From Halothiobacillaceae bacterium (GTDB lineage: Bacteria; Pseudomonadota; Gammaproteobacteria; Halothiobacillales; Halothiobacillaceae): DNA of 64,000 nt. The notes under the pieces are model-generated. The model saw nothing but the letters and a program-made list of their open reading frames with translations. It had not been told where the DNA came from and made no database searches. Below are positions 1-64,000 of the stretch, one piece after another. Location: positions 49,068-113,067 of the forward strand of contig SDAY01000001.1 of assembly GCA_006212015.1 (NCBI GenBank), in the 5' to 3' direction. A program made the translations under genes and the position numbers. Positions within the stretch are counted from its first letter, which is position 1, and the number at the start of each line of letters is the position of its first letter.

Positions 1-2
1 CG

Positions 3-482
3 AGCGAGGGCGCCGCCGCCATCACCGTGCCGGACATCCGCTGGCTGCGCTGCGACCTGAAGACCATCCAGCTGCTCGGCAACGTGCTGGCGCGGCAGGA
101 GGCGGTCGAGCAGGGCGCGGCCGAGGCCATCCTGCTGCGCGACGGCATGGCCATCGAGGGCTCGGCCAGCAACCTGTTCATCGTCAAGGACGGTGTGGTC
201 CACACCACGGCCAAGTCGCCGTCCATCCTCGGCGGCATCACCCGCGAGCTGGTCATCGAGCTTGCGCGCGAACAGGGTTGCACGGTGCTCGAGGCGGGCA
301 TGCCCGAGGCCCTGCTGCGCGCGGCGGACGAGGTCTGGGTGACCAGCTCCACCCGCGAGATCGTGCCCATCACCCGCGTGGATGGCGCAGTCGTGGGCGC
401 GGGCGTGCCGGGCCCGCTCTGGCAGCGCATGTACGCGGTCTATCAATCATTCAAGCAACAAGTACGGGAGGGACTCGCATGA
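3..482 (+). CDS. D-amino-acid / branched-chain aminotransferase class IV, C-terminal part (gene starts upstream of window)
   Basis: Frame open to window edge; SEGAAAITVPDIRWLRCDLKTIQLLGNVLARQEA and GSASNLFIV motifs typical of class IV D-amino acid transaminases; followed by ybeD-lipB-lipA. Confidence 0.85.
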   Translation, partial: SEGAAAITVPDIRWLRCDLKTIQLLGNVLARQEAVEQGAAEAILLRDGMAIEGSASNLFIVKDGVVHTTAKSPSILGGITRELVIELAREQGCTVLEAGMPEALLRAADEVWVTSSTREIVPITRVDGAVVGAGVPGPLWQRMYAVYQSFKQQVREGLA

Positions 483-757
483 GTTTCTGCGCCTTCGACA
501 ACCCGCCGCCGCTGGAATTTCCCTGCGACTATCCGATCAAGATCATGGGCAAGGCCTGCGAGACCTTCGAGGCCGAGATGGTGGCCCTGATCCGCGAGCA
601 TGCGCCCAACCTCGGCGAGGGCGCGGTCAGCGTGCGGCCGAGCACGGGCGGCAAGTACATGGCCATCACCGTTCGCCTGGTCGCCGAATCGCGTCCGCAG
701 GTCGAGGCCATCACCGCCGCCCTGCTGGCGCACCCCAAGGTGATCATGAGCCTCTGA
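479..757 (+). CDS. ybeD: YbeD / DUF493 family protein
   Basis: MSFCAFDNPPPLEFPCDYPIKIMGKA..., about 92 aa, directly upstream of lipB; ATG at 479. Confidence 0.85.
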   Translation: MSFCAFDNPPPLEFPCDYPIKIMGKACETFEAEMVALIREHAPNLGEGAVSVRPSTGGKYMAITVRLVAESRPQVEAITAALLAHPKVIMSL

Positions 758-766
758 CGGCCTGCC

Positions 767-1405
767 ATGCCAACCCACCTGCGCGTGCGCGACCTTGGCC
801 TGCAACCCTACGCGGACAGCTTCGAGGCCATGCGCGCCTTCACCGCCGCGCGCACGCCATCGACGCCTGACGAGCTCTGGCTGGTCGAACACCCCCCAAT
901 CTTCACCCAGGGCCTGAACGGCCAGCCCGAGCATCTGCTCATGCCCGGCGACATCCCCGTGGTCCGGACCGACCGGGGCGGGCAGGTGACCTACCACGGC
1001 CCCGGCCAGCTGGTGGGCTATCTGCTCTTCGATCTGGGCCGCGCCAGACTGGGCGTGCGGGATACGGTCGAGCATCTGGAGCAGGCGGTCATCGGGCTGC
1101 TGGCCGGGCTGGGCATCGAGGCGGCCTCGAAGCGCGACGCCCCCGGCGTGTACGTGGACGGGGCGAAGATCGCCTCGCTTGGCCTCAAGGTTCGCGGCGG
1201 GCGCTGCTATCATGGCCTCGCCCTGAACGTGGCGATGGACCTGGCCCCCTTCTCGCGCATCAACCCCTGCGGCTACGCCGGCCTGCGCATGTGCCAGGTG
1301 AGCGACTTCGCGCCCGGCATGAGCGTCGAGGCGCTCAAGCCGCGTCTCGCCCATCATCTGGCCGAACGTTTGAGGCAGGATGCCTCAACACGAACAACGA
1401 CGTAA
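767..1405 (+). CDS. lipB: Octanoyltransferase LipB
   Basis: [46 protein letters not shown] motifs. Confidence 0.95.
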
Positions 1406-1524
1406 GTCCTTGATTCGTGGAGCTCACCGCAAATTCACTTCGCGGTGAGCTGGGCTGAATAAAGCCAAGGATGGCTTTATTTCGGCATTTACCTTGGGCT
1501 CGAACCCGAATTTATGGACCGCGA

Positions 1525-2496
1525 ATGAACGATTCATCCGATAGCAGCACGATCACCCGCCCCATCACGCGCAATATGCGCAGCGAGGACAAGGTCGCCC
1601 GCATCCCCATCAAGGTGGTGCCGCTCGATACGCCGCTGCCCAAGCCCAAATGGATCCGCTCGCAGGTGCATGGCGGCGCCGAGGTGCAGCGGCTCAAGGG
1701 CATCCTGCGCGAGGCCAGGCTTCATACCGTGTGCGAGGAGGCCAACTGCCCGAACCTTGGCGAGTGCTTCGGCAGCGGCACGGCGACCTTCATGATCATG
1801 GGCGGCATCTGCACCCGCCGCTGCCCGTTCTGCGACGTGGCCCATGGCCGACCCGACCCGCTGGACGCGGACGAGCCGGCCAATCTCGCCCGCACCATCG
1901 CCGCGATGGGGCTCAGGTACGTGGTCATCACCTCGGTGGATCGCGACGACCTGCGCGACGGCGGGGCGGGGCACTTCGCCGCCTGCATCCGCGAGGCGCG
2001 CGTGGCCCGGGCGGGCCTGGCCATCGAGGTGCTGACGCCGGATTTCCGCGGCCGCGAGGCCATCGCCATCGACATCCTCGCCGCTGCCCCGCCGGATGTG
2101 TTCAACCACAATCTGGAGACCGTGCCGCGCCTGTACCGCGAGGCCCGTCCCGGCGCGGACTATGCCGGCTCGCTGCGCCTGCTGAAAGCATTCAAGGCCC
2201 GTGTGCCATCGGTGCCGACCAAGTCCGGCCTGATGCTGGGCCTGGGCGAGACCGACGAGGAGATCGTCGAGGTGCTGAAGGATTTGCGCGCCCATGACGT
2301 CGACATGCTCACCCTGGGCCAGTACCTGCAGCCCAGCGTCCATCACCTGGCGGTCAAGCGCTATGTCTCGCCGGAACAGTTCGACCGTCTCGCCGGCATC
2401 GCCCGGGAACTGGGCTTCCGCCATGTCGCCAGCGGCCCGCTGGTGCGCAGCTCCTACCATGCCGAGCATGGCGGGCTGGCCGTGCTGGAGGGCTGA
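1525..2496 (+). CDS. lipA: Lipoyl synthase LipA (radical SAM)
   Basis: [13 protein letters not shown] and [13 protein letters not shown] cysteine motifs; ATG 1525 preferred over the longer ORF start at 1471. Confidence 0.95.
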
Positions 2497-2535
2497 GAGC
2501 CTGTGAAAAAAACATGCATACACACATGCCCGCAA

Positions 2536-2647
2536 CGTCATCGCGAGGCCGAAGGCCGTGGCGATCCATGGGTGCAGCGGCCCATGGATGGCTTCCCCAC
2601 CACGGCCTTCTGTCGCGTGGCTCAAGGCAAGAGCGCTCGCAATGACG
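2536..2647. repeat. Dispersed intergenic palindromic repeat (cgtcatYgcgag...ctcgcaatgacg family)
   Basis: Ends cgtcatcgcgag / ctcgcaatgacg are inverted (11/12); inner gatccatggg / cccatggatgg; related copies at 12604 and about 13960-14035. Confidence 0.7.
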
Positions 2648-2687
2648 GCAATGCACGGTCGATTCATTCACAAACCCTGAGCGGCGC

Positions 2688-3248
2688 ATGAGGGGCTGGC
2701 TGCGCGGTCTGGGCGATACGCCCGACAAGGCCGAAAAACGGGTGCGCGAGGCGCTGCTGGCCAGCGGTCTGCCGCATGTGCGTGACGCGGTGATTCCCGA
2801 CCAGGTGGGCGGCTACACGCAGGTCGATCACCTGCTGCTGACCGCCGAGGGCCTGGTCCTGCTGGAGGTCCAGCACCTCACCGGCGAGCTGCACGGTTCC
2901 TCGCATACCCAGCGCTGGACTCGCTTCGGGCGCGGCCGCCGGCACGAATTCGACAACCCGTTCCGGCGCCTGCGCGAGCTGGCGGAGACGCTGGACGCGA
3001 TGATCCTGGGCGACCTGGTGCAGGTGGCGGTTGAACCCCGGCTCGTCGTGACCGGCCCCGCGCGCTTCGTCAAGGGCGTGCCCGAGGGCGTGCTGACCGA
3101 GCCGATGCTGCGGGATCTCCTCGCCAGCCGCGCCCGCGCCATTCCGGCGCGCCAGCGCGCGGTGTGGGACGTGCTGCTCGGTCGCGTGGCCTGCGATCCG
3201 GTCGCGCCGTCCGGCAGCCCCGCCGCCGCCCAGCCCGTTCAGGCCTGA
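2688..3248 (+). CDS. NERD (nuclease-related) domain-like protein
   Basis: GGYTQVDHLLLTAEGLVLLEVQHLTGELHGSSHTQRWTRF resembles NERD core (QIDHLLVTPRGVFVIEVKNY-G-I); 186 aa. Confidence 0.6.
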   Translation: MRGWLRGLGDTPDKAEKRVREALLASGLPHVRDAVIPDQVGGYTQVDHLLLTAEGLVLLEVQHLTGELHGSSHTQRWTRFGRGRRHEFDNPFRRLRELAETLDAMILGDLVQVAVEPRLVVTGPARFVKGVPEGVLTEPMLRDLLASRARAIPARQRAVWDVLLGRVACDPVAPSGSPAAAQPVQA

Positions 3249-3253
3249 AGCCC

Positions 3254-4084
3254 ATGCCCGTCACCCCGCCCGACGCCAGCCTCGACCCCATGCGGGCCCT
3301 GCTGGAGCTGATGGCCGCCCTGCGCCATCCCGAGCAAGGCTGCCCGTGGGACGTGAAGCAAAGCTTCGCCACCATCGCGCCCTACACCCTGGAGGAGGCC
3401 TACGAGGTCCTGGAGGCCATCGCCCGGCAGGACATGGGCGAGCTGCGCGAGGAGCTGGGCGACCTGCTGTTCCAGGTGGTCTACCACGCCCGCATGGCCG
3501 AGGAGGCCGGGCATTTCGGCTTCGATGACGTGGCGCGAGGGATCGTCGACAAGATGGTGCGCCGCCATCCGCATGTGTTCGGCGAGGTCCGTCATGCCGA
3601 CGAAGCGGGCGTGAAGGCGGCCTGGGAGGCGCAGAAGGCCGCCGAGCGTGCCGCCAAGGGCGGGCCGGAACAGCCCCCGAGCGCGCTGGATGGCGTGGCC
3701 CTGGCCCTGCCGGCGTTGACGCGCGCAGTCAAGCTGCAGAAACGCGCGGCGCGGCAGGGTTTCGACTGGCCCGACGCCGATGCCGTGTTCCCGAAGATCG
3801 ACGAGGAACTGGCCGAGTTGCGCGAAGGCATCGCGGCGGGCGATCGGGCCAATGTCTTCGAGGAGATCGGCGATCTGCTGTTCGCCATCACCAACCTTGC
3901 CCGCAAGCTCGGCATGGACCCCGAGGCGGCCCTGCGCGGCTGCAATGACAAGTTCATCCGTCGCTATCAGGGCATGGAGACCGTCGCCGAAGGGCGGAAA
4001 GTGCGTCTGGCCGATCTGACGCTGGACGAGCAGGAGGCGATCTACCGCGAGGTCAAGGCAAGGCTTGCCACGGGCGGCGCCTGA
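3254..4084 (+). CDS. mazG: Nucleoside triphosphate pyrophosphohydrolase MazG
   Basis: LRHPEQGCPWDVKQSFATIAPYTLEEAYEVLEAI and EEIGDLLFAITNLARKLGMDPE; ATG 3254. Confidence 0.95.
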   Translation: MPVTPPDASLDPMRALLELMAALRHPEQGCPWDVKQSFATIAPYTLEEAYEVLEAIARQDMGELREELGDLLFQVVYHARMAEEAGHFGFDDVARGIVDKMVRRHPHVFGEVRHADEAGVKAAWEAQKAAERAAKGGPEQPPSALDGVALALPALTRAVKLQKRAARQGFDWPDADAVFPKIDEELAELREGIAAGDRANVFEEIGDLLFAITNLARKLGMDPEAALRGCNDKFIRRYQGMETVAEGRKVRLADLTLDEQEAIYREVKARLATGGA

Positions 4085-4132
4085 AGGCTTGTGAATCAAT
4101 CGGCTGCGTCCCGATTTCCGCCCCGATCACGG

Positions 4133-4300
4133 CCTTGGCAGGCTGCTGAAATACTCATTTCAGCAGCCTGCCAAGGCGGGACATGGATGTCCCGCACGAA
4201 AGTCGATCACGTCAGTGATTGACTTTCGAATACCACGTCCGGGCGTGTACCGAACGTGGTATGGCTGAAAAACTCATGGATGAGGTTTTTCAGCATCCTG
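4133..4300 (+). repeat. Five-hairpin train, copy A (H1-H2-H3-H4-H5)
   Basis: Consecutive inverted repeats: 4133-4176 (20-bp perfect stem, 4-nt loop), 4176-4195, 4197-4228, 4230-4262, 4264-4294; near-identical in reverse complement to 17605-17768. Confidence 0.9.
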
Positions 4301-4368
4301 TTGGGTGTGCTTGCAACGATGGCCGCACAAGTCTCTCCATGCGAATTCACTCGCACACCAAGCGTCAT

Positions 4369-4386
4369 GTGCGAATGAATTCGCAC
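4369..4386. repeat. GTGCGAATGAATTCGCAC palindromic module
   Basis: Same 18-mer (reverse orientation) at 14172-14189 and 17783-17800; degenerate relatives at 4341-4356 and 14114-14130. Confidence 0.8.
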
Positions 4387-4649
4387 CTGCATGCCGTATC
4401 CATCGACCAAGGGCGAACCGCTTGCAACGGCATCCCCCCGCCGGCCCCGGCGCCGCATGGATGGCTGAAGGTCAACGGAACGGTTGACTTCCCCGCGTGC
4501 ATGGCTTTGCATGGCCTTCGGCGCCGATTGTTTTTCAGGCAGGCCGCTCCTTGGGGTGTGAGGAACGAGCCCCGGCGAGGCGGGTTGTGAAGGCATCGTC
4601 TTCCCTCGGGGTCTTCAATTTCATGCCAATTCAATGGAGCGCAAGGAGC

Positions 4650-6392
4650 ATGACGGGTATGGATCGAACGTTTGCGGGCATGTCCCGTGCAAAGGCCTTG
4701 TTTATTTTTGTCGCGGGGATGGCCCTGGTCGGGGGGGCGACGTCCGCGCAGGCCTATCAGGTGAAGTCGGGCAGGATTTACGACGATCAGGGGCAGCGTG
4801 TTCCCCTGCGCGGGGTGAACTGGTTCGGTTTCGAGACCGAAAGCCATGCCCCGCATGGGCTATGGGCGCGCAGTGTCGACAGCATGATCGCCCAGATGAA
4901 GTCCATGGGGATCAATGCGGTTCGCTTGCCTTTGTCGCCCGCGACGCTGCACGGAGCGCCGGTCTCGAAGGTGGACCATGGCCTGAATCCGCAACTCGTG
5001 GACATGAATGCCTTGCAGCTGCTCGATTACGTTGTGCATGCGCTGGACGCGTCGGGGATGTTTATCCTGCTCGACCATCATCGCCCGGATGATGAGGCGA
5101 TTTCCGAGTTGTGGTACACCGGGCATTACAGCGAACAGCAGTGGCTGGACGACCTCAAGCTGCTCGCGACCCGTTACAAGGATGTATCGCATGTTGTGGG
5201 GATCGACCTCAAGAATGAGCCGCATGGCTCGGCAACCTGGGGGGCGGGCGATCCCGCGATGGACTGGAACCTTGCGGCGGAGCGCGCCGCGCGGGTGGTC
5301 CTGGCGGCCAACGGCAAGCTGCTGGTGTTCGTGGCGGGCGTTGCTGAACAGTCTTCCTGTTCAAGCGCCCGTACGCACGGCTGGGGCGGCAATCTGGAAC
5401 CCTTGCGTTGCAAGCCGCTGGATATCCCAAGGGACAAACTGGTCCTGGCGCCGCATTTCTATGGTCCGGACGTCTACATGCATCCGTATTTCAATGACGC
5501 CCTTTTCCCGGGCAACATGCCGGCGATCTGGCAGGAGCATTTCGGCTTCGCGCGGGACTTGGGCTACGCGGTGGTCCCGACCGAATTCGGCAGTCGTTAC
5601 GGACATGGCGGCCTGGAACTCGACAAGCAGTGGTTTGACGCGGCCGTCGAGTGGATGAAGAGGAAGGATCTGCGTGACGGCTTTTATTGGTCCTGGAACC
5701 CGAACAGCGCCGATACCGGCGGCCTGCTGAAGGATGACTGGCATGGGGCCTGGGGCGACAAGCTGGCCAGGCTTCAGCAGCTTTGGGGCGTCACCGCGCC
5801 CGCGCCGATGCTTGCGCTCGCCTCGGCGACGGAATTTTCCCCGGCGACGCTCGTGGGCGATGAGTACACGGTCGAGCGCATCGTCAACAGTGATTGGGGG
5901 GCGGGATATTGCGTCACCTACACGGTGAGCAACGTGAGCAAGCGCGTCGCCCCCTGGGCGATCTACTTCGGTTTCTTTGATACGCTCGACAAGACCTGGG
6001 GCGCGGCGATCAGGGGTGAGGACACCCTCATCAGGATCAGCGGTGACGGTCAGAATGCCAGGCTGGCGCCGGGGCAAAAGACGGCGTTCGGATATTGCGC
6101 GACACGACCCTCGCCCCTGATCGGTGGCCTGCCCCTGGGCGAGCTTCCGGCGGAATTGAGCTCGCAGAGCGACTGGGGCGGGGGGTATTGCATGCAGGTG
6201 CGCGTGGTCAACGCGTCCGTCGCCATGACGCCATGGCGCACGACCTTTCCCATGGAGGGGCGTATCACGCGCATATGGAATGCGAATATCCAGCCTGCGG
6301 GCGAAGGCAAGGTTCAGGCCGTGGGTCTGGAGTGGAACGCCTATTTGAGCCCGGGCGCGAGCGCGGTGTTCGGGTTCTGCGCGGAGCGCTGA
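4650..6392 (+). CDS. Secreted endoglucanase, glycoside hydrolase family 5, with two C-terminal CBM2-like domains (paralogue 1)
   Basis: Signal peptide; YQVKSGRIYDDQGQRVPLRGVNWFGFETESHAPHGLW; acid/base LKNEPHG and nucleophile PTEFGS; two SDWGxGYC...FGYC/FGFC repeats ending WNAYLSPGASAVFGFC. Confidence 0.9.
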   Translation: MTGMDRTFAGMSRAKALFIFVAGMALVGGATSAQAYQVKSGRIYDDQGQRVPLRGVNWFGFETESHAPHGLWARSVDSMIAQMKSMGINAVRLPLSPATLHGAPVSKVDHGLNPQLVDMNALQLLDYVVHALDASGMFILLDHHRPDDEAISELWYTGHYSEQQWLDDLKLLATRYKDVSHVVGIDLKNEPHGSATWGAGDPAMDWNLAAERAARVVLAANGKLLVFVAGVAEQSSCSSARTHGWGGNLEPLRCKPLDIPRDKLVLAPHFYGPDVYMHPYFNDALFPGNMPAIWQEHFGFARDLGYAVVPTEFGSRYGHGGLELDKQWFDAAVEWMKRKDLRDGFYWSWNPNSADTGGLLKDDWHGAWGDKLARLQQLWGVTAPAPMLALASATEFSPATLVGDEYTVERIVNSDWGAGYCVTYTVSNVSKRVAPWAIYFGFFDTLDKTWGAAIRGEDTLIRISGDGQNARLAPGQKTAFGYCATRPSPLIGGLPLGELPAELSSQSDWGGGYCMQVRVVNASVAMTPWRTTFPMEGRITRIWNANIQPAGEGKVQAVGLEWNAYLSPGASAVFGFCAER

Positions 6393-6516
6393 ACGGGCTC
6401 AGCGAGGCCTCCGGAAAATTCGGGGGCGTGAACACGGGTTGAAATCCATCAGGGTGTGGTTTATGATCCTCCACGCCGATGGAGTGAATCGCATGATTCG
6501 CCATGAATCATCGGCT

Positions 6517-6602
6517 GAATCTTGGCAAAACCGCGCGAAAGCCGGTGACGCAAAGCCACGGGTCGTCTCATGAGGGCATGAACGATGGCCGGGTTGCCGC
6601 TG
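6517..6602 (+). ncRNA. GEMM-I (c-di-GMP) riboswitch aptamer upstream of second GH5 gene
   Basis: TTGGCAAAACCGCGCGAAAGCCGGTGACGCAAAGCCACGGGTC...GATGGCCGGGTTGCCG: conserved GGCAAA, GNRA loop CGAAAG, GACGCAAAGCC and 3' GGGTTGCCG blocks in canonical order. Confidence 0.9.
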
Positions 6603-6672
6603 CAGGGGGACAGTGCCCCTTGGCGACGCGACGTCATGCGGTTCGTGCGTGTGTGAAACGAGGGCACAGCGC

Positions 6673-8400
6673 ATGAAACGAATTTTCCAATCACCCATGT
6701 TCAGCGCGCCTCGGGCTGGAACGCTGGCCTTGGGCATCGTTCTGGCCCTGGGCGGCGCCTCCGCCGCGCAAGCCTACCAGGTCCAGTCAGGCAAGATCCA
6801 CGACGACGCGGGCCAGCGCATCGCCCTGCGCGGAGTGAACTGGTTCGGCTTCGAGACAGCGAGCCATGCCCCGCATGGCCTGTGGGCGCGCAATGCTGAC
6901 GACATGATCGCGCAGATGAAGTCCCTGGGCGTCAACGCCGTGCGCCTGCCCGTGGCCCCGGCCACGCTTCATGGCGCTTCCGTGACCAGCGTCAGCCTTG
7001 CCCTGAACCCGCAATTCGCCGGCATGAACGGCCTGCAGGTGCTCGACTACATCGTTCACGCACTCGATCAGGCAGGGATCTACGTGCTGCTCGATCACCA
7101 CCGCCCGGATGACGAGGCCATCTCCGCGTTGTGGTACACCGCAAGCTACAGCGAAAAGCAGTGGCTGGACGACCTGAAGCTCATGGCGGCGCGCTACAAG
7201 GGCGTTCCGCATGTGCTGGGCATCGACCTCAAGAACGAGCCCCATGGCCCCGCGACCTGGGGGGTGGGCAATCCCTCGACGGACTGGAACCTCGCGGCCG
7301 AGCGCGCCGCGCAGGCCGTGCTTTCGGTCAATGACAGGCTGGTGGTCTTCGTGGGCGGCATTGAGGAGCAGGCGACCTGCTCCGGCGCCCATGCGCATGG
7401 CTGGGGCGGCAACCTGGAGCCGCTGCGCTGCATGCCGTTGAGCATCCCGCAGAACAAGCTGGTGTTCGCGCCGCATTTCTACGGCCCGGATATCTACATG
7501 TACTCGTATTTCAGCGACCCCGCGTTCCCCGCCAACATGCCGGCGATCTGGCAGGCCAATTTCGGTTTCGCGCGCGACATGGGCCATGCGGTGATGCCGA
7601 CGGAGTTCGGCAGTCGCTACGGTCATGGCGGCCTTGCGCTCGATAAGGTGTGGTTCGATGCTGCGATCGACTGGATGGTCGGGAAGGATCTGCGCGACGG
7701 CTTCTTTTGGTCCTGGAACCCCAATAGCTCCGATACGGGAGGTTTGCTGAAGGATGACTGGACCAACGTATGGACGGACAAACTGGCCAGGCTGCAGACG
7801 CTTTGGGGCGTCGCGCCGTCCACGCCGCCGGTCGTGCCGCCGCCCGAGTCCCCTGCCGCAAGCGGCGATGCGTTCTCGATCAGCCGCGTCGTGGATTCGG
7901 ACTGGGGTGCGGGCTACTGCGTGAGCTACAGCGTGCTCAACGTCAGCGACCATGCCGCCCAGTGGGCCACGAGCTTCGGTTTCCAGGATAAGCTGGATCG
8001 GGCCTGGAACGCGGTCGTCACGGTTGACGGCGCCAGCATCAAGGCGAAAGGGGAGAGCTGGAACAGCAGCCTGCAGCCTGGCCAGAAGGCGTCGTTCGGC
8101 TATTGCGCGACGCGCCCCGCGCCGTCGAGCGCAGGCGCCACGGCGACGCAGTTCCAGACCCAGCTCACCAGCCTGGGCGACTGGGGCAAGGGTTATTGCA
8201 CGGGTGTGCGCGTCACCAACACCTCCAAGACTGTGGCGGCCTGGAGTGTCACCTTGCCGCTGGAAGGGCGCATCACGAGCGCCTGGAGCGCGAATGTCAC
8301 CGCCGTGGGCGGCGGCAAGGCCAAGGCTTCGGGGCTGAAGTGGAACGCCTACCTGAACCCCGGGGCCTCCACGTCATTCGGGTTCTGCGCGAGCCGCTGA
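6673..8400 (+). CDS. Secreted endoglucanase GH5 with two CBM2-like domains (paralogue 2)
   Basis: MKRIFQSPMFSAPRAG...; same architecture and catalytic motifs as paralogue 1; Pro-rich linker STPPVVPPPESP. Confidence 0.9.
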   Translation: MKRIFQSPMFSAPRAGTLALGIVLALGGASAAQAYQVQSGKIHDDAGQRIALRGVNWFGFETASHAPHGLWARNADDMIAQMKSLGVNAVRLPVAPATLHGASVTSVSLALNPQFAGMNGLQVLDYIVHALDQAGIYVLLDHHRPDDEAISALWYTASYSEKQWLDDLKLMAARYKGVPHVLGIDLKNEPHGPATWGVGNPSTDWNLAAERAAQAVLSVNDRLVVFVGGIEEQATCSGAHAHGWGGNLEPLRCMPLSIPQNKLVFAPHFYGPDIYMYSYFSDPAFPANMPAIWQANFGFARDMGHAVMPTEFGSRYGHGGLALDKVWFDAAIDWMVGKDLRDGFFWSWNPNSSDTGGLLKDDWTNVWTDKLARLQTLWGVAPSTPPVVPPPESPAASGDAFSISRVVDSDWGAGYCVSYSVLNVSDHAAQWATSFGFQDKLDRAWNAVVTVDGASIKAKGESWNSSLQPGQKASFGYCATRPAPSSAGATATQFQTQLTSLGDWGKGYCTGVRVTNTSKTVAAWSVTLPLEGRITSAWSANVTAVGGGKAKASGLKWNAYLNPGASTSFGFCASR

Positions 8401-8438
8401 ACATGGCATGACGGCCCGCTTTTTCCTTGCATGAAGTC

Positions 8439-8476
8439 AGGCCCCGTTGCGTCGAGCGACGGGGCCTGTGATTTTT
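8439..8476 (+). terminator. Probable intrinsic terminator after GH5 pair
   Basis: aggccccgt-tgcgtcgagcg-acggggcct followed by gtgattttt. Confidence 0.55.
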
Positions 8477-8529
8477 CGGCCCGCCGAAGGATTCGGCGAG
8501 CGGTGACATTCAGGCCTGATCGATCCGGA

Positions 8530-8952
8530 TCACAGACGTTCGCGAATGCATTCCAGATAGGCCTGCTCGTCCGGCCCCAGCGGCCCGGCATCGTTCAGGG
8601 CCCTGAGCAGGCAGGCGATCATGCGGTGCTCGGCCTCCATCATGTCGCCGGTGCGGCGCACCAGGGTCTCGTAGGCGGCGCGGATGCCCGCCGGGCGGTC
8701 GGTGCCGATCTGCTCGCGCAGGCCGAGGTGCATGCCCAGGTGCAGGAAGGGATTGCTCATGCCCTGCTCGGGCGACTCCTCCCAGGCCAGCGTCCTCTCC
8801 TCGTCGGCGAGCAGGGCGTGGTATTCCGGGTGCATCTCCACCACGTCGGCGATCAGGGTGTCGAGCGCCTCCATCGGCAGGCCCTCGCGGCGCTTGCGCC
8901 AGGCCTCCACATACATCAGACGGAGCTTGTTGCGGTCAGGACTGAACAACAT
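8530..8952 (-). CDS. DUF1841 family protein
   Basis: MLFSPDRNKLRLMYVEAWRKR...EEHPEYH-like / MSNPFLHLGMHLGLREQIGTDRPAGI core of DUF1841; overlaps nth end. Confidence 0.85.
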   Translation of the reverse strand: MLFSPDRNKLRLMYVEAWRKRREGLPMEALDTLIADVVEMHPEYHALLADEERTLAWEESPEQGMSNPFLHLGMHLGLREQIGTDRPAGIRAAYETLVRRTGDMMEAEHRMIACLLRALNDAGPLGPDEQAYLECIRERL

Positions 8953-9610
8953 CGGGGAATCTCGCGGGGGCGGGGCAGGGGGCGGTCTTCTGCTTGAAAT
9001 CGCACAGGTCGCAGACCGGGCAGATGCCGCATTTGGGGCTGCGCGCGGTGCAGGTGTAGCGGCCGTGCAGGATCAGCCAGTGATGGGCGTCCTGCATGAA
9101 TGCCTTGGGGATGACCTTGACCAGCCGGTCCTCCACCGCGCGCACGGTCTTGCCGGGGGCGAGGCCGGTGCGGTTGGCGACGCGGAAGATGTGGGTGTCC
9201 ACCGCCATGGCCGGCTGGCCGAAGGCGGTGTTGAGCACCACGTTGGCGGTCTTGCGGCCGACGCCTGGCAGGGCCTCCAGCGCCTCGCGGGTGCTCGGAA
9301 CCTCGCCGCCATGCCGGTCGAGCAGCATGCGGCAGAGGCCGATGACGTTTTTCGCCTTGGACGGATACAGGCCGATGGTCCTGATGTATTCGCGCAAGCC
9401 TTCCTCACCCAGGTCGAGGATGGCTTGGGGGGTGCTGGCGACCGGGAAAAGGCGGCCGGTGGCGAGGTTCACGCCCTTGTCGGTGGCCTGCGCGGACAGC
9501 ACCACGGCGACCAGCAGCTCGAACGGTGTCGAGTAGTGCAGCTCGGTGGTCGGGTGCGGGTTGATCGAGCGCAAACGCTCGAAGAAAAGGCGACGGGTGA
9601 GAGGATTCAT
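8936..9610 (-). CDS. nth: Endonuclease III
   Basis: LPGVGRKTANVVLNTAFGQPAMAVDTHIFRVANRTGLA; C-terminal C-X6-C-X2-C-X5-C 4Fe-4S motif. Confidence 0.97.
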   Translation of the reverse strand: MNPLTRRLFFERLRSINPHPTTELHYSTPFELLVAVVLSAQATDKGVNLATGRLFPVASTPQAILDLGEEGLREYIRTIGLYPSKAKNVIGLCRMLLDRHGGEVPSTREALEALPGVGRKTANVVLNTAFGQPAMAVDTHIFRVANRTGLAPGKTVRAVEDRLVKVIPKAFMQDAHHWLILHGRYTCTARSPKCGICPVCDLCDFKQKTAPCPAPARFPDVVQS

Positions 9611-9723
9611 GAACTGTGCAAAAGTGGTTCAAGGCATGGGGGCGCTTGCCGATTAACTGTTAGCATACATGGTCAATAAGGTCGCTGGCATACGGCCCAT
9701 GCAATGACAGGGGATTGATTCGC

Positions 9724-10578
9724 ATGTTCATTATTATCGGCTGGGTGATGGTCATCGGCGTCATCCTCGGCGGCTTCATCATGGCGGGCGGCCATCTCGT
9801 CGTGCTGATGCAGCCCGTCGAGGTGCTGATCATCTTCGGCGCGGTCATCGGCGCGACCGTGGCCGGCAACGACATGGTCAAGCTCAAGGCCTTCGGAGGC
9901 GGCATCGGCCAGGCGTTCAAGGGTTCCAGGTACAGCAAGCAGATGTACATGGAGACCCTAGGTCTGCTCTTCAATCTGTTCGCCAAGGCGCGCAAGGACG
10001 GTCTGATGTCGATCGAGGGGGACATCGAGGAGCCGGAGAACAGCGAGATCTTCAAGAAGGCCCCCAAGGTGGCGGCCGACCACCATGCGACCGACTTCAT
10101 CGCCGACTACATGCGCCTGATGATCAGCTCCAGCCTGGACGTGCACCAGATCGACAACCTGATGGACGTCGAGATCGAGACCCACCATCACGAAGCGGCC
10201 ATCCCGGGCAACATGATGGCCAAGATCGCCGACGGCTTGCCGGCCTTCGGTATCGTCGCGGCGGTGCTTGGGGTGGTGCACACCATGGAATCGGTTGGCA
10301 TTCCGCCCGCAGAACTGGGCAAGCTGATCGCGGCGGCCCTGGTCGGTACCTTCCTCGGTATCCTTGCGGCCTACGGCTTTGTCAGCCCGCTGGCCAAGGT
10401 CATGGAGACCCAGGGCGAGGAATCGACCCAGTACTTCAATTGCCTCAAGGCGACCCTGATTGCGTTCATGAATGGCTATCCGCCGCAGGTCGCGGTCGAA
10501 TTCGGACGCAAGACCCTGCCATCGCATGTGCGGCCAGGCTTCCTCGAAATGGAAGAGTTCATCAAGAGCAACAAGTAA
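9724..10578 (+). CDS. motA: Flagellar motor stator protein MotA
   Basis: MFIIIGWVMVIGVILGGFIMAGGHLVVLMQPVE..., DGLPAFGIVAAVLGVVHTME; followed by motB. Confidence 0.95.
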   Translation: MFIIIGWVMVIGVILGGFIMAGGHLVVLMQPVEVLIIFGAVIGATVAGNDMVKLKAFGGGIGQAFKGSRYSKQMYMETLGLLFNLFAKARKDGLMSIEGDIEEPENSEIFKKAPKVAADHHATDFIADYMRLMISSSLDVHQIDNLMDVEIETHHHEAAIPGNMMAKIADGLPAFGIVAAVLGVVHTMESVGIPPAELGKLIAAALVGTFLGILAAYGFVSPLAKVMETQGEESTQYFNCLKATLIAFMNGYPPQVAVEFGRKTLPSHVRPGFLEMEEFIKSNK

Positions 10579-10609
10579 TCCAGGCGCATAGCCCGGCGGA
10601 CGGCAGATC

Positions 10610-11542
10610 ATGCAGACGGAACACCAACGCCCGATCATCATCAAGAAGGTCAAGAAAGGCGGCCACGGCGCGCACGGCGGCGCCTGGAAGATTGCCTTCG
10701 CCGACTTCATGACGGCGATGATGGCGTTCTTCCTGCTGATGTGGCTGCTGGGCTCGACCAGCAAGGAAGATCTCTCCGGCATTGCCGAGTACTTCCAGAA
10801 CCCGACCGTCATCTCCATGAGCGGCGGAACCTCGACCGGCGACCGCACCAGCATCATCAAGGGCGGCGGCGACGACCTGACCAAGCAGGACGGCAACGTC
10901 AAGAAGGGCGAAATCATCGTCGACCCCGAGGACGTGAAGAAGCGCCTGCGCGAGCGTGAGGCCAAGCGCATGCAGGAGACCAAGGACAAGCTGGAGAAGA
11001 TGATCGAGCAGGACAGCGTGCTCAAGGAGTTCAAGAACCAGCTCAAGATCGACATCACGCCCGAGGGCCTGCGCATCCAGATCGTCGACCAGGACAAGCG
11101 GCCGATGTTCGATGCGGGCTCCTCGCACATGGCGACCTATGCCGAGGCGATCTTGCGCAAGGTCGCCCCGGTCGTGAACGAGCTGCCGAACAGGCTCACG
11201 GTGCTGGGGCATACCGACTCGCGTCCGTTTGGCAGCGGTCGGGGTGATTACTCCAACTGGGAGCTTTCCGCCGACCGCGCCAATGCGGCAAGGCGCATGC
11301 TCAACGCCAGCGGGATTGCCGAGGACAAGGTCATGCGCGTGTCCGGCCTGGCCGACTCCGTGCCCTTCAATCCGCAGGATCCCGCCGACCCGATCAACCG
11401 TCGCATCTCCATCATCCTGCTCAAGAAGGATGTGGAGGATCAGTACGTGGCCAATACCGGCGCAGTGCTTCCTCCGTCAGCGGATGCGCCCCCTCCGGAC
11501 ACCGGGCTTTCGGTCCCGGCAACGGTCATTCCAACACAGTGA
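10610..11542 (+). CDS. motB: Flagellar motor protein MotB
   Basis: [26 protein letters not shown] and OmpA-like ILGHTDSRP / [11 protein letters not shown]. Confidence 0.95.
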
Positions 11543-11547
11543 TACCC

Positions 11548-12597
11548 ATGAGCCTGAGCTACGACCTCGCCCGCCGGGCGCTTTTCCTGTTGCCGCCCGA
11601 GACCGCCCATGACCTGGCGCTGGAAGGCATGCATCTTTTCCTGCGCGGGCCGCTCGGCCGCTGGATGCGCTCGCGCGTGCCGGACAGCCCGCGCGAGGTG
11701 ATGGGCCTGACCTTCCGGAATCCGGTAGGCATGGCGGCAGGCATGGACAAGAACGCCCGCTACATCGACGCGCTCGGCAACCTCGGCTTCGGCTTCATCG
11801 AGGTGGGCACGGTCACCCCCCGCCCGCAGCCGGGCAATCCCAAGCCGCGCCTGTTCCGCCTGCCGAAGGCGCGGGCCATCATCAACCGCATGGGCTTCAA
11901 CAACCTCGGGGTCGAGCAGTTCATCGCCCATGTCGAGCACAGCCGCTATACCCGCGAGGGCGGCGTGCTGGGCCTGAACATCGGCAAGAACTTCGACACC
12001 CCGGTCGAGAAGGCGGCGGACGACTACCTGTTCTGCCTGCGCCGGGTCTATCCGCATGCCGGCTATGTCGCGGTGAACGTCTCCTCGCCCAACACGGCGG
12101 GCCTGCGCACCCTGCAGCATGGCGAGGCCTTCGACGACCTGCTCGCCCGGCTCAAGAGCGAACAGCAGCGCCTGGCCGACCAGCATGGCCGCTACGTGCC
12201 GATCGCGGTCAAGGTGGCGCCGGACCTGGCGCCGGATGAAGTGACCACGATCGCGGACGCCCTGCGCCGCCATCGCATCGAGGGCCTGATCGCGACCAAC
12301 ACGACACTGAGTCGCGAGGGCGTCGAGGGCCTGCCGCATGCCGACGAGAAGGGCGGGCTGTCAGGCGCGCCGGTGTTGACGCGCTCGACCGCCATCGTGC
12401 GCCAGTTCAGCGAGGCGCTGGGCGGCGAACTGCCGATCATCGCCGCAGGGGGCATCATGTGCGCCGCCGACGCGCAGGCCAAGATCGACGCGGGCGCGAG
12501 CCTCGTGCAGATCTACACCGGCTTCATCTATCAGGGGCCGGACCTGGTGCGCGAGATCGCCCGCACGCTGGCCTCGCCGGGTTGTGCCGGCGGCTGA
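11548..12597 (+). CDS. pyrD: Dihydroorotate dehydrogenase (quinone)
   Basis: [67 protein letters not shown]. Confidence 0.97.
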
Positions 12598-12603
12598 ATG
12601 CAT

Positions 12604-12726
12604 CGTCATTGCGAGCGAGCCTGCCTTTGGCCACGAGGCCGAAGGCCGTGCTGGGAAGCCATCCAGAACGCCTGCAGAATCAGCAACCTATGGATCGCCA
12701 CGTCGTTTCACTCCTCGCGATGACGA
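12604..12726. repeat. Dispersed palindromic repeat, second copy (cgtcattgcgag...ctcgcgatgacg)
   Basis: Inverted ends 12604-12615 and about 12714-12726; internal cgatcca-type core; same family as 2536-2647. Confidence 0.7.
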
Positions 12727-12746
12727 TTGATTCAGCGCTTCCCTGG

Positions 12747-12979
12747 CAGCCTGTCGGACTTGAGGCGAACGGGCTGCAAAGGCTTGCGGAATCCATCCAT
12801 GGATTCCGCCCTTCGGGTGTCGCTGTGCGACCCCACGCCGCTCCCGACGGCGCTGTTCGGGCCGGTCCATATTTCGCCGCTATTTTTGGGCCATAGTCCT
12901 GGCTATGGCCCGGTAAAATCGTCATGGCTGTCCTCAGCCGGCGACTTTTTCGCTTCAGCCGCTCAAGTCCGACAGGCTG
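12747..12979. mobile_element. MITE-like element with 18-bp perfect terminal inverted repeats
   Basis: cagcctgtcggacttgag (12747-12764) and ctcaagtccgacaggctg (12962-12979); internal hairpins at 12786-12809 and 12888-12911; no coding capacity. Confidence 0.65.
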
Positions 12980-13023
12980 CTAGTACAATACCCACCCCTT
13001 TCTTGCCCGCCTGGAGCCCTCCC

Positions 13024-13878
13024 ATGTCCGCCCAACTGATTGACGGCAAGCGCGTCGCCGAGGAGGTCGTCACCTCCGTGCGCGAGGGCGTCGAGCAACT
13101 CAAGGCCCAGGGCCGCCGCGTGCCCGGCCTTGCCGTCATCCAGGTCGGCGAGGACCCGGCCTCCAGGGTCTATGTGGGCAACAAGCGCCGCGCCTGCGAG
13201 CGCACGGGCATCCATTCCGTCGCCCACGACCTGCCGGCCGAGACCCGCGAGCAGGCCCTGCTTGACCTGATCGACCAGCTCAATGCCGATCCGTCCATCG
13301 ACGGCATTCTGGTCCAGCTGCCGCTGCCCGCGCATATCGACGCCGAGGCGGTGATCGAGCGCATCCACCCGGACAAGGACGTGGACGGCTTTCATCCCTA
13401 CAACGTCGGACGCCTGGCCCAGCGCATCCCGCGCCTGCGTCCCTGCACCCCGTATGGCGTGATGCGCCTGCTGGAAACCTGCGGCATCGATCCGAAAGGC
13501 ATGGAGGCCGTGGTGGTGGGCGCCTCCAACATCGTCGGTCGGCCGATGGCGCTGGAGCTGCTGCTGGCGGGCGCGACCGTGACCGTGACCCATCGCTTCA
13601 CCCGGGACCTCGCCGCCCATGTCGGCCGCGCCGACCTGCTGGTGGTGGCCGCCGGCAAGCCGGGTCTGGTCAAGGGCGAGTGGGTCAAGCCGGGGGCGGT
13701 GGTGATCGACGTCGGCATCAACCGCCTGGCGGACGGCCGCCTGGTCGGTGATGTCGAATTCGAGGCGGCCTTCGAGCGCGCCGGGCACATCACTCCGGTG
13801 CCGGGCGGCGTCGGCCCGATGACCGTGGCGATGCTGATGCAGAACACCCTCGAGGCGCGCATGCTGCGCGCGGAGTGA
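13024..13878 (+). CDS. folD: Bifunctional methylene-THF dehydrogenase / cyclohydrolase FolD
   Basis: [71 protein letters not shown]. Confidence 0.97.
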
Positions 13879-14042
13879 GCCCTTGCCAACGCGAAGCGGG
13901 CGCAAACCCTCGATGTGCCGCATGTCGCCCCCTGTCAGGCGGTCCATGGGCTGATGACTCCGCAAACCTGCCGGATGGCTTCCCCCATGGCCCTCGGCCT
14001 CGCGGCCAAAGGCGAGATCGCTCGCCATGACGATGATGCGCC

Positions 14043-14101
14043 TGTAGGAGCGAGCTTGCTCGCGATCCATGCGGGACATCGCGAGCAAGCTCGCTCCTGC
14101 A
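14043..14101. repeat. Pseudomonas-type REP pair (BIME-like)
   Basis: tgtaggagcgagcttgctcgcgat / atcgcgagcaagctcgctcctgca inverted arms (23/24), each arm itself palindromic. Confidence 0.8.
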
Positions 14102-14171
14102 TCTCCTCGCAGGCGCGAATTCATTGGCGCACTGGCCCTGATCGCGGCGGGGTGCCGTTCCTACCTCGTAG

Positions 14172-14189
14172 GTGCGAATTCATTCGCAC
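14172..14189. repeat. GTGCGAATTCATTCGCAC palindromic module
   Basis: Identical to 17783-17800 and reverse complement of 4369-4386. Confidence 0.8.
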
Positions 14190-14285
14190 TTGCGCCCGGG
14201 GTGCTCGCCACAATTTCTTTACAAGCGCTGACCGACGGCCCGCGAGGGCGGCAAGCGCTCATCTTGACTTACGGGGGAGCTTCCC

Positions 14286-15128
14286 ATGAACAGACGAACC
14301 ATGCTGAAGGGGCTTGTGCTGGCGGCGGGCATGCTGGCCGGGGGGGTGGCCAGTGGGTTGTCGTGGGCGGCCGATCCGTTCCTCATCGGGGTGGCGCCGC
14401 ACACCAGCGCCCGCGTGCTGATCGAGCAGTACCAGCCGCTGCGCCTGCATCTGGAACGCGCGCTCGGGCAGCCGGTGGCCATCGTCACCGCCCCCGACTT
14501 CACCGAATTCGCCCGCCGCGCGCTGCGCAGCGAGTACGACCTCGCCATCACCACCGGCCATCAGGCGCGCCTGCTGCAGACGGATGCGGGCGGCCTGCCG
14601 CTGCTGACCTACAAGGCGCCGTTCCTTGCCCTCGCCGTGGTCGCGGCCGGGGGGCCGGTCCATACGATGGATGACCTGCGCGGCAGGACCGTGCTCGGCC
14701 TGAGTCCCACCTCGCTGGTCACCCTGTGGGGGCTGCAGTGGCTGCAGGATGCCGGCCTGCGTGATGTCGCCGTGAACTACGTCAGCGCGGCCGACAGCGT
14801 GAGCCAGGTCATCCTCGCCGGGGAGGCCGCCGCCGGTTTCATCTCCCAGCCCAATTACGACAAGCTCTCCCCGGACGTGGCCCGGCGCCTGCGCATCCTC
14901 GAACGCAGCCGGCCGCTCGCGGGCCGCGTCTATGTGCTCGACAGGCGCCATGCCGCGCGGCGGGCGCAGGTCGAGGATGCCCTGTGGGGCTTCGCCGGGA
15001 CGCCCGAGGCGCGCGCCTATTTCGACCAGACCCAGCTCGGCGGCTACCGCCGGCTTGAGGCGGGAGAGCTCGAGCTCATGGAACCCTATGCCGCCCGCGT
15101 CCGGGCCACCCTGGAGGGCGTGAAGTAA
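14286..15128 (+). CDS. PhnD-like phosphate/phosphonate-type periplasmic binding protein
   Basis: NRRTMLKG signal; DPFLIGVAPHTSARVLIEQYQPLRLHLERALGQPVAIVTAPDFTEFARRALRSEYDLAITTGHQAR; DDLRGRTV; stop overlaps next ATG (TAATG). Confidence 0.85.
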   Translation: MNRRTMLKGLVLAAGMLAGGVASGLSWAADPFLIGVAPHTSARVLIEQYQPLRLHLERALGQPVAIVTAPDFTEFARRALRSEYDLAITTGHQARLLQTDAGGLPLLTYKAPFLALAVVAAGGPVHTMDDLRGRTVLGLSPTSLVTLWGLQWLQDAGLRDVAVNYVSAADSVSQVILAGEAAAGFISQPNYDKLSPDVARRLRILERSRPLAGRVYVLDRRHAARRAQVEDALWGFAGTPEARAYFDQTQLGGYRRLEAGELELMEPYAARVRATLEGVK

Positions 15129-17545
15129 TGCCGGGATGGATCGGCCGGCGCGTGCGCGGCATGCGCGGTCGTCTGCTCCTGGCCGCCATCCTCGTCGAGG
15201 CGCTGATGCTCACCCTGCTGGTGGGCAACAGCCTGCGCCTGCTGCAGGGCAGCCTGGACGAGCAGGCGCGCCTGCAGGCAAGCCAGCTCGCGCCCGTGCT
15301 GAACGCGGCGCTGGTCGCACCCATGGCGCAGTATGATTACGCGACCGTGCAGGCCATCCTCGAAGAGGTCGTGGCCGTGCGGGGCATCGACTACCTCGCC
15401 GTGCAGGACGCCTCCGGCAAGCTGATCGGCATCAGCGGCTGGGAGCGAGGCCGGCCCCTGCCGCCCGCCGACGAGACGCTGTCATCCTCCCTCAATGACG
15501 ACATCCTGCCCCGCCACGATGTCATTCGCCCCATTGCGCTTGCCGGGCAGACGCTCGGCACCATGCATTACGGGCTGGGCCTCGGCCATATCCTGATGGC
15601 GCGGGATCGGCAGCTCACCCAGGGCGTGGCCATCGCGCTCGGCGAGATCCTGCTCTCCGTCGCCCTGCTGGCCCTCATCGGTCTCCTGATGACGCGCCAT
15701 TTCGCCGAGCTGATCCGGGTCAGCGGCGAGGTGGCCCGGGGCAACTTCGCCTTCGCCCCCCTCGAGGAGGGGGATCACGACATCGGCCGATTGGGGCGGG
15801 CCTTCAACGCCATGGCGCACGCGGTGGATGAGCGCATCCGTGAGCTCGCGGGCCTGCGCGATGCGCTGCAGCGGGAGCGCGATCTCGCCCAGGTGACGCT
15901 GGCCTCCATCGGCGATGGCGTGGTCACCACCGACGCCGAAGGGCGCGTCACCTTCCTCAATGCGATGGCGGAGAAGCTCACCGGCTGGACGCAGGAGGAG
16001 GCAGCGGGGCAGCCGGTCACCGAGGTCGTCGCGCTGTCCGAGGAAGAGGGCGGCCGGTTACCGTCCCATCCCGTCCTTGAGTGCCTGCGGTCCGGCCATG
16101 GCGTCTCGCTCCAAGCGGATGTCGTGCTGGAGTCGCGCGATGGCCGGCGCACCCCGGTGGAGGACAAGGTCGCGCCCATCCTCGACCGCGGGGGTGTGGG
16201 GGTCGGCGCCGTCATGGTGTTTGCCGATGTCAGCGCCACGCGCGAGATCAGCCGCCTGATGGCCTGGCAGGCCAGTCATGACAGCCTGACCCGGCTGGTC
16301 AATCGAAACAGCTTCGAGCAGCACCTGAATCGCCTGCTCGACGAACCGGTCAAGGCCGGCCGCGAGCATGCCCTGCTCTACCTCGACCTGGACCAGTTCA
16401 AGATCGTCAACGACCTGTGCGGGCACACGGCGGGGGACCGGTTGCTGGTGCAGGTGACCTTCCTGATGCACGAGCAGATGCGCAAGAGTGACACCCTGGC
16501 GCGACTGGGCGGCGACGAGTTCGGCGTGCTGCTGCAGGATTGTCCCGAGGAGTGTGCGCTTCGGATCGCCGACGCCCTGCGGGTGGTCGTGCGCGACTTC
16601 CGCTTCGCGTGGGGCGACAAGGTCTTCGAGATCGGCGTCTCCATCGGCCTGGTGATGATCGGCCCCGAGGGGCGCAGCGCGGCCGAGCTGCTAAGCGCCG
16701 CCGATATGGCCTGCTACGCGGCCAAGGAGCAGGGGCGCGACCGCGTCCATGTCTATCGCGGCGAGGATGTGGAAACCATGTCCCGTCAGGCCGAGATGCA
16801 CGTCGCCGCGCGTCTGCGCGAGGCCCTGCGGGAGGACCGCTTCGTGCTGTACGCGCAGGAGATCCGTGCCCTGCGGGGGCACGGCCCGCACTACGAGGTG
16901 CTGGTGCGCATGCTGGACGAGCAGGGGAAGCCGCTCGCGCCCGCCCTGTTCATTCCCGCCGCCGAGCGCTACGGCCTGATGCCGCAGGTCGACCGCTGGG
17001 TGGTCCGCCATGCCCTGCGGCAGGCTGCCGCCTCCTGCGACGCGCACGGCCTCACCCTGGCCATCAATCTGTCGGGGCTGTCCCTGCTCGATCCGGCGAT
17101 GCCGGGCTACATCCGCGAGCAGCTGGCCGAGAGCGGCATGCGGCCCGAGTGCGTCTGCTTCGAGATCACCGAGACCGCCGCCATCGCCCACCTGGGCAAG
17201 GGCGTCGAGTTCATGCGCGAGTTCCGGGCGCTGGGCTGCCGTTTCTCGCTGGACGACTTCGGCAGCGGCATGGCCTCGTTCGGCTACCTCAAGGCCCTGC
17301 CGGTCGATTACCTGAAGATCGACGGCGCCTTCGTGCGTGACATCCTGACCGACCCCATCGACCGCGCCTTCGTCGAGTCCATCCATCACATCGGCAAGGT
17401 GATGGGCAAGATGACGATTGCCGAGTTTGCCGAAAACCAGGCCATCATTGACGAACTTGAGCGCATCGGCATCGACTATGTGCAGGGCTATGGCGTCGCC
17501 CGCCCGCGCCCGCTGGCCGAGGTGCTGGGCGGCCTGTCGGCCTGA
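15128..17545 (+). CDS. Membrane HAMP-PAS-GGDEF-EAL c-di-GMP signalling protein
   Basis: Two TM segments, HAMP, PAS (LASIGDGVVTTDAEGRVTFLNAMAEKLTGW), LARLGGDEFGVLL with upstream RKSD I-site, EVLVR, FSLDDFGSGMASFGYLKALPVDYLKIDG, VQGYGVARP. Confidence 0.95.
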   Translation: MPGWIGRRVRGMRGRLLLAAILVEALMLTLLVGNSLRLLQGSLDEQARLQASQLAPVLNAALVAPMAQYDYATVQAILEEVVAVRGIDYLAVQDASGKLIGISGWERGRPLPPADETLSSSLNDDILPRHDVIRPIALAGQTLGTMHYGLGLGHILMARDRQLTQGVAIALGEILLSVALLALIGLLMTRHFAELIRVSGEVARGNFAFAPLEEGDHDIGRLGRAFNAMAHAVDERIRELAGLRDALQRERDLAQVTLASIGDGVVTTDAEGRVTFLNAMAEKLTGWTQEEAAGQPVTEVVALSEEEGGRLPSHPVLECLRSGHGVSLQADVVLESRDGRRTPVEDKVAPILDRGGVGVGAVMVFADVSATREISRLMAWQASHDSLTRLVNRNSFEQHLNRLLDEPVKAGREHALLYLDLDQFKIVNDLCGHTAGDRLLVQVTFLMHEQMRKSDTLARLGGDEFGVLLQDCPEECALRIADALRVVVRDFRFAWGDKVFEIGVSIGLVMIGPEGRSAAELLSAADMACYAAKEQGRDRVHVYRGEDVETMSRQAEMHVAARLREALREDRFVLYAQEIRALRGHGPHYEVLVRMLDEQGKPLAPALFIPAAERYGLMPQVDRWVVRHALRQAAASCDAHGLTLAINLSGLSLLDPAMPGYIREQLAESGMRPECVCFEITETAAIAHLGKGVEFMREFRALGCRFSLDDFGSGMASFGYLKALPVDYLKIDGAFVRDILTDPIDRAFVESIHHIGKVMGKMTIAEFAENQAIIDELERIGIDYVQGYGVARPRPLAEVLGGLSA

Positions 17546-17604
17546 GGGCCTGTGAAGAAATCGACTGCGCCCCGATCACTGCCTTGGGTGGTACTCGCTG
17601 CTAC

Positions 17605-17768
17605 CAGGATGCTGAAAAACCTCATTCATGAGTTTTTCAGCCATACCACGTCCGGTACACGCCCGGACTTGGTATGCGAAAATCAATCACTTACGTGATT
17701 GATTTTCGTGCGGGACATCCATGTCCCGCCTTAGCAGGCTGCTGAAATAAGTATTTCAGCAGCCTGCT
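17605..17768 (-). repeat. Five-hairpin train, copy B (inverted relative to copy A)
   Basis: H5' 17611-17641, H4' 17643-17675, H3' 17677-17708, H2' 17710-17729, H1' 17733-17768; reverse complement of 4139-4300 with few mismatches. Confidence 0.9.
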
Positions 17769-17782
17769 ACGCTCCCTTGCAG

Positions 17783-17800
17783 GTGCGAATTCATTCGCAC
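17783..17800. repeat. GTGCGAATTCATTCGCAC palindromic module
   Basis: Identical 18-mer to 14172-14189. Confidence 0.8.
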
Positions 17801-17931
17801 ACTGCCTTGATCGCGGCGGGGGCGCGCTCCTCCATGCAGGAGGCCTGCCCCCGGGCCGAATGACGCGCTGCCGGGTCCTGTTCGGGGTGCTTGCCACGAT
17901 GTCTTCGCAAGCGCCGAGGCCCGGCAGGCGG

Positions 17932-20028
17932 TTACAGCCGGTTCACTTCGTCCACATCCTTCAGGCTTCGCAGCCTGTCCAGCAGTGGGGCGATGCCCTC
18001 CACGCCGGGCAGTTCCAGCACCAGTCGCATGCGGCCCTGGCCGCTGCGCCGGTCCAGACGGTTGTCGCTCGACACCAGGCGCGCCTTGAACTGGGTGAGG
18101 ACGTTGCCGATGTCGCGCAGGAGCTCCGGCCGGTCATCCCCCAGGATCTCGAGATGGGCCCGTACCGGGATGCCCGCCAGGCGCGGCCATTCCACGTCCA
18201 TGACTCGCTCCGGGTGCATGGCGCGCAGGTGGGCGAGGTTGCGGCAGTCCGCCCGGTGCAGGCGCAGCCCCTGGCCGCGCGTGATGTAGCCCGCCACCGG
18301 CTCGCCGGGCGTGGGATTGCAGCAGCGCGCGGGCTCGGCCTGCAGGCCTTCCAGGGTGATGCGGCTTGGCGCGGCGGGGGGCGCGAGCGCGCGCGACGGC
18401 GCCTGGCCGGGCCTGGCGCCGCTGCCCAGTGCGGCGCGGACGGCATCGAGGAAGGCCGCCCGCGAGAGGCGGTTTTCACCCAGCGCCTCCCAGACGGCCT
18501 CTTCGCTCTTCATCTTCAGCGATTGAATCAGCGCTTCGCGCTGTTCGCGCGAAAGTCCCAGGCGGCGCACGGTCTTGTCCCAGTGGGCATGGCCTTCCGC
18601 GCGCGCGGTCTCGTGTTCGCGGCGGACAAACCAGGCGCGCACCTTGGCGCGGGCGCTTTTTGAGGCCAGATAGCCGGCCTTGGGATCGGCCCATTCCCGG
18701 CTGGGGTGACCCTCGGGGGCGCGCATCAACTCGACCCGGTCGGCGTTGTCCAGCGGGGTGTTCAGGGCCACCAGCTTGCCATTGACCCTGGCGCCCCTGC
18801 AGCCGTGGCCGAGCTCGGTGTGGATGCTGTAGGCAAGGTCGAGCGGGGTGGCCCCGCGTGGCAGCTCCATCACATGCCCCTTGGGGGTGAAGACGTAGAC
18901 GGTGCTGGCGGCCAGGGCCGTGCCTTCGCCCTCTTCGAGCGCCATGCGCAGGCGCTCGAGTTCGTCCTGGAAGGGGTCGCCGCTGCTTTTCGCGCCTTCC
19001 TTGTAGCGCCAGTGCGCGGCCACGCCCAGTTCGGCCTGATCGTGCATGGCGCGGGTTCGGATCTGCACCTCCAGCGTCTTGCCATCGAGCGCGTGCACGG
19101 CGGTATGCAGGGACTGGTAGCCGTTGGGTTTGGGGTGGGCGATATAGTCGTCGTATTCACTCGGGATGGCTTCCCAGAGCGTATGAACGATGCTCAGCGC
19201 GGCATAGCAGTCGGCCACGCTCTCCACCTGCACGCGCAGGGCCCGCACGTCGAATAGTTGCTCGAACGAGAGCTTCTTGCGCCGCATCTTCTCGAAGATG
19301 CTGTAGAGGTGCTTCGGGCGGCCGTAGACGCGGGCGTCGATGCCCTCGGCCTTGAGCGCGGCTTCGAGCTGGCCGCGCACGCGGCCGATGTAGCCCTCGC
19401 GCTCGCCGCGCCGTTCGTCGAGGAAGCGGGCGATGCGCTTGTAGGTGTCGGGCTCCAGGTGGCGGAAGGCCAGGTCCTCCAGCTCCCACTTGAGCTGGCC
19501 GAGGCCGAGCCGGTGCGCGATGGGGGCGAACAGCTCCAGCGTCTCGCGGGCGACAAGGCGGCGGAGGTCCATGTCCTCGACCAGGGGCAGGGCGCGCAGG
19601 CGTTCCAGCCGGTAGGCGAGCTTGATCAGGATGACGCGGGCATCGCCGACCATGGCCAGCAGCAGGCGGCGCATGTTTTCGGCCTGCTGGGGGTTCTCGA
19701 AGGCCGCATGGGTTTCGGTGAACGTGTTGAGCCGGTGCAGGTCGGCGACCATGCGCGCGACATGCGGGCCATAGCGCTGCTGCATGGCCTGCACGTTGAA
19801 GCCGGGGCGCAGGCGCGGGTCGGCCAGCACGGCGGCGAGCAGGGTGTCGGTGTCGGCCTTCAGTTCGATCAGGATCAGGGCGACGCGCGGCCCGCGCGGG
19901 CGGGTGGGGTCGCCATCCCAGACCTGGCTGCTCATCTCGCAGGCCTCGCGCAGCAGCGAGCCTTCACCGGCCTGGACGAGCAGGTCGGCGCAGAGTTTGT
20001 CCGGAGATTCATCGAGTGGGTGCCGCAT
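17932..20028 (-). CDS. relA: RelA-type (p)ppGpp synthetase
   Basis: RVYGRPKHLYSIFEKMRRKKLSFEQLFDVRALRV, YIAHPKPNGYQSLHTAV, TGS and ACT domains; N-terminal HD hydrolase motif absent; start MRHPLDESPD at 20028 preferred. Confidence 0.93.
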   Translation of the reverse strand: MRHPLDESPDKLCADLLVQAGEGSLLREACEMSSQVWDGDPTRPRGPRVALILIELKADTDTLLAAVLADPRLRPGFNVQAMQQRYGPHVARMVADLHRLNTFTETHAAFENPQQAENMRRLLLAMVGDARVILIKLAYRLERLRALPLVEDMDLRRLVARETLELFAPIAHRLGLGQLKWELEDLAFRHLEPDTYKRIARFLDERRGEREGYIGRVRGQLEAALKAEGIDARVYGRPKHLYSIFEKMRRKKLSFEQLFDVRALRVQVESVADCYAALSIVHTLWEAIPSEYDDYIAHPKPNGYQSLHTAVHALDGKTLEVQIRTRAMHDQAELGVAAHWRYKEGAKSSGDPFQDELERLRMALEEGEGTALAASTVYVFTPKGHVMELPRGATPLDLAYSIHTELGHGCRGARVNGKLVALNTPLDNADRVELMRAPEGHPSREWADPKAGYLASKSARAKVRAWFVRREHETARAEGHAHWDKTVRRLGLSREQREALIQSLKMKSEEAVWEALGENRLSRAAFLDAVRAALGSGARPGQAPSRALAPPAAPSRITLEGLQAEPARCCNPTPGEPVAGYITRGQGLRLHRADCRNLAHLRAMHPERVMDVEWPRLAGIPVRAHLEILGDDRPELLRDIGNVLTQFKARLVSSDNRLDRRSGQGRMRLVLELPGVEGIAPLLDRLRSLKDVDEVNRL

Positions 20029-20058
20029 GGGATGCAAGGATGGCACAATGCCCGGCCT

Positions 20059-20874
20059 ATGCACGATACCCCCGCATCCTCGCAGCACACCGCGCCTTTT
20101 CGTGGCGGTTTTTTTCGCGCCCTGCTGGCGCATATTCCGGCCTTGCTGCTGACCTTCCTGCTGTGGCGCTACCTGCCAGCCTTGATTGCGCCGCCCTATC
20201 CGGTGTGGGCGTTCTGGCTGGCCGAGGGCGCGATGGCGGCGATGTTCGCGCTCATGCTGCGCTGCGCGCCATGGTGGTGGGGGATCAATGCGCTCTTTCC
20301 CGTGGCGCTGGTTTTGGCCCTGGGGGTCGCGGCCCAGTGGGATATCTCATCGGTCTGGATGGGGCTGGTCTTTCTGCTTCTGCTCCTGGTGTTCTGGAAC
20401 GCCCATGGCGAGCGCGTGCCGCTCTACCTGACCAACAGGACCACGCATGCCGCCCTGCAATCGATTCTCGAACGCGAGCCGGGCGAGGCGCTACGGGTGA
20501 TCGATCTGGGTTCCGGGCTCGGCGGTGCGCTTCAGGCGCTGGCCCATGCGCCGCGCGTGGCCGAGGCGGTGGGAGTGGAAACAGCGCCGCTGCCGTGGCT
20601 GGTCAGTGCCTTGAGGTTCGTTCGCCAGCCGCGCATTCGCATCCTCCGGGCCAGCATCTGGTCGCAACGCCTGACCGCCTACGATGTCGTCTATGCCTTT
20701 CTCTCACCCGAGCCCATGCCGCGCCTGTGGGCCAAGCTGGTCAAGGAGTCGCGCAAGCCCATGCTGCTGATCTCCAACAGCTTCGCGGTGCCGGGTATCG
20801 AACCCGACGAGGTGATCGAACTGGACGATGGCCGTCAAACCGAACTCTTTCTCTACAGGTTGCCAAGAAAATGA
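20059..20874 (+). CDS. Membrane-anchored class I SAM-dependent methyltransferase-like protein
   Basis: N-terminal hydrophobic helices followed by ALRVIDLGSGLGGALQALAHAP SAM motif. Confidence 0.75.
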   Translation: MHDTPASSQHTAPFRGGFFRALLAHIPALLLTFLLWRYLPALIAPPYPVWAFWLAEGAMAAMFALMLRCAPWWWGINALFPVALVLALGVAAQWDISSVWMGLVFLLLLLVFWNAHGERVPLYLTNRTTHAALQSILEREPGEALRVIDLGSGLGGALQALAHAPRVAEAVGVETAPLPWLVSALRFVRQPRIRILRASIWSQRLTAYDVVYAFLSPEPMPRLWAKLVKESRKPMLLISNSFAVPGIEPDEVIELDDGRQTELFLYRLPRK

Positions 20875-21896
20875 ATCTTCCCTACGCCCTGGGTGAACCA
20901 ACCGTGCATGGGCGTTTGCGCCAGCAACCCGAGGATTTCGTGGTCGATGAAGTGCTGGGCTTCGTGCCCGATGGGCGTGGCGATCATGTCTGGCTTTCGG
21001 TGCGCAAGCGCGGCGAGAACACCGCCTGGGTGGCCAAGCAGCTGAGTCGCATCGCCGGCTGTTCCGAGCGCGACGTAGGCTATTCCGGCCTCAAGGATCG
21101 TCATGCCGTCACCACCCAGTGGTTCAGCCTGCCCGCGCCACGCAAGGCGGTGAACTGGGCCGCGCTGGGCGAGAGGACGGCGGCGGAGATCGTCGTCATC
21201 ACCCGCCACGGGCGCAAGCTGCGCCGGGGCACCCATCGCGCCAACCGCTTCCTGCTGACCGTGCGCGGCATTGAAGGTGATGTGAACGCCCTTCAAACCC
21301 GGCTTGCGGTCATCCGGCAGCAGGGCGTGCCGAACGGGTTCGCCGAACAGCGCTTCGGTCATGATGGCGGCAACCTGGACGCGGTGCGCGCCTGGTTCGC
21401 GGGCGGCAAACCGCCCCATCGCGGCCAGCAGGGCATGCTGCTCTCCACCGCGCGCAGCGAGCTGTTCAACGCCGTGCTGACGCGGCGGATCGAGAACGGC
21501 GACTGGCTGCAACCCCTGCCGGGCGAGCCGCTGATGCTGGATGGCCGGCACAGCTTCTTCATCGCCGAGGCGGACGATGCCGCGCTGCCCGCCCGCATCG
21601 CCTCCGGCGACGTCCACACCAGCGGCCCGCTGTGGGGCAAGGGCGGCACGCAGGCGGAAGGCGAGTGCGCCGAGTTCGAGCAGGCTGCAATCGAAAATGA
21701 TGCCCTGCTTGCGGAAGGTCTGGTGCGTGAGGGCCTGGAACCCGCAAGGCGACCGCTGCGGGTGATTCCCCGCAACATGCACTGGCAGCTTGATGAGGCC
21801 CATGGCGTGCTGAGGGTGGGCTTCGATCTTCCTTCCGGCAGCTACGCCACGGCGGTGATGCGGGAGATCGTCTCCACGGACGAAGCCGTGGACTGA
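20871..21896 (+). CDS. truD: tRNA pseudouridine(13) synthase TruD
   Basis: RQQPEDFVVDEVLGFVPDGRGDHVWLSVRKRGENTAWVA; VGYSGLKDRHAVTTQWFSLP. Confidence 0.95.
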   Translation: MNLPYALGEPTVHGRLRQQPEDFVVDEVLGFVPDGRGDHVWLSVRKRGENTAWVAKQLSRIAGCSERDVGYSGLKDRHAVTTQWFSLPAPRKAVNWAALGERTAAEIVVITRHGRKLRRGTHRANRFLLTVRGIEGDVNALQTRLAVIRQQGVPNGFAEQRFGHDGGNLDAVRAWFAGGKPPHRGQQGMLLSTARSELFNAVLTRRIENGDWLQPLPGEPLMLDGRHSFFIAEADDAALPARIASGDVHTSGPLWGKGGTQAEGECAEFEQAAIENDALLAEGLVREGLEPARRPLRVIPRNMHWQLDEAHGVLRVGFDLPSGSYATAVMREIVSTDEAVD

Positions 21897-21903
21897 TCCG
21901 TGG

Positions 21904-21932
21904 GCAAAAAGAAAGGCGCCCGGAGGCGCCTT
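21904..21932 (-). terminator. Intrinsic terminator for sqr
   Basis: On minus strand: aaggcgcctccgggcgcctttctttttg. Confidence 0.75.
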
Positions 21933-21953
21933 GCTTGAGCGGGGTATCCGGCC

Positions 21954-23228
21954 TTACTTGGCCAGACGCTCGATGCCGATGGCCTTCATGATGTACTTCT
22001 CGTACAGCGGCTCGGAGGTGCCGGACTTCATCTTGCGGATGAAGTACTTCTCGAACGCGATCTTGGCCAGATGCACCCACTTGCCCTTGGCGAACCAGTT
22101 GACGTTGCGCGGCGGGATCTGCGGCAGGGCGACGAACACGGCGCCGCGGTCGCCCATGTCGGCCAGGCAGATGGCCTGCCAGGTGCCCTTGTGGGTCGGT
22201 TCCTCGCCGTTCAGTTCCTGCTTGATGTTGTGCACGATGGCGGTGACCATGGACTCGATCATGTAGCCGGTCTTGGGCGCGCCGACCGGGACCGGGGTGA
22301 CCTCGACCGGCGGGATGGCGACGCAGACGCCGGCGGAGTAGATGTTCGGGTATTTCGGGTTGCGCTGCTTGTCGTCGATGAAGACGAAGCCGCCCGGGTT
22401 GACCATGCCATCCACGGCGGCGACCGCGTCCACGCCGCGGAACGGCGGCAGCATCATGGAATGGTTGAAGGCCAGTTCGTGGGTCTTGACCACGTTGCCC
22501 TGCATGTCCAGTTCCTCGACGTGCATCTTGCCGGCCTCGACCTTGGTGGTGCGGGCGTTGCAGATCCACTTGATGTCGTGCATGCGCAGCTCGGATTCGA
22601 GCATGCCCTTGGAGTCGCCCACGCCGCCGAGGCCGAGGTGGCCGATGTACGGCTCGGCGGTCACGAAGGTCATCGGCACCTTGTTGCGGATCTTCTTCTT
22701 GCGCAGGGCGGCGTCGAGGATGAAGACATACTCATAGGCCGGGCCGTAGCAGCTCGCGCCCTGGAAGGCGCCGACGATGACCGGGCCGGGGTTGTCGCAC
22801 AGCTTCTGGAAGTCCTGGTAGGCCAGCTCGGCGTGGTCCACGGTGCATACGGAATGGGTATGGCCGCCATGCGGGCCGGCGCCCTCGATGGCACCGAAGT
22901 TCAGCTTCGGGCCGGTGGTGATGATCAGGTAGTCATAGCTGACGGTCTGGCCATCGCTCAGGTGCAGGGTATTGGCCCCGGGTTCCAGCTTGGTCACGGT
23001 CGCGTGGATGAAGTCGATGCCCTTGCGCTTGAGGTAGGGCTCGATCGGGAAGGTGATCTCGTCACGGGTGCGCCAGCCCACGGCCACCCAGGGGTTGGAA
23101 GGGGTGAACTGGAAATAGTCGGTCGCGTTGATCGCGGTGATCTTGTGGTCCTTGCCCAGCAGTTCGCGGGCCTCATAGGCTGCCGGCATGCCGCCGATGC
23201 CTGCGCCGAGAATGACGATGTGCGCCAT
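21954..23228 (-). CDS. sqr: Sulfide:quinone oxidoreductase
   Basis: MAHIVILGAGIGGMPAAYEAR; three catalytic Cys contexts SVCTVDHAE, GASCYGPAYEY, AICLADMGDRGA; strong resemblance to Acidithiobacillus SQR from memory. Confidence 0.93.
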   Translation of the reverse strand: MAHIVILGAGIGGMPAAYEARELLGKDHKITAINATDYFQFTPSNPWVAVGWRTRDEITFPIEPYLKRKGIDFIHATVTKLEPGANTLHLSDGQTVSYDYLIITTGPKLNFGAIEGAGPHGGHTHSVCTVDHAELAYQDFQKLCDNPGPVIVGAFQGASCYGPAYEYVFILDAALRKKKIRNKVPMTFVTAEPYIGHLGLGGVGDSKGMLESELRMHDIKWICNARTTKVEAGKMHVEELDMQGNVVKTHELAFNHSMMLPPFRGVDAVAAVDGMVNPGGFVFIDDKQRNPKYPNIYSAGVCVAIPPVEVTPVPVGAPKTGYMIESMVTAIVHNIKQELNGEEPTHKGTWQAICLADMGDRGAVFVALPQIPPRNVNWFAKGKWVHLAKIAFEKYFIRKMKSGTSEPLYEKYIMKAIGIERLAK

Positions 23229-23440
23229 GGATCGATGCCTCCAATGTGTGTGTTCTGGATTCCGCTGCCGCTGCCGCTGCCGCGAAATGCTTGTGATATC
23301 GGGTCTTGCTGCGGCAAGACTCCAGTGATCGTAGCACGCGACCCGCTGGGGGTGCCCATTGGACTGTCTTATGTTCTATAAGCCATAAAAAGCCTGGTGA
23401 AAGGCTTGGTTATGGGCGGAAAGCCTGATGGGCAGGACGT

Positions 23441-23466
23441 GAAAGGCCCGCGACAGGGCGGGCTTC
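23441..23466 (-). terminator. Possible intrinsic terminator for aat
   Basis: Minus strand aagcccgccctgtcgcgggcctttcac. Confidence 0.45.
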
Positions 23467-23515
23467 GGTGGGAGAGGACACTGTCATTCATCACTCCCGG
23501 CACGGTCGCGGGGGA

Positions 23516-24172
23516 TCAGGACGCGTACCGCCTGAGCAGGTCGAGAAAGGCCGTGCGCGGAATGGGGCGCGCCCCGAGGCTTTGAAGATGGCGGGTGGAA
23601 AACTGGCAGTCGATCAGAGTGGGAATGAAGCCAAGGATGCCCTGGCACAGTGCCACCAGGGCAACCTTGGAGGCGTCCGATACGCGGCTGAACATGGATT
23701 CGCCGAAGAACACCCGCCCCATCGACACCCCATACAGTCCTCCGACCAGCCGCTCGTCCTGCCAGCACTCGATGCTGTGCGCATGGCCCATGCCATGCAG
23801 CCGGCGGTAGGCCATCCTCATCTCTGCGCTGATCCAGGTGCCATCCTGGCCGGGGCGCGGTGAGGCACAGCCCTCGAGCACGCCCGCAAAGTCGGCATCG
23901 ACACGGACATCGAAAACATGTCGCCCGAGCGTCTTGCGCAGGCTGCGGTGGATGATGATCTCGTCGGGAAAGAGGACGGTGCGCGGGTCGGGTGACCACC
24001 AGAGGATCGGGTCATCCGGCGAATACCAGGGAAAGATGCCGTGGCGGTAGCCTTCGAGCAGACGCACCGGGGAGAGGTCGCCGCCCATGGCCAGCAGGCC
24101 ATTGGGGTCATCGAGGGCTTGGCAAGGATCGGGAAAGCGGATGTCGGCCGGGTCCAGGCCGTAGATGGGCAT
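23516..24172 (-). CDS. aat: Leucyl/phenylalanyl-tRNA-protein transferase
   Basis: GLLAMGGDLSPVRLLEGYRHGIFPWYSPDDPILWWSPDPRTVL; GGLYGVSMGRVFFGESMFS; start MPIYGLDPADIRFPDP at 24172. Confidence 0.95.
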   Translation of the reverse strand: MPIYGLDPADIRFPDPCQALDDPNGLLAMGGDLSPVRLLEGYRHGIFPWYSPDDPILWWSPDPRTVLFPDEIIIHRSLRKTLGRHVFDVRVDADFAGVLEGCASPRPGQDGTWISAEMRMAYRRLHGMGHAHSIECWQDERLVGGLYGVSMGRVFFGESMFSRVSDASKVALVALCQGILGFIPTLIDCQFSTRHLQSLGARPIPRTAFLDLLRRYAS

Positions 24173-24182
24173 GGCCGAAGCC

Positions 24183-24479
24183 TTAGCGCGGCAGGCTGAT
24201 CTGCGAGTCCTTGGCGCGCTTGCGGAACAGCACGGCCATGTGGCCGATGGCCTGGACAAGTTCGGCGCCGGTGCGCTCGCAGATCACCTCGATGACATCC
24301 TGCTTGTCCTCGCGGTCCATGCCGGGCACGCGAACCTTGATCAGCTCGTGGTGTTCAAGCGCCAGCTCGATCTCGGCCATGACGGACTCGGTCAGGCCAT
24401 GCTGGCCAAGCAGCACGACCGGCTTGATGTGATGGGCGAGGGAGCGCAGATGGCGCACCTGGGCGGCGTTCAGCGGCAT
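24183..24479 (-). CDS. yhbY: YhbY/CRS1 family RNA-binding protein
   Basis: MPLNAAQVRHLRSLAHHIKPVVLLGQHGLTESVMAEIELALEHHELIKV. Confidence 0.9.
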   Translation of the reverse strand: MPLNAAQVRHLRSLAHHIKPVVLLGQHGLTESVMAEIELALEHHELIKVRVPGMDREDKQDVIEVICERTGAELVQAIGHMAVLFRKRAKDSQISLPR

Positions 24480-24513
24480 GGTCGAATTCCAGGAATCATG
24501 GCGCGGGAGTGTA

Positions 24514-25518
24514 TCACGCCTTGCCATCGGCCTCGCGGCCGGTCCCTGCAGCTTGGCTGCCAAGGGCATGCTGGGCCGCGCCGAACAGGGCCATCTGCAG
24601 GCCGAACACGATGGTGGCCAGCATCAGGTGCAACGGCTGCAGGACGGCGGGGAAGCCCAGGGTCGCCAGCGACAGCCCGATCATCAGTTCGATCGCGACG
24701 ATCGCCATCATCGCTTTTGCCAGGCGCTGGGCGAGGGCGTTGTCGTCCTGGCGGAGCACGCGCAGGCCGAGCCAGAGGTTGTAGCCCACGATCATGAAGG
24801 CCCCCAGCACATGGATGGTGAGGGGGGAGCCCACCTGCGCGATCCAGCTGGCACGGTCAGCATAGTCCAGCGACAGGGAGATGATGTCGATACGCTCGCG
24901 CACCTGCACGCCCAGGGCGATCTGGACGATGGTCAGCACCATGCCGACGATCAGCCAGGCGCGCGTGGCCAGCGCGCCCTGCAGGCTCATGCGCAGGGTG
25001 TCGCGCAGTGAGTGGTTGATCGCCAGCACCAGGCTTGCGACCACGAGCAGGGAGGCGACCATGTGGGTGGTGATCATGGCCGGGTGCAGGTTGCTGCTGA
25101 CCACGACCTTGCCCAGCCAGCCATTGAAGCCGACCAGCACGAAGGCGGCGAGGGCGTACCAGAACACCGGCCCGTTGGTCGCCCGGTCATCGCGGCGGAT
25201 GCGCCAGGCGGCCCACAGGGTCCACATCGACAGGAAGCCGATGGTCACGCCGGTCAGGCGGTTGAAGAACTCGGTCCAGGTCTTGACCGCGTTGAACTCG
25301 ACATCGGCATAGCCGCGATCGCGGTAGATCTCCTGGTAGTTCTCGGGCAGCTGCGATACATCGGTGGGCGGGATGAGCTGGCCGAAGCAGGTGGGCCAGT
25401 CCGGGCAGCCCATGCCCGCGCCGGTGGCGCGCACCGAACTGCCGACGGCGATGAGGATGTAGACCGCGGCGATGGTGATCAGGGCGATGCGGACAAAGTG
25501 GCGATGACGGTCATTCAT
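24514..25518 (-). CDS. ctaA: Heme A synthase (CtaA/COX15)
   Basis: GSSVRATGAGMGCPDWPTCFGQLIPP; multiple TM; adjacent to ctaB. Confidence 0.93.
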   Translation of the reverse strand: MNDRHRHFVRIALITIAAVYILIAVGSSVRATGAGMGCPDWPTCFGQLIPPTDVSQLPENYQEIYRDRGYADVEFNAVKTWTEFFNRLTGVTIGFLSMWTLWAAWRIRRDDRATNGPVFWYALAAFVLVGFNGWLGKVVVSSNLHPAMITTHMVASLLVVASLVLAINHSLRDTLRMSLQGALATRAWLIVGMVLTIVQIALGVQVRERIDIISLSLDYADRASWIAQVGSPLTIHVLGAFMIVGYNLWLGLRVLRQDDNALAQRLAKAMMAIVAIELMIGLSLATLGFPAVLQPLHLMLATIVFGLQMALFGAAQHALGSQAAGTGREADGKA

Positions 25519-26497
25519 GATGTGCTTGCTTCAAACGTGCTTTTCGGCTGGCGATTCCGCCGAGGATGAGGATGGGAACGGCGAGGCTGGCCATGACCCA
25601 CAGGAGACGGCCGGGCATGCCCAGCAGTTCACCGGTGTGAAGGTTGTACAGCACTTCACCTTTGGCTGGCGTTGAGTCGGCGTCGCTGGTCAAAAGGCCC
25701 GAGTCGCGCTGCCATGTGAGGCGGCGGGTTCCAAGCGTGCCTGCGTGATTCGGCGTGTCGCACACAAGACTCAGGCGCTCGGCATCGAGCGCGGTGATCC
25801 ATCGCGGTGCATGGGTGGGATGGGTTTTCTGCAGCGCTTCCAGGGCATCCTGCGCGGAATGAAGCGTGATGGCCTCGGCTGGGGCCGTGATGGCCATCCT
25901 GGGTGTGCTGCCATAACCGGGTTGCCAGGCAAGAAAGACCAGACCCGACGCGGCGATCAGCAGAAGGATGGGGGCCGTCGTGAGGCCCAGCAGCGGGTGG
26001 ATGCGTGCCGCCACCCCGCGCGCCATGGCCCTGCTGCGCAGCAGCAACCCGCTCAGGGTGGTTACAAGCAGGCCGATGGCGGCGATCCTGGCCAGCCAGC
26101 GGCCGGTGTCATCGAGCAACAGGGCGGTGTGCAGGGTGTAGGCAAAGGCGAAATAACCGTCGTCAATGGCTCGCTGGCCCCGGATCTCGCCGGAGCGCGG
26201 GTGAATGAAGACCTCGTGACGCAGCCCTTCGCGGTCGACCATCAGCAGCAGCGCGGCGTCGACGGGAGTTGCGGCGGGTGCCAGGCCAATGATCCGGCGA
26301 TCAGGAAAGGCTCGACGCGCTGCATCGATCCATGCATCAGCCGATAGCGGGGGCGCGGAGGACATCGGCGCGCCGAGCAGGTCGACATTGAACATGCGAT
26401 CGCTTTCGCGCGCGAAGCCAAGCATGGCGCCGCTCAGGCTGGCCAGGATCAGCGGGATGGCGAACAGGAAGGCCAGCCACCCATGCAGCGTGCGCAT
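25511..26497 (-). CDS. PepSY-associated TM helix domain protein
   Basis: MRTLHGWLAFLFAIPLILASLSGAMLGF, FIHPRSGEIRGQRAIDDGYFAFAYTLHTALLLDDTGRWL, LLGLTTAPILLLIAASGLVFLAW; overlaps ctaA start. Confidence 0.8.
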   Translation of the reverse strand: MRTLHGWLAFLFAIPLILASLSGAMLGFARESDRMFNVDLLGAPMSSAPPLSADAWIDAARRAFPDRRIIGLAPAATPVDAALLLMVDREGLRHEVFIHPRSGEIRGQRAIDDGYFAFAYTLHTALLLDDTGRWLARIAAIGLLVTTLSGLLLRSRAMARGVAARIHPLLGLTTAPILLLIAASGLVFLAWQPGYGSTPRMAITAPAEAITLHSAQDALEALQKTHPTHAPRWITALDAERLSLVCDTPNHAGTLGTRRLTWQRDSGLLTSDADSTPAKGEVLYNLHTGELLGMPGRLLWVMASLAVPILILGGIASRKARLKQAHHE

Positions 26498-26512
26498 CGT
26501 GTGGGGTCGTCC

Positions 26513-27403
26513 TTAACGAATGTAGTGATCGACGAGCAGGGCGCTGAACAGGAGCACGAGATAGAGGATCGAATAGCCGAAGGTGGGCATGGCGAGCTTG
26601 TGTTCCGGGTCATGGTACAGGCGCCAGGCATACACCACATAGATCGCGCTGAGAATGGTTGCACTGGCCAGGTAGATCAGGCCGCTCATGCCCACGGTGG
26701 TCGGCAGGATGCTTACGGCCGCAAGCACCATCGTGTAGAGCAGGATCTGATACTTGGTGTGGGGGATGCCTTTCACCACGGGCAGCATCGGAATGCCGGC
26801 GCGCCGGTACTCCTCCACGCGGCGAATGGCCAGCGGCCAGAAATGGGGCGGGGTCCACAGGAAAATGATGAGGAACAGGATCAACCCTTCGATGGTGACC
26901 TGGCCGGTCATGGCAGTCCAGCCGAGCAGGGGGGGCGCCGCGCCCGCTGCACCGCCCCAGACGATGTTCTGCGGCGTGTTGTGCTTGAGATACACGGTGT
27001 AGATCACCGCATAGCCGATCAGGGCAAGGAAGGTCAGCACGGCGGTCAATACATTGACCTGCCAGACCAGGATGCCCATCGAGAGCGCCGCCCATGAAAG
27101 GGCGACGATCAGCACCTCACGGCTGTTCACGCGGCTGGTCGGAAGCGGGCGGCCATGGGTGCGATCCATCAAGGCGTCGTAGCGCTCGTCCAGCAGGTGA
27201 TTGATGGCGGCCCCGGCCGCCGAAGCCAGGGCAATGCCCATCAGGGCAAAGAGCATGCGCTCCCCATCCAGGGTTCCCGGAGGCGTGGCCAGCAGCATGC
27301 CGACGAGGGCGGTGAACACGATCAGGCCGACGACCTTGGGTTTGGCCAGCTCGTAGATCGATCGAATCTTTTCAGGTAGGGGCAGGGCGGCGGCTTGGCT
27401 CAC
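26513..27403 (-). CDS. ctaB: Protoheme IX farnesyltransferase
   Basis: LAKPKVVGLIVFTALVGMLLA; INHLLDERYDALMDRTHGRPLPTSRV. Confidence 0.95.
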   Translation of the reverse strand: MSQAAALPLPEKIRSIYELAKPKVVGLIVFTALVGMLLATPPGTLDGERMLFALMGIALASAAGAAINHLLDERYDALMDRTHGRPLPTSRVNSREVLIVALSWAALSMGILVWQVNVLTAVLTFLALIGYAVIYTVYLKHNTPQNIVWGGAAGAAPPLLGWTAMTGQVTIEGLILFLIIFLWTPPHFWPLAIRRVEEYRRAGIPMLPVVKGIPHTKYQILLYTMVLAAVSILPTTVGMSGLIYLASATILSAIYVVYAWRLYHDPEHKLAMPTFGYSILYLVLLFSALLVDHYIR

Positions 27404-27708
27404 GTGTTCTCATCTCCCGCATGGATGCCTGTTCTTTGGCATGACACCAAATGGTATATCGTTTTTTATATTGTGATAAAAAAACATGCAAGTGAAATCA
27501 TGCTCCATGCACTTGCCTGTAGCGCGAGAAAAGCGAAACGGTGCGCTGCAAGGCGCAAAGTTGATCGCTTTACTTGGTTGTAATGCTCGATAGAGTCAAC
27601 TTATAGTGTGTCAAATGCCACACATCCAGATGGGATGTCGGGGTATGCGGTTTTAACTCCCCATGCCACAGGTCTGGGGTTAAGTCGTTGCTGAGGAGAG
27701 TCGATGAG
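27404..27708. promoter_or_regulatory. Divergent AT-rich regulatory region between ctaB and fccA
   Basis: Start-to-start gap of 305 bp with ttttttat-attgtg-ataaaaaa and gcaagtg-N15-cacttgc inverted repeats. Confidence 0.5.
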
Positions 27709-28017
27709 ATGACCAAGCGAATCCTGGTGATGGGAATCGCCCTGGCTGGAGTGATGTCGGCGTCCGCCGTCTTCGCCGAGCCGAGTGGTGAGATGTTGGC
27801 GCAGACCTGCGCGGGCTGTCATGGCACGCAGGGGAAGCTGACGGGGGCCTCGGCGTTCATGCCGCTGGCGGGGATGAAGGAGGCGACCTTCGTGAAGACC
27901 ATGAAGGACTTCGCCTCGGGCGCGCGCCCGAACACCCTGATGGGTCCGATCGCGAAGGGCTTCACCGAGAGTGAATTCCAGTCGATGGCCGCGTACTTCG
28001 TCAAGCAGCCGAAGTAA
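27709..28017 (+). CDS. fccA: Monohaem c-type cytochrome, likely cytochrome subunit of flavocytochrome c sulfide dehydrogenase
   Basis: Signal peptide, single CAGCH haem motif, FMPLAGM Met ligand region; directly upstream of fccB. Confidence 0.85.
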   Translation: MTKRILVMGIALAGVMSASAVFAEPSGEMLAQTCAGCHGTQGKLTGASAFMPLAGMKEATFVKTMKDFASGARPNTLMGPIAKGFTESEFQSMAAYFVKQPK

Positions 28018-28023
28018 GGAGAG

Positions 28024-29415
28024 ATGAAGACCATGAATAATCCCGTGAACGCGATCAATCGCCGCCACTTCCTCAAGCTGCTCGGCGCCTCCGCGCTGGC
28101 CGGCGCCGGCCTGTCGGGCAAGAGCGCCTTCGCCGGCGCCCAGCCGCATGTGGTCGTGATCGGCGGCGGCGTGGGTGGCGCGACCTTCGCCAAGTACCTG
28201 AAGCTGTACGACAAGAGCGTCAAGGTCACCATCATCGAGCGCAACCGCCAGTACCTGCGTCCGTACGGCTCGTCCGAAGTGATCGTCGGCAACGCCACGA
28301 TGAAGGACCTCACCGTGTCCTACGATGCCCTGCAGAAGAACTACGGCATCGACTTTGTCTTTGACACCGTCACCGGCATCGACTTCGACGGCAAGACCGT
28401 CAAGACCGCGGGTGGTCAAAGCCTCGGTTATGACCGCCTGGTCATCTCCCCGGGCATCAGCTTCAACTTTGAAGCCATCGAAGGCCTGACCCAGGAAGTC
28501 TCCGACACCCTCATGCCGCATGCCTGGGATCCGGGCGCACAGACCGAGTTGCTGGCCAAGCAGCTCAAGGCCCTGCCCAAGGGCGGCACCGTGGTCCTCG
28601 GCGTGCCGCAGAACCCGTACCGCTGCCCGCCGGGCCCGTACGAGCGCGCCGGTCTGATTACCCAGTACCTCAAGGAACACAACCCGACCGCCAAGGTCGT
28701 CATCCTCGATGCCAAGAATGGCTTCACCACCGACGTCACCATGCTGCAGGCCTGGAACCGCCTGTACGACTTCAACGTCCCGGAGCAGTTCAAGGGCTTC
28801 GAGAAGTTTGGCGGTCGTGAGAAGGCCGGTCTCGTCAAGCATGACAAGCCGGGCAACCTGCAGTGGGTGATGGGCGAGATGGGCGGCCGCGTGGTCAAGG
28901 TCGATCCCGCCACCAAGACCGTCTACGCCGAAGGCGAGACCGTCAAGGCCGACATGATCAACATCATCCCGCCGCTCAGGGCCGGCCAGCTGGCCATTGA
29001 CGTCGGCCTGACCGACAGCACCGGCTGGTGCCCGGTTGACCGCGTCACCTTCGAGTCCACCCTGCACAAGAACGTGCATGTGATCGGCGACAGCTGCATC
29101 GCGGACGACATGCCCAAGTCCGGCTACAGCGCCAACAGCCAGGCCAAGGTCGTGGCCCTGCAGGTCAAGGCCCTGCTGGCCGGCCAGGCGCCGGGCGAGC
29201 CGGTGTTCCAGAACACCTGCTATGCCCTGGCGGGTCACCCGGACTATGGCCAGTTCGTGGCCGACGTGTTCCGCGTGCAGGACGGCAAGATCAAGCGCAC
29301 CGACAACCCGCGCTACCTGCCGGTGGACCTGAAGGCGACGGACAAGCGCTATGCACTCTCCGCGCTGTACACCCATGCGTGGATGAAGACCTTCACCGAC
29401 GATTGCTTCGCGTAA
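28024..29415 (+). CDS. fccB: Flavocytochrome c sulfide dehydrogenase flavoprotein subunit
   Basis: Tat-like NRRHFLKLLGASALAGAG; PHVVVIGGGVGGATFAKYLK; redox Cys contexts NPYRCPPGPYERA and FQNTCYALAG. Confidence 0.93.
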   Translation: MKTMNNPVNAINRRHFLKLLGASALAGAGLSGKSAFAGAQPHVVVIGGGVGGATFAKYLKLYDKSVKVTIIERNRQYLRPYGSSEVIVGNATMKDLTVSYDALQKNYGIDFVFDTVTGIDFDGKTVKTAGGQSLGYDRLVISPGISFNFEAIEGLTQEVSDTLMPHAWDPGAQTELLAKQLKALPKGGTVVLGVPQNPYRCPPGPYERAGLITQYLKEHNPTAKVVILDAKNGFTTDVTMLQAWNRLYDFNVPEQFKGFEKFGGREKAGLVKHDKPGNLQWVMGEMGGRVVKVDPATKTVYAEGETVKADMINIIPPLRAGQLAIDVGLTDSTGWCPVDRVTFESTLHKNVHVIGDSCIADDMPKSGYSANSQAKVVALQVKALLAGQAPGEPVFQNTCYALAGHPDYGQFVADVFRVQDGKIKRTDNPRYLPVDLKATDKRYALSALYTHAWMKTFTDDCFA

Positions 29416-29445
29416 TCGGACCCACAACTTTAGGAGAAAGTCATC

Positions 29446-29586
29446 ATGACTCCGGAAGAAGAGAAAAAGGTTCTCGCAAGCTCGCCCGTCGGTACCTGGG
29501 TCGTCATGGCGACCTACGGCGTGATTTTTGTCGTGACCTGGCTGGCGATGTACGGCCTGTTCCTCAGTCGCGGCCCGGTTCATTAA
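29446..29586 (+). CDS. 46-aa ba3-type cytochrome c oxidase subunit IIa (missing from supplied ORF track)
   Basis: ATG 29446 to TAA 29584: MTPEEEKKVLASSPVGTWVVMATYGVIFVVTWLAMYGLFLSRGPVH; one TM helix; RBS taggagaaag; lies immediately before subunit II as in ba3 operons. Confidence 0.85.
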   Translation: MTPEEEKKVLASSPVGTWVVMATYGVIFVVTWLAMYGLFLSRGPVH

Positions 29587-29600
29587 GGGGGAGTTGAACA

Positions 29601-30095
29601 ATGGCAACGATTCATATCGATCCGCTGGAAAAACGCTGGATCTGGATGGTTGGCGGCATGGTCGTCATCTTCTACGCCGTACAGATCTACTACGCAGCCG
29701 TGCATAACCTGCATCCGCCCAGCAACGTTGAGGTCATCGACTCCGCCAAGCTGCACCTGAGCGAGGAGTTCGCCGAAGACAAGCTGGGCGTGAAGCAGGA
29801 GGCCGATGGCTCCTACACCGTGACCATGGTCGCGGCGCGCTACGGCTTCTATCCGCAAGAGATCAGTGTTCCCGCGAACACCCCCATCAAACTGCGGATT
29901 GCGAGCTTTGATGTGCTGCATGGCGTGCATGTCCCGTTCAGCAACATGAACACCATGGTCGTCCCGGGTTATGTGTCCGAAGTGCACACCCAGTTCGTCA
30001 AGGAAGGCGACTTCCCGATGATCTGTAACGAATACTGCGGCCTGGGTCACGATTACATGTACTCCAAGCTGCATGTGACCGGCGCCAAGTCCTGA
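29601..30095 (+). CDS. ba3-type cytochrome c oxidase subunit II (CuA)
   Basis: One N-terminal TM; CuA ligands CNEYCGLGHDYM. Confidence 0.93.
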   Translation: MATIHIDPLEKRWIWMVGGMVVIFYAVQIYYAAVHNLHPPSNVEVIDSAKLHLSEEFAEDKLGVKQEADGSYTVTMVAARYGFYPQEISVPANTPIKLRIASFDVLHGVHVPFSNMNTMVVPGYVSEVHTQFVKEGDFPMICNEYCGLGHDYMYSKLHVTGAKS

Positions 30096-30112
30096 TCGAG
30101 GAGCATTGAAGA

Positions 30113-31792
30113 ATGAGTATTACTGCAGAACAAGCCGCAGGTCTTGCCGCCAAATCCCGAAGCGGGGTGACGGAGGTTGAGGCCTATGGCAACAAACTTG
30201 GCCTGTGGAGCATGTGGGTGGCCTTCGCCGCCCTGGCCCTCGGTCTGCCGATGGGGCTTTTCCAGGCCGCGGAGCGCAGCGGGTTCTTCCCGGGCATCGA
30301 GAACACGGCGGTCTATTTCGCCTCGACATCGACCCATGGCGTGCTGCTGGCCTTCGTGCTGACCACCTTCTTCGCGATGGGCTGGGGTCACCACACCCTA
30401 GCGCACGTCCTGAAGAAGAAGCCGTTCTTCGGCTGGACCAGCTTCTGGGTCGCCCTGACGGGCACCGTCATCGCAGCCGTTCCGCTGCTGACCGGCTATG
30501 CCTCCGTGCTGTACACCTTCTACCCGCCCGAGATGGGGCACCCGGCCTTCTATCTGGGCGCGACCCTGCTGGTGGTCGGTTCCTGGTTCTGGGTGGCCGA
30601 CATGATCATCGGCATGACCCAGTGGAGAAAGGAAAACCCGGGCAAGCCGGTTCCCTTGGTCGCGTTCATGCATGTCATGACCGCGCTGCTGTGGGGCTGG
30701 ACCAGCATGGGCGTGGCCTCCGAGGCCGTGTTCCAGCTGCTGCCGATGGCCTTCGGCATCTCCGCGACCATCGACCCCGGCCTGGCGCGTACCCTGTTCT
30801 CCTGGACCCTGCACGCCATCGTGTACTTCTGGCTGATGCCGGCGTACATCGCCATGTACATGATCGTGTCGAAGGAGGCGGGCGGCAAGCTGTTCTCCGA
30901 TGAGTTCGCGCGCATCGCCTTTGTCATGCTGTTCATCTTCTCCGTGCCCATCGGCTTCCATCACCTGTATGTGGACCCGATGCAGGCCGCGGGCTGGAAG
31001 CTGCTGCACATGTTCGGCACCATCATGGTGGCCGTGCCGACCTTCCTGACCGGCTTCACCGTGCTGGCCTCGATGGAGATCGCCGGTCGCCTGCGCGGCG
31101 GCAAGGGCCTGTTCGGCTGGATCGGCGCGCTCGACTGGGGCAACCCCTTGGTGCTGGCCGGCGGCCTGTCCCTGCTGATGCTGACCGCGGGCGGTTGGGG
31201 CGGCGTATTGAACGCGGCCTATACCTGGGACGTGATGGTGCACAACACCCAGTGGATCACCGGTCACTTCCACCTGATCTTCGGCGGCACCACGGTGATC
31301 ATGTATCTGGCGGCGGCCTACTGGCTGTGGCCAAGGATCACCGGCAATGCGCTGTTCTCGCGCAAGCTCGCAGTGACCCAGCTGTGGCTGTACTTCATCG
31401 GCATGGTCACCCTGACCGCGCCCTGGCATGTGCTGGGCCTCGTCGGCCAGCCGCGTCGCGTGTCCTCGACCCCGTATGACGCCTTCCCGGAGCTGGTGGC
31501 ATCCTGGAGCGTGTACGAGGCCCTGATGATCGTGGGTGGCGTCATCCTCGTGATCTCCGGTTTCATGTTCATCTACAACCTGCTCATGACCCACTTCAAC
31601 AAGGTTCCGGCGGCGGATACCAAGGTCGAGTACGCCGTGGCCATCCATGAGCCGATGCGCGTGCCGAACATCCTCAACAGCCTGAGCTTCTGGAACTGGG
31701 CGATGCTGGCCTACATGATCGTCAGCTACGGCTATCCGATCCTGCAGTTCGCCTTCATCGGCACGCCTGGCAGCATTCGTTGGGGGACCTGA
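30113..31792 (+). CDS. ba3-type haem-copper oxidase subunit I
   Basis: STSTHGVLLAFVLTTFFAMGWGHHTL; YTWDVMVHNTQWITGHFHLIFGGTTVIMYLAAAYWLWPRI. Confidence 0.93.
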   Translation: MSITAEQAAGLAAKSRSGVTEVEAYGNKLGLWSMWVAFAALALGLPMGLFQAAERSGFFPGIENTAVYFASTSTHGVLLAFVLTTFFAMGWGHHTLAHVLKKKPFFGWTSFWVALTGTVIAAVPLLTGYASVLYTFYPPEMGHPAFYLGATLLVVGSWFWVADMIIGMTQWRKENPGKPVPLVAFMHVMTALLWGWTSMGVASEAVFQLLPMAFGISATIDPGLARTLFSWTLHAIVYFWLMPAYIAMYMIVSKEAGGKLFSDEFARIAFVMLFIFSVPIGFHHLYVDPMQAAGWKLLHMFGTIMVAVPTFLTGFTVLASMEIAGRLRGGKGLFGWIGALDWGNPLVLAGGLSLLMLTAGGWGGVLNAAYTWDVMVHNTQWITGHFHLIFGGTTVIMYLAAAYWLWPRITGNALFSRKLAVTQLWLYFIGMVTLTAPWHVLGLVGQPRRVSSTPYDAFPELVASWSVYEALMIVGGVILVISGFMFIYNLLMTHFNKVPAADTKVEYAVAIHEPMRVPNILNSLSFWNWAMLAYMIVSYGYPILQFAFIGTPGSIRWGT

Positions 31793-31810
31793 TTCATGAA
31801 GGCCAATAAC

Positions 31811-32533
31811 ATGGAAAACAAGATCGTATTGAGCGTGGCGGCGCTTGCCGCCGCCCTGATGATGTCCCCGGTCATGGCGGCCGAGCATGCGGCCATGGCG
31901 ACCAAGGGTCCGTCCACCAACGTCAGCTGGACCGCCGAGCAGATGCGCTTTGTCGCCAACGGCGACAAGAACCGCGGCGGGCAACTGAACAGCGAGATGT
32001 TCTGCGCCTCCTGCCACGGTGACGCGGGCGTTGCCCCGACGGGCAACTGGCCTTCGCTGGCCGGCCAGCGCGCCGAGTACACCTTCAAGATGTTGAAGGA
32101 CTACAAGGACGGCAAGCGTCACGGCAGTCATTCGGCCGAGATCATGCAGAAGGTCACCCAGGGCATGAGCGACCAGGACATGGCCGACCTGGGTCAGTTC
32201 TACGCGAGCTTCGACCTGCCGGCCCTGCCGACCGGCGTGACCTTTGATGCGGCGCAGGCCGACATGTCGAAGGCCGTCATCAAGCGTGGCGATGGCAAGC
32301 GCCTGGTCGCGCCCTGCCAGTCCTGCCATGGCTCGAACGGCGAGGGCGCCGTGACGGATACCCCGGCGCTGGCCGGCATGCCGCCGGAGTACTTCATCAA
32401 GACCATGCAGGAGTACAAGTCCGGCGCGCGCGCCAACGATGTCTACTCGCGCATGCGCCTGATCGCGAAGACCCTGACGGATGACGAGATCAGCCAGATG
32501 GCGCATTACTACGCGGGCATGACCGCCAAGTAA
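31811..32533 (+). CDS. Dihaem cytochrome c (c4-like)
   Basis: Signal peptide; two CXXCH motifs CASCHGDAG and CQSCHGSNGEG with two homologous halves. Confidence 0.9.
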   Translation: MENKIVLSVAALAAALMMSPVMAAEHAAMATKGPSTNVSWTAEQMRFVANGDKNRGGQLNSEMFCASCHGDAGVAPTGNWPSLAGQRAEYTFKMLKDYKDGKRHGSHSAEIMQKVTQGMSDQDMADLGQFYASFDLPALPTGVTFDAAQADMSKAVIKRGDGKRLVAPCQSCHGSNGEGAVTDTPALAGMPPEYFIKTMQEYKSGARANDVYSRMRLIAKTLTDDEISQMAHYYAGMTAK

Positions 32534-32559
32534 TCCGCTTTTTCGGTTCGTTTCTCCGG

Positions 32560-32595
32560 GGCCCTGCAAACGTCGTTTGCGGGGCCTTTTTTTTT
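32560..32595 (+). terminator. Intrinsic terminator after cytochrome c4 gene
   Basis: ggccctgcaaac-gtc-gtttgcggggcc followed by nine Ts. Confidence 0.88.
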
Positions 32596-32611
32596 GCCAT
32601 AATGCCGGCTT

Positions 32612-35071
32612 ATGGAAATACAAAAGTGTTATCACTGCGGGCTCGATGTCCCCAAGGGCATGGACCTTCGCTATGTCGTCCTTGGCGAGGAGCGCGCCTT
32701 TTGTTGCGCCGGTTGCCACGCGGCCTGCAAGACCATCGTCGATGCCGGCTTCGAGGACTTTTACAAGTTCCGTGAGCAGGAGGGCGAGATCAATGCCCAG
32801 GTGCTGCCCGATGTGCTCAAGAACCTGACCCTCTACGACCGACCCGAGATCCAGCAGGGCTTCGTGCGTGGCGATGGGGAGTGCCTCGAGGCTGCGCTGA
32901 TCCTGGAAAACATCCGTTGCGCCGCCTGCATGTGGCTCAACGAGCAGCATCTGCGCGCCCATCCCGGGGTGGTTGAGGTTCATCTGGATTACGCCAGCCA
33001 CCAGGCGCGGGTGAAGTGGGATCCCGCCGTCACCAAGCTGAGCGACATCCTGCAGACCATCGCCGCCATCGGCTACGTGGCCCACCCCTATGATCCGGCC
33101 CATCGCGAGCGCCTGCTCGAGGATGAACGTCGGCGCAGCATCGAGCGACTGCTGTTCTCCGGTCTGCTCGGCATGCAGGTCATGATGTTCGCCACCGCGA
33201 CCTACTGGATGGGCGGCTTCAACGAGGCGGGACAGCTCGAGTTGTGGGAGAAGATCGGGCGATGGACCGCCCTGCTCATCACCTCGATCATGCTGGTCTA
33301 TTCCGGGGCCGATTTCTTTGTCGGCGCATGGCGCGACCTGAAGAACAGGCGCCTGGGCATGGATGTGCCGGTGGTCCTTGGCCTGACGACGGCCTGGGGC
33401 GGCAGCCTGTGGGCGACCATCGTCGGCGACGAGGATGTCTATTTCGACTCCATCGGCATGTTCATCTTCTTCGTCCTGCTGTCCCGCGTGGTTGAACTCA
33501 AGGGGCGCATGGCGGCGGCCGATGCGCTGGATCATTTGCTCAAGGTCATTCCGCGCACGGCCTGCCGGGTTCAGGATGGGGAGGACGTGGTGGTTCCCGT
33601 GCTCGACCTGCAGGCGGGGGATGTCCTGCGTCTGTTGCCGGGAGACAGCGTGCCTGTCGATGGAAAACTGCTGAGCCCCTTCGGCAATTTCGATGAGTCG
33701 CATCTGACGGGTGAGTCGATTGCCGTGCCGCACCATGAAGGCGACTGGATCGCCGCCGGCAGCTGCACTATCGACCAATCGGTGCTCATGCGTGTTGAGC
33801 GGGTCAGCGCCGATTCCACCATGAACGAACTCCAGCGTCTGATGGACCGGGGGCTGTCGGAAAAGCCGAAACTGGCCATATTGGCGGAGCGCATCTCGGC
33901 GCCGTTTGTCGTCGTGACGCTCATCCTTGCGGTGCTTACGGCACTGGTCTGGTGGCTGATCGATCCGCATCGGGCCCTGCCCAATACCATTTCGGTGCTG
34001 ATCATCACCTGTCCCTGCGCCCTGGCCCTGGCCACGCCCGTGGCGCTCGCCATCGCGGCGGGCCGATTCGCATCGATGGGGATCCTGCCGATGCGCATGG
34101 CGGCGGTGGAGGCGCTGGCCACGGCCGACACGCTGGTGCTGGACAAGACCGGGACCTTGACTCGCGGGCGGCCCAGGCTTATGGCGTTGCGCATGCTGGG
34201 CGGCATGGACGAGGGGGTTGCGCGCGCGCTGGTGGCGCGTCTGGAGATGCACTCCGAGCATCCCATCGCCCATGCCCTGCGCGAGGGCGTGAAGCCGCTT
34301 GAGGCCGATCTTGAGGTGCGCAATCTTCCGGGGCAGGGGCTGGAGGCCGATCATGGTGGCGCGCTCTGGCGCGTGGGGACGCCGGAGTTCGCCCTGCAAG
34401 GCGGTTCGCTGCCCGAGCAGGATGGCCGCTGGTTCCAGGCCCAGGTCGAGGATGGCGCCATCGTGGTGGCCCTGAGTCGCGATGGCGAGGCGCGCGCCCT
34501 GTTCGTCATGCACGACGATCCCCGCGAGGGCGCGCATGAGTTCGTCCAGCAGGCACGGGAGATGGGCATGCGCCGCGTGGTCGTGCTCAGCGGCGACCAG
34601 CCCGCGGCGGTCGCCCATCTCGCGCGTCAACTGGGCATCGAGGAACACCATGGCGGGATGCGGCCCGAGGACAAGCTGGCCTGGATACAGCAGGCCCAGG
34701 CCGAAGGCGCGGTGGTGATGATGGCGGGGGATGGCATCAACGATGCGCCGACCCTTGCGGCGGCGCAGGTGTCGGTCTCCTTCGGTGCGGCGACCACGCT
34801 GGCCCAGTTGCACAGCGATTTCGTCCTGCTCGGCACCGATCTGCGCGTCATTTCGCGCGCCATCCGCATGGCCCGCCACACCCGATCCAACATCCACGTC
34901 AATCTTTACTGGGCGGCGGGCTACAACCTCATTGCCGTGCCGTTCGCGGCGCTGGGTTTCATCACGCCCTGGATCGCGGCCATCGGCATGTCGCTCAGCT
35001 CCCTGCTGGTGGTCGGCAATGCCCTGCGCCTGCGCCATGTGGCCTTGCCAAACGGCAAGCAAGGGGTATAA
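32612..35071 (+). CDS. Heavy-metal P1B-type ATPase, CcoI/FixI-like copper exporter
   Basis: N-terminal CYHCGLDVP / CCAGCHAACKTI, HMA CAACMWL, HLTGES, TCPCALALATP (CPC), DKTGTLT, MMAGDGINDAPTLAAA. Confidence 0.93.
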   Translation: MEIQKCYHCGLDVPKGMDLRYVVLGEERAFCCAGCHAACKTIVDAGFEDFYKFREQEGEINAQVLPDVLKNLTLYDRPEIQQGFVRGDGECLEAALILENIRCAACMWLNEQHLRAHPGVVEVHLDYASHQARVKWDPAVTKLSDILQTIAAIGYVAHPYDPAHRERLLEDERRRSIERLLFSGLLGMQVMMFATATYWMGGFNEAGQLELWEKIGRWTALLITSIMLVYSGADFFVGAWRDLKNRRLGMDVPVVLGLTTAWGGSLWATIVGDEDVYFDSIGMFIFFVLLSRVVELKGRMAAADALDHLLKVIPRTACRVQDGEDVVVPVLDLQAGDVLRLLPGDSVPVDGKLLSPFGNFDESHLTGESIAVPHHEGDWIAAGSCTIDQSVLMRVERVSADSTMNELQRLMDRGLSEKPKLAILAERISAPFVVVTLILAVLTALVWWLIDPHRALPNTISVLIITCPCALALATPVALAIAAGRFASMGILPMRMAAVEALATADTLVLDKTGTLTRGRPRLMALRMLGGMDEGVARALVARLEMHSEHPIAHALREGVKPLEADLEVRNLPGQGLEADHGGALWRVGTPEFALQGGSLPEQDGRWFQAQVEDGAIVVALSRDGEARALFVMHDDPREGAHEFVQQAREMGMRRVVVLSGDQPAAVAHLARQLGIEEHHGGMRPEDKLAWIQQAQAEGAVVMMAGDGINDAPTLAAAQVSVSFGAATTLAQLHSDFVLLGTDLRVISRAIRMARHTRSNIHVNLYWAAGYNLIAVPFAALGFITPWIAAIGMSLSSLLVVGNALRLRHVALPNGKQGV

Positions 35072-35110
35072 ATTGCATTTATGTTTCATAGATCAGGTAA
35101 GGAAGGGTTG

Positions 35111-35773
35111 ATGAAGATGCGCATGAAAGGCGGCGCGCCGGTGGCCGTGGCGGTGTTTCTGGTGCTGATCGTCGCGCTGGCCATTTCGGTCTACCTGAAG
35201 ATCCAGCGGGTGAATGTCGACCTGACCCAAGTGGTGGATCAGTCGGTGTTGCGCATCGTGCCGCAGCCGATCCCCGTGCCCGATGCCAAGCTCACACGCA
35301 TGGACGGCAAGCCGTTCGGCAAGAAGGCCCTGGAAGGCAAGTGGACCTTCCTGTACTTCGGTTACACCCTGTGTCCCGATGTTTGCCCGACCGAGCTGAC
35401 CGCGCTGGCGGAGGTGGCCGATCTGCTGCGCCGCGAGGGCGTGCAGTCGAGGTGGCAGCAGGTGTTCGTGTCGGTCGATCCCGAGCGCGACACCCCCGAG
35501 CAGCTCGGCAGGTTCGTGAGTTATTTCGATCCTCAGATCATCGCCGCGACCGGCGAGCAGACCGAGCTGCGCATCATGGCCCAGCCGATCGGCGTGGGCT
35601 GGGAGAAGGCGGCCTTGCCGACGGCCAACGATGCCCCATCGAACTCCTATCTGGTCAATCACACGACCTCGATCCTGCTGGTCAGTCCCGATGCCACGGT
35701 CGTGGGCGTCTATCCGACGCCGCACAACCCCGAGGCCATGGTCAAGGCCTATCTGGCCGTCACCCGCGAATGA
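35111..35773 (+). CDS. SCO1/SenC family copper chaperone
   Basis: FLYFGYTLCPDVCPTELTAL; VFVSVDPERDTPEQL; NHTTSILLVSPDA. Confidence 0.93.
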   Translation: MKMRMKGGAPVAVAVFLVLIVALAISVYLKIQRVNVDLTQVVDQSVLRIVPQPIPVPDAKLTRMDGKPFGKKALEGKWTFLYFGYTLCPDVCPTELTALAEVADLLRREGVQSRWQQVFVSVDPERDTPEQLGRFVSYFDPQIIAATGEQTELRIMAQPIGVGWEKAALPTANDAPSNSYLVNHTTSILLVSPDATVVGVYPTPHNPEAMVKAYLAVTRE

Positions 35774-35784
35774 GGTACATCTCC

Positions 35785-36246
35785 ATGCGTAACATTCTGA
35801 ATGCCGCCGCCCTCGCGCTTTTCCTGCCGCTGGCCGCGCAGGCCGAGGTCAAGGTCGTCGAACCCTGGATCCCCGAGGCCCCGCCCAATGCACAGGCCAT
35901 GGGCGCCTTCATGGTGCTGGAGAACGACGAGGACCGCGAAGTCAGGGTCGTTAATGCCCATGCGCCGGGTTTCGACACCATCGAGTTGCACAAGTCGGTG
36001 GAAGAGAAGGGCATGCACAAGATGCTCAAGCAGGATGCGCTGGTCATCCCGGCCATGGGGAGCCTTGAGCTCAAGCCGGGCAGCTACCATGTCATGCTGA
36101 TCGGCGTGCAGGAGCCGCGTCCGAAGGCCGGCGATGTCATTCCTGTTCGCCTTGATCTCGAAGGCGGCACGTCGATCACCGTGCAAGTACCGGTCAGGAA
36201 GCGCGCCGACATGATGAAGCGCATGCAGCAGATGCAGGGGCATTGA
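35785..36246 (+). CDS. PCuAC-type periplasmic copper chaperone
   Basis: EPWIPEAPPNAQAMGAFMVLENDEDREVRVVNAHAPGFDTIELHKSVEEKGMHKM; Met/His copper site pattern. Confidence 0.9.
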   Translation: MRNILNAAALALFLPLAAQAEVKVVEPWIPEAPPNAQAMGAFMVLENDEDREVRVVNAHAPGFDTIELHKSVEEKGMHKMLKQDALVIPAMGSLELKPGSYHVMLIGVQEPRPKAGDVIPVRLDLEGGTSITVQVPVRKRADMMKRMQQMQGH

Positions 36247-36257
36247 TCCCTCGGGCA

Positions 36258-36285
36258 CTTGCAACCTCGGCATTAGGCCCTATCC
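36258..36285 (+). promoter_or_regulatory. Candidate sigma32-type heat-shock promoter
   Basis: CTTGCAA (36258-36264), 13-bp spacer, CCCTATCC (36278-36285); compare consensus CTTGAAA-N11-16-CCCCATNT. Confidence 0.45.
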
Positions 36286-36313
36286 TTCACCTCCCCCCTT
36301 GAAGAGGTGAAGG
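36284..36313 (+). promoter_or_regulatory. 10-bp perfect hairpin covering rlmE Shine-Dalgarno
   Basis: ccttcacctc (36284-36293) / gaggtgaagg (36304-36313), ATG at 36315. Confidence 0.6.
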
Positions 36314-36314
36314 C

Positions 36315-36938
36315 ATGGGCCGCACCGTCAGCAGCCAGCGCTGGCTGCATGAACACTTTACCGATCCCTATGTGCAGCGTGCCCAGCGCGAGGGCTGGCG
36401 CTCGCGCGCCGTCTACAAGCTGATCGAGATGCAGGAAAAGGATCGCATCCTGCGTCCTGGTCAGGTCGTGGTCGATCTTGGCGCCGCGCCCGGCGGCTGG
36501 ACCCAGTACGTCTCCGGCCTGATGGGGGAGAGCGGCCACCTGTTCGCGCTCGACATCCTGCCGATGGATGGCTTCGCCGGGGTCGATTTCATTCAGGGTG
36601 ACTTCACCGAGCAGGCCGTGTTCGATCAGCTCCTTGCGCGGCTGGATGGGCGCACGGTCGATGTGGTCCTCTCGGACATGGCGCCGAACATGAGCGGGCA
36701 GGATTCGGTGGACCAGCCGCGCTCCATGTACCTTGCCGAGCTGGCCGAGGATTTCGCCCTTCGCGTGCTGGGGCCGCAGGGAACCTACCTTGTGAAGCTG
36801 TTCCAGGGGGCGGGCTTCGACGATTACATCCGGAACCTGCGCGGCAAGTTCGCCAGCGTGGCCATGCGCAAACCGGACGCATCACGCGGTCGTTCGCGCG
36901 AGGTCTATGCCCTGGCGCGGAACCCTCGCGTGCTATAG
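36315..36938 (+). CDS. rlmE: 23S rRNA (uridine2552-2'-O) methyltransferase
   Basis: [53 protein letters not shown]. Confidence 0.95.
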
Positions 36939-36985
36939 TGCTCCAACCCCTTTACTCCCTTTTCTAGCCTGATCGAGGCCCAACC

Positions 36986-38923
<1,938 letters not shown>

Positions 38924-38925
38924 GT

Positions 38926-39762
38926 ATGGCGGCCTCCGATCTGCGGGGCTGGGTTCGCGCCCGGCCTCGCGTTTTGGGCATCCTCAACGTGACCCCCGAC
39001 TCCTTCTCGGACGGGGGGCGTTTTTTTGCCCGCGATGCGGCCCTGGCTCAGGCCGAGGCGATGATCGCGGATGGCGTCGACATGATCGATCTGGGGGCGG
39101 AGTCGACCCGCCCCGGTGCCGCTCAAGTCAGCGCCGCCGAGGAGCTGGATCGACTGGGGCCGGTGCTGGAGCGATTGCGTCATTCGTCCGTGCCGCTGTC
39201 CGTGGACACCAGCAAACCCGAGGTCATGCGCGAGGCGATCCGGCTTGGCGTGTCGATGATCAATGACGTGCGCGCCCTGCGCCTGCCCGGTGCGCTTGCC
39301 GTTGCGGCGAATTCCGGGGTGTCCGTCTGTCTCATGCACATGCATGGCGAGCCGGCGGACATGCAGGGCGCCCCGCACTATGATGACGTGGTTGCCGAGG
39401 TGACGGCATTCCTGCTCGACAGGGCAAGGGCATGTACGGACCTGGGCATGCCGGCATCCTCGATTGCCATCGACCCCGGTTTTGGCTTTGGCAAGACCTT
39501 CTTGCACAATCGCATGCTTTTACAGGCCTTGCCGCAGTTGGCAAGGCATGGGTTTCCAGTGTTGGCGGGCATGTCGCGCAAGCGCATGATCGGCGAGTTG
39601 ACCGCTGCGCCCAGTCCAAGGGATCGCGATGCCGGCTCTCTCGCGGCGCATGTCATGGCGCTTGATCGGGGCGCACGCATGCTTCGTGTGCATGCGGTCA
39701 AGCCGGCCGTCGATGCGGTCAATGTCTGGACTGGGTTGTTTGAAGGAGAGATGGACACATGA
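38926..39762 (+). CDS. folP: Dihydropteroate synthase
   Basis: [39 protein letters not shown]. Confidence 0.96.
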
Positions 39763-41096
39763 AGTACTTTGGCACCGATGGCATTCGCGGGCGTGTTGGG
39801 CAATGGCCCATGACCCCTGATTTCGCGCTCAAGCTCGGCTGGGCGGCAGGCAAGGCGCTCGCGGCTGACGGCTTTCGCAAGGTCGTGGTCGGCAAGGACA
39901 CGCGGATCTCCGGTTATATGTTCGAATCCGCGCTCGAAGCAGGTCTGATCGCGGCGGGTGTGGATGTGCGCCTGCTCGGGCCGATGCCGACGCCCGCGAT
40001 CGCCTACCTCACCCGTACCCTTCGCGCATCGGCGGGCATCGTCATCTCCGCGTCCCATAACCCGTTCGAAGATAACGGGGTCAAGTTCTTTGGTGCGGAG
40101 GGAAGCAAGCTCCCCGATGAGGTCGAACTGGCCATCGAGGCTCTGCTCGACGAGCCGCTCGAGGTCGTGCCTCCCGATCGGTTGGGGAAGGCCACGCGTA
40201 TTGACGATGCGGCGGGTCGCTACATCGAGTTCTGCAAGGCGACCTTGGCGCTCGGGACCAGTTTCGCCGGCTTGCGCGTCGTGCTCGATTGCGCGCATGG
40301 GGCAACCTATCACATCGCCCCCAAGGTATTTGCCGAGCTTGGCGCCGAGGTCGTGACCCTTGGGGTCGCGCCGGATGGCTTGAACATCAATGCCGATTGC
40401 GGATCGACCCACCCGCAGGCCTTGATCGACGCTGTGCGCATGCATGGGGCCGACATGGGCATCGCCTACGATGGAGATGGCGACCGCGTTGTCATGGTCG
40501 ATGAGTCCGGGGCGATTCTGGATGGCGACGACATCCTCTACGCCATCGTCCGCGACCGGGTGGAAACCGAGGGTTATGCCGGCGGGGTCGTGGGGACATT
40601 GATGAGCAACCTGGGGCTCGAGGTCGCGGTGCGTGAGCTTGGGCTTCCGTTTGAGCGGGCCAAGGTGGGCGATCGCCATGTCTCGGAAATGCTCCGCGCG
40701 CAGGGGTGGGCCTACGGTGGGGAGAGTTCGGGGCATATCCTCTGCCTCGATCGATCCGGCACGGGGGACGGCATCGTCTCGTCGCTTCAGGTGGTGGCCG
40801 CCATGCGGCGCAGGAATGAGCCATTGAGCGCGTTGCGAAACTCGATCATCAAATTCCCTCAGCTCATGCTCAATGTCCCACTGGCCCGCAAGGTCGAGCT
40901 GTCGAGCATGGAGGATGTCTGGCAGCATGTTCGTGCCATCGAGGCCGGGTTTGCCGGGCGTGGACGTGTCGTCCTGCGAGCCTCAGGCACCGAACCGCTG
41001 GTCAGGGTCATGGTGGAGAGTGATGACGCATCCAGGACGCTGGAGGCGGTCGAGAGCCTGGCTCAGATCGTGCGCGCGGCCGTGGGGCGGCTATAA
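39759..41096 (+). CDS. glmM: Phosphoglucosamine mutase
   Basis: [54 protein letters not shown]. Confidence 0.97.
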
Positions 41097-41157
41097 GTGG
41101 ATTGATTTAAACCCCGCTGCAAAGTAATCTTGTCGGCCGACTCAATACCCCCTGAAC

Positions 41158-41928
41158 ATGCATATGCGTAAGCCGATCGTCGTTGGAAACTGGAAGATGA
41201 ATGGCCGCCAGGCAGGCGTAAACCAGCTCATCGCTGGTTTGCGTGAGGCGGCGGTCGGCCTTGCTGGCGTGGACATGGCGGTGTGTCCGCCTGTCATTTA
41301 TGTGCCGAGCGCGCTGAGTGGACTTGGCGGAAGCCCGGTCAAGGTGGGTGCCCAGGATGTCTCCTTGCATGGGCAGGATGGCGCCTACACCGGTGAGGTT
41401 TCCGCGGCCATGTTGGCCGATGTCGGTTGCACCTACGTCATCGTCGGACACTCCGAGCGTCGGGCCTTGTATGGTGAAACGGACGAGCAGGTGGCCATCA
41501 AGTTCGCCAATGCGCAACGTGAGGGTTTGTGCCCGATTCTTTGCGTGGGTGAAACCCTCGAAGAGCGCGAGCAGGGCGTGACCGAGTCCATCGTTGCCCA
41601 CCAGCTTGATGCCGTATTGTCCAAGGCCGGCATCGGGGCCTTTGATAGGGCGTTGATCGCCTATGAGCCCGTCTGGGCGATTGGCACGGGTCGCACGGCC
41701 ACGCCTGAGCAGGCGCAGGATGTCCATGCATTCATACGGGCGCGGCTCGCCTCGCATGACGCGGGTGTCGCCTCGCGCGTTCGCATTCAATATGGTGGCA
41801 GCATGAAGCCCGAAAATGCGGCCGAGCTTATGGCCATGCCGGATATCGATGGCGGCCTGATTGGTGGGGCGTCGCTCAAGGTGAATGATTTCATGACGAT
41901 TTGCCGTGCGGCAGGGGGTGGTGCATGA
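41158..41928 (+). CDS. tpiA: Triosephosphate isomerase
   Basis: VGNWKMNG; VGHSERR; AYEPVWAIGTGRTATPEQAQ. Confidence 0.97.
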   Translation: MHMRKPIVVGNWKMNGRQAGVNQLIAGLREAAVGLAGVDMAVCPPVIYVPSALSGLGGSPVKVGAQDVSLHGQDGAYTGEVSAAMLADVGCTYVIVGHSERRALYGETDEQVAIKFANAQREGLCPILCVGETLEEREQGVTESIVAHQLDAVLSKAGIGAFDRALIAYEPVWAIGTGRTATPEQAQDVHAFIRARLASHDAGVASRVRIQYGGSMKPENAAELMAMPDIDGGLIGGASLKVNDFMTICRAAGGGA

Positions 41929-42251
41929 CCGCGCTGCTTATGAGTTTTCACGTGTTGGTCGGGGTTGCGTTGATCGGCCTGATCCTGGTTCAGCATGGCA
42001 AGGGTGCCGATGCCGGCGCGGCCTTCGGAAGCGGTGCTTCATCCACCGTTTTTGGTGCGCGCGGTGCCGCGACTTTTCTTAGTCGTGTGACCGCCTGGCT
42101 GGTCGCGACTTTTTTCGTGACAAGTCTGCTGCTTGCGTATATTGTGACGTCCGCTCCGCATCGGGGCAGCGTTGTATCCTCGGATGTTCAGGTTGTCACA
42201 CAGCCCGTATCCGAGGAAAGCAGACCGGCGGATGTGCCGTCGGCAAAATGA
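41925..42251 (+). CDS. secG: Preprotein translocase subunit SecG
   Basis: VLVGVALIGLILVQHGKGADAGAAFGSGASSTVFGARGAATFLSR. Confidence 0.95.
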   Translation: MTALLMSFHVLVGVALIGLILVQHGKGADAGAAFGSGASSTVFGARGAATFLSRVTAWLVATFFVTSLLLAYIVTSAPHRGSVVSSDVQVVTQPVSEESRPADVPSAK

Positions 42252-42257
42252 GTCATC

Positions 42258-42342
42258 GCGGATGTGGTGGAATTGGTAGACACGCTATCTTGAGGGGGTA
42301 GTGTCGTAAGACGTGTGGGTTCGAGTCCCACCATCCGCACCA
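42258..42342 (+). tRNA. tRNA-Leu (anticodon GAG)
   Basis: gcggatgtggtggaattggtagacacgctatcttgagggggtagtgtcgtaagacgtgtgggttcgagtcccaccatccgcacca; class II arm, encoded CCA; anticodon arm CTATCTTGAGGGGGTAG. Confidence 0.95.
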
Positions 42343-42482
42343 ATTCAGAGCTTCGGGCAACCGGGGTTCAGTCGGTCTTCAGGGCCGAACATTAAAACAA
42401 TCATCACGATAGGGTGACGGCGAACCAAGTGCCCAAGGGCGCAAGGTTTTTACCCTGCCCGCAATCTGGAGGAGTAAGGCGC

Positions 42483-42839
42483 GTGCTCGAGAGCTACCTT
42501 CCTGTTTTGGTGTTCTTCGTGGTCGGCTTGGCATTCAGTGTTGCCATGCTTGCTGCAGGCTTTCTCTTGGCTCCCCGTCGTCCGGGAAAAGAAAAGGACT
42601 CGCCCTACGAGTGCGGCTTCGCTGCCTTCGAGGATTCGCGCATGAAGTTCGATGTGCGTTACTACCTCGTTGCCATTCTCTTCATCATCTTCGACCTCGA
42701 AATCGCTTTCTTGTTTCCCTGGGCCGTGGCCCTGGATGAGATCGGCACCTTTGGTCTGCTGGCCATGGGGCTGTTCCTCCTGATCCTGGTCGTCGGCTTC
42801 ATCTATGAGTGGAAGAAAGGGGCTCTGGAATGGGAATAG
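42483..42839 (+). CDS. nuoA: NADH-quinone oxidoreductase subunit A
   Basis: GTG start; [45 protein letters not shown]. Confidence 0.95.
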
Positions 42840-43321
42840 AGGGCATGCTCGACAAGGGCTTTGTCACGACCTCCGCTGACAAGCTCATCAACTGGGCGCG
42901 TACCGGCTCGCTCTGGCCCATGACCTTCGGCCTGGCCTGCTGCGCGGTTGAGATGATGCACGCGGGCGCATCCCGTTACGACCTGGATCGTTTCGGTGTC
43001 GTGTTCCGTCCCAGTCCGCGCCAGTCGGACGTGATGATCGTGGCTGGAACGCTGGTCAACAAGATGGCCCCCGCCCTGCGCAAGGTCTATGACCAGATGC
43101 CCGAGCCGCGCTGGGTCATCTCCATGGGCTCCTGCGCCAACGGCGGCGGTTACTACCACTATTCCTACGCCGTGGTGCGCGGGTGTGACCGGATCGTGCC
43201 TGTTGACATCTATGTGCCAGGCTGCCCGCCGACTGCGGAAGCCCTGCTCTACGGCATCATCCAGTTGCAGAACAAGATCCGGCGCACCGATACCATCGCG
43301 CGCCAGCCTGTTGAGGCATGA
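42830..43321 (+). CDS. nuoB: NADH-quinone oxidoreductase subunit B
   Basis: [51 protein letters not shown]. Confidence 0.97.
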
Positions 43322-44040
43322 CCATGGCCAAGACGCTTGAGCAAATTCGTGGCGATATCCAGGCCCGCTTTCCAGGGCGCATCGCGGATATCGTGATTGA
43401 AAATGAAGAACTGACGGTCGAGCTCGCTCCCGAGGATCTTCCGCACGTCTGTGAAGTGCTGCGCTCGGATGTCGGCTTCAGCTACGAGCAGCTGGTCGAT
43501 CTCTGTGGTGTCGACTACAGCGACTATGGCAAGAGCGAATGGCTGACCGACGACAAGGTCTGCAAGGGTGGCTACAACCGGGGCGTGCAGGAGTCCACCG
43601 CAGGACGAATGAAGTTCGGCGATGATCTTCCGCTTGCGGGTTCCGACCGCCCGCGCTTTGCCGTGGTCTATCACCTGCTTTCCTACCGTCACAACACCCG
43701 TCTGCGGCTTCGTGTCTATTGCGCCGAGGAATCCCTGCCGGTCGTCCCGTCCGTGGTGGATATCTGGTCGGGCGCGAACTGGTTCGAGCGCGAGGCCTTC
43801 GACCTGTTCGGCATCCTGTTCGACGGTCATCCGGACCTGCGCCGCATCCTGACCGATTATGGTTTCGTCGGCCATCCGTTCCGCAAGGACTTCCCGCTCA
43901 TCGGTCATGTCGAGATGCGTTACGACGAGACCAAGGGCCGCGTCGTCTACGAGCCGGTCAGCATCGAGCCGCGCGTGCTCGTCCCGCGCGTGATCCGTCA
44001 CGACCACCGTTTCATCCTCTCTTCCCGGAAGAAGGGCTGA
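43318..44040 (+). CDS. nuoC: NADH-quinone oxidoreductase subunit C
   Basis: [42 protein letters not shown]. Confidence 0.97.
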
Positions 44041-44043
44041 CCC

Positions 44044-45297
44044 ATGCCGGAAATCGTCAACTACACCCTGAACTTCGGTCCCCAGCACCCCTCGGCGCAC
44101 GGCGTGCTGCGCCTGGTGCTGGAGCTGGACGGCGAGACCGTGGTCCGCGCCGACCCGCATATCGGCCTCCTGCACCGCGCGACCGAGAAGCTGGCCGAGA
44201 GCAAGCCGTACAACCAGAGCATCGGCTACATGGACCGTCTCGACTACGTGTCCATGATGTGCAACGAGCACGCCTATGTGATGGCGATGGAGAAGCTCGC
44301 CGGCATCCAGGTGCCGGAACGCGCCCTCTACATCCGCACCATGTTCGACGAGATCACCCGCATCCTGAACCACCTGCTGTGGCTCGGGGCGCACGCGCTC
44401 GACATCGGCGCCATGTCCGTCTTCCTCTACTGCTTCCGCGAGCGCGAGGACCTGGTGGACTGCTATGAGGCGGTCTCCGGCGCGCGCCTGCACGCGACCT
44501 ACTACCGCCCGGGCGGGGTCGCCCGCGACCTGCCGGATGCCATGCCGCAGTACAGCGCGTCCCAGTGGCACAGCGCCAAGGACGTCGCGCGCATGAACGA
44601 GGTGCGCCAGGGCTCCATGCTCGATTTCCTCGAGGATTTCGTTCAGCGCTTCCCGGCCCTGGTGGACGAATACGAGACCCTGCTGACCGACAACCGCATC
44701 TGGAAGCAGCGCACCGTGGGCATCGGCGTGGTGAGCCCCGAGCGCGCGCTGGCCATGGGCTTCACCGGTCCGATGGCGCGCGGTTCCGGCATCGAGTGGG
44801 ACCTGCGCAAGAAGCAGCCCTATGCGGTCTACGACAAGCTCGACTTCGACATCCCGGTGGGCGTGAACGGCGACTGCTACGACCGTTACCTGGTGCGTGT
44901 CGAGGAGATGCGCCAGTCGAACCGCATCGTCAAGCAGTGCATAGCTTGGCTGCGCAAGAACCCGGGGCCCGTGCTGACCCAGGATCACAAGTTCGCCCCG
45001 CCGCGCCGCGAGGAGATGAAGGCCGACATGGAGGCCCTCATCCACCACTTCAAGCTGTTCACCGAGGGTTTCTGCCTGCCGGAAGGCGAGGTGTATACCG
45101 CGGTCGAGCATCCCAAGGGCGAGTTCGGCATCTACCTGATCTCCGATGGCGCCAACAAGCCCTATCGTCTCAAGGTGCGCGCGCCGGGCTTCGCCCATAT
45201 GTCCGGTCTGGACGAGATGTCGCGTGGCCACATGATCGCCGACGTGGTCGCGATCATCGGCACCCAGGACATCGTGTTTGGTGAGGTGGATCGTTGA
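44044..45297 (+). CDS. nuoD: NADH-quinone oxidoreductase subunit D
   Basis: [34 protein letters not shown]. Confidence 0.97.
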
Positions 45298-45806
45298 TGA
45301 ATGCGCAAGAACGCGAACGCAAGATCGCTCTGCTGAGCGAGGAAGCCCGAGCCGATATCGAGCACTGGCTCGCCAAGTATCCGGCCGACCGGCGTCAGTC
45401 GGCGCTGCTGGCCGCGCTGCGTGCCGTCCAGCACCAGAATCACGGCTATCTGACCACCGAACTGATGGACGCCATTGCGGCCTATCTCGGCATCCCCGAG
45501 ATTGCCGTCTATGAAGTGGCCACCTTCTATTCGATGTTCGAGACCAAGCCCGCGGGTCGCCACAGCATCTCCGTCTGCACCAACATCTCCTGCTGGCTGA
45601 TGGGCTCCGACCGCATCGTCGGGCATGTCGAGAACAAGCTGGGCATCAAGACCGGCGAGAGCACCCCGGATGGCAAGTTCTTCCTCAAGTGCGAGGAGGA
45701 GTGTCTGGCCGCCTGTGACGGCGGCCCGATGATGCAGGTCGATCATGTGTACTACGAGCGTCTCACCCCCGAAAAGGTGGACGAGATCCTCGACAAGCTG
45801 GATTAA
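45294..45806 (+). CDS. nuoE: NADH-quinone oxidoreductase subunit E
   Basis: 2Fe-2S motif VCTNISC...[16 protein letters not shown]. Confidence 0.96.
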
Positions 45807-45810
45807 GCGA

Positions 45811-47097
45811 ATGTCCGTTCAGGTTTGTTTTGCAACCCGCCAGTTTGAAGACCCGTGGAGTCTTGAGAGCTACCTCAAGTCCGGTGGCTATCAGTCCTGG
45901 CGCAAGGTCCTCGCCGAGAAGACCGATCCCGCGGTCATCATCGAGGAACTCAAGGCCTCCAACCTGCGCGGCCGCGGCGGCGCCGGGTTCCCGACGGGCC
46001 TGAAGTGGAGCTTCATGCCGCGCAATGCGCCGGGGCAGAAGTACATCGTCTGCAATTCCGACGAGTCCGAGCCGGGCACGGCCAAGGATCGCCAGATCCT
46101 GCTGAACAACCCGCACGCGCTGGTCGAGGGCATGGCGATCGCCGGCTACACCATCGGCGCGACGGTCGGCTACAACTACATGCGCGGCGAGTTCATGGAC
46201 CTGCCGTTCCAGCGCTTCGAGCAGGCCTTGAAAGAGGCCTATGAGCTTGGACTCCTGGGCAGGAATATCCAGGGGTCGGGCATCGACATGGACCTGTACG
46301 GTTCGCTCGGCGCGGGCGCCTATATCTGCGGCGAGGAAACCGCCCTGCTCGAATCGCTGGAAGGCAAGAGGGGGCAGCCGCGCTTCAAGCCGCCTTTCCC
46401 GGCCAACTTCGGCCTGTACGGCCGTCCGACCACCATCAACAACACCGAGACCCTGTCTTCCGTGCCGGCCATCATGCGCAACGGTGGCAAGTGGTTCGCG
46501 GATCTCGGTGTGCCCAACAGCGGCGGCACCAAGATGTTTTCCGTGTCCGGGCATGTGAACAAGCCAGGCGTGTTCGAGATCCCGATGGGCACCCCCTTCG
46601 CCGACCTGCTGGCCATGGCGGGCGGGGTTCGCACTGGGCGCAAGCTCAAGGCCGTCATCCCGGGCGGATCATCCGTCCCTGTGGTTCCGGGGGATGTCAT
46701 GCTGCAGGTCAAGATGGATTACGACTCGCTCGCAAAGTCAGGGAGCTATCTGGGTTCCGGGGGGCTGATCGTGATGGATGACAGCACCTGCATGGTCAAG
46801 GCGCTGCGTCGCATTTCGCGCTTCTACTTCTCGGAGTCCTGCGGACAGTGCACGCCTTGCCGCGAGGGCACCGGCTGGCTGTATCGCATGCTGTCGCGTA
46901 TCGTCGAGGGCAAGGGTCAGATGTCCGACCTGCAGCGTCTGGACGACGTGGCCAGCAAGATCGAGGGACGCACCATCTGCGCCCTGGGCGATGCCGCCGC
47001 CATGCCGGTGCGCAGTTTCCTCAAGCATTTCCGTCCGGAATTCGAGTATTACATTGAGCACGGCCATAGCCAGGTCGATGCGCGGGCCACCCGCTAA
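45811..47097 (+). CDS. nuoF: NADH-quinone oxidoreductase subunit F
   Basis: [48 protein letters not shown]. Confidence 0.97.
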
Positions 47098-47116
47098 GGG
47101 TCAGCAGGAAGAACCG

Positions 47117-49474
47117 ATGAGCGAAGATCTGATCACCATTGAGGTTGATGGCCAGCGTCTGCAGGGGCGGCAGGGCGACATGCTGATCGAGGTCACCGAT
47201 GCCGCCGGGATTCATATCCCGCGCTTCTGTTACCACCGCAAGCTGTCCGTGGCCGCCAACTGCCGCATGTGCCTGGTCGAGGTCGAGCGTGCGCCCAAGA
47301 CCTTGCCGGCCTGTGCCACGCCGATCAGCGAAGGCATGCGCGTATTCACCAAGTCGCCCAAGGCCATCGCGGCCCAGCGCGCGACCATGGAGTTCCTGCT
47401 CATCAACCACCCGCTGGATTGCCCGGTCTGCGATCAGGGCGGCGAGTGCGAGCTGCAGGACGTGGCCATGGGTTATGGCGACGGCGTGGGCCAGTACTCC
47501 GAGACCAAGCGCGTGGTGAAGGACAAGGACATCGGCCCGCTGATCGCCACCGACATGACCCGCTGCATCCATTGCACCCGCTGCGTGCGCTTTGGCGACG
47601 AGATCGCCGGACTGCGCGAGCTGGGCGCCACCGGTCGCAGCGAGTTCATGGAGATCGGCACCTATATCGAAAAGGCCGTGAGCTCCGAAATCTCGGGCAA
47701 CGTGATCGACCTCTGCCCGGTGGGCGCGCTGACCGCCAAGCCCTCGCGTTACCAGTTCCGCCCGTGGGAGCTGGCCCAGCAACCCGCCATCGCCCCGCAC
47801 GATGGCCTGGGCTCGAACATCTACATGCACACCCGCGAAGGCGAGGTGATGCGCGTCGTGCCGCGTGAGAACGAGGCAGTCAATGAAGTCTGGCTGTCGG
47901 ATCGTGATCGATTCAGCTACGTTGGCATCGGCAGCGAGGATAGGCTGACGTCCCCGATGATCCGTGTCGGCCCGCATTGGCGCGAAGCCAGCTGGGACGA
48001 GGCGCTCGAACTTGCCGCGAAGGGCATGCGCGCGGCGGGGGCCGAGCTGAACACCCTGGTTGCGCCCCATGCCACCCTCGAGGAGATCTACCTGGCACAG
48101 AAGATCACCCGCGGGCTCGGTTCCTCGAACATCGATCACCGCGTCCGCCAGCGCGACTTCCGGGATCAGGACGCATTGCCGGCCATGCCATGGCTTGGCC
48201 ATGATCTGGCCGAGCTTGACTCGATGCAGGCCGTGCTCGTCATTGGCAGCCATATCCGTCACGAGCAGCCCCTGCTTGCCCAGCGACTGCGCAAGGCGGC
48301 GCTCTCCGGGGCGAAGATCAGCTTCGTCAATCAGGCCGCCTTTCCGCAAACCTACAAGGTCCATGCGCAACTGGCCTCGGGCGAGGCCGGCATGCTCGAT
48401 GCGCTCGCCGCCATCCTTGCCGCGCTCAAGCCGGAAGGGCTTAGCGGCGCCGTCGCGAACCTGGTTCATGCCGCTGAGGTTGGCGATGAGCATCGGGCCA
48501 TCGCAGCCTCGCTCAAACAGTCCAAGCGCTCCGGCATCTATCTTGGCGCGCTGGCGCATGCGCATGCCAATCTGTCGATCATCCGCCAGCTTGCACATGC
48601 CATGGCCATGGCGACTGGCTCCAGGCTTGGTGAGATGGCAGCCCATGGCAACAGCGCGGGTGCGTGGATTGCCGGTGCCGTCCCCCATCGCCTGCCGGCC
48701 GGCAAGCCGGCGGATGGCCCCAGGGGCAGGCATGCCATCGATATCCTCAGTCATGCAGGGAGGGCCAACCTTCTCGTCGGCCTGGAGCCGGAACGCGACA
48801 CCCTGGTCGGTGGCAAGGCGCTCTCGATGCTTGCCCAGGCTGATTGCAACGTCGTCCTGACGGCATTCATCACGGAAAGCATGAAGTCCTACGCGCATGT
48901 CATCCTGCCGATGGCCTCCTTTGCCGAAACCTCCGGGACCTATGTGAATACCGAAGGGCGCTGGCAGGGGATGCGCGGCATTGCTCGACCGGTCGGTGAA
49001 TCGCGTCCGGGCTGGAAGATTCTTCGCGTGCTCGGAAATCTTCTCAATCTTGATGGCTTCGATTACATCAGTTCTGAAGACGTGCGTGACGAACTCCGCA
49101 GCGCGTGCGGTGAGCTCAAGCTGGAGTCCACGGTAAGCAAGGCTGAGATGCATCCGCTGGTCAACGCCGATACCGACGGGATGGAACGCATCGGCGGTGT
49201 CTCCATGTATGCACATGACGCGCTGGTTCGCCGCTCCACTGCACTTCAGCAGACGGCTGATGCCGTGGTTGCGGTGCGTATGCATCCCGACGCCATCGAA
49301 CGACAGGGCCTCGTTTCCGCCAGCGTTGTGCGAATTGGGGTCGGTGAGGTCCAGGTCGAACTCCCGTTGCTTGCCGACGAGGGCATGCCTTCGGCGTCGG
49401 TGTGGGTGCCCTACGGGGCCGAGCAGACCATGGCCCTGGGCGATGCGCTTCATGTCCAGGTTCGAGGGGTGTAA
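47117..49474 (+). CDS. nuoG: NADH-quinone oxidoreductase subunit G
   Basis: N-terminal 2Fe-2S/4Fe-4S ferredoxin motifs (CRMCLVEVE, CPVCDQGGECELQD, CIHCTRCVRFGDE); ATG 47117. Confidence 0.96.
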   Translation: MSEDLITIEVDGQRLQGRQGDMLIEVTDAAGIHIPRFCYHRKLSVAANCRMCLVEVERAPKTLPACATPISEGMRVFTKSPKAIAAQRATMEFLLINHPLDCPVCDQGGECELQDVAMGYGDGVGQYSETKRVVKDKDIGPLIATDMTRCIHCTRCVRFGDEIAGLRELGATGRSEFMEIGTYIEKAVSSEISGNVIDLCPVGALTAKPSRYQFRPWELAQQPAIAPHDGLGSNIYMHTREGEVMRVVPRENEAVNEVWLSDRDRFSYVGIGSEDRLTSPMIRVGPHWREASWDEALELAAKGMRAAGAELNTLVAPHATLEEIYLAQKITRGLGSSNIDHRVRQRDFRDQDALPAMPWLGHDLAELDSMQAVLVIGSHIRHEQPLLAQRLRKAALSGAKISFVNQAAFPQTYKVHAQLASGEAGMLDALAAILAALKPEGLSGAVANLVHAAEVGDEHRAIAASLKQSKRSGIYLGALAHAHANLSIIRQLAHAMAMATGSRLGEMAAHGNSAGAWIAGAVPHRLPAGKPADGPRGRHAIDILSHAGRANLLVGLEPERDTLVGGKALSMLAQADCNVVLTAFITESMKSYAHVILPMASFAETSGTYVNTEGRWQGMRGIARPVGESRPGWKILRVLGNLLNLDGFDYISSEDVRDELRSACGELKLESTVSKAEMHPLVNADTDGMERIGGVSMYAHDALVRRSTALQQTADAVVAVRMHPDAIERQGLVSASVVRIGVGEVQVELPLLADEGMPSASVWVPYGAEQTMALGDALHVQVRGV

Positions 49475-49477
49475 TCC

Positions 49478-50533
49478 ATGACCGAATTCCTTGCCCCGTT
49501 CCTGAACCTGTTTCCCGAAGCCATGCGGGACGTGGTCCTGATCCTGATCCAGAGCCTGATCGTGATCCTGCCGCTGACCGGTGCGGTCGCCTACCTGACC
49601 CTTGCCGAGCGCAAGGTCATCGGCTACATGCAGGTGCGCATTGGCCCGAACCGCGTGGGCCCGCGCGGCGCCTTCCAGCCGCTGGCCGACATGGTCAAGC
49701 TGGTTTTCAAGGAGATCATCGTCCCGAGCCAGGCCAACAAGTTCATCTTCTTCGCCTCGCCGATCATCATCCTGATGGCCGCGCTGGTGTCATGGGTCGT
49801 GGTGCCCTTTGATGACGGCTGGGTCATCGCCGACATCAATGCCGGTCTGCTGTACGTGCTCGCCCTGGGTGCGGCCGGTGTGTACGGGGTGATCCTTGCG
49901 GGCTGGGCCTCGAACTCCAAGTATGCATTGCTGGGCGGCATGCGCTCCGCGGCCCACAAGATTGCCTATGAACTGGCGATGGGCTTTGCCCTGGTCGGGG
50001 TGCTGATGGCAAGCCAGAGCCTCAACCTGCAGGAGATCGTGCGCGGACAGGATGGCGGCATCTTCAACTGGTACTGGCTGCCGCTGCTGCCCATGTTCCT
50101 GGTCTACTTCATTTCAGGCGTGGCCGAAACGAACCGCGCGCCCTTCGACATCGCGGAAGGTGAATCCGAGATCGTGGCCGGCTTCCATGTCGAATATTCG
50201 GGCATGGGCTTTGCCATGTTCATGCTGGCCGAATACGCCAGCATGATCCTGATTTCCGCGCTGACCGCGATCATGTTCCTTGGCGGCTGGTTGTCGCCGT
50301 TCCAGGGGACCTTCCTTGAGAGTGCCTTCGCCTGGATCCCGGGCATCCTCTGGATGTTCGCCAAGATCAGCATCCTGCTGTTCCTTTTCCTGTGGTTCCG
50401 TGCCACCTTCCCGCGCTACCGCTATGACCAGATCATGCGTCTGGGCTGGAAGGTCTTCATCCCGCTGACCATCCTCTGGATCGTCGTCGAGGGCGTGGCC
50501 GTGTACTTCAAGCTTGGCCCCTGGTTTGCGTGA
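49478..50533 (+). CDS. nuoH: NADH-quinone oxidoreductase subunit H
   Basis: [59 protein letters not shown]. Confidence 0.97.
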
Positions 50534-50546
50534 CGGAGCCCAACCC

Positions 50547-51035
50547 ATGACTGCCATGAAACACTTCTTCAAAACCTGGTTCCTGTGGGAACTCCTGCTG
50601 GGCATGAAGCTGACCGGGCGCTACCTGTTCGCCCGCAAGTTCACCGTCCAGTACCCGGAAGAGAAGACCCCGATGTCGCCGCGTTTTCGCGGTCTGCATG
50701 CCCAGCGCCGCTATGCGAGCGGCGAGGAACGCTGCATCGCCTGCAAGCTGTGCGAGGCCGTATGTCCCGCATTGGCGATCACGATCGAATCCGAGCAGCG
50801 CGAGGACGGCACGCGCCGCACCACGCGCTACGACATCGACCTGTTCAAGTGCATCTACTGCGGTTTCTGCGAAGAGGCCTGCCCGGTGGATGCCATCGTC
50901 GAGACGCGTGTATTCGAGTACCACTTCGAGGCGCGTGGCGAGCACATCATGACCAAGGAAAAACTCCTGGCCATGGGCGACAAGTACGAAGCGCAAATTG
51001 CGGCCGACCGACTCGCCGATGCACGTTATCGCTGA
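50547..51035 (+). CDS. nuoI: NADH-quinone oxidoreductase subunit I
   Basis: Two 4Fe-4S motifs [12 protein letters not shown] and [16 protein letters not shown]. Confidence 0.97.
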
Positions 51036-51087
51036 CAGGGCTGGCTAGACCGACCCGATACAGCCCAGATATGACAGGTTACCCCGC

Positions 51088-51720
51088 ATGAGCTTCATCA
51101 AGCTGTTGTTCTTCATCTTCTCGTCCATCGCGGTGCTTTCCGCATTCCGCATGGTCACGACCAGAAATTCGGTGCATGCAGCCCTGTACCTGGTTCTGAC
51201 CTTCTTCAGTACCGCGCTGGTCTGGCTGCTGCTTGAAGCGGAGTTTCTCGGCATCGTCCTGCTGCTCGTGTATGTGGGCGCGGTGATGGTGCTGTTCCTG
51301 TTCGTCGTCATGATGCTGGATGTCAACGCCGCGCCCTTGCGCGAGGGCTTCATTCGATTCCTGCCTGTCGGCGCCACGGTGGCCGCGGTGATGATCATCG
51401 AGATGTCGCTTGTGCTTGGTCCCAAGCTGTTCGGCCTGGATGTTTACCCCGCGCCTGCCGCCAAGGCTGCCGACTACAGCAATACCGCCGAACTGGGTGG
51501 CGTTCTCTATACCGTGTACGTCTACCCGTTCGAGATTGCTGCCGTGATCCTGCTGGTGGCGATGGTCGCGGCGATCATGCTCACCCTGCGTCGTCGCCCG
51601 GGGGTGAAATATCAGGATGCCGCGGCTCAGGCCAGGGTCCGCCGCGAGGACTGCATCCGCATGGTCAGCATGCCATCCGAGAAACGCGCGGGCGCGACCA
51701 ACGAAGGGGAAGGCGCATGA
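51088..51720 (+). CDS. nuoJ: NADH-quinone oxidoreductase subunit J
   Basis: [51 protein letters not shown]. Confidence 0.96.
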
Positions 51721-52022
51721 TCGCCCTGTCTGATGTACTGATCTTTGGCGCCGTGCTGTTTGGTCTCTCCCTGGCCGGCATTTTCATCAACCGAAAGAAC
51801 GTGCTGATCCTGCTGATGAGCATCGAGCTGATGCTGCTCGCGGTGAACATCAACTTCGTCGGCTTCTCGCACTTCCTGGGTGATACGGCGGGTCAGGCCT
51901 TCGTATTCTTCATTCTCACCGTGGCCGCTGCCGAAGCGGCCATCGGTCTGGCCATCCTGGTCGTGCTGTTCCGTAATCGCCGCACGATCAACGTGTCCGA
52001 CCTCGATAGCATGAAGGGCTGA
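51717..52022 (+). CDS. nuoK: NADH-quinone oxidoreductase subunit K
   Basis: [38 protein letters not shown]. Confidence 0.96.
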
Positions 52023-52027
52023 GAATC

Positions 52028-53980
52028 ATGGAAACCCTTTACCTCTGGATCGTACTCTCGCCGCTCATCGGGGCGATCATCGCGGGCCTCTTCGGCCGCC
52101 AGATCGGGCGCGTGGGTGCGCACAGCGTGACCATTGCCGGTGTCGCCGTGTCCTTCCTCCTTGCCCTGGTGGCCTTCAATTTCCATGTGATCGACGGCCA
52201 TGCGGCGTTCAATGGCCCGGTCTACACCTGGCTTGCCAGCGACCTGTTCAGCTTTGACGTGGGTTTCCTGGTCGACAACCTGACGGCGGTCATGATGGTG
52301 GTTGTCACCGGTGTGAGCCTGATGGTTCACATCTACACCATCGGCTACATGCATGAGGATCCCGGTTACCAGCGTTTCTTCAGTTATATCTCGCTGTTCA
52401 CCTTCTCCATGCTGATGCTGGTGATGAGCAACAACTTCATGCAGCTGTTCTTCGGCTGGGAAGCCGTGGGCCTGGTGTCCTACCTGCTGATCGGCTTCTG
52501 GTACAAGCGCGAGACGGCCATTTACGCCAATCTCAAGGCGTTTCTGGTCAACCGCGTGGGTGACTTCGGTTTCCTGATCGGCATTGCCGCCATCCTTGTG
52601 TACACCAACACCCTCGATTACGCGGCCGTGTTCCAGCAGGCGGATCAGCTGGCCGCCATCCAGGTGGAGTTGATTCCGGGGGTCGAATGGTCGCTGATCT
52701 CCGTGATCTGCATCCTGCTGTTCATCGGTGCGATGGGCAAGTCCGCCCAGGTGCCGCTGCATGTCTGGCTGCCCGATTCGATGGAAGGTCCGACCCCGAT
52801 CTCCGCCCTCATCCACGCGGCCACCATGGTGACGGCGGGCATCTTCATGGTCGCGCGCATGTCGCCCATGTACGAACTGTCCGAGGCCGCGCTCGCCTTC
52901 ATCATGGTCATCGGCGCCATCACCGCGCTGTCGATGGGCCTGCTGGGCATCGTCGCGAACGACATCAAGCAGGTCATCGCCTATTCGACCCTGTCCCAGC
53001 TGGGTTACATGACCGTGGCGCTCGGTGCGTCAGCCTACTCCGCGGCCATTTTCCATCTGATGACTCACGCCTTTTTCAAGGCGCTGCTGTTCCTTGCCGC
53101 CGGTTCGGTCATCATCGCGATGCACCACGAACAGGACATCCGCAAGATGGGCGGCTTGCGCAAGTACATGCCGGTCACCTTCTGGACCTTCCTGATCGGC
53201 GCGCTGGCCCTGATCGGCTTCCCCGGCTTCTCCGGCTTCTTCTCCAAGGACGCGATCATCGAGGCCGTTCATCATTCGACGCTGCCGGGCGCGGGCCTGG
53301 CCTACTGGCTGGTCCTGCTGGGCGTGTTCGTCACCGCGTTCTATACCTTCCGCATGTTCTTCATGGTGTTCTTCGGCAAGGAGCGCATGGACAAGCACAC
53401 CCGCGAGCACCTGCATGAGTCCCCGAAGGTCGTGACCTTGCCCCTGGTCCTGCTTGCCATTCCGGCGGTCATCATCGGCTGGATCGCCATCGAGCCGATG
53501 CTTTTCGGGGATCTCTTCAAGGGCATCATCCATGTATCCGAGTCGCATGACGTGCTGGCCGTTGTCGGCGCAACCTTCCACGGGGCGGGGGCCTTCGTCC
53601 TGCACGGCTTGATGAGTCCCGCCGTAGGGTTGGCGGCGGCGGGAGTCGCGCTGGCCTGGCTGATCACCTTGAAGACACCGGCTGTCGCCGCCCAGGCGGA
53701 GGTACGATTCGCCTGGCTCAACCGCCTGCTCAAGCGTGGTTACGGGTTTGATGCATTCAACCAGGCCTTCTTCGCCAACGGCAGCCTGCGCCTTGGACGC
53801 GGGCTCTGGAAATGGTCCGACATGGCCGTGATCGATGGCCTGATGGTCAATGGATCAGCCCATCTGGTCGGGCGCCTGGCCGCAGTTTCAAGGTTGATGC
53901 AGACGGGCCTCATGTATCATTACGCCTTTGTGATGATCGTTGCCCTGTTGCTGATGATGACCTGGGCGCTGTTCTTCTGA
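52028..53980 (+). CDS. nuoL: NADH-quinone oxidoreductase subunit L
   Basis: FFGWEAVGLVSYLLIGFWY; SAQVPLHVWLPDSMEGPTPISALIHAATMVTAGIFMV. Confidence 0.97.
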   Translation: METLYLWIVLSPLIGAIIAGLFGRQIGRVGAHSVTIAGVAVSFLLALVAFNFHVIDGHAAFNGPVYTWLASDLFSFDVGFLVDNLTAVMMVVVTGVSLMVHIYTIGYMHEDPGYQRFFSYISLFTFSMLMLVMSNNFMQLFFGWEAVGLVSYLLIGFWYKRETAIYANLKAFLVNRVGDFGFLIGIAAILVYTNTLDYAAVFQQADQLAAIQVELIPGVEWSLISVICILLFIGAMGKSAQVPLHVWLPDSMEGPTPISALIHAATMVTAGIFMVARMSPMYELSEAALAFIMVIGAITALSMGLLGIVANDIKQVIAYSTLSQLGYMTVALGASAYSAAIFHLMTHAFFKALLFLAAGSVIIAMHHEQDIRKMGGLRKYMPVTFWTFLIGALALIGFPGFSGFFSKDAIIEAVHHSTLPGAGLAYWLVLLGVFVTAFYTFRMFFMVFFGKERMDKHTREHLHESPKVVTLPLVLLAIPAVIIGWIAIEPMLFGDLFKGIIHVSESHDVLAVVGATFHGAGAFVLHGLMSPAVGLAAAGVALAWLITLKTPAVAAQAEVRFAWLNRLLKRGYGFDAFNQAFFANGSLRLGRGLWKWSDMAVIDGLMVNGSAHLVGRLAAVSRLMQTGLMYHYAFVMIVALLLMMTWALFF

Positions 53981-54022
53981 ACAGCCGCCGCCCCGTTTAA
54001 CGCATAGAACTAGGACGCTTGG

Positions 54023-55537
54023 ATGTTTGCCGATTGGCCCTTGCTTAGCCTGCTCGTATGGCTTCCCATCATCAGTGGCATCGTGGTCCTGATGGTGGGC
54101 GATCGTTCCCCACAGGCCGTACGTCGCCTCAGTCTGTTCGGCAGCCTGCTGGTCTTCCTCATCAGCCTGTTGTTGGTGACCGGTTTCGATTCGACCACCG
54201 CCTCCATGCAGTTTGTGGAGCGCCTTCCCTGGATTTCCACCTTCCACATCGAATACTTCCTCGGTGTGGACGGCATTTCCATGCCCCTGATCATTCTGAC
54301 CACCTTCACCACCGTGCTGGTGGTGCTTGCAGGCTGGGACGTCATCGAGGAGAAGGTTTCCCAGTACATGGCGGCCTTCCTGATCATGGAAGGCATGATG
54401 ATCGGCACCTTCGCCGCGTTGGACGCCATCCAGTTCTATTTCTTCTTCGAAGGCATGCTGATCCCGATGTATCTCGTGATCGGCATCTGGGGTGGTCCGC
54501 GCCGGGTCTACGCGACCCTGAAGTTCTTCCTCTACACCTTCCTCGGCTCGGTGTTCATGCTGGTCGCCCTGATCTACATGTACTTCCAATCCGGCAGTTT
54601 CAGCGTGCTGGACATGCATGCGCTGCCCTTGAACATGACCGAGCAGACCCTGATCTTCCTGGCCTTCCTGATCGCCTTCGCGGTGAAGATTCCGATGTGG
54701 CCCGTGCATACCTGGCTGCCCGATGCCCACGTCGAGGCCCCGACCGGCGGTTCGGTCATCCTGGCGGCAATCATGCTCAAGATCGGCGGCTATGGCTTCA
54801 TGCGCTTCTCGTTGCCGATCACCCCGGATGCGAGCCACGCGCTGGACTGGATGATCATTTTCATGTCGCTGGTCGCGATCGTCTACATCGGTTTCGTCGC
54901 GCTTGCGCAGAGCGACATGAAGAAACTGGTGGCCTACTCGTCGATCTCGCACATGGGCTTTGTCACCCTCGGCATGTTCGTCGTCTTCATGATCATGGCC
55001 AATCCCGTGGGCGAGGGCGGCGCCGCGCTTGCCCTCGAGGGCGCGATGATCCAGATGGTCTCCCATGGATTCATCTCGGCGGCCATGTTCCTTGCCATTG
55101 GCGTCATGTACGACCGCCTTCACAGCCGGGAGATTTCCGCCTATGGCGGCGTCGCCAGCAGCATGCCGATGTTCGCCGCCTTCGTGGTGCTGTTCGCCAT
55201 GGCCAACGTCGGCCTTCCTGGCACCTCGGGTTTCGTCGGCGAGTTCATGGTCATCCTTGCCAGCTACAAGGCCAACTTCTGGATTGCCTTCATCGCGGCC
55301 CTGACCCTGATCATCGGCGCGGCCTATACCCTGTGGATGGTCAAGCGCGTGATCTTCGGAGAGATCCGCCATCAGGAGGTGGCGCGCATGCCCGATCTGA
55401 ATGGCCGTGAGTTCGTGATCATGGCCAGCCTTGCCTTCTTTGTCCTCCTCGTGGGTGTCTGGCCTGATCCGCTGGCCCATGTCATGCATGCCAGCATCGA
55501 CAACCTCGTTCACCACATCGCCCAATCCAAGCTCTGA
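54023..55537 (+). CDS. nuoM: NADH-quinone oxidoreductase subunit M
   Basis: FFFEGMLIPMYLVIGIWGGPRRVYAT; KIPMWPVHTWLPDAHVEAPTGGSVILA. Confidence 0.97.
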   Translation: MFADWPLLSLLVWLPIISGIVVLMVGDRSPQAVRRLSLFGSLLVFLISLLLVTGFDSTTASMQFVERLPWISTFHIEYFLGVDGISMPLIILTTFTTVLVVLAGWDVIEEKVSQYMAAFLIMEGMMIGTFAALDAIQFYFFFEGMLIPMYLVIGIWGGPRRVYATLKFFLYTFLGSVFMLVALIYMYFQSGSFSVLDMHALPLNMTEQTLIFLAFLIAFAVKIPMWPVHTWLPDAHVEAPTGGSVILAAIMLKIGGYGFMRFSLPITPDASHALDWMIIFMSLVAIVYIGFVALAQSDMKKLVAYSSISHMGFVTLGMFVVFMIMANPVGEGGAALALEGAMIQMVSHGFISAAMFLAIGVMYDRLHSREISAYGGVASSMPMFAAFVVLFAMANVGLPGTSGFVGEFMVILASYKANFWIAFIAALTLIIGAAYTLWMVKRVIFGEIRHQEVARMPDLNGREFVIMASLAFFVLLVGVWPDPLAHVMHASIDNLVHHIAQSKL

Positions 55538-55551
55538 GCCCCGGACACGCC

Positions 55552-56994
55552 ATGACCCTTGATGCGCTCAACCTGATGCCCGTCCTGCCGGAGATCATTC
55601 TCCTGACCCTGGCCTGCGCCATTCTCCTGATCGACGTGTTCATGCGCGAAGGCCAGCGTGATGTGACCTATGGGCTCACCCAGCTTGCCCTGGTCGTGAC
55701 ATCTGTCGCGGTCCTTTCCGGCATGGGCATGGACCAGCGCCTCAGTTTCGAAGGCAGCGTCATCAACGATGGCCTGTCCGATGTGATGAAGCTCTTCATC
55801 CTGCTGATCACCGCGATGGCGTTTGCCCTGTCGCGCGATTACATGAAGGAGCGCGGCATCCAGAAGGGTGAATACTACCTGCTCGGCCTGTTCGGCGTGC
55901 TCGGCATGATGGTCATGGTCAGCTCGTACAGCCTGCTGCTGATCTATCTTGGTCTCGAGCTGATGTCGCTCGCCATGTACGCCATGGTGGCCGTGCATCG
56001 CGACGACATTCGCGCCTCCGAGGCCGCGATGAAGTATTTCGTCCTGGGCGCGCTTGCTTCCGGCCTGCTGCTGTACGGCATGTCCATGCTCTATGGGGTG
56101 ACGGGCTCGCTCGACATCCCGGCCATCCGTCAGGCCGTGATGGCCGGGACCGCATCGGATACCGCGTTGCTGTTTGCCGCCGTCTTCATCGTTGCCGGCC
56201 TGGTGTTCAAGGTGGGCGCGGCGCCGTTCCACATGTGGCTGCCGGATGTGTATGACGGCGCACCGACCGGCGTCACGCTTTACCTGAGCGCGGCCCCCAA
56301 GATCGCCGCCCTCGCCATCATCCTTCGCCTGCTCGGCGATGCCATGATCGGGATGCTGCCCGATTGGCAAACCCTCCTCATCGTGTTTGCCGTGGCCTCG
56401 CTCTTTGTCGGCAACGTCGTCGCCATCGCGCAGACGAGCTTCAAGCGGATGCTGGCCTACTCCACCATTTCCCATGTCGGCTTCATTCTGCTGGGTGTTC
56501 TTGCGGGTACCAAGGCGGGCTTTGCCTCGGCCTTGTTCTACACCATCACCTATGCACTGATGACCGTGGGTGGCTTCGGCCTGATCGCCTACCTCGCCTC
56601 CAAGGGGCTGGAAGCGGACAAGCTCGATGACCTCAAGGGGCTCAATGATCGAAGCCCCTGGATGGCCTTCATCCTGCTGATCCTGATGTTCTCCATGGCC
56701 GGCATTCCCTTCACCCTAGGCTTCTGGGCCAAGCTTGCGGTCCTGCAGGCTGTGGTCGAGATCGACATGGTATGGCTTGCCGTCTATGCCGTGGTCATGT
56801 CCGTGATCGGCGCGTTCTATTATCTGCGCGCGCTGAAGATGGCCTACTTCGACAAGCCGATTGTCAAGGGCCTGCAGCCGCGTTCATGGGATGCGCGGAT
56901 GGTCTTGAATGTCAACGGGCTGGCCATCCTTGCCCTTGGTCTGTACCCCACCAGCCTGATTGCGCTCTGCGCGACCGTCTTCAACGCAGGCTGA
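55552..56994 (+). CDS. nuoN: NADH-quinone oxidoreductase subunit N
   Basis: LIYLGLELMSLAMYAMVA; KVGAAPFHMWLPDVYDGAPTGVTLYLSAAPKIAAL. Confidence 0.97.
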   Translation: MTLDALNLMPVLPEIILLTLACAILLIDVFMREGQRDVTYGLTQLALVVTSVAVLSGMGMDQRLSFEGSVINDGLSDVMKLFILLITAMAFALSRDYMKERGIQKGEYYLLGLFGVLGMMVMVSSYSLLLIYLGLELMSLAMYAMVAVHRDDIRASEAAMKYFVLGALASGLLLYGMSMLYGVTGSLDIPAIRQAVMAGTASDTALLFAAVFIVAGLVFKVGAAPFHMWLPDVYDGAPTGVTLYLSAAPKIAALAIILRLLGDAMIGMLPDWQTLLIVFAVASLFVGNVVAIAQTSFKRMLAYSTISHVGFILLGVLAGTKAGFASALFYTITYALMTVGGFGLIAYLASKGLEADKLDDLKGLNDRSPWMAFILLILMFSMAGIPFTLGFWAKLAVLQAVVEIDMVWLAVYAVVMSVIGAFYYLRALKMAYFDKPIVKGLQPRSWDARMVLNVNGLAILALGLYPTSLIALCATVFNAG

Positions 56995-57002
56995 TCGCTT
57001 CC

Positions 57003-57368
57003 ATGACCTCGACGACGGACGTCCTTGTGCTCATCCTTGCCGGCTTTGTGTTCGCCAATCTCCCCTGGTTGAACGAGCGCTTGTTCACCGTCATTCGTCT
57101 GGGCTCGGCTGACAAGCCCTTCCTGGTGCGTCTGCTCGAGTGGGTGCTTGGTTTTGGCGTGACCATGCTGCTTGCCTGGCGGCTTGAGCTGGGCTGCCTG
57201 ACCAGCCCTGCTGCCTTCATCGGGCTGGCGGACTGTCCTGGCGACATCCATCCGAAAGGGTGGGAGTTCTATTCAATCACGCTCGTGCTGTACGGCGTAT
57301 TCGCGCTTCCGGGATTCATCTATTTTGTCGAGCGGCGCCGAAACCGACGCCCTGCCGCGGCACAGTAA
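57003..57368 (+). CDS. DUF2818 family membrane protein (complex I operon-associated)
   Basis: Position directly after nuoN; LAGFVFANLPWLNERLF, GWEFYSITLVLYGVFALPGFIYFVERRR. Confidence 0.85.
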   Translation: MTSTTDVLVLILAGFVFANLPWLNERLFTVIRLGSADKPFLVRLLEWVLGFGVTMLLAWRLELGCLTSPAAFIGLADCPGDIHPKGWEFYSITLVLYGVFALPGFIYFVERRRNRRPAAAQ

Positions 57369-57394
57369 TCCTCCCTTCGGGTGCCTGACGGTTC

Positions 57395-59606
<2,212 letters not shown>

Positions 59607-59631
59607 GCGGCAAATCTATCAAAAATGACCC

Positions 59632-59637
59632 TATAAT
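59632..59637 (+). promoter_or_regulatory. Perfect TATAAT -10 box upstream of icd
   Basis: aaaaatgacccTATAATgcccgc 37 nt before icd start; no convincing -35. Confidence 0.45.
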
Positions 59638-59673
59638 GCCCGCTAACGTTTGCCATAAAAGATCGGAGCAGCC

Positions 59674-60930
<1,257 letters not shown>

Positions 60931-60955
60931 CTGCGCTATCGCGCCGCAACAACAG

Positions 60956-60981
60956 AGCCCCGTCAAGTGCGGGGCTTTTTC
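60956..60981 (+). terminator. Intrinsic terminator after icd
   Basis: agccccg-tcaagtg-cggggct-tttt. Confidence 0.8.
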
Positions 60982-61040
60982 ATGGGGCTGCCAAAAAGAC
61001 CTGCTACAAGGTAGTTATTGATTCTTTAGGCAAAGCCACC

Positions 61041-61613
61041 ATGCGCATCCTCATCATTCTCGGTCACCCGGATCACGAAACCTTCTGCGGCGCCCTGGAG
61101 GATGCCTACGCCCAGGGTGCGGGCATGGCGGGCGCCGAGGTGCGGCGGCTCAATCTCGGCGAGCTGGCCTTCGACCCGCTGCTGCATCAGGGCTACAAGG
61201 TCATCCAGGAGCTGGAGCCTGACCTCAGGCACGCGCAGGAGGCGATCCGCTGGGCCGAGCATATCGTCATCGTCTACCCGACCTGGTGGGGCGACATGCC
61301 GGCGGTGATGAAGGGCTTCTTCGATCGCATCCTCCTGCCGGGCTTTGGCTACAAGGTGCTGTCGCAATGGCGCTGGAAGAAGCTGCTCAAGGGCCGTTCG
61401 GCGCGCCTGATCGTGACCATGGACACGCCGCCGCTGCTGCACTGGCTGCTGTATGGCGCGCCGGGCGTGAAGCTGGTGAAGAACGTCATCCTCGGGTTTT
61501 GCGGCATCGCCCCGGTGCGGGTGAGCGCGTTCGGCTCGATCCGTTATGCGACCGATGTGCAGCGCGCCCGGTGGATCGCCAAGGTGGAGGCGCTGGGCAA
61601 GAGCATGACGTGA
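61041..61613 (+). CDS. Flavodoxin-like NAD(P)H dehydrogenase (KefF/MdaB-type)
   Basis: MRILIILGHPDHETFCGALEDAYAQGA; IVIVYPTWWGDMPAVMKGFFDRILLPGFGY. Confidence 0.88.
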   Translation: MRILIILGHPDHETFCGALEDAYAQGAGMAGAEVRRLNLGELAFDPLLHQGYKVIQELEPDLRHAQEAIRWAEHIVIVYPTWWGDMPAVMKGFFDRILLPGFGYKVLSQWRWKKLLKGRSARLIVTMDTPPLLHWLLYGAPGVKLVKNVILGFCGIAPVRVSAFGSIRYATDVQRARWIAKVEALGKSMT

Positions 61614-61724
61614 ATCGGGCCCGATTCAGGCCCGATTCAAGCCTGATGTCAGGGGATATTCCCCTTGAAATTCATGCTATTGTGCGCAACCTTCAAAATC
61701 CCCCGCCTTCCAGGTTGCGCGCCC

Positions 61725-64000
<2,276 letters not shown>

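Follow-up and report, generated by a model that had tools for sequence, protein, structure and literature searches.

An apparent IS5-type MITE with a conserved five-hairpin, RNA-like body and two putative CsrA-type sites

IS5-family MITEs are short, multi-copy elements that lack a conserved gene, are flanked by 4-bp target duplications and have terminal repeats in common with IS5-type insertion sequences (IS). Other hairpin-rich bacterial MITEs include QMITE2 of Coxiella, with duplications of 7-9 bp (PMC5896051), and the R0 and R2 repeats of Pseudomonas, which follow a simple stem-and-core plan of 89-110 bp and whose ends are shared by existing IS (PMC2718517). REP, BIME and REPIN sequences, which are associated with RAYT, are intergenic palindromes often located near gene 3' ends, and the sponge RNAs CsrB, RsmX, RsmY and RsmZ are chains of hairpins with ANGGA in their loops. 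The element described here resembles each of these systems in the respects just named, but its duplication is 4 bp long, unlike that of QMITE2, and its plan is not the simple one of R0 and R2. In contrast to IS5-family MITEs in general, its body combines five stems whose conservation, seen as covariation, extends through much of the phylum, and several terminal-repeat classes occur on this one body plan. The element differs from REP-type sequences in its five fixed stems and DDE-type partner, and its 4-bp duplication fails the REP/REPIN criterion of insertion without target duplication. Unlike the sponge RNAs, it carries GGA in only two of five loops, is repeated and mobile, shows no promoter or terminator at the copy analyzed and has no Rfam match.

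The window, a stretch of 64,000 nucleotides, belongs to a Halothiobacillaceae genome of 2.39 Mb in 227 contigs. An earlier note, based on the sequence alone, had claimed five back-to-back inverted repeats at 4133-4300 and the same five in reversed order and orientation at 17605-17768. Both claims held, with all five repeats found in place and the second copy delimited to 17605-17766. Copy 1 begins with CAGG and ends with CCTG (162 nt), and copy 2 is 94% identical over the core, lies in reverse orientation and forms the same five hairpins. The single-strand fold of the hairpin train reaches -106.8 kcal/mol, compared with -50.3 +/- 4.3 for shuffles (z = -13). The features, including scores from a covariance model (CM) built from 31 copies, are as follows.

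1370..1490, plus strand: third copy, diverged and lacking stem 1, with four hairpins (CM match of 41.4 bits to 1343-1497)
4132-4177: extended form of stem 1, whose inner foot pairs with the left host flank
4132-4152/4157-4177: stem 1 arms, from the inverted-repeat search
4135..4138, plus strand: left target duplication of copy 1, TTGG, 4 bp (empty site CCTTGGgtgtgct in L148)
4139..4300, plus strand: five-hairpin element copy 1, CAGG...CCTG (CM match 199.7 bits)
4139..4170, plus strand: stem 1, the left terminal repeat in hairpin form
4176..4195, plus strand: stem 2, arms 4176-4184/4187-4195
4185-4187: GGA of the stem 2 loop cATGGATg, CsrA-type
4197..4228, plus strand: stem 3, arms 4197-4210/4215-4228, loop GTCA in copy 1
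4230..4262, plus strand: stem 4, arms 4230-4242/4250-4262, loop around GCGTGTA
4264..4294, plus strand: stem 5, holding the right terminal repeat
4278-4280: GGA of the stem 5 loop cATGGATg
4301..4304, plus strand: right target duplication of copy 1, TTGG
17601..17604, plus strand: target duplication of copy 2, CTAC (GTAG in element orientation)
17605..17766, minus strand: five-hairpin element copy 2 (CM match 202.6 bits; loop 5 reads GAA)
17767..17770, plus strand: target duplication of copy 2, other side, CTAC

The third copy, which sits between lipB-like and lipA-like genes, folds into four hairpins, two with GGA loops and one with a CGTAAG loop. Having retained both GGA loops and the CGTAAG loop, it apparently belongs to another subfamily in the same genome.

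The element is not confined to these copies: the host genome has about 14 of near-full length, plus several that are truncated, and the full copies present five stems in the same order throughout. The distance from CAGG to CCTG remains 160-163 nt even in relatives that are merely 72% identical, and terminal inverted repeats (CAGGMTGCTGAAA) occur at both element ends. Of 31 copies, 14 have the same 4 nt on their left and right sides, where 3.5 would be expected; none of 20,000 shuffles gave as many, and the 4-bp duplications follow a YTAR-like consensus (YTAR). Copy 1 is inserted inside another dispersed repeat, where the sequence reads CCTTGG-[element]-TTGGgtgtgct, and a paralogue of that repeat, L148, retains the empty site. 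In four congeners, the element is missing after mazG. Whole-hairpin internal deletions are visible in L018, L020, and L049, and the old copies L037 and L047 have lost their pairing. Indels and compensatory changes run through the element, and there is no conserved reading frame, although coding was judged only informally. Taken as a whole, the element is very likely a mobile IS5-type MITE.

Some neighboring repeats were also observed. The repeat that served as the insertion target of copy 1, GGCTTGTGAATCAATCGACTGCGCCCCGATCAC...CTTGGGTGTGCTCGC, occurs at 4085-4137 and 17545-17600 and also in L146-L150, L152, and L153, and its ends resemble the GAGCTTGTGA-type five-stem elements of genome G287. 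A short palindrome, GTGCGAATGAATTCGCAC, lies near element copies at 4340-4385 and 17783-17800 and is also present in L149. In genome G041 (L059), two full five-stem elements in the same orientation, about 1 kb apart, flank a tRNA gene (features at 1501-1672, 2077-2149 and 2564-2735).

A search of viral contigs for the terminal sequence of the element recovered L134, a complete IS with the element's ends (CAGGGTGTTGAAAAA/CAGGCTGTTGAAGAA) and CTAG on both sides, whose transposase matches NCBIfam IS5_4 (266 bits) and Pfam DUF772 and DDE_Tnp_1. Genome G066 holds both a five-hairpin element (L062) and an IS (L141) with ends CAGGCTGTTGAAAAA/CAGGTTGTTGA, a CTAG duplication and a transposase 52% identical to that of L134, and G287 has an IS with ends GGGAAACGCTGA together with elements ending in GGGCAGCGCTGA/GGAGACGCTGA. 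Two IS5-type IS with matching ends are thus located in genomes that also carry the element. Another end class, GGAACCTCTGA, is found on the same body plan in L071, L074, L082, and L086, and CGCTGA or CACTGA end types appear in second hits in L045 and L002 and also in L201; IS5-type IS bearing such alternative ends are present in G328 and G287. The single DDE_Tnp_1 gene of the host genome lacks the element's ends, no IS of its own with those ends was detected among DDE_Tnp_1 hits, and DDE_Tnp_1 is absent from four carrier genomes, indicating that the transposase is often missing today. The existence of IS5-type IS with matching ends, two of them in carrier genomes, suggests that an IS5-type DDE transposase probably moves the element in trans, although mobilization itself is inferred from shared ends and duplications.

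The order of the five stems holds well outside the host genus: the CM found full-length matches in 52 of the 369 class genomes sampled (E <= 0.001) and in 44 of the 299 sampled from the phylum (E <= 1e-6), other classes among them. The E-values are only approximate, but matches that score 60-140 bits across the full model can hardly be doubted. Among 61 diverse copies, two-sided compensatory change was identified at 56 of 58 base pairs, and 95.5% of pair cells are standard, compared with 33-47% (at most 46.5%) for slid partner columns. These counts come from an alignment fitted to the structure; in an unfitted alignment of 31 near copies, two-sided changes affect 26 of 58 pairs and all five stems. 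Compensatory change maintains the five stems in a large portion of the phylum, with part of the arm pairing attributable to template switching (see below).

The loops show a constraint of another kind. Of 119 elements, 108 have GGA in loop 2, 111 in loop 5 and 102 in both, whereas loops 1, 3, and 4 contain it in merely 1, 1, and 9. ANGGA averages 2.0 occurrences per element on the GGA-loop strand and 0.25 on the opposite strand. Loop 3 is GNRA-like in 60 of the 119 elements, compared with 3 on the opposite strand, and takes the GYAA form in many relatives. GGA persists in loops 2 and 5 although loops 1 and 4 and every stem vary, which likely reflects RNA-level constraint on one strand, although there are no RNA data. 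The two loops carry the CANGGANG hexaloop form selected by CsrA/RsmA, and their sequence follows the same pattern as the CsrA SELEX consensus RUACARGGAUGU, usually a six-base loop closed by AC/GU (PMC7652899). However, the SELEX ligands mostly have stems of four or fewer pairs, compared with 8-14 bp in the element, and the measurements of CsrA bridging cover spacings of 10-63 nt (PMC7652899), whereas the two GGA motifs lie 89-98 nt apart in linear sequence, a distance partly folded away.

The host genome contains csrA. In the phylum sample, csrA is found in 42 of 44 carriers versus 138 of 255 non-carriers, a difference confounded by phylogeny, and the two carriers without it are genomes only 69-74% complete. 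The class sample gave no clear excess (46 of 52 carriers versus 266 of 317 non-carriers), and no csrA-element association independent of phylogeny was obtained; co-occurrence is accordingly not counted as proof. No sigma-70-like promoter was detected in 4050-4450 around the window copy, no intrinsic terminator or T-run was seen there, and no Rfam family matched at the gathering score, with only spurious single-hairpin matches below threshold. Whether CsrA is the ligand of loops 2 and 5 is accordingly a question on which we lean neither way, as binding is inferred from a sequence pattern without binding or RNA data.

Stem 1 records a mutational process. Its inner foot, a variable segment of 4-8 nt, matches the left host flank. 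Of its 66 departures from the group consensus, 39 equal the sequence of that flank, against 15.2 expected (none of 5000 shuffles). The matches reach 7-8 nt in L001, L010, L011, L036, and L053, and include indels in L010 and L053. L167 carries an unusual foot like that of L053 at a non-matching site, indicating that the copied bases are inherited. The simplest reading, and a likely one, is template switching inside the extruded hairpin after insertion, in which case some of the covariation in stem 1, and perhaps beyond it, has a mutational origin. Such switching accounts for some of the pairing between arms, but it cannot explain why GGA is kept in loops of one strand only. The element provides a clean natural case of hairpin arm pairing arising from copied host DNA and a caution against taking covariation alone as proof of RNA function.

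All 16 host copies examined, with gene positions taken from heuristic gene calls, sit in the gaps between likely genes or at gene ends, with 3' ends the more frequent neighbors, and no orientation preference was apparent among them by eye. In L005, L009, L010, and L019, the insertion coincides exactly with the stop codon of a 250-450-codon frame. Such insertions are expected because YTAR targets are rich at TAA and TAG in a GC-rich genome, and the 4-bp duplication restores the stop codon. Separately, a c-di-GMP-I riboswitch (62 bits) at 6514-6601 of the window lies directly upstream of the second member of a tandem pair of cellulase-like genes (6613-8400).

Three other explanations were weighed. 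The likeliest of them is that of an ordinary IS5-type MITE with no RNA role, whose hairpins persist because intrastrand template switching keeps the inverted arms alike and because the family goes back to one hairpin-rich ancestor. It is supported by the direct evidence that host DNA is copied into hairpin arms, and by the L053-like foot of L167, which inheritance of copied bases predicts. However, palindrome correction would keep arms alike and not the loop sequence of one strand, and GGA persists in loops 2 and 5 despite turnover of loops 1 and 4 and all stems. Moreover, private stem changes in the host genome are mostly pair-breaking while shared ones are mostly pairing, although this evidence is weak (p = 0.04 overall). 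We consider this explanation unlikely.

Even less support exists for the remaining two. The element might be useful to the host at 3' ends, with REP-like hairpins terminating transcription or protecting mRNA ends, as suggested by the position of 16 of 16 host copies outside likely genes, more of them beside 3' ends, and by the high stability of the hairpins. However, placement at stop codons follows from the YTAR target, the old copies L037 and L047 lose pairing, and the GGA loops are left unexplained; the terminator version was rejected, as the window copy has no U-tract. At the DNA level, single-stranded or cruciform hairpins could be substrates of an HUH transposase (REP/RAYT or IS200/IS605-like), with the foot of stem 1 as a target-pairing guide. 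In IS200/IS605 elements, guide and cleavage site do pair, and the foot does pair with the left flank. Nevertheless, the two flanks match each other also in copies whose foot is different (L003, L007, L008, and L172), the mark of a true duplication, and a guide role was rejected on this ground; in addition, many lineages lack any target-like foot, and the transposases of the IS that share its ends are of the DDE kind. Both explanations appear very improbable.

Our preferred reading, to which we assign a probability of about 0.68, is that of an IS5-type MITE with a conserved five-hairpin, RNA-like body and two CsrA-type sites, transcription and CsrA binding being inferred. The element multiplies as a unit, with YTAR-like 4-bp duplications and the ends of IS5-type IS, which can provide a DDE transposase in trans, and the selected product would be an RNA of one strand. 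Loops 2 and 5 may offer their two GGA motifs as a site pair for a CsrA/RsmA dimer, with stems 3 and 4 bringing the motifs closer. These sites would enter transcripts mostly by read-through, since the preference for YTAR targets brings many insertions to stop codons and to the 3' ends of genes, and the likely effect would be titration of CsrA or placement of a host transcript under CsrA control. Beyond the mobile-element facts, what is new is the one-stranded retention of GGA in loops 2 and 5 against a background of changing stems.

The earlier note had offered three options. The non-autonomous mobile element is supported by target duplications, the empty site, its presence in some species and absence from others, and IS5-type partners that share its ends, the duplication and partner IS pointing to a DDE transposase where a linked RAYT or transposase had been suggested for checking. 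The structured RNA is also supported, as far as conservation goes, through covariation in all stems and one-stranded GGA loops, and nothing in evidence points to a gyrase or chromatin site. The family, which that note could not name, matches no Rfam family. No description of the element emerged from literature searched by concept and by terminal-repeat letters, with most subscription papers outside the search, and plasmid and phage collections gave no match (distant blastn).

A bolder reading, which we put forward tentatively as it seems to us clearly more likely wrong than right, is that the element is a bacterial counterpart of SINEs. In this joint scenario, a CsrA-binding RNA cassette gained IS5-type ends, exchanged them several times for the ends of other IS5-type transposases, and spread CsrA/RsmA sites through proteobacterial genomes, titrating CsrA or controlling neighboring transcripts. 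If the RNA interpretation is true, a repeat widespread in several proteobacterial lineages would be a mobile RNA and not passive DNA, and transposition would be linked to CsrA, a regulator of biofilm, motility, and carbon storage.
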